Source of the DNA: Nitrospinota bacterium
Lineage (GTDB): Bacteria; Nitrospinota; Nitrospinia; JACRGO01
NCBI GenBank assembly: GCA_016212295.1
Contig: JACRGO010000035.1
Location: forward strand, 1-19,940
Direction of reading: 5' to 3'
Length of the DNA stretch: 19,940 bases
The stretch's first letter is position 1, and each line of letters starts with the position of its first letter. A program made the position numbers and the translations under genes. The notes beneath the pieces are model-generated. The model did not search any database. It was not told the DNA's origin and worked only from the letters and a program-made list of their open reading frames with translations. Positions 1 through 19,940 of the stretch are shown piece after piece.

Positions 1-42
1 GTAACAATATAATGGCCTGTTGAAAAGGCGCCGTCATATATA

Positions 43-85
43 AATTCCCCTCTTGAGAGGGGTGGCCGAAGGCCGGGGTGTGTTA
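43..85. repeat. Dispersed double-hairpin intergenic repeat
   Basis: Two short hairpins lie side by side: CCCCTCT/AGAGGGG around 47-62 and GGCC-GAA-GGCC at 64-74, followed by a GGGGTGTGTTA tail. The layout matches a type of short intergenic repeat common in repeat-rich environmental genomes. It is downstream of the histidine kinase gene on the minus strand, but no T-run follows in that direction, so I do not call it a terminator. The remaining bases up to 196 show only weak direct repeats near the kinase stop codon and no gene. Confidence 0.5.
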
Positions 86-196
86 AGAATTTCTCCGGCT
101 ATTTGCTTGCAAGCCTTAATGTTTTTTTCAAGACAGCTTCTCAAGTGCATGAGCAAATTCTTTATATCCAAAACCTTAACTCACTTTTAACTTTAG

Positions 197-1540
197 TCAC
201 TTTATCTCACCCTTCTGTTCCTTAGGAAGCGCGACGAAAAAGGTGCTTCCTTCCCCCGGTTTTGATTCTATACGAATAGAGCCGTTTAGTCTACTTGCCG
301 CCTTCACCACTATGCCAAGGCCTATCCCGGTGCCTTCGAACTCCTTGGCCGTGTGGAGCCTTTGGAAGGGCTTCAGTATTTTCTCGAAAAACCGCGGCTC
401 TATCCCGATCCCGTTGTCGTGGACGAACAGTTCATAAAAACCATCGCCCTTGGCGTTCCATCCAAGTTCCAACAGTTTGGCCGGAGAGCGGTTGAATTTG
501 ACCGCGTTGCTTATCAGATTCAAGAATATCTGCCGCAGAAGGGTCGGCTCCGCCGGCATATCGGGCCAGTCGTTCTTCATTATCACTTTCACGTCCGGCG
601 GAAGGTTCATGGACTCCACGACCTGCTTCAGGAAGGCGCCGATATTGATCTTCTTGAACACCATTTCGAGCCTTGACACGCGGGAGAGGTCCAGGAGGTC
701 GTTTATGAATTCCTCCGCCTGGCAAACAGCGCGTGAGAGTCCATCCAAATACTTCTTCTGTTCCTCCTCCAGCTTCCCTTCCAGGTCCTCGCGCAGGAAG
801 TCGGAGTAATTGTGAATGCCCCGCAAGGGGGTCTTTAGGTCGTGCGAGACCACGTATACGAAATCCTTAAGCTCGGTGTTGGTCTGGTTGAGTTCGGCGA
901 TCAACGATTCGCGCTCTTCCTCCAGTTTTTTGCTGTGGGTTATATCGCGTACGGCCGCCGTGAAAAATTTGTCTTCATTATCTTCTAATATGGTTTCCCT
1001 GATATTGATTTCAATGGGAAAAGACGCCCCCCCCTTGCGCAGTCCTTCCAGTTCCACCCAATGCCCCATTACATTTGACTGGCCGCTGCTCAAATACCGC
1101 TCCATTCCATTGGAGTGAAGGGCCCTGTATTTTTCAGGCATGAGCATTTGGACTTCCCTGCCGGTTAATTCCTCTTCCGGATAACCGAATATATCGCACA
1201 ATTCCTTATTGACAAATCTAATTCCAGAATCCGGCCCGATGGCAATGATGCCATCACCCACTGTTTTCATAATGGTGGTCAGTCTCTTTTCGGACGCCCG
1301 CAGCGCGCTCTCGCTACGTTGAAGATCCGTAATGGCTTGCCTGAACGGGACATAAAAAAGGTAATAAAATAAGGGGAAAAGCAGGACCGTTAATAAAGAG
1401 GCGTCGATGAAGACCTCCGCGGTTTCGGAAACCACAAGCAAGCGGATAATCAGCATCAAAACCGTTTCCGTGGCAAAGATGGAAAGGGTTATGATGACCA
1501 GGAGGCGGAGCGGGGATGGATATTCGTGTGGTTTTTCCAT
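197..1540 (-). CDS. Membrane-anchored PAS-domain sensor histidine kinase
   Basis: This is a 447-residue sensor kinase that should autophosphorylate and pass phosphate to a response regulator. Two hydrophobic helices (about residues 11-37 and 43-64) would anchor it in the inner membrane with almost no periplasmic loop, so sensing is probably by the cytoplasmic PAS domain (about 80-205). The HisKA H-box is SHDLKTPLRGI with His233. The ATPase domain shows the N-box (NLISNAVKF, Asn345), G1 (DNGIGI, Asp375) and G2 (GTGIGLGIV, about 404-411). The H-box type resembles the phytochrome-like kinases. No response regulator is adjacent, so it is an orphan kinase here. It lies downstream of smc but is separated from it by an intrinsic terminator and an inverted repeat, so it is probably transcribed separately. 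No clear Shine-Dalgarno precedes the ATG. The signal sensed cannot be inferred. Confidence 0.95.
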   Translation of the reverse strand: MEKPHEYPSPLRLLVIITLSIFATETVLMLIIRLLVVSETAEVFIDASLLTVLLFPLFYYLFYVPFRQAITDLQRSESALRASEKRLTTIMKTVGDGIIAIGPDSGIRFVNKELCDIFGYPEEELTGREVQMLMPEKYRALHSNGMERYLSSGQSNVMGHWVELEGLRKGGASFPIEINIRETILEDNEDKFFTAAVRDITHSKKLEEERESLIAELNQTNTELKDFVYVVSHDLKTPLRGIHNYSDFLREDLEGKLEEEQKKYLDGLSRAVCQAEEFINDLLDLSRVSRLEMVFKKINIGAFLKQVVESMNLPPDVKVIMKNDWPDMPAEPTLLRQIFLNLISNAVKFNRSPAKLLELGWNAKGDGFYELFVHDNGIGIEPRFFEKILKPFQRLHTAKEFEGTGIGLGIVVKAASRLNGSIRIESKPGEGSTFFVALPKEQKGEIK

Positions 1541-1553
1541 GTTTCAAAATTAA

Positions 1554-1611
1554 CCACTAATAAACACGAATTTTTAAAAAATATTTCTTTTGTATTCGTG
1601 TAAATTAGTGG
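1554..1611. repeat. Inverted repeat just upstream of the histidine kinase
   Basis: The arms 1554-1571 and 1594-1611 are complementary at 16 of 18 positions (CCACTAATAAACACGAAT and its near reverse complement), with an A/T-rich 22-base loop. A related 'attcgtgtaattcgtg' string recurs at 15618-15641, so this belongs to a dispersed repeat family. It lies 14 bases upstream of the kinase start codon and would form a hairpin in its leader if transcription begins upstream. Confidence 0.7.
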
Positions 1612-1675
1612 CAAAATAAGGTTTTTGTCCTATAATTTAAACAGAAACCCGGGGGAAATAGCAACGGGGCAAGGA

Positions 1676-1717
1676 AAATAAAAAAGCGGCGGCCCGGGTG
1701 GGGGGACCCGGACCGCC
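1676..1717 (-). terminator. Rho-independent terminator after smc
   Basis: Read on the minus strand, a GC-rich stem (right arm 1706-1717, left arm 1688-1699, 11 of 12 pairs, six-base C-rich loop) is followed directly by a run of Ts with one interruption (1685 down to 1676). It is about 115 bases past the smc stop codon and oriented to end smc transcription before the histidine kinase. Confidence 0.85.
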
Positions 1718-1778
1718 TAAGGAGGGGGTTTAAAATCCATCCATAGACCAATGGATGGGGAGGGGGCTGATTGGGTGA

Positions 1779-1853
1779 AGCGTCATGTGTCATGAGTACT
1801 GAGCCATGAGCGCCCAGCGCATGACACATGACTCATGACTCATGGCCCATGAC
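1779..1853. repeat. CATGACT-type repeat overlapping the smc 3' end
   Basis: A block built of CATGAC/CATGAG words with partly complementary halves; both outer ends read GCGTCATG/CATGACGC. The right half contains a tandem 'catgact' and runs into the smc coding region, supplying the last residues (…VMGHES) and the stop codon. The block is low-complexity and resembles repeat material, not coding sequence. Confidence 0.6.
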
Positions 1854-4800
1854 GCCAAAAGCTAATTCCATTTCCTTCTCTCCCTCTTCATCAGCAACGC
1901 TGTAATTTTCTTCCAGGGGCTGCTCCGTTTTTGTCCCGGCTTGGGGAGGCTCCGGCTCCTTTGGATGTTCCAGGTTGACGGAGACGACTTTAGACACGCC
2001 TTTTTCTTCCATGGTCACCCCGTAGAGAGTCTCGGCGAAGGTCATGGTCTTTTGATTATGGGTTATAATGAGAAACTGGGTCTTGTCGCTTAGCTCACGC
2101 AGTATTTCCTTGAAGCGGTGGATGTTTGCCTCGTCGAGCGGCGCGTCAACTTCATCCAGCAGACAAAAAGGGCTGGGCTTGGCCATGAAAACGGAGAAGA
2201 GGATCGAAAGCGCTGTCATTGCCTTTTCACCGGCTGAGAGCATAATGATATTTTGCAGCTTTTTCCCCGGGGGCTGGACAATGATGTCTATTCCGGTTTC
2301 AAGGATATTGTCGGACTCGGTCAGGACCATTTCAGCGCGCCCGCCCGCGAAGAGCCTCCTGAAGTTCATCTTGAAGTTTTCGTTCACCTGCTGAAAGGTC
2401 TCTAAAAAGCGGTGCGAGGTGGTTTTGTTGATCTTTTCTATGGCCGTATTCAAATCGTTGATTGACGCTATAAGGTCGTTATACTGGCCTTCCATGAAGC
2501 CGTGGCGCTCGCTCACCACGTTGTATTCCTCCAGGGCGCCCAGGTTAACGTCGTTGAACCTGGCAAGCTGCTCCTTTAGGTCGGCCGCCTTTTGGGCGAA
2601 CTCCTCCTTGTTTATTTCAGCCGGATACTCGGCCAGCAACGCCTCCAGTCCTATGTCGAAATCGTCCCTCAGCCTCTGGATAATATTATCCAGGCGAAGA
2701 TTCAGTTCAGCCTTCTTCAGATCGCCTTCCTGTATCCGGCCCTTCATTTCCTCAACCTCCTGGAATTTTTCCTTGGCAGTTGCCTCCCAAGCGGCGCACT
2801 GGTCCGCCAACTCCCGCATGGCCTCTTCCTTTTCCACTATGGAGAATTTTATTATCCTGCGCCTTTCCAGCAATTCGAGGACCTCTTTCCCAATGCGCTC
2901 CATGTCTTTTTCCATTTGGATCTTTTTGTTCTCCGCCTCATGCCGCCATTGTTTCCGCTTCTCTATTCTTTCCTCTATGGCGGAGTGGCTGGCCTTGAGC
3001 CTTTCGATGTCCATTGCGATGTTTTCCTTTTGGTGCTTAAGGGAAACCAACTGGATGTTGAATTCGTTGGCCTCTTCCTTGGCTATATCCACGCTCTCTT
3101 GTAAATTGGCGAGGATTTTTCTTGAGGACGCTATTTCCTTTTCCATGGCCTCTTTCTGGTCCTTCAAGGCGAGGAGTTCCCGCTCGGCCCCTTCCGCCTC
3201 TTCCCGCGATTTCTCTCTTTCCTCGCGGATGGCATTGATCTCAAGCCTATGGGCCTCCAGCTTTTTAATGTCCTTTTCCATCGCCTCGCGGATTTGGTGC
3301 AGGTCCTTTTCATCATGAATGCGCTGACGCTCGGAGGAAAGGATTTTCTGGTCGACCTCTGATTTTTCCCTTTCCAATTCAGCTATGGCCGCGCGCCTCT
3401 CCGCGATCCGCCCCTGGAGGGCTTCCATCTCCAGGGCCAGGGCGGCGTCCTCCTGCCTCAATTCGTTGATCAGCCTTTTCTTGCTGAGCAGCCCTGAATC
3501 CGTCCTGGCCGGCGATCCGCCGGTAATGGTCCCCTCCGGCGAAACTATGTCCCCTTCCAGGGTCACGAAGGAGCAATTGGCCCCATTGCGGCCCCAAAGG
3601 GCGAGGGCGGATTCCATGTCCTTTACAATCAGCGCGTCTTCAAGAAGGATATCCAGCATTTCCCTGTATTCAGGCTTTGTCTTCACGAGATCAACAGCCT
3701 TCCCCAATATACCTTCCCGGGTATCCGGGAAATGGACCGGGCTTCCGGTCCTCCTGGGGACGAGAGGACCAAAGGCGCTTCTCCCGGCGGCCTGGGCCTT
3801 CAAGTAGCCTATTGCCTCCTTGCCTGCCTGGCCGTTCTCAACTATCAGGCCCTGGAGTCGTTCACCAAGCGCGGCTTCCACGGCAAGCTCATATTCCGGG
3901 GCGGTTTCCATGACGTCCGCCAGAACGCAGCGTATCCCTTCCGGCAAGCCCTCTGTTTCACGTCTTTTCAACAGGACGCGCGCGCCGCCCTGAATGCCCT
4001 CGAAATTTTTTTGAAACTCCTCCAGGGAGGAGAGCTTGCCAGCTAGCCTGGATTTGGCGTTTTTCTTTTCATCGAGTTCCGATTGCGCCATTTTCAGGCC
4101 GGAGTTGTTTTCCTCCAGGCGGACGAGGAGGCCCCTGAGCTGTTCTTTTTGTTTTTCCAATTCCCTGGAAATGGACTCCAGTTGCTCACCGGCCCTTGCT
4201 TCCTTCTCCCTGGCCTCATCCATGTGCCTGGATAGTTCCTGCTCATCGGCGTGTATTCTTTCCTCCCTTTGGACCAGGATGCCGAGGCGGGTTTGCAAGG
4301 AAACGCTGTTGCTGTCTTGCCGGGCAAAAACCTGGTTAAGGTTTACAATGCCGGATTCCAGATCCTCTGCGTCATATCTGGCCTGGTCGAGCTGGTTTTT
4401 CGCCTCTCTCAGGATTTCGTTTTTTTCCTCGAAGGTCTCCTCAAGCACGGATATGTCCGTCACGGCCTTGGAAAGCTCCGTCTCGCGAACGGACAGCGTG
4501 TGATTGGTCCTTCGCAGGTCTTCTTCCATTTGGGAGATTTCTTCCATGGCCCTTGAGCGGTCGTTGACTAGTCCCTCGATCTGCTTCTTCATGAGGTCGG
4601 TCCTGGCCTCGTGTCCATTGATGGCGCCCTCTATCTCAAAGCCGTTTTCCTTCAGCTTGTTGACCTCTTTCTCGCGGAAGGCTATGTCGGTTTTCAGTGT
4701 CTCCAACTGGTTATTGAGAGTGGCCAGTCCGGTTTCCCTGGCGTCTCTTTCTTCACGCGATTTTTCAAGGACGGCGGAAATTCCATCAAAGGCCGCCCTG

Positions 4801-5522
4801 TGCTGGCGGTAGTCCGAGGCGTGGACGCTTAAGCTGATTTCCCGGAGCTCCGTTTTTTTCTTCTTGTATGCCTCGGCCTTTGACGCCTGCCGCTTCAGGG
4901 AGCCGAGCTGTCTGCGAAGCTCGTTCAGGGAGTCATTCACCCTCACGAGGTTCGCCTGGGCCGCCTCCATCTTCCGCAACGCCTCGTTCCTCCGGTATTT
5001 GTACTTCATGATCCCGGCGGCCTCTTCGATAATGAACCGCCGGTCCACGGGCTTGGAATTAATGAGTTGGTTTATGTGCCCTTGCTCAATGATGGAAAAG
5101 GCGCGGGAGCTGATGCCCGTGTCGAGAAAGAGGTCTATTATGTCCCGAAGACGGCATGGGGTCTTATTGATGAAATATTCGCTCTCGCCGGAGCGGTAGA
5201 AGCGGCGGGTGACCTTGGCTTCCTCAGCCAGGGGAAGGCCGCCGTCCGGGGTTATCTTCGGCAGGTTGGCGATGGTCATGCTCACCTCCGCCATCCCGTG
5301 GGCCTTGCGGGATTCGCTGCCGTTGAAAATAAGGTCTTCCATTTTCGTGCCGCGCAGGGTCTTTGAGCTTTGCTCCCCTATTACCCAGCGGATGGCGTCC
5401 GAGATGTTGCTTTTTCCGCAGCCGTTGGGTCCCACTATCGCTGTAAATCCCCTGGGGAATTCAAGTTTTGTGGCGTCCACGAAGGACTTGAATCCCGCCA
5501 TTTCAAGGCTTTTTAAATACAT
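1833..5522 (-). CDS. smc: Chromosome segregation ATPase SMC
   Basis: A full-length 1229-residue SMC, the core of the bacterial condensin-like complex that organises and segregates the chromosome with ScpA/ScpB. The N-terminal ATPase half carries Walker A GPNGCGKS (31-38). Long coiled coils flank a hinge at roughly 505-672. The C-terminal half carries the ABC signature LSAGEKAMTAL (about 1094-1104) and Walker B FCLLDEVDA (about 1118-1126). The final ~45 residues form an acidic, Pro/Glu-rich tail beyond the usual SMC end, and the very last residues are encoded by a dispersed repeat. AGAGGA (complement of 5531-5536) precedes the ATG at good spacing. nrdJ lies upstream on the same strand with a 136-base repeat-containing gap, so co-transcription is possible but not shown. 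ScpA and ScpB are not in the window. Confidence 0.98.
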   Translation of the reverse strand: MYLKSLEMAGFKSFVDATKLEFPRGFTAIVGPNGCGKSNISDAIRWVIGEQSSKTLRGTKMEDLIFNGSESRKAHGMAEVSMTIANLPKITPDGGLPLAEEAKVTRRFYRSGESEYFINKTPCRLRDIIDLFLDTGISSRAFSIIEQGHINQLINSKPVDRRFIIEEAAGIMKYKYRRNEALRKMEAAQANLVRVNDSLNELRRQLGSLKRQASKAEAYKKKKTELREISLSVHASDYRQHRAAFDGISAVLEKSREERDARETGLATLNNQLETLKTDIAFREKEVNKLKENGFEIEGAINGHEARTDLMKKQIEGLVNDRSRAMEEISQMEEDLRRTNHTLSVRETELSKAVTDISVLEETFEEKNEILREAKNQLDQARYDAEDLESGIVNLNQVFARQDSNSVSLQTRLGILVQREERIHADEQELSRHMDEAREKEARAGEQLESISRELEKQKEQLRGLLVRLEENNSGLKMAQSELDEKKNAKSRLAGKLSSLEEFQKNFEGIQGGARVLLKRRETEGLPEGIRCVLADVMETAPEYELAVEAALGERLQGLIVENGQAGKEAIGYLKAQAAGRSAFGPLVPRRTGSPVHFPDTREGILGKAVDLVKTKPEYREMLDILLEDALIVKDMESALALWGRNGANCSFVTLEGDIVSPEGTITGGSPARTDSGLLSKKRLINELRQEDAALALEMEALQGRIAERRAAIAELEREKSEVDQKILSSERQRIHDEKDLHQIREAMEKDIKKLEAHRLEINAIREEREKSREEAEGAERELLALKDQKEAMEKEIASSRKILANLQESVDIAKEEANEFNIQLVSLKHQKENIAMDIERLKASHSAIEERIEKRKQWRHEAENKKIQMEKDMERIGKEVLELLERRRIIKFSIVEKEEAMRELADQCAAWEATAKEKFQEVEEMKGRIQEGDLKKAELNLRLDNIIQRLRDDFDIGLEALLAEYPAEINKEEFAQKAADLKEQLARFNDVNLGALEEYNVVSERHGFMEGQYNDLIASINDLNTAIEKINKTTSHRFLETFQQVNENFKMNFRRLFAGGRAEMVLTESDNILETGIDIIVQPPGKKLQNIIMLSAGEKAMTALSILFSVFMAKPSPFCLLDEVDAPLDEANIHRFKEILRELSDKTQFLIITHNQKTMTFAETLYGVTMEEKGVSKVVSVNLEHPKEPEPPQAGTKTEQPLEENYSVADEEGEKEMELAFGVMGHES

Positions 5523-5568
5523 TTTTTCATTCCTCTGGTTGGTTCAATTAGTTCTGTTGGTTAATTGG

Positions 5569-5632
5569 TCCTATCAGTCCTATCGGTCCTATCGGTTTTG
5601 AAAATTAGGGGCGAGCACAAGGCCCGCCCCTA
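5569..5632. repeat. 9-bp tandem repeat plus inverted repeat between nrdJ and smc
   Basis: Three copies of the 9-mer TCCTATCRG lie head to tail at 5569-5595. A perfect 8-bp inverted repeat (TAGGGGCG at 5606-5613, CGCCCCTA at 5625-5632) follows. Related GGTAGGGGCG hairpins appear at 11083 and 19588. No T-run follows on the minus strand, so nrdJ transcription may read into smc. Confidence 0.65.
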
Positions 5633-5658
5633 CAGGCGCATGACGCAAAACGCTCAAA

Positions 5659-8037
5659 TCAACTGCATTTTGAAAATCCGCATGAGTGGCAGTTCAAACA
5701 GCCGTCCTCATGGGCCATGGCTGACGAGCATTCAGGGCATTTGAGCATCTGCCCCAATCCACGCGAGTCTAGGGAAACGAATTTCCCGTTGCCTTGCAGG
5801 GAGGCCAGGACATTGTTCCGTTTTTCGCCCTTTTTAATGGACGTCAGGTATTTGGCAATGGCCTTTCCTATGCCGTCCGCGCAGGAAGTGGTCTGGCAGC
5901 CGTTTTCCCATGTCGGTTGATGGCAGGATATGCCGGTCAACTGCTTCACAATTACATCTGGTTGGATATTGGACCTAAGGGCCAGTGAGACCAGCCGGCC
6001 TATGGCTTCCGACTGGGAGGCGGCGCATCCTCCGGCCTTCCCCATCTGAGTGAATATTTCAAAGGGTATTCCTTTTTCGCATTCATTGATGGTCAGGTAA
6101 AGGTTTCCACATCCCGTGGCGATCCTGAAGGTGTAGCCTGATGTGATGGCGGGCCTGGGCCGCGGCGTTATCTTGCCATTTTCGGAAGCAGCTTTTTTCT
6201 TTTTATCGGAGGTGGCGCCGGTTGAGAGCACCTGTTCGTCCCTGCTTCCGTCGCGGTAGATGGTCAGTCCCTTGCAGCCGGTTTGAAAGGCCATTAGATA
6301 AGCGTCTTCCACTTCCTTTTCAGTCGCCTCGTTAGGAAAATTGATTGTTTTTGAAACCGCGTTATCGGTATGCTTCTGGAAAGCGGCCTGCATTTTTATA
6401 TGGTCTTGCGGTTTTACAAAATGGGCGGTCACGAAGGTTTTGCGTATTTTTTCCGGGATTTCCTCGAATTCGTTTATATTCCCTTTTTGCGCGATGGATT
6501 CCATCAGGGCGTCTGAATAAAATCCCTGGTCCATCGCCAGCTTTTGAAAAAATGGATGGGCCTCCACCAAGCGGTCCTTGTCCATGACGCTGCGCACAAA
6601 GGAAACCGCGAAGAGCGGCTCAATGCCGCTGGAGGAGTTGGCGATGATGCTTATGGTCCCGGTTGGGGCGATGGTGGTTGTCGTGGCGTTTCTGATTGGA
6701 GGAGACCCTTGCTTGTCGAACATGCTTCCCTTGAAATTGGGAAAAGGCCCGCGGTCCAGGGCAAGCTTGGCTGAGGCCTTTTTGGATTCGAGGTTGATGA
6801 ATTCCATTACCTCTTCCCCCATCTTGAATGCCGCTTCGGAGTCATAGGGAATTCCCAATTGGATGAGCATGTCGGCGAAGCCCATGACTCCAAGGCCGAT
6901 TTTCCGGTTGCCCTTGGTCACTTTTTCGATTTTTTCGATGGGATATTTATTGCGGTCGATTACGTTGTCCAGGAAATGCACCGAGGAATGGACGGTGCGT
7001 TTCAGCTTTTGGTAATCAAGCTGGCCGCCGGAAACCATTTTATTAAGATTGATTGAGCCAAGGTTGCAGGATTCGTATGGGAGGAGGGGCTGCTCCCCGC
7101 AAGGGTTGGTGCTTTCTATTTCCCCGGCAAGGGGGGTGGGGTTTTTCTCATTCATCCTGTCCAGGAAAATAATTCCAGGCTCGCCGTTCTTCCAGGCCGA
7201 GGAGACAATGGACTTGAAAAGGGCCTTGGCCGGGACCTTTTTCATTACCTCCTTGGTGGCGGGATGGACAAGCGGAAAGTCCTCGTTGTTTTTCAGGGCC
7301 TCCATGAATTTATCCGTTATCCCGACCGAGATATTAAAATTATTGAACCTGCCTTCCTCATTCTTGCAGGTGATGAATTCCTCTATATTAGGATGGTCGA
7401 TCCGCAGGATGCCCATGTTCGCCCCGCGCCGCGTTCCCCCTTGCTTGATTGCCTCAGTGGCGGAATCAAAGACGGCCATGAAGGAGACCGGACCGCTGGA
7501 TACGCCGCTGGTGCTGGCCACCGGACTGTTCGCCGGCCGCAGCCTGCTGAAGCTGAATCCGGTGCCGCCGCCGCTTTTGTGGATGAGAGCGGTGTCTTTC
7601 AGGGTCTCGAATATGCTGTCCATTGAATCCTCAATGGGAAGCACGAAGCAGGCGGAAAGCTGTTGCAGGTGCCTGCCCGCGTTCATCAAGGTGGGCGAGT
7701 TGGGCAGGAATTCCAGGCGGGCCATCATGTTGTAGAACTCCCTCTCCGTTTTCTGGACATCGGCCTGCTCGTCGTGCAAGAGGTCGGCCAAGGCGATGTC
7801 CTTCGCTACCCTTTTGAAAAGGTCCTCCGGCCTTTCAATAATCTCCCCGGCTTCGTTCTTCTTGAGATAGCGCCTTTCGAGGACCTTAAGGGAGTTTTCG
7901 GATATCTCCAGCCCCGCCCATCCCTCTGAATTTTTTGCCTTGCTCCTTGGTGCCCCCACGTTCAGTTCCTCTTTCTCTTTATCGTTTTCCACCAGAAGAG
8001 CCCCTGCGCTGGTGGAATAATCCCTTGAATCCAGCAT
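5659..8037 (-). CDS. nrdJ: Adenosylcobalamin-dependent (class II) ribonucleoside-diphosphate reductase
   Basis: A 792-residue class II ribonucleotide reductase that makes deoxyribonucleotides using vitamin B12 coenzyme, independent of oxygen. The active site is clear: redox Cys130 (SACFV), the radical cysteine Cys313 in NPCGE (Asn311, Glu315) and the partner redox Cys324 (SCNLGS), 11 residues on as in the Thermotoga-type enzyme. The C-terminus (767-792) has Cys767, 770, 780, 783, 786 and 791, a zinc-ribbon-like tail that also supplies the re-reducing thiols. The N-terminus is short and I see no complete ATP-cone. A purine-rich AGAGGGG stretch precedes the ATG. The promoter at 8150-8177 with two NrdR-like boxes implies repression by NrdR when nucleotide pools are full. 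No nrdAB or nrdR is in the window. Confidence 0.97.
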   Translation of the reverse strand: MLDSRDYSTSAGALLVENDKEKEELNVGAPRSKAKNSEGWAGLEISENSLKVLERRYLKKNEAGEIIERPEDLFKRVAKDIALADLLHDEQADVQKTEREFYNMMARLEFLPNSPTLMNAGRHLQQLSACFVLPIEDSMDSIFETLKDTALIHKSGGGTGFSFSRLRPANSPVASTSGVSSGPVSFMAVFDSATEAIKQGGTRRGANMGILRIDHPNIEEFITCKNEEGRFNNFNISVGITDKFMEALKNNEDFPLVHPATKEVMKKVPAKALFKSIVSSAWKNGEPGIIFLDRMNEKNPTPLAGEIESTNPCGEQPLLPYESCNLGSINLNKMVSGGQLDYQKLKRTVHSSVHFLDNVIDRNKYPIEKIEKVTKGNRKIGLGVMGFADMLIQLGIPYDSEAAFKMGEEVMEFINLESKKASAKLALDRGPFPNFKGSMFDKQGSPPIRNATTTTIAPTGTISIIANSSSGIEPLFAVSFVRSVMDKDRLVEAHPFFQKLAMDQGFYSDALMESIAQKGNINEFEEIPEKIRKTFVTAHFVKPQDHIKMQAAFQKHTDNAVSKTINFPNEATEKEVEDAYLMAFQTGCKGLTIYRDGSRDEQVLSTGATSDKKKKAASENGKITPRPRPAITSGYTFRIATGCGNLYLTINECEKGIPFEIFTQMGKAGGCAASQSEAIGRLVSLALRSNIQPDVIVKQLTGISCHQPTWENGCQTTSCADGIGKAIAKYLTSIKKGEKRNNVLASLQGNGKFVSLDSRGLGQMLKCPECSSAMAHEDGCLNCHSCGFSKCS

Positions 8038-8125
8038 ACAATTTTTCCCCCCTCTGAAAAAATATATTACCTGTCAAATTTTATTTTAATTGCGAAGAAA
8101 TAGTGCTATAAAAAAAACGTGAGGT

Positions 8126-8141
8126 ACACTATTTAGTATGT
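8126..8141. promoter_or_regulatory. NrdR box, distal to the spacer (about +1)
   Basis: ACACTATTTAGTATGT matches 13 of 16 positions of the NrdR-box consensus ACACWATATATWGTGT. It sits just downstream of the predicted nrdJ -10 element, covering the likely start site. Its centre is 30 bp from the centre of the other box, about three helical turns, as expected for paired NrdR boxes. Confidence 0.7.
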
Positions 8142-8149
8142 CTGCAAGG

Positions 8150-8177
8150 ATTATATCACTATATATTGTTTTGTCAA
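8150..8177 (-). promoter_or_regulatory. Sigma70 promoter of nrdJ
   Basis: On the minus strand TTGACA (8177-8172) is followed after exactly 16 bp by TATAAT (8155-8150), both perfect consensus hexamers. Transcription would begin near 8143, giving a ~105-base leader before the nrdJ ATG. Confidence 0.85.
8156..8171. promoter_or_regulatory. NrdR box inside the -35/-10 spacer
   Basis: TCACTATATATTGTTT matches 14 of 16 positions of the NrdR consensus, with a perfect CTATATATTG core. It occupies precisely the 16-bp spacer of the nrdJ promoter, so binding would block RNA polymerase. Confidence 0.75.
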
Positions 8178-8346
8178 CACCTCTTTTCATTTTTTTTGCC
8201 CGATTATAGAATAAACAAATATAAGATATTAATTTTAAAAGATTTTTGTTAAAATAAAAAAAAATATATAATAAAAAAAGCCGGGTATAATATCATCGAA
8301 CGTTTAAATACATCGAAATTTATTTTGATTGCGGCCATGCCGCGCT

Positions 8347-8502
8347 ATGGATATAAATGGAGTTCCCAGGATGTTGCTGAGCAGAGAAATAATAATTAGT
8401 CCTTATATCGCGCCCTCGGCCCAAGAGGCCGCCAATAGATTAGGGATCGAGATCTTTACTGATATAACCGATATAAAGGATATAAGCGGTCCGGCTCTGT
8501 GA
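8347..8502 (+). pseudogene. Remnant of a gene, possibly a DUF3782/PD-(D/E)XK-type protein
   Basis: A 51-codon open frame starts at ATG 8347. Its C-terminal part, IIISPYIAPSAQEAANRLGI followed by EIFTDI, resembles from memory the end of DUF3782-type PD-(D/E)XK nuclease-like proteins (a 'SPYV…A…LGIEVYT' ending). The frame has a stop at 8326-8328, no Shine-Dalgarno and is far shorter than that family. A second frame starting at 8337 (MPRYGYKWSSQDVAEQ…) overlaps it, which would fit a frameshifted, decayed gene. Between 8178 and 8346 the sequence is very A/T-rich with a lone TATAAT at 8286, but no convincing gene. It could also be a real small protein. Confidence 0.35.
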
Positions 8503-8506
8503 GCAG

Positions 8507-8681
8507 AGTAATAGTTCACGGGTGTCAGGGATCAGGAGTCAGGAAAATCAGGCGATATCGATTTCCGCCAATATTTGTCCATTTGGTGGCCAAACCACTG
8601 AAATTGGCGGAATGGCTGATGGTTTGAGAAGGTTCATGGAGAAAACTGGCCCCTGATCCCTGGCCCCCGTGAACTATTACT
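8507..8681. mobile_element. MITE-like inverted-repeat element
   Basis: The terminal arms 8507-8542 and 8646-8681 are complementary at 32 of 36 positions. The interior holds a second nested pair, TTCCGCCAAT and ATTGGCGGAA, and a TTTGGTGGCCAAACCA palindrome. It encodes nothing. The size, long terminal inverted repeats and lack of coding capacity suggest a non-autonomous element. Its right end is about 36 bases upstream of the next gene, so it probably forms part of that gene's leader or promoter. A similar tail (ACTATTACTAT) is found just before the last gene at about 15803. Confidence 0.7.
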
Positions 8682-8717
8682 ATAAAGTCTTACAACTTTT
8701 TAAATCCAGGGATGTCC

Positions 8718-9701
8718 ATGTCAACACCAGTAAAGTTAAAACCTGACGACTCCAAGATATTCTACCCCAAGGATTACGCCAAGAATACAATGATTTTCAA
8801 GGAAGGGACCATAGGCAGCAACGCCTTCCTTATAATGAGCGGAAAGGTGGAAATTTCAAAGATTGTCCAAGGGAGAAAAATAGTGCTGGCCGTTATAGGG
8901 CCAGGGGAAATCTTCGGGGAAATGGCCATTATTTGTGAAAAGGAAGGGGGCGCGGAGAGGACGGCCACCGCGGTTGCCCTGGATTTCACTCAGGTGGTGC
9001 CGATAACCAAGGAGCAAATAAAAAGCGGACTTGCCAAGACCCCGACCATGATAAGCTCCATTTTCCATTCCCTGATGGACCGGCTGAAAAAAACCACGGA
9101 AAGGCTTTCCAGCTATTTCGATTCCGGGAACCTTTTTTACGGGATATGCCATGTTCTGGATATGCTGTACCGGTTGGACCAGAAACACAAGGCGAAAATG
9201 GAGGGGTTGCAGCAGGAGAAGCAAGCGCGGTTGAAATATCCATATAAAGTATTCGTGAAGAGGGCCGCTGAAATTTTTTCAGTAAGCATGGACGACGTGG
9301 AAAAAACGATGGAGATGTTGAAGTCGGCCAAACTTATTTCCCTGGCCCTGGACAAGGAAAACAATAAATATATCGTGGTCAAGGACAAGGAATTCCTGGA
9401 AAACGCGCGCGCCTTCCACGATCAGTGGAAAAAATCAATTTATCTCTCCTCGAAGCCGGCGGTATTTTTCGACGTCAAGGACCTTGCCCGCCAGATCGGA
9501 GTGGAGTCCAGGAAAATAGTGGAAAAAATCAATTCCGGCGATTTCCCGGAATATTTTTATTATTTCCCGAAGGAAGAGGTCATCAAGTGGGCCAATGAAG
9601 TGGGTCCTGAATTTTTCGAAGCGACCGCCTCCGCGAAAAAGAAGGCGGACATGGGGGAGATCGCGCGTCAATTCGAGGATATCCTTAAGATTTTTTATTA
9701 G
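8718..9701 (+). CDS. Cyclic-nucleotide-binding-fold protein with C-terminal winged-helix/HTH-like regions
   Basis: About 327 residues. An N-terminal cNMP-binding (CRP-type) beta barrel covers roughly residues 15-115. Its phosphate-binding cassette reads GEIFGEMAI, then an unusually long loop, then ERTATA, which keeps the ligand-contacting Arg (numbering from the ATG at 8712: Gly65-Arg83). The middle (about 165-235) resembles a winged helix, and residues about 245-297 (FDVKDLARQIGVESRKIVEK…) look like a MerR/excisionase-type HTH. I infer a regulator, but DNA binding is not proven and a plain CRP layout does not fit. There is an ATG at 8712 too, but AGGG (8708-8711) is properly spaced only for 8718. 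The stop is two bases before the kinase gene, so the two are translationally linked and likely act together. Confidence 0.85.
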   Translation: MSTPVKLKPDDSKIFYPKDYAKNTMIFKEGTIGSNAFLIMSGKVEISKIVQGRKIVLAVIGPGEIFGEMAIICEKEGGAERTATAVALDFTQVVPITKEQIKSGLAKTPTMISSIFHSLMDRLKKTTERLSSYFDSGNLFYGICHVLDMLYRLDQKHKAKMEGLQQEKQARLKYPYKVFVKRAAEIFSVSMDDVEKTMEMLKSAKLISLALDKENNKYIVVKDKEFLENARAFHDQWKKSIYLSSKPAVFFDVKDLARQIGVESRKIVEKINSGDFPEYFYYFPKEEVIKWANEVGPEFFEATASAKKKADMGEIARQFEDILKIFY

Positions 9702-9703
9702 TT

Positions 9704-11050
9704 ATGGCGGAACTCAAAAAACTCGGACGGTACGAAATAGATAAAGTCCTGGGAAAGGGCGGCATGGGCATTGTTTATAAAGGCCATGACCCTGAAATCG
9801 ACAGGACCGTCGCCATTAAAACGGTCCATTTCGATGCCTCTCTTCCAGAGGAACACCGGGAGACCCTGAAGAAGAGGTTCTTTCAGGAAGTCCGCGCGGT
9901 AGGGAAATTGCTGCACCAGAATATAGCCACGATCTTTGACGTTGGCTCGTATGAAGGGGTCAATTTTTTCACCATGGAATACGTGGAGGGCATGACCGTC
10001 CAGGACCTCATGGCTTCCCAGAACAGGCCCTCCATTGAAAGCGCGGTAAGCTTCATAATTCAAGCCTCCGAGGCCCTTCATTACGCGCATCAGCAGGGGG
10101 TCATACACCGGGACATCAAACCGGCCAATATCATGGTCCTGAGTGACGGGCGCATCAAACTGATGGATTTCGGCATAGCAAAGGTCACCCAGGAGTCCTC
10201 GCAAGGGCCGGAGATGGCTACCCAGGCGGGATTCATCATGGGAACTCCGAATTATATGTCGCCGGAGCAGATAACCGGCAAGAAGGTGGATGGGCGCTCG
10301 GACATTTTTTCACTTGCGGTGATTCTCTATGAGTTCGTGGCCGGGAAAAAACCCTTTTTTGACGAGAACATGAGTTCTACCCTGTTTAAAATCGTCAACG
10401 AGGACCCGCTTGAACCCATAAAAATCCGGGGGGCCATACCGCGGGGCCTTAACGAAATTATAGTGAAGGCCCTTAAAAAGAAGCCGGAGGAGCGCTACCA
10501 GAGCGGGCAGGAATTCGCGGCAGCGCTCAGAAATTTTCAAGCCAGGGCGGACGCGGGGGCGGTTGACCCCTTCACAAGGGAATTCGGCCAAAGCGAAGCC
10601 GCGATTACCCAGTTGCTTTTCAATAATTGTTACGCCTTTGAAAATTTCACCGACGAGGAATTCTCCGAGATTTTCAAAATCTGCGAAAAGCACAACTTCA
10701 AGGCCGGGGAGGTTATCTACAAGGAAAACACCATCAGGAGCGGCCTGTACGTGGTCATTTCCGGGAAAGTGGAAATTTTTCAGGAAATAGACGGCAAGAA
10801 GGTGGTTTTGAGCGCTGTGGAAAACGGACAGTGCTTCGGGGAGATGACGGTTATAAAGCAATTTCCCAGCACGACATTCGCGGCTTCAGTGACAAACAGC
10901 TTTATCATTTCAGTGGGTGAAAAGGCATTGAAGCGGGCCGGGACCGGGATATATTTCAAGGTCTTCAGGAACATAGCCGTTGGATTGCTGAATAAAGTGA
11001 TTAAATGCGACCAAAGGGTCGGGGAATTCATACGCAAGGCTTCCAGTTAA
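9704..11050 (+). CDS. Ser/Thr protein kinase with C-terminal cNMP-binding-like domain
   Basis: A 448-residue Hanks-type kinase. All catalytic elements are present: glycine loop GKGGMGIVYKG (17-27), VAIK Lys39, HRDIKPAN with Asp137/Lys139/Asn142, DFG at 155-157 and GTPNYMSPEQ (180-189). Residues about 310-430 form a second copy of the cNMP-binding fold found in the upstream partner. Here the cassette GQCFGEMTVI is followed by PSTTFAAS, placing Ser389 where the canonical Arg should be. It may therefore bind another ligand or none, or act as a docking surface. There is no transmembrane segment and no PASTA domain, so it should be cytosolic. The start is two bases after the upstream stop with no good Shine-Dalgarno, implying translational coupling. 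The protein it phosphorylates is unknown; the upstream cNMP protein is the obvious candidate. Confidence 0.93.
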   Translation: MAELKKLGRYEIDKVLGKGGMGIVYKGHDPEIDRTVAIKTVHFDASLPEEHRETLKKRFFQEVRAVGKLLHQNIATIFDVGSYEGVNFFTMEYVEGMTVQDLMASQNRPSIESAVSFIIQASEALHYAHQQGVIHRDIKPANIMVLSDGRIKLMDFGIAKVTQESSQGPEMATQAGFIMGTPNYMSPEQITGKKVDGRSDIFSLAVILYEFVAGKKPFFDENMSSTLFKIVNEDPLEPIKIRGAIPRGLNEIIVKALKKKPEERYQSGQEFAAALRNFQARADAGAVDPFTREFGQSEAAITQLLFNNCYAFENFTDEEFSEIFKICEKHNFKAGEVIYKENTIRSGLYVVISGKVEIFQEIDGKKVVLSAVENGQCFGEMTVIKQFPSTTFAASVTNSFIISVGEKALKRAGTGIYFKVFRNIAVGLLNKVIKCDQRVGEFIRKASS

Positions 11051-11082
11051 GTCATTGAGGGGTTCAGGGTTCGGGGTTCGGG

Positions 11083-11110
11083 GTAGGGGCGAATAATCAT
11101 TCGCCCTTAC
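11083..11110. repeat. Short hairpin repeat after the kinase gene
   Basis: Arms GTAGGGGCGAAT (11083-11094) and ATTCGCCCTTAC (11099-11110) pair at 11 of 12 positions around AATC. The same hairpin recurs at 11353-11380 and about 19588-19611, each time next to GGTTCGGGGTTCGGGG text. No T-run follows, so this is a dispersed repeat and not a clear terminator. Confidence 0.75.
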
Positions 11111-11124
11111 ATTGCCGCGTTGCC

Positions 11125-11258
11125 GCTCGTTGCGGATTTGTAATCCGCGATGCGATACCACTGGGATTTCTAATCCCCCCCAAGGAAATTTAAGATTTGA
11201 GATTTAAAATCTGAGATTTAAAATCTAAAATCAAAACGGTTGCAAACCTGTAACGAGC
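11125..11258. repeat. Degenerate copy of the RAYT-type palindrome array
   Basis: It begins GCTCGTTGCGGATTTGTAATCC and ends GGTTGCAAACCTGTAACGAGC, the same terminal inverted sequences as the arrays around the transposase at 14231 and 15082. The interior is broken by an AAATCT/AGATTT low-complexity stretch (about 11187-11235). This looks like an old copy invaded by a second repeat. Confidence 0.65.
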
Positions 11259-11276
11259 AAGAAACAGCAAAAAAAA

Positions 11277-11410
11277 TGTAAGAAATTCGCGCGCCATGTC
11301 TCTATTTAATATAGACAGTTGCCGGTTATCAGTTCAAGGTTCGGGGTTCGGGGTAAGGGCGAATGATTATTCGCCCCTACCGTGAACCGTGAACCCTGAA
11401 CCCCGAACCT
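11277..11410. repeat. Composite dispersed repeat ending in a large hairpin
   Basis: TGTAAGAAATTCGCG…CCATGTCTCTA…GCCGGTT followed by a long inverted repeat. The left arm (11337-11364, AGGTTCGGGGTTCGGGGTAA…) is complementary to the right arm (11369-11410, ending GAACCCCGAACCT) with a few extra repeat units. A second copy of the same composite is at 19515-19611. The hairpin ends three bases before the Shine-Dalgarno of the next gene and could influence its translation or mRNA stability. Confidence 0.7.
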
Positions 11411-11426
11411 ATAAAGGAGCTTTTCA

Positions 11427-13937
11427 ATGAGAAAAAAATATTTCCTGCCTGTGCTATGTCTCCTCTCCATCTTCATCCTTCATGAAAGCAATGCAAGCGC
11501 GGTGGAAACCGGGTCCCTTATGGTTATAGCCCAGGACACGGATGGAAAACCGGTCAATGCCCCCATTGAGGTAAAGGGGGAGCAAAAGGGGAAAGGGACT
11601 TTGATCCTCACCCTCCCGAAAAAAAAATACACGGTCCTTTTCGGGAAAATGAAGGGGTACGCGCTGAAGACCCCGAAGACAGGCAGGCAGATCGCTTCAG
11701 TGGAGCCGGGCAAAACCACGATCGTGACCGGAATTTACGAATCCGAGTCCCAGCCAGGCATGGTCCACATAAAAAAAGGCAGCCAGGATTTTTATATAGA
11801 TGAATACGAATACCCCAATAAGGCGTCCAAGGAGCCCACGGTCAAGGTGGACTGGGGCCTGGCGAAGGCCCTTTGCTCCGACCTTGGCAAAAGGCTTTGC
11901 ACAAAGGAAGAATGGTCCGCCGCTTGCGGTGGGCCAAAAGGCTTCGCCTACCCTTACGGCAGGATTTATGAAGGCCCCAAATGCAACGGCGCGGACGCGG
12001 ACAGGGGCGTTGCTGTCCCGTCCGGGACCATGAAAGACTGCGTGAGCGAATACGGGGCCTTTGACATGAGCGGGAACGTTTGGGAATGGACCGGGACCCC
12101 TGAATCCGGAGTGGGCCTTATGGGAGGAAACTGGTCCTCGCTTGAAACGGGCATGACATGCTCCTTCTTCGAGAAGGAGGATCCCGCTTACAAGGATGAC
12201 ACCATAGGCTTCCGGTGCTGCAAGACGGTTGAGGAGGTGGATAAGACCCCTCCCGTGACCACGGCCTCTCCTGGAGGCGGGACGTACGCCTCCGCCCAAT
12301 CGGTTACCTTGTCCTGTTCGGACAACGGCGGCTCCGGCTGCGCCGCGACCTGGTACACCACGGACGGGTCCGGCCCGACCAATCATTCCTCTCGCTATTC
12401 CTCTCCTATCCCCATCTCCTCCACAACCACGCTTAAATTTTTAAGCATGGACAAGATGGAGAATATCGAACCGGTGAAGACGGAGAAGTACACGATTTCC
12501 ATCGCTCCTGCCGATACCACCGCCCCAACAACCACGGCCTCTCCCGGAGGGGGGACATACGCCTCAGCTAAATCAGTAACCTTGTCATGTAAGGACAATG
12601 GCGGTTCCGGGTGCAAAGCGACCTATTACACAACAAACGGGACCATCCCCACCGCGGCCACGGGCGCGGTCTATTCCTCCGCCATCTCCATTTCCGCCAC
12701 AACCACACTAAAGTTTTTCAGCGTGGACAAGGCCAGGAACGCCGAGTCAGTGAAGACGGAGAAGTACACTATTTCCATCGCTCCTGCCGATACCACCGCC
12801 CCAACAACCACGGCCTCTCCCGGAGGCGGGACGTACAACTCCGCTAAATCTGTTACCCTGTCCTGTTCAGACAACGGCGGTTCCGGGTGCAAGGCGACAT
12901 ATTATACGTCCGACGGGTCCGATCCGACCGAGTCATCTCCGGTCTATTCCTCCGCCATCACCATTTCCGCCACAACCACACTAAAGTTTTTCAGCGTGGA
13001 CAAGGCCAGGAACGCCGAGTCAGTGAAGACGGAGAAGTACACTATTTCCATCGCTCCTACCGATACCACCGCCCCAACAACCACGGCCTCTCCCGGAGGC
13101 GGGACGTACAACTCCGCCCAATCTGTTACCCTGTCCTGCGCGGACAATGGCGGCTCCGGGTGCTACGTGACTTATTACACGACTGACGGGAGCGACCCTG
13201 ACACCTCTTCCCTTGTCTACGCCTCCCCCATCTCCATTTCCGCCACCACAACTTTAAAATTTTTCAGCATTGACAAGGCCGGGAACCGGGAGACCGTGAA
13301 GACGAAGGAGTATGTGATCAAAAAGAAGAGCGGGGGCGGAGGCGGCGGGACAACAGTAACCGACATTGACGGCAACGCTTATAATACAGTCACCATCGGC
13401 ACACAGAGATGGATGAAAGAGAATCTTAAAGTGACCAAATACCGCAATGGGGAAGCCATACCCACTACCCGTGATATTTCAGCCGAAACCTCGCCAAAAT
13501 ACCAGTGGGCATATAATGGCAACGAAAGCAATGTGTCTACTTACGGGCGGTTATATACCTGGTATGCGGCAACTGACAGCAGGGGCGTATGTCCTGCAGG
13601 CTGGCACTTGCCCACCGATGCTGAATGGACAACGCTTATGGATTATCTGGGAGGCGAAAGCGCGGCAGGCGGCAAGATGAAAGAAAGCGGAACAACTCAT
13701 TGGAATAGCCCCAATACATCCGCGGACAACAGCAGCGGTTTCACAGCGCTTCCGGGTGGTTACCGCTACTACGACGGCTCATTCTACCTCTTCGGCTACT
13801 ACGGTAACTGGTGGTCGGCTACGGAGTTCAGTTCTACAGACGCGTGGGACCGTCTCCTGTACTACGACTACGGCTACGTGAGCCGTTACTACAGCAGTAA
13901 GAACTACGGGTTCAGCGTTCGCTGTGTCGGGGATTGA
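11427..13937 (+). CDS. Exported multidomain protein with FGE-sulfatase and Fibrobacter-type paralogous domains; candidate DGR target
   Basis: An 836-residue protein with a signal peptide (hydrophobic 6-18, cleavage likely after about Ala25). Residues about 30-105 form a PEGA/carboxypeptidase-regulatory-like beta domain. Residues about 112-268 form an FGE-sulfatase (C-type-lectin fold) domain with the DMSGNVWEWTG motif and the GFRCCK end. Four chitobiase/hexosaminidase C-terminal-type repeats (each starting TTASPGGGTY, starts near 271, 363, 455 and 546, period about 92) follow. A Gly-rich linker leads to a TIGR02145 'Fibrobacter succinogenes major paralogous' domain (about 643-836) with GVCPAGWHLPTDAEWTTL and the end GFSVRC. 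AAAGGAG (11413-11419) is well spaced from the ATG. The 3' end has the codon pattern of a DGR variable region. I infer a surface or secreted ligand-binding protein. It ends at a clear intrinsic terminator. Confidence 0.92.
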   Translation: MRKKYFLPVLCLLSIFILHESNASAVETGSLMVIAQDTDGKPVNAPIEVKGEQKGKGTLILTLPKKKYTVLFGKMKGYALKTPKTGRQIASVEPGKTTIVTGIYESESQPGMVHIKKGSQDFYIDEYEYPNKASKEPTVKVDWGLAKALCSDLGKRLCTKEEWSAACGGPKGFAYPYGRIYEGPKCNGADADRGVAVPSGTMKDCVSEYGAFDMSGNVWEWTGTPESGVGLMGGNWSSLETGMTCSFFEKEDPAYKDDTIGFRCCKTVEEVDKTPPVTTASPGGGTYASAQSVTLSCSDNGGSGCAATWYTTDGSGPTNHSSRYSSPIPISSTTTLKFLSMDKMENIEPVKTEKYTISIAPADTTAPTTTASPGGGTYASAKSVTLSCKDNGGSGCKATYYTTNGTIPTAATGAVYSSAISISATTTLKFFSVDKARNAESVKTEKYTISIAPADTTAPTTTASPGGGTYNSAKSVTLSCSDNGGSGCKATYYTSDGSDPTESSPVYSSAITISATTTLKFFSVDKARNAESVKTEKYTISIAPTDTTAPTTTASPGGGTYNSAQSVTLSCADNGGSGCYVTYYTTDGSDPDTSSLVYASPISISATTTLKFFSIDKAGNRETVKTKEYVIKKKSGGGGGGTTVTDIDGNAYNTVTIGTQRWMKENLKVTKYRNGEAIPTTRDISAETSPKYQWAYNGNESNVSTYGRLYTWYAATDSRGVCPAGWHLPTDAEWTTLMDYLGGESAAGGKMKESGTTHWNSPNTSADNSSGFTALPGGYRYYDGSFYLFGYYGNWWSATEFSSTDAWDRLLYYDYGYVSRYYSSKNYGFSVRCVGD
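13755..13937 (+). other. Candidate variable region (VR) of a diversity-generating retroelement
   Basis: The last ~60 codons of the exported protein gene have a fixed skeleton (GGYR…GSF…G..GNWWSATE…AW.R.L…V.R…K..GFSVRC) filled with Tyr, Asp, Gly, Ser, Phe, Leu and Asn. From 13761 to 13934, 34 of 58 codons are NNC. All 13 Tyr are TAC, while upstream in the same domain 5 of 8 Tyr are TAT. Nearly every variable codon can be reached from AAC by changing only the As, which is the signature of adenine-directed mutagenic homing. Its position at the extreme 3' end of a C-type-lectin-fold gene is the DGR norm. No template repeat or reverse transcriptase is visible in this window, so this rests on pattern alone. 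Confidence 0.6.
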
Positions 13938-14039
13938 CTATTTGTCTATTTGACTATTAAAGGTGGATAGGTTGAAGGCTGAAGACTGAAGGGGAAATGT
14001 AGAAGACAGAAAGCGGCAGGTTTTAATGGGGGGGGGGGC

Positions 14040-14070
14040 ATGGGGCGAAGCCCCATCGAATTTTTTTTTT
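14040..14070 (+). terminator. Rho-independent terminator after the 836-residue protein
   Basis: A perfect 7-bp stem ATGGGGC/GCCCCAT (14040-14046 and 14050-14056) with a GAA loop is followed by CGAA and ten Ts (14061-14070). It lies about 100 bases past the stop codon. An 11-G homopolymer (14028-14038) sits directly in front of it. Confidence 0.85.
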
Positions 14071-14082
14071 GTGGCGCTGTCA

Positions 14083-14171
14083 GGGCTAAAGCCCGATTCA
14101 CATAAGACCTTCCCTAACCCCAGCCTTAAGGCTGGGGTTATTGGGCACACATCATACAGGGACTTTAGTCC
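14083..14171. repeat. Cluster of three small palindromes
   Basis: GGGCT-AA-AGCCC (14083-14094), a perfect 26-bp palindrome centred on CCTTAAGG (14115-14140) and GGACT-TT-AGTCC (14160-14171) follow one another. No ORF spans them. The set looks like one compound intergenic repeat. Confidence 0.7.
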
Positions 14172-14230
14172 TGAGATGGCACATGAGCGAAAAAGAGGAC
14201 GCGCTGACCAAGACCTATGATCTTATGTTC

Positions 14231-14424
14231 CGCTCGTTACGGATTTGCAATCCGTAACGCGGCGCCACACGCTCGTCGCGGATTTGCAATCTGTAACGCG
14301 GCGCCACACGCTCGTCGCGGATTTGCAATCCGCGATGCTATACCTTCGGGATTTGCAATCCCGATCCACGGATTACAAATCCGGGCGGAAGATGCGTTAC
14401 AGGTTACAAACCTGTAACGAGCAG
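14231..14424. repeat. REP-like palindrome array, left of the RAYT gene
   Basis: A string of imperfect palindromes with TTTGCAATC- or TTACAAATC-type centres: CGTTACGGATTTGCAATCCG, CGTCGCGGATTTGCAATC (twice), TCGGGATTTGCAATCCCGA, GGATTACAAATCC and ACAGGTTACAAACCTGT. The array opens with GCTCGTTAC and closes with GTAACGAGC, so it has terminal inverted repeats itself. Near-identical arrays lie right of the transposase. More degenerate GAGC/GCAACGAG pieces continue to about 14515. Confidence 0.85.
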
Positions 14425-14525
14425 TGCGGTAAATCCGCAACGAGCGGTACGAGCAAGAAATTGGATTGCAACGAACAATGCGATAGCATTAACGAGTATT
14501 AACCAGCAACGAGGGTTATAGCCCC

Positions 14526-15068
14526 ATGCGGTCCCGTTATAAAATCATAGAGGCCCCTGAAGGCTGCAATATAATCTTCGCCACCTCCACCATAGTGGAC
14601 TGGACCCCGCTCCTTTTTAAGGACGATCTTCTGGACATTATTTTACAAAGCCTTAAATTCTGCCAAAAGGAAAAAGGATTGGAAATATATGGGTACGTTA
14701 TAATGCCGAACCATTTTCACCTGCTGGCCGGACATAAGACGCGCAAGGCCATGCCAGGCATAATCAGGGACATGAAAAAACACACCGCCAAGGAGATTAT
14801 CAAGTATCTCAAGGGCTTGGGAACTTATGGAGAAATGCCCTGGATAAGGCCCTTTCATGCGGAAAAGCCAAGCATGGTTTGGCAGCCGGGTTACCATCCC
14901 CAGGCGGTTTTCAGCCAACCCGTGTTTTCGGAAAAGCTGAAATATATCCATGGCAATCCAGTAAAGCAAGGGTTTGTGGAAAGGCCCGAGCATTGGAAAT
15001 ATTCGAGCGCCAGGAATTATATTCTTGACGACCATTCATTGGTTGTTTTGGACACTGAGCGGCTGTAG
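14526..15068 (+). CDS. REP-associated tyrosine transposase (RAYT, Y1 HUH family)
   Basis: A 180-residue single-strand transposase of the IS200/IS605-like Y1 superfamily. The HUH motif MPNHFHLL carries His63 and His65. The catalytic tyrosine is probably Tyr140 in KLKYIHGNPVKQGF, the family's usual 'Y-I-x-x-NPV' position. RAYTs are thought to mobilise the REP/BIME palindromes that flank them, and here both sides of the gene carry closely related palindrome arrays (14231-14424 and 15082-15411), which fits a REPtron-type unit. The start lacks a strong Shine-Dalgarno (GAGG about 12 bases upstream). The frame is intact with no missing catalytic residue, so it may still be active. Confidence 0.92.
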   Translation: MRSRYKIIEAPEGCNIIFATSTIVDWTPLLFKDDLLDIILQSLKFCQKEKGLEIYGYVIMPNHFHLLAGHKTRKAMPGIIRDMKKHTAKEIIKYLKGLGTYGEMPWIRPFHAEKPSMVWQPGYHPQAVFSQPVFSEKLKYIHGNPVKQGFVERPEHWKYSSARNYILDDHSLVVLDTERL

Positions 15069-15081
15069 TGGAACGGATTCC

Positions 15082-15411
15082 CGCTCGTTACGGGTTTGCA
15101 ATCCGTAACGCGACACCACACGCTCGTCGCGGATTTGCAATCCGCGATGCTATACCTTCGGGATTTGCAATCCCGATCCACGGATTACAAATCCGGGCGG
15201 AAGATGCGTTACAGGTTACAAACCTGTAACGAGCAGTAAACGCGACACCACACGCTCGTCGCGGATTTGCAATCCGCGATGCTATACCTTCGGGATTTGC
15301 AATCCCGATCCACGGATTACAAATCCGGGCGGAAGATGCGTTACAGGTTGCAAACCTGTAACGAGCAGTAATCTGAAATCTAAACGGTTACAAACCTGTA
15401 ACGAGCAGTAA
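15082..15411. repeat. REP-like palindrome array, right of the RAYT gene, with 132-bp tandem duplication
   Basis: The same palindromes as on the left. Two almost identical 132-bp units lie head to tail (15109-15240 and 15241-15372); I see only two differences (TTACAA versus TTGCAA near the end, and the last base). A partial third end (GGTTACAAACCTGTAACGAG, 15386-15405) follows. The outer end before 15109 repeats the GCTCGTTAC terminus. Confidence 0.88.
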
Positions 15412-15455
15412 CTATCAAGCTTGACAGACTACGGCCTTCGCTAATATATTTAATT

Positions 15456-15528
15456 CAGTGACGAGTAACGAGTAACGAGTAACGAGTGAGAGAAAAACTC
15501 GTCACTTGTAACTCGTTACTCGTCACTG
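15456..15528. repeat. Long inverted repeat of GTAACGA/TCGTTAC words
   Basis: CAGTGACGAGTAACGAGTAA… (from 15456) pairs with …ACTCGTTACTCGTCACTG (to 15528) around an AGAAAA loop. The same words (ACTCGTCACT) occur inside the last gene at 17280-17315 and 17878-17930. It ends eight bases before a Shine-Dalgarno. Confidence 0.8.
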
Positions 15529-15548
15529 CTTTTAATGGAGAACCTCCC

Positions 15549-15626
15549 ATGAAAAAATTACTGATCCTTGCCATATTTATCATGCTCATGGCTCTTGCTT
15601 TCCCCTTCGGCGACCATATTCGTTGA
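15549..15626 (+). pseudogene. Decapitated exported-protein gene: signal peptide only
   Basis: Twenty-five codons, MKKLLILAIFIMLMALAFPF then GDHIR, with a good Shine-Dalgarno (GGAG, 15537-15540, eight-base spacing). This is a textbook signal peptide start that is cut off where a dispersed 'attcgttgattcgtgtaattcgtg' repeat begins (about 15618). I read it as the 5' end of an exported-protein gene that lost the rest to a repeat-mediated rearrangement. A real 25-residue peptide is less likely. Confidence 0.5.
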
Positions 15627-15684
15627 TTCGTGTAATTCGTGTTATGTATTTAAAAAACTTTGCTATAAAAACAAAAGATCCCGT

Positions 15685-15745
15685 GCATCCTGCATATCCC
15701 TGTTAAATTATTTTTTTGGCGGGGATAAACAGGATAGGCAGGATG
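15685..15745. repeat. Inverted repeat with ATCCTG/CAGGAT arms
   Basis: GCATCCTGCATATCCCTGTT (15685-15704) is nearly complementary to AACAGGATAGGCAGGATG (15728-15745), loop A/T-rich. A common type of intergenic repeat. The remaining stretch to the next ATG holds no gene. Confidence 0.7.
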
Positions 15746-15817
15746 AAGATTAAAAATTCCGCAACGAGCAAAACCATATATTTCCTGACAACTGCCCCCT
15801 GACAACTATTACTATTC

Positions 15818-18800
15818 ATGAAAACCCAAAAGCCCATTTTATTTTTCCTCCTTTTCCTTGCCGCCCTCCTTCTGCCCATTCCTTTCCTGAAATCCCTTGT
15901 CCATGCCGCGGCCGGCCCGGACATTAAGGTCAGATTCAACGGCGCTCCGGCCGAGGTCGTCTCCTCTTCCAGCGGCGAGGCCAAGGTAAGGGTCCCCCTC
16001 GGCGCCAGCACAGGGCCAATCTCCATTGAAACCAGGGCAGGGGTTATTTACAGCGAAAAGGATTTCGAGGTGAACGCCACCCCGGCCCCCTATAACGTCT
16101 CGGTCAAGGGGTCGGTCGAGAACATGGAAATAACATGGACCCCTCCCATTGCCCTGGGTTTGAGCGGATATGATATTTATCGTTCCACCGGAAAAAACGG
16201 GTCTTACCAGAAGATCAGGGAAGGGACCACCGGGACCTTTTACATGGATGAGGATCCCGCCCTGGAAGTTGGAACAACTTATTACTACAAAGTGGGCGCG
16301 GTATATGAGGGAAACAAGAAAAGCCCTGTCTCGGAACCGGCCTCGGACGTCTTCGGAAGGCTGAGCATCTGGATTCCCAATGTGAACGCGGCCAGGGAAA
16401 AGGGGCAGGGCCTTACCAGGGAGGGGTATCTGTACACCTTGCAAACGCCTATTAACGTGGAAAACGCGGACAATGTTTCAATTGAAGAGGCGGCCCTGTA
16501 CCTGGATTATGACTTCACAGCGCTGAGGCCCATCAAGGTCGAGAGGACCATCCTCACGAAAGACCTTGAGTGGGGCCTTGAGAACGCCTTGGGCACAATG
16601 AAGATTTCCCTGAAAAAAAAGAGCGGCAAACCCCTCAGGGGCAAGGGCACGCTTTTTAACGTGGTTTTTGAAATCATGGACACCGCCGTGGAGGGCCATG
16701 TGCTGGAATTTAAATTCCACGGCAAGGACCACCCTGACTTTCCTTCCTATATCACCGCCCCGAACCAAAAGGACATCCCGCTTGATCTGTCCAACGGCGC
16801 CATGAGGGTCCAGCTTAAATATCAAAAAGGGGACGTAAGCGGCGATACCTTCATCCAGGCGGATGATTCCTCCCAGGCATTCGTGTACGCCACGGGTTTC
16901 TCAGAGCCGGGCAGGGGTCCCCTGGCCGGGGGTGACATTGACGGCGACCGGACCATCATGACCAACGACGCCGGCCTTATCCTGTACCATGTGGTCAACC
17001 GGGACTGGCCTTCCTTGAAAAATATCAAGGAAGTCTTTGGAAAGACCCGGACCGTGGACATGGGAGAAAAGACGTTGGGCGCGAAATTAAGCCGCCAGGG
17101 GCTAAGGGCAAAAGGCACAGAGGCACAAAGGCACAAAGGCACAGAGGGGCAGAGGACGGAGGACGGAGGGAATTTGAGATTTGAGATTGTGGATTTGGGA
17201 TTTAAATCCGAAATCCGAAATCCAAAATCCAAAATAAAACTAAAGGCGGAGGACGGGAATAACCCGCAACCCGTAACCCGCAACTCGTCACCGGTCACTC
17301 GTCACTGGTCACTCAATGAACGCTACCTGGAAGTCCCTCTTTACATCAACACGTTGAATGACATGCATTCCGGCGAATTCAATGTCCTCTATCCGGCGGA
17401 GATACTGGAGGCTTTGGATTTTACACTGGACAGGAGGCTTGGAAAAAAATTTGAAGTGAACACGGAGTTCAGGAAAAAGGGGCTGGCCGTGGTTTCCCTG
17501 ATTTACAGCCAAAAGGGCCTAGCGGCCCTGGGCTTCAAGAGAACAAGGATCGGCGTCCTGAAATTCCGGATATTGACGGACAAGGCCGCCAAAGGGGAAT
17601 TGTCTTTTTCCGCGGTGGACCTTTACGACCGGTTCGGGCGGAATTTCGCCAGGTCGGACCTGGGGATGAAGGTCAACTCGAAAAAGGCAAGTTTCAGTAT
17701 ACAGGCCAGCGCGTCAGGGGACAAAGCGAATTTGGGATTTGGGATTGCGGATTGCGGATTTGGGATTTGGGATACTTCGACAGGCCTCAGCACAGGTTTA
17801 AAATCCGAAATCCAAAATCCAAAATCCAAAATAAAACTAAAGGCGGAGGACGGAAATAACCCGCAACCCACAACCCGCAACTCGTCACTCGTCACTCGTC
17901 ACTCGTCACTGCTTTACGGTCACTCGTCACTGGATAACAAGGACCCTTCCTCCATTACCGGCTTTGCTCCTTCAAAGGGCAAGGCAGGGGACATTGTAAG
18001 AGTCAAGTACACATCCGTTGCCGCCCTGATTTCCCCTGAACCTGGGACAACCCTGGCCTCCGCCTCGCAGGAATTCACCTGGGACCTGGGAAGCGGGGTA
18101 AGCGAGTGCAAATTGGAGGTGGGGAGCGCGCAAGGGGGCAGTGATTTTGACAGCTACTCCACCACTTCCCGCGCGTCAAGAATAGTCCCCGGTTTGCCAA
18201 TGGACGGAAGCCCGATTTATGTCCGCCTGTCATCCGCCATGGTGGACGGAAGCTCGTATTACAAGGATTACACCTTTACCTCGCCGCGTCCCATTGCCGC
18301 TGTAATTGTCAATCCCTCAGGCAATTCCACCTTGTCCTCTTCCAGCCAGACCTTTTACTGGAGCAAGGGCAGCCTGGTGGACGAGTATAAACTGGAGGCG
18401 GGCTCTTCCCAGGGAGGGAGCGATATCGATTCCTTCTCCTCTCCAACGCGCATATCCAGATCGATTGACAATCTGCCGGTTGACGGGAGCAAGATATATA
18501 TACGCCTGAGTTCCCGCATAGGCCAGGGCTGGCGGTATCAGGACTATGAATACACGGCATATAAGGCCCCGATCGCGGAAATCACCTATCCTCCCAACGG
18601 TTCCACCTTGAGCTCAAGCGCTGTTACCTTCAAATGGGACCTGGTGAAAGGGATAAGCGGGTACAAACTGGAGGTGGGGACTTCGCCCGGAGCGGCGGAC
18701 ATAGATTCCTTTACCACAACCAGTCTTTCCTCCAGGGAGGTTTCCGGCCTGCCGGTGGACGGGAGCAAGGTATACGCGAGGTTGAGCTCTCTGCGCGACG

Positions 18801-19405
18801 GCGTCTGGTTCTATAATGATTACTACTTCACGGCCTTTGAGGCATTCGCGAGGATAACTTCTCCTCCCAACGGCTCCACCCTGAGCTCAAGCTCTGTCAC
18901 CTTTAAATGGAATCTCGTGAATGGGATAAGCGAGTACAAACTGGAGGTGGGGACTTCGCCCGGAGCGGCGGACATACATTCCTCCACCACAACCAGTCTT
19001 TCCTCCAGGGAGGTTTCCGGCCTGCCCACGGATGGAAGCAAGGTATATGTGAGGTTGAGTTCCCTTGCGGGCTCCGTCTGGCAATATAAGGATTATGAAT
19101 ACACGGCGTATTCAGCAGGAGAAGTGGCAAGGGCGGAAATTTCATCCCCGGCGGCCGGCTCGGCCTTCAGTTCCACCACGGTCACCTTTAAATGGAACCT
19201 GCTGGATGGGGTAAGCCAATACAAGCTGGAGGTCGGGACTTCGCCTGGAGGGAGCGATCTTGACAGCTTCACCACAACTTCCCGCAATTACAGGACGGTT
19301 TCCGGCTTGCCCTCTAACGGCGGAACTGTCTACGTCCGGCTTGGCTCCCTTATCGGCGCAACGTGGTATTATAAGGAATATACGTTCAAGGCAATGAAGA
19401 AATGA
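15818..19405 (+). CDS. Large exported protein: FN3, cohesin-like and dockerin-like domains plus five ~92-residue repeats
   Basis: A 1195-residue protein with a signal peptide (hydrophobic 8-25, cleavage near VHA-A31). In order it has: an IPT-like sheet (about 32-88); FN3 (about 89-175, SGYDIYRSTGKNGSYQKI); a cohesin-like domain (about 181-305); a dockerin-like Ca-binding pair (GDVSGD near 338, GDIDGDRTIMTNDAGLIL near 373); a low-complexity insert (430-499); a second cohesin-like domain (502-611); a second insert (637-705); an IPT/TIG start (713-735); and five beta-sandwich repeats starting near 736, 827, 920, 1012 and 1106. Each repeat has a CKLEVG/YKLEVGTSPG core. Repeats 3 and 4 are nearly identical in DNA. 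No anchor or sorting signal is seen at the C-terminus. The role is probably extracellular adhesion or scaffolding; the domain calls for cohesin and dockerin are by pattern only. Both inserts consist of intergenic repeat sequence. Confidence 0.88.
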   Translation: MKTQKPILFFLLFLAALLLPIPFLKSLVHAAAGPDIKVRFNGAPAEVVSSSSGEAKVRVPLGASTGPISIETRAGVIYSEKDFEVNATPAPYNVSVKGSVENMEITWTPPIALGLSGYDIYRSTGKNGSYQKIREGTTGTFYMDEDPALEVGTTYYYKVGAVYEGNKKSPVSEPASDVFGRLSIWIPNVNAAREKGQGLTREGYLYTLQTPINVENADNVSIEEAALYLDYDFTALRPIKVERTILTKDLEWGLENALGTMKISLKKKSGKPLRGKGTLFNVVFEIMDTAVEGHVLEFKFHGKDHPDFPSYITAPNQKDIPLDLSNGAMRVQLKYQKGDVSGDTFIQADDSSQAFVYATGFSEPGRGPLAGGDIDGDRTIMTNDAGLILYHVVNRDWPSLKNIKEVFGKTRTVDMGEKTLGAKLSRQGLRAKGTEAQRHKGTEGQRTEDGGNLRFEIVDLGFKSEIRNPKSKIKLKAEDGNNPQPVTRNSSPVTRHWSLNERYLEVPLYINTLNDMHSGEFNVLYPAEILEALDFTLDRRLGKKFEVNTEFRKKGLAVVSLIYSQKGLAALGFKRTRIGVLKFRILTDKAAKGELSFSAVDLYDRFGRNFARSDLGMKVNSKKASFSIQASASGDKANLGFGIADCGFGIWDTSTGLSTGLKSEIQNPKSKIKLKAEDGNNPQPTTRNSSLVTRHSSLLYGHSSLDNKDPSSITGFAPSKGKAGDIVRVKYTSVAALISPEPGTTLASASQEFTWDLGSGVSECKLEVGSAQGGSDFDSYSTTSRASRIVPGLPMDGSPIYVRLSSAMVDGSSYYKDYTFTSPRPIAAVIVNPSGNSTLSSSSQTFYWSKGSLVDEYKLEAGSSQGGSDIDSFSSPTRISRSIDNLPVDGSKIYIRLSSRIGQGWRYQDYEYTAYKAPIAEITYPPNGSTLSSSAVTFKWDLVKGISGYKLEVGTSPGAADIDSFTTTSLSSREVSGLPVDGSKVYARLSSLRDGVWFYNDYYFTAFEAFARITSPPNGSTLSSSSVTFKWNLVNGISEYKLEVGTSPGAADIHSSTTTSLSSREVSGLPTDGSKVYVRLSSLAGSVWQYKDYEYTAYSAGEVARAEISSPAAGSAFSSTTVTFKWNLLDGVSQYKLEVGTSPGGSDLDSFTTTSRNYRTVSGLPSNGGTVYVRLGSLIGATWYYKEYTFKAMKK
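17106..17315 (+). repeat. Intergenic-type repeats translated in frame, block 1
   Basis: Inside the 1195-residue ORF the DNA changes to GGCACAGAGGCACAAAGGCA-type tandem text, then GATTTGAGATTTGAGATT/AAATCCGAAATCC text with internal inverted repeats, then AACCCGCAAC and CGTCACTCGTCACT words. The first type recurs outside genes at 19421, the second at 11187-11235 and the third at 15456-15528. The encoded residues (about 430-499) have no domain character and sit between the dockerin-like and second cohesin-like domains. The frame stays open. Confidence 0.85.
17727..17932 (+). repeat. Intergenic-type repeats translated in frame, block 2
   Basis: A second block inside the same ORF: GATTTGGGATT text, a TTCGACAGGCCTCAGCACAG-like repeat, then a core of about 85 bp almost identical to block 1 (AAATCCAAAATCC, ATAAAACTAAAGGCGGAGGA, AACCCGCAAC), then four-plus ACTCGTC repeats. 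It encodes residues about 637-705 between the second cohesin-like domain and the IPT/TIG start. The shared core implies duplication of one block from the other or repeated insertion of one element. Confidence 0.85.
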
Positions 19406-19420
19406 GGGATTGAGATAAAA

Positions 19421-19486
19421 AGGCACAGAGGCACATAGGCACAAAGGCACAGAATGGCAAAAGGCGAAGGGCGAAGGGCAGGGGGC
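19421..19486. repeat. GGCACAGA/GGCACAAA tandem repeat
   Basis: Directly after the last gene: four GGCACA-type units in 8-9 bp steps, then GGCGAAGGGCGAAGGGCAGG. The same units form the first part of in-frame block 1. No convincing terminator for the last gene is visible. Confidence 0.7.
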
Positions 19487-19514
19487 AATTTCCGCTCGTC
19501 ACGGTAAAAAAGTT

Positions 19515-19611
19515 TGTAAGAAATTCGCGGGCCATGTCTCTAAATATAGGCAGGTGCCGGTTTCCAGTTCACGGTTCACGGTTCGGGGTAGGGGCGAATA
19601 ATCATTCGCCC
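19515..19611. repeat. Second copy of the composite dispersed repeat
   Basis: TGTAAGAAATTCGCGG…CCATGTCTCTAAATATAGGCA…GCCGGTTTCCAGTTCACGG, then GGTTCGGGGTAGGGGCGAAT with its hairpin partner ATTCGCCCTT. It aligns with 11277-11380 over its whole length with scattered differences. Confidence 0.75.
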
Positions 19612-19616
19612 TTGCC

Positions 19617-19767
19617 GCTCGTTACAGATTTGCCGGACTGTGTCGCAATGTCATTCTGAGGCGTCAGCCGAAGAATCTCAAATCCATAACTTCTTGATTT
19701 TATGAGAAGAATGACAAATCGTATGTTTTTTGGAATTGCGGCACAGCCTGACAAATCCGCAACGAGC
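19617..19767. mobile_element. MITE-like element inserted into a REP-type palindrome
   Basis: The arms GCTCGTTACAGATTTG (19617-19632) and CAAATCCGCAACGAGC (19752-19767) are the two halves of the palindrome seen intact at 11125. Between them lies an element of about 119 bp with near-terminal inverted repeats CTGTGTCGCAAT (19638-19649) and ATTGCGGCACAG (19735-19746), 11 of 12 pairing, and a nested perfect pair GTCATTCT/AGAATGAC. The interior TCATTCTGAGG…CGAAGAATCTCA is a type of dispersed bacterial repeat. It codes for nothing. Confidence 0.7.
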
Positions 19768-19818
19768 AGAATCCGGGCGGAAGATGCGTTACAGGTTACA
19801 ACCTAAATTTTTCATTTG

Positions 19819-19940
19819 CCGCAGATAAACGCAGATAAACGCAGATAAAACAAAGAATTTTTACGACTTCATCTTTCACTTAAAGGGTGAAATCCTTATT
19901 GGCTGCAAGTTATTGAAAAATCTGCGTTAATCCGCGTTAA
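19819..19940. repeat. Inverted repeat of CGCAGATAAA/ATCTGCGTTAA type, reaching the window edge
   Basis: CCGCAGATAAACGCAGATAA with a third unit (from 19819) is mirrored by AATCTGCGTTAATCCGCGTT at the end of the window, with a ~70-base middle. This is a dispersed intergenic inverted repeat. It may continue past the window. Confidence 0.7.

What the first reader, a model, noticed from the sequence alone, without database searches (positions are those of the whole stretch)
13755..13937. Probable DGR variable region in an exported C-type-lectin-fold protein, with the retroelement not nearby
Seen: the final 58 sense codons from 13761 are 34 NNC, all 13 Tyr are TAC (5 of 8 Tyr are TAT just upstream in the same domain), and the changeable residues (Y, D, G, S, F, L, N) are those reachable from AAC by altering only A. 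They alternate with an invariant skeleton (GGYR, GSF, GNWWSATE, AW, GFSVRC). Known: DGR reverse transcriptases mutate template adenines and overwrite the 3' end of genes with a C-type-lectin fold, and AAC-rich templates are typical. Inferred: this gene is hypervariable and served in trans, because no RT or template repeat is in the window.
Basis: partly seen in the sequence, partly recalled or inferred. Interest (0 to 1): 0.8.

Follow-up and report, generated by a model that had tools for sequence, protein, structure and literature searches.

The report
Hypermutated lectin gene beside broken retroelement
The end of this exported bacterial protein gene was rewritten by a known kind of targeted mutation machine (a diversity-generating retroelement), and right next to it lies the broken stub of that machine's accessory gene, while its copying enzyme and template were not found in the draft genome.

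Summary
The region is a real DGR variable region (VR) at the end of a FISUMP domain (PF09603), a known DGR target family with a C-type-lectin-like fold. The decisive test is the paralogue on contig C60. Outside the VR the two genes differ as ordinary paralogues do (codon positions 1/2/3: 12/12/38 in 123 codons). Inside it they differ 16/15/2 in 57 codons (p = 6e-8), so both were overwritten from one template and mutated at its adenines. Of 33 differing sites, 30 fall on adenines of a template from a complete FISUMP-DGR cassette in Bacteroidales. A hairpin at 14040-14056, present once in this genome and once in its congener, is followed at 14183 by the first 15 codons of an avd gene. The congener's intact DGR has the same hairpin-avd order. 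Here avd is cut off by a REP array and a RAYT transposase. No DGR reverse transcriptase or template is in the 90.5% complete draft; the single RT hit is a group II intron. Service in trans from an unassembled DGR and orphaning are both open; I lean to orphaned. New member of a known kind.

The parts
11427..13937 (+). DGR target gene, 836 aa: signal-peptide-like N-terminus, FGE-sulfatase domain (aa 131-265), four CHB_HEX_C_1 / OmpL47-type repeats, C-terminal FISUMP domain
   Evidence: the signal peptide is read by eye
13389..13928 (+). FISUMP domain (PF09603, full length), predicted C-type-lectin-like fold
   Evidence: E 5e-48; AlphaFold mean pLDDT 95.9; structural matches include Lcl C-terminal domain, FGE and the DGR protein TaqVP
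13755..13928 (+). DGR variable region (VR)
   Evidence: third-position silence plus position 1-2 hypervariation against the C60 paralogue; 30 of 33 differing sites on adenines of a real FISUMP template
13908..13928 (+). A-poor invariant 3' end of the VR (GGGTTCAGCGTTCGCTGTGTC), inferred IMH (initiation of mutagenic homing)
   Evidence: identical in C211, C60 and the C156:1198-1237 fragment; role inferred by analogy with BPP-1
14040..14056 (+). Hairpin ATGGGGC-GAA-GCCCCAT followed by TCGA and a T run, inferred DGR target hairpin and/or terminator
   Evidence: occurs once in G000 (here) and once in G001, between a DGR VR and avd; similar hairpin followed by TCGA and T's in L055 and L099
14183..14227 (+). 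Truncated avd: first 15 codons MSEKEDALTKTYDLM
   Evidence: 14 of 16 aa identical to the Avd N-terminus of G001, DNA 36/45 identical, E 3e-5; only avd piece in G000; G020 Avd begins MSDKEDALTKTYDLM
14228..14525 (.). REP-type palindromic repeat array that interrupts avd
   Evidence: sequence; the same palindrome recurs after the transposase
14526..15068 (+). Y1 / IS200-like transposase of the RAYT type between the REP arrays
   Evidence: PF01797 E 3e-8; repeats on both sides
15070..15420 (.). Second REP-type repeat array

Best explanation
Positions 13755-13928 are the variable region of a diversity-generating retroelement target. An error-prone DGR reverse transcriptase copied a template RNA of the type G-G-Y-R-N-N-N-G-T-F-N-N-I-G-N-N-G-N-W-W-S-A-T-E, mutated its adenines, and the cDNA replaced the 3' end of this gene and of at least one paralogue (C60). 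The product is an exported protein with a C-type-lectin-like tip whose binding residues are randomised. The gene was the core target of a local cassette in the order target, hairpin, avd (then RT and TR); avd is now cut after codon 15 by a REP/RAYT insertion. RT and TR are either deleted, leaving an orphaned and frozen VR, or in the roughly 10% of the genome not assembled, in which case diversification goes on in trans. Shown: VR rewriting from a shared A-mutated template, fold, hairpin, avd stub. Inferred: order of events, loss of the RT, ligand-binding role.
For: Codon-position contrast of window gene and C60 gene: core 12/12/38 in 123 codons, VR 16/15/2 in 57, p = 6.3e-8. 30 of 33 differing VR sites sit on adenines of the TR of the Bacteroidales FISUMP cassettes L055 and L099 (p = 1.6e-11), and in L099 the cassette's own TR-to-VR changes are 33 of 33 at A. 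My template, built from C211 and C60 before those cassettes were fetched, matches their TR almost residue for residue. A third, truncated VR end at C156:1198-1237 shares the skeleton with other letters at the predicted A sites. Hairpin unique to this place and to the congener's DGR. avd stub. C-type-lectin-like fold. FISUMP is a reported DGR target domain (PMC4159848; PMC8934634).
Against: No DGR RT, intact avd or TR in 237 contigs. The avd stub is only 15-16 codons and its genome-wide E-value alone is weak (0.09); it rests on position, hairpin and DNA match together. The class's own DGR templates are of FGE-sulfatase type, not FISUMP, so the FISUMP template that wrote this VR is inferred, not seen. 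The hairpin has a 3-nt loop and lies about 110 bp from the VR, unlike the 4-nt GRNA loops at 4-34 bp of phage DGRs (PMC3240598).
Confidence: 0.88

Rival explanations
1. Sub-case 1, active in trans: an intact DGR with a FISUMP template sits in the unassembled tenth of the genome and still diversifies this gene and C60.
For: Only 2 third-position differences in 57 VR codons against 38 in 123 core codons, so the last rewriting is recent compared with the age of the paralogues. The congener's DGR contig begins inside a VR, showing that such repeats can break assemblies. Remote targets are documented in T. denticola.
Against: No RT, TR or further avd fragment, even partial, on any contig. The local avd is broken.
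Confidence: 0.35
2. Sub-case 2, orphaned VR: RT and TR were lost together with most of avd by REP/RAYT-associated rearrangement and the VR is now frozen.
For: avd cut exactly at a REP array; the rest of avd is nowhere in the assembly. T. denticola isolates keep target genes after loss of the core DGR (PMC4891356). Older FISUMP paralogues C133, C58, C156 and C119 show decayed VR skeletons.
Against: The C211 and C60 skeletons are still nearly intact; the draft is incomplete.
Confidence: 0.58
3. No DGR: gene conversion between paralogues plus strong diversifying selection on a lectin surface.
For: FISUMP homologues in general are more variable at positions 1-2 in this region.
Against: It needs about 31 changes at positions 1-2 against 2 at third positions after conversion, confined to sites that are A in real templates and without the transition bias of ordinary substitution (7 AG and 5 CT of 33).
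Confidence: 0.04
4. Codon bias only (NNC preference near the 3' end).
For: NNC is raised elsewhere in the gene (42%).
Against: Codon bias does not explain hypervariable positions 1-2 between paralogues with an identical skeleton.
Confidence: 0.01

Closest known systems
FISUMP-targeting DGR cassettes of Bacteroidales (L055 DJVY01000159, L099 JAQIDF010000343)
   Same: Same target domain, collinear VR skeleton, hairpin then avd after the target, TR with the same AAC/AAT pattern
   Different: These have intact avd, TR and RT next to the target; the window has only an avd stub
FGE-sulfatase-type DGR of the same genus (G001:C67) and class (G020, G013, G025)
   Same: Nearly identical Avd N-terminus in G001 and G020; identical hairpin bar one loop base in G001; order VR, hairpin, avd
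   Different: Their templates encode an FGE-type lectin end (RGGSWN..GFRCA), not FISUMP
Remnant and remote DGR targets of Treponema denticola (PMC4891356)
   Same: Target genes that persist where the core RT and TR are absent
   Different: Different organism and target genes; here the accessory gene stub and the interrupting element are visible
Bordetella phage BPP-1 DGR (mtd-avd-TR-brt)
   Same: Mechanism, C-type-lectin target, hairpin after the VR
   Different: Phage; complete; 4-nt GRNA loop close to the VR

Membership tests
Diversity-generating retroelement (DGR) target | VR differences confined to template adenines | tested here: met
   30 of 33 C211/C60 differences on adenines of heterologous TRs; control TR99 to VR99 33 of 33. 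The own TR is not available.
Diversity-generating retroelement (DGR) target | VR homogenised with another VR or TR at non-A sites | tested here: met
   2 third-position differences in 57 VR codons against 38 in 123 core codons
Diversity-generating retroelement (DGR) target | VR at the 3' end of a gene with a C-type-lectin (or Ig) fold | tested here: met
   FISUMP, PF09603; AF2 model pLDDT 95.9; VIA-align Z 8.4 Lcl, 7.2 TaqVP. These Z-scores are middling; family membership by profile is strong.
Complete DGR cassette | DGR-type reverse transcriptase in the genome | tested here: inconclusive
   Only RVT_1 match is a group II intron maturase; draft 90.5% complete
Complete DGR cassette | Template repeat in the genome | tested here: inconclusive
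   Not found with the VR or the reconstructed TR; draft incomplete
Complete DGR cassette | Intact accessory gene (avd) next to the target | tested here: not met
   Only 15 codons at 14183-14227, then a REP array
Complete DGR cassette | Hairpin downstream of the VR | tested here: met
   14040-14056, unique in G000, shared with the G001 DGR; loop and distance differ from phage examples
Active DGR | Adenine-site polymorphism in the population | not testable with these tools
   No reads available

The most novel reading that the evidence does not exclude
A hybrid system: an FGE-lineage DGR (avd and hairpin of the class's own type) took up a FISUMP template and now, from an unassembled locus, diversifies several FISUMP receptors in trans after its original home was broken by a REP/RAYT insertion.
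Probability: 0.2. Interest if true: 0.55.

Novelty: new member of a known kind. Interest (0 to 1): 0.42.

Why it matters
It shows that a DGR variable region can be proven without its template, by the contrast of codon positions between paralogues. Surveys that require RT and VR on one contig state that they would not detect remote targets (PMC8144416); orphaned ones would escape the same requirement. It also gives a case of DGR decay by REP/RAYT insertion.

Tried and rejected
The RT of contig C142 was rejected as a DGR RT: it is closest to group II maturases and is flanked by sequence that looks like intron RNA. TR searches with the VR and with two reconstructed templates found only VRs. G001 has no FISUMP gene. 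FGE-type genes of G000 (C213, C235) look VR-like but their differences from the G001 and G020 templates are not clearly adenine-limited (p 0.003-0.02). Viral contigs encode FISUMP relatives, but none of the stretches held has a DGR RT. Structure searches gave only middling scores and are used as support, not proof. Literature searches for FISUMP with hypervariable or DGR by that name found nothing; under the name Fib_succ_major it is a reported DGR target.

Full report
What is there. The window is contig C211 of a 3.74 Mb draft genome (237 contigs, 90.5% complete). The flagged stretch is the 3' end of an 836-aa gene (11427-13937) with a signal-peptide-like start, an FGE-sulfatase domain, four CHB_HEX_C_1 repeats and a C-terminal FISUMP domain (PF09603 / TIGR02145).

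Decisive test. The genome holds five more FISUMP genes with a full C-terminus and one cut short. Against the C60 gene, the window gene differs in the conserved part of the domain as ordinary paralogues do: 12, 12 and 38 differences at codon positions 1, 2 and 3 in 123 codons. In the last 57 codons the pattern inverts to 16, 15 and 2 (p = 6e-8). Ordinary selection is very unlikely to give this. It is expected if both ends were overwritten by copies of one template whose adenines, mostly in AAC codons, were randomised. A 5'-truncated third copy at C156:1198-1237 carries the same skeleton with other letters at the variable sites.

Independent template. From C211 and C60 I wrote a template with A at each variable site (used). 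Later, two Bacteroidales contigs (L055, L099) proved to hold complete cassettes: FISUMP target, avd, TR, DGR reverse transcriptase. The L055 TR reads GGNRNNNGTFNNIGNNGNWWSATENNATNAWNRNMNNNNSNVNRNNNNKELGFSVRC, collinear with the window VR and nearly what I had written. In L099 all 33 TR-VR differences are at template A. Of the 33 C211/C60 differences, 30 fall on A of these templates (p = 1.6e-11). Part of that agreement could reflect shared structural constraint on which residues vary; the third-position silence is free of this objection. A second natural experiment is L043 (Nitrospiria): two tandem FISUMP domains with no difference in 121 core codons and 37 in the VR.

Neighbourhood. The same-genus genome G001 has a DGR (VR end, hairpin, avd, RT, TR). 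Its RT matches BPP-1 Brt at 35% identity (E 3e-53). Its hairpin ATGGGGCGNAGCCCCAT occurs once in G001, between VR and avd, and once in our genome, at 14040-14056 behind the VR. At 14183-14227 follows MSEKEDALTKTYDLM, the start of avd (G001 MNEKEDALTKTYDLM; G020 MSDKEDALTKTYDLM), and then a REP-type palindrome array, a RAYT-type transposase and more repeats. So the window gene sat at the head of a DGR cassette that is now broken.

What is missing. The single RVT_1 match in the genome is a group II intron maturase. No TR, and no further avd piece, is in the assembly. The missing tenth of the genome leaves two readings: orphaned VR (about 0.6) or service in trans from an unassembled DGR (about 0.35-0.4). 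The class's own DGRs have FGE-type templates, so the FISUMP template that wrote this VR has not been seen. A hybrid cassette is possible but unproven.

Fold and function. AlphaFold2 models the domain with mean pLDDT 95.9. The structural neighbours include the Lcl C-terminal domain, formylglycine-generating enzymes, C-type lectins and the DGR variable protein TaqVP (Z up to 8, middling). A role as an exported, diversified binding protein is inferred from the family.

Known or new. Fib_succ_major is a reported DGR target (PMC4159848, PMC8934634), and T. denticola isolates with target genes but no core DGR are described (PMC4891356). This is a new member of a known kind, with an unusually clear proof and a visible route of decay.

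Noticed in passing
L043 9269-10543 (Nitrospiria, CAKKRA010000356): One ORF with two tandem FISUMP domains: 121 core codons identical at DNA level, VRs differing at 37 sites.
   Followed up: partly
L048 10634-11047 (Nitrospiria, CAKKRA010000163): DGR RT directly behind a FISUMP gene, 81% identical over 122 aa to a Bacteroidales DGR RT, suggesting transfer of the cassette between phyla; cut by the contig end.
   Followed up: partly
G000:C156:1198-1237 (L006): Isolated 40-bp 3' end of a FISUMP VR among REP-like repeats, without the rest of the gene.
   Followed up: partly
G000:C142, L018 1520-3400: Group II intron with maturase, near a gene for an FGE-type protein.
   Followed up: partly
L055 1119-1150, L099 about 2950, G001:C67:78-107, window 14040-14070: Shared hairpin with a GAA/GGA triloop, then TCGA and usually a T run, between VR stop and avd in DGRs of different phyla; a possible bacterial form of the DGR target hairpin.
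   Followed up: partly
G000:C213 and C235 (L181, L183): FGE-type genes whose ends resemble VRs of the class's FGE-type DGR templates, with weak adenine bias.
   Followed up: partly
L044/L045, L145/L147, L141/L161: Near-identical FISUMP pairs in which the VR is also unchanged or nearly so, suggesting no recent diversification there.
   Followed up: no
G000:C236:8376-8745 (L016): FISUMP gene broken by a stop at HLPTAR close to the contig end.
   Followed up: no
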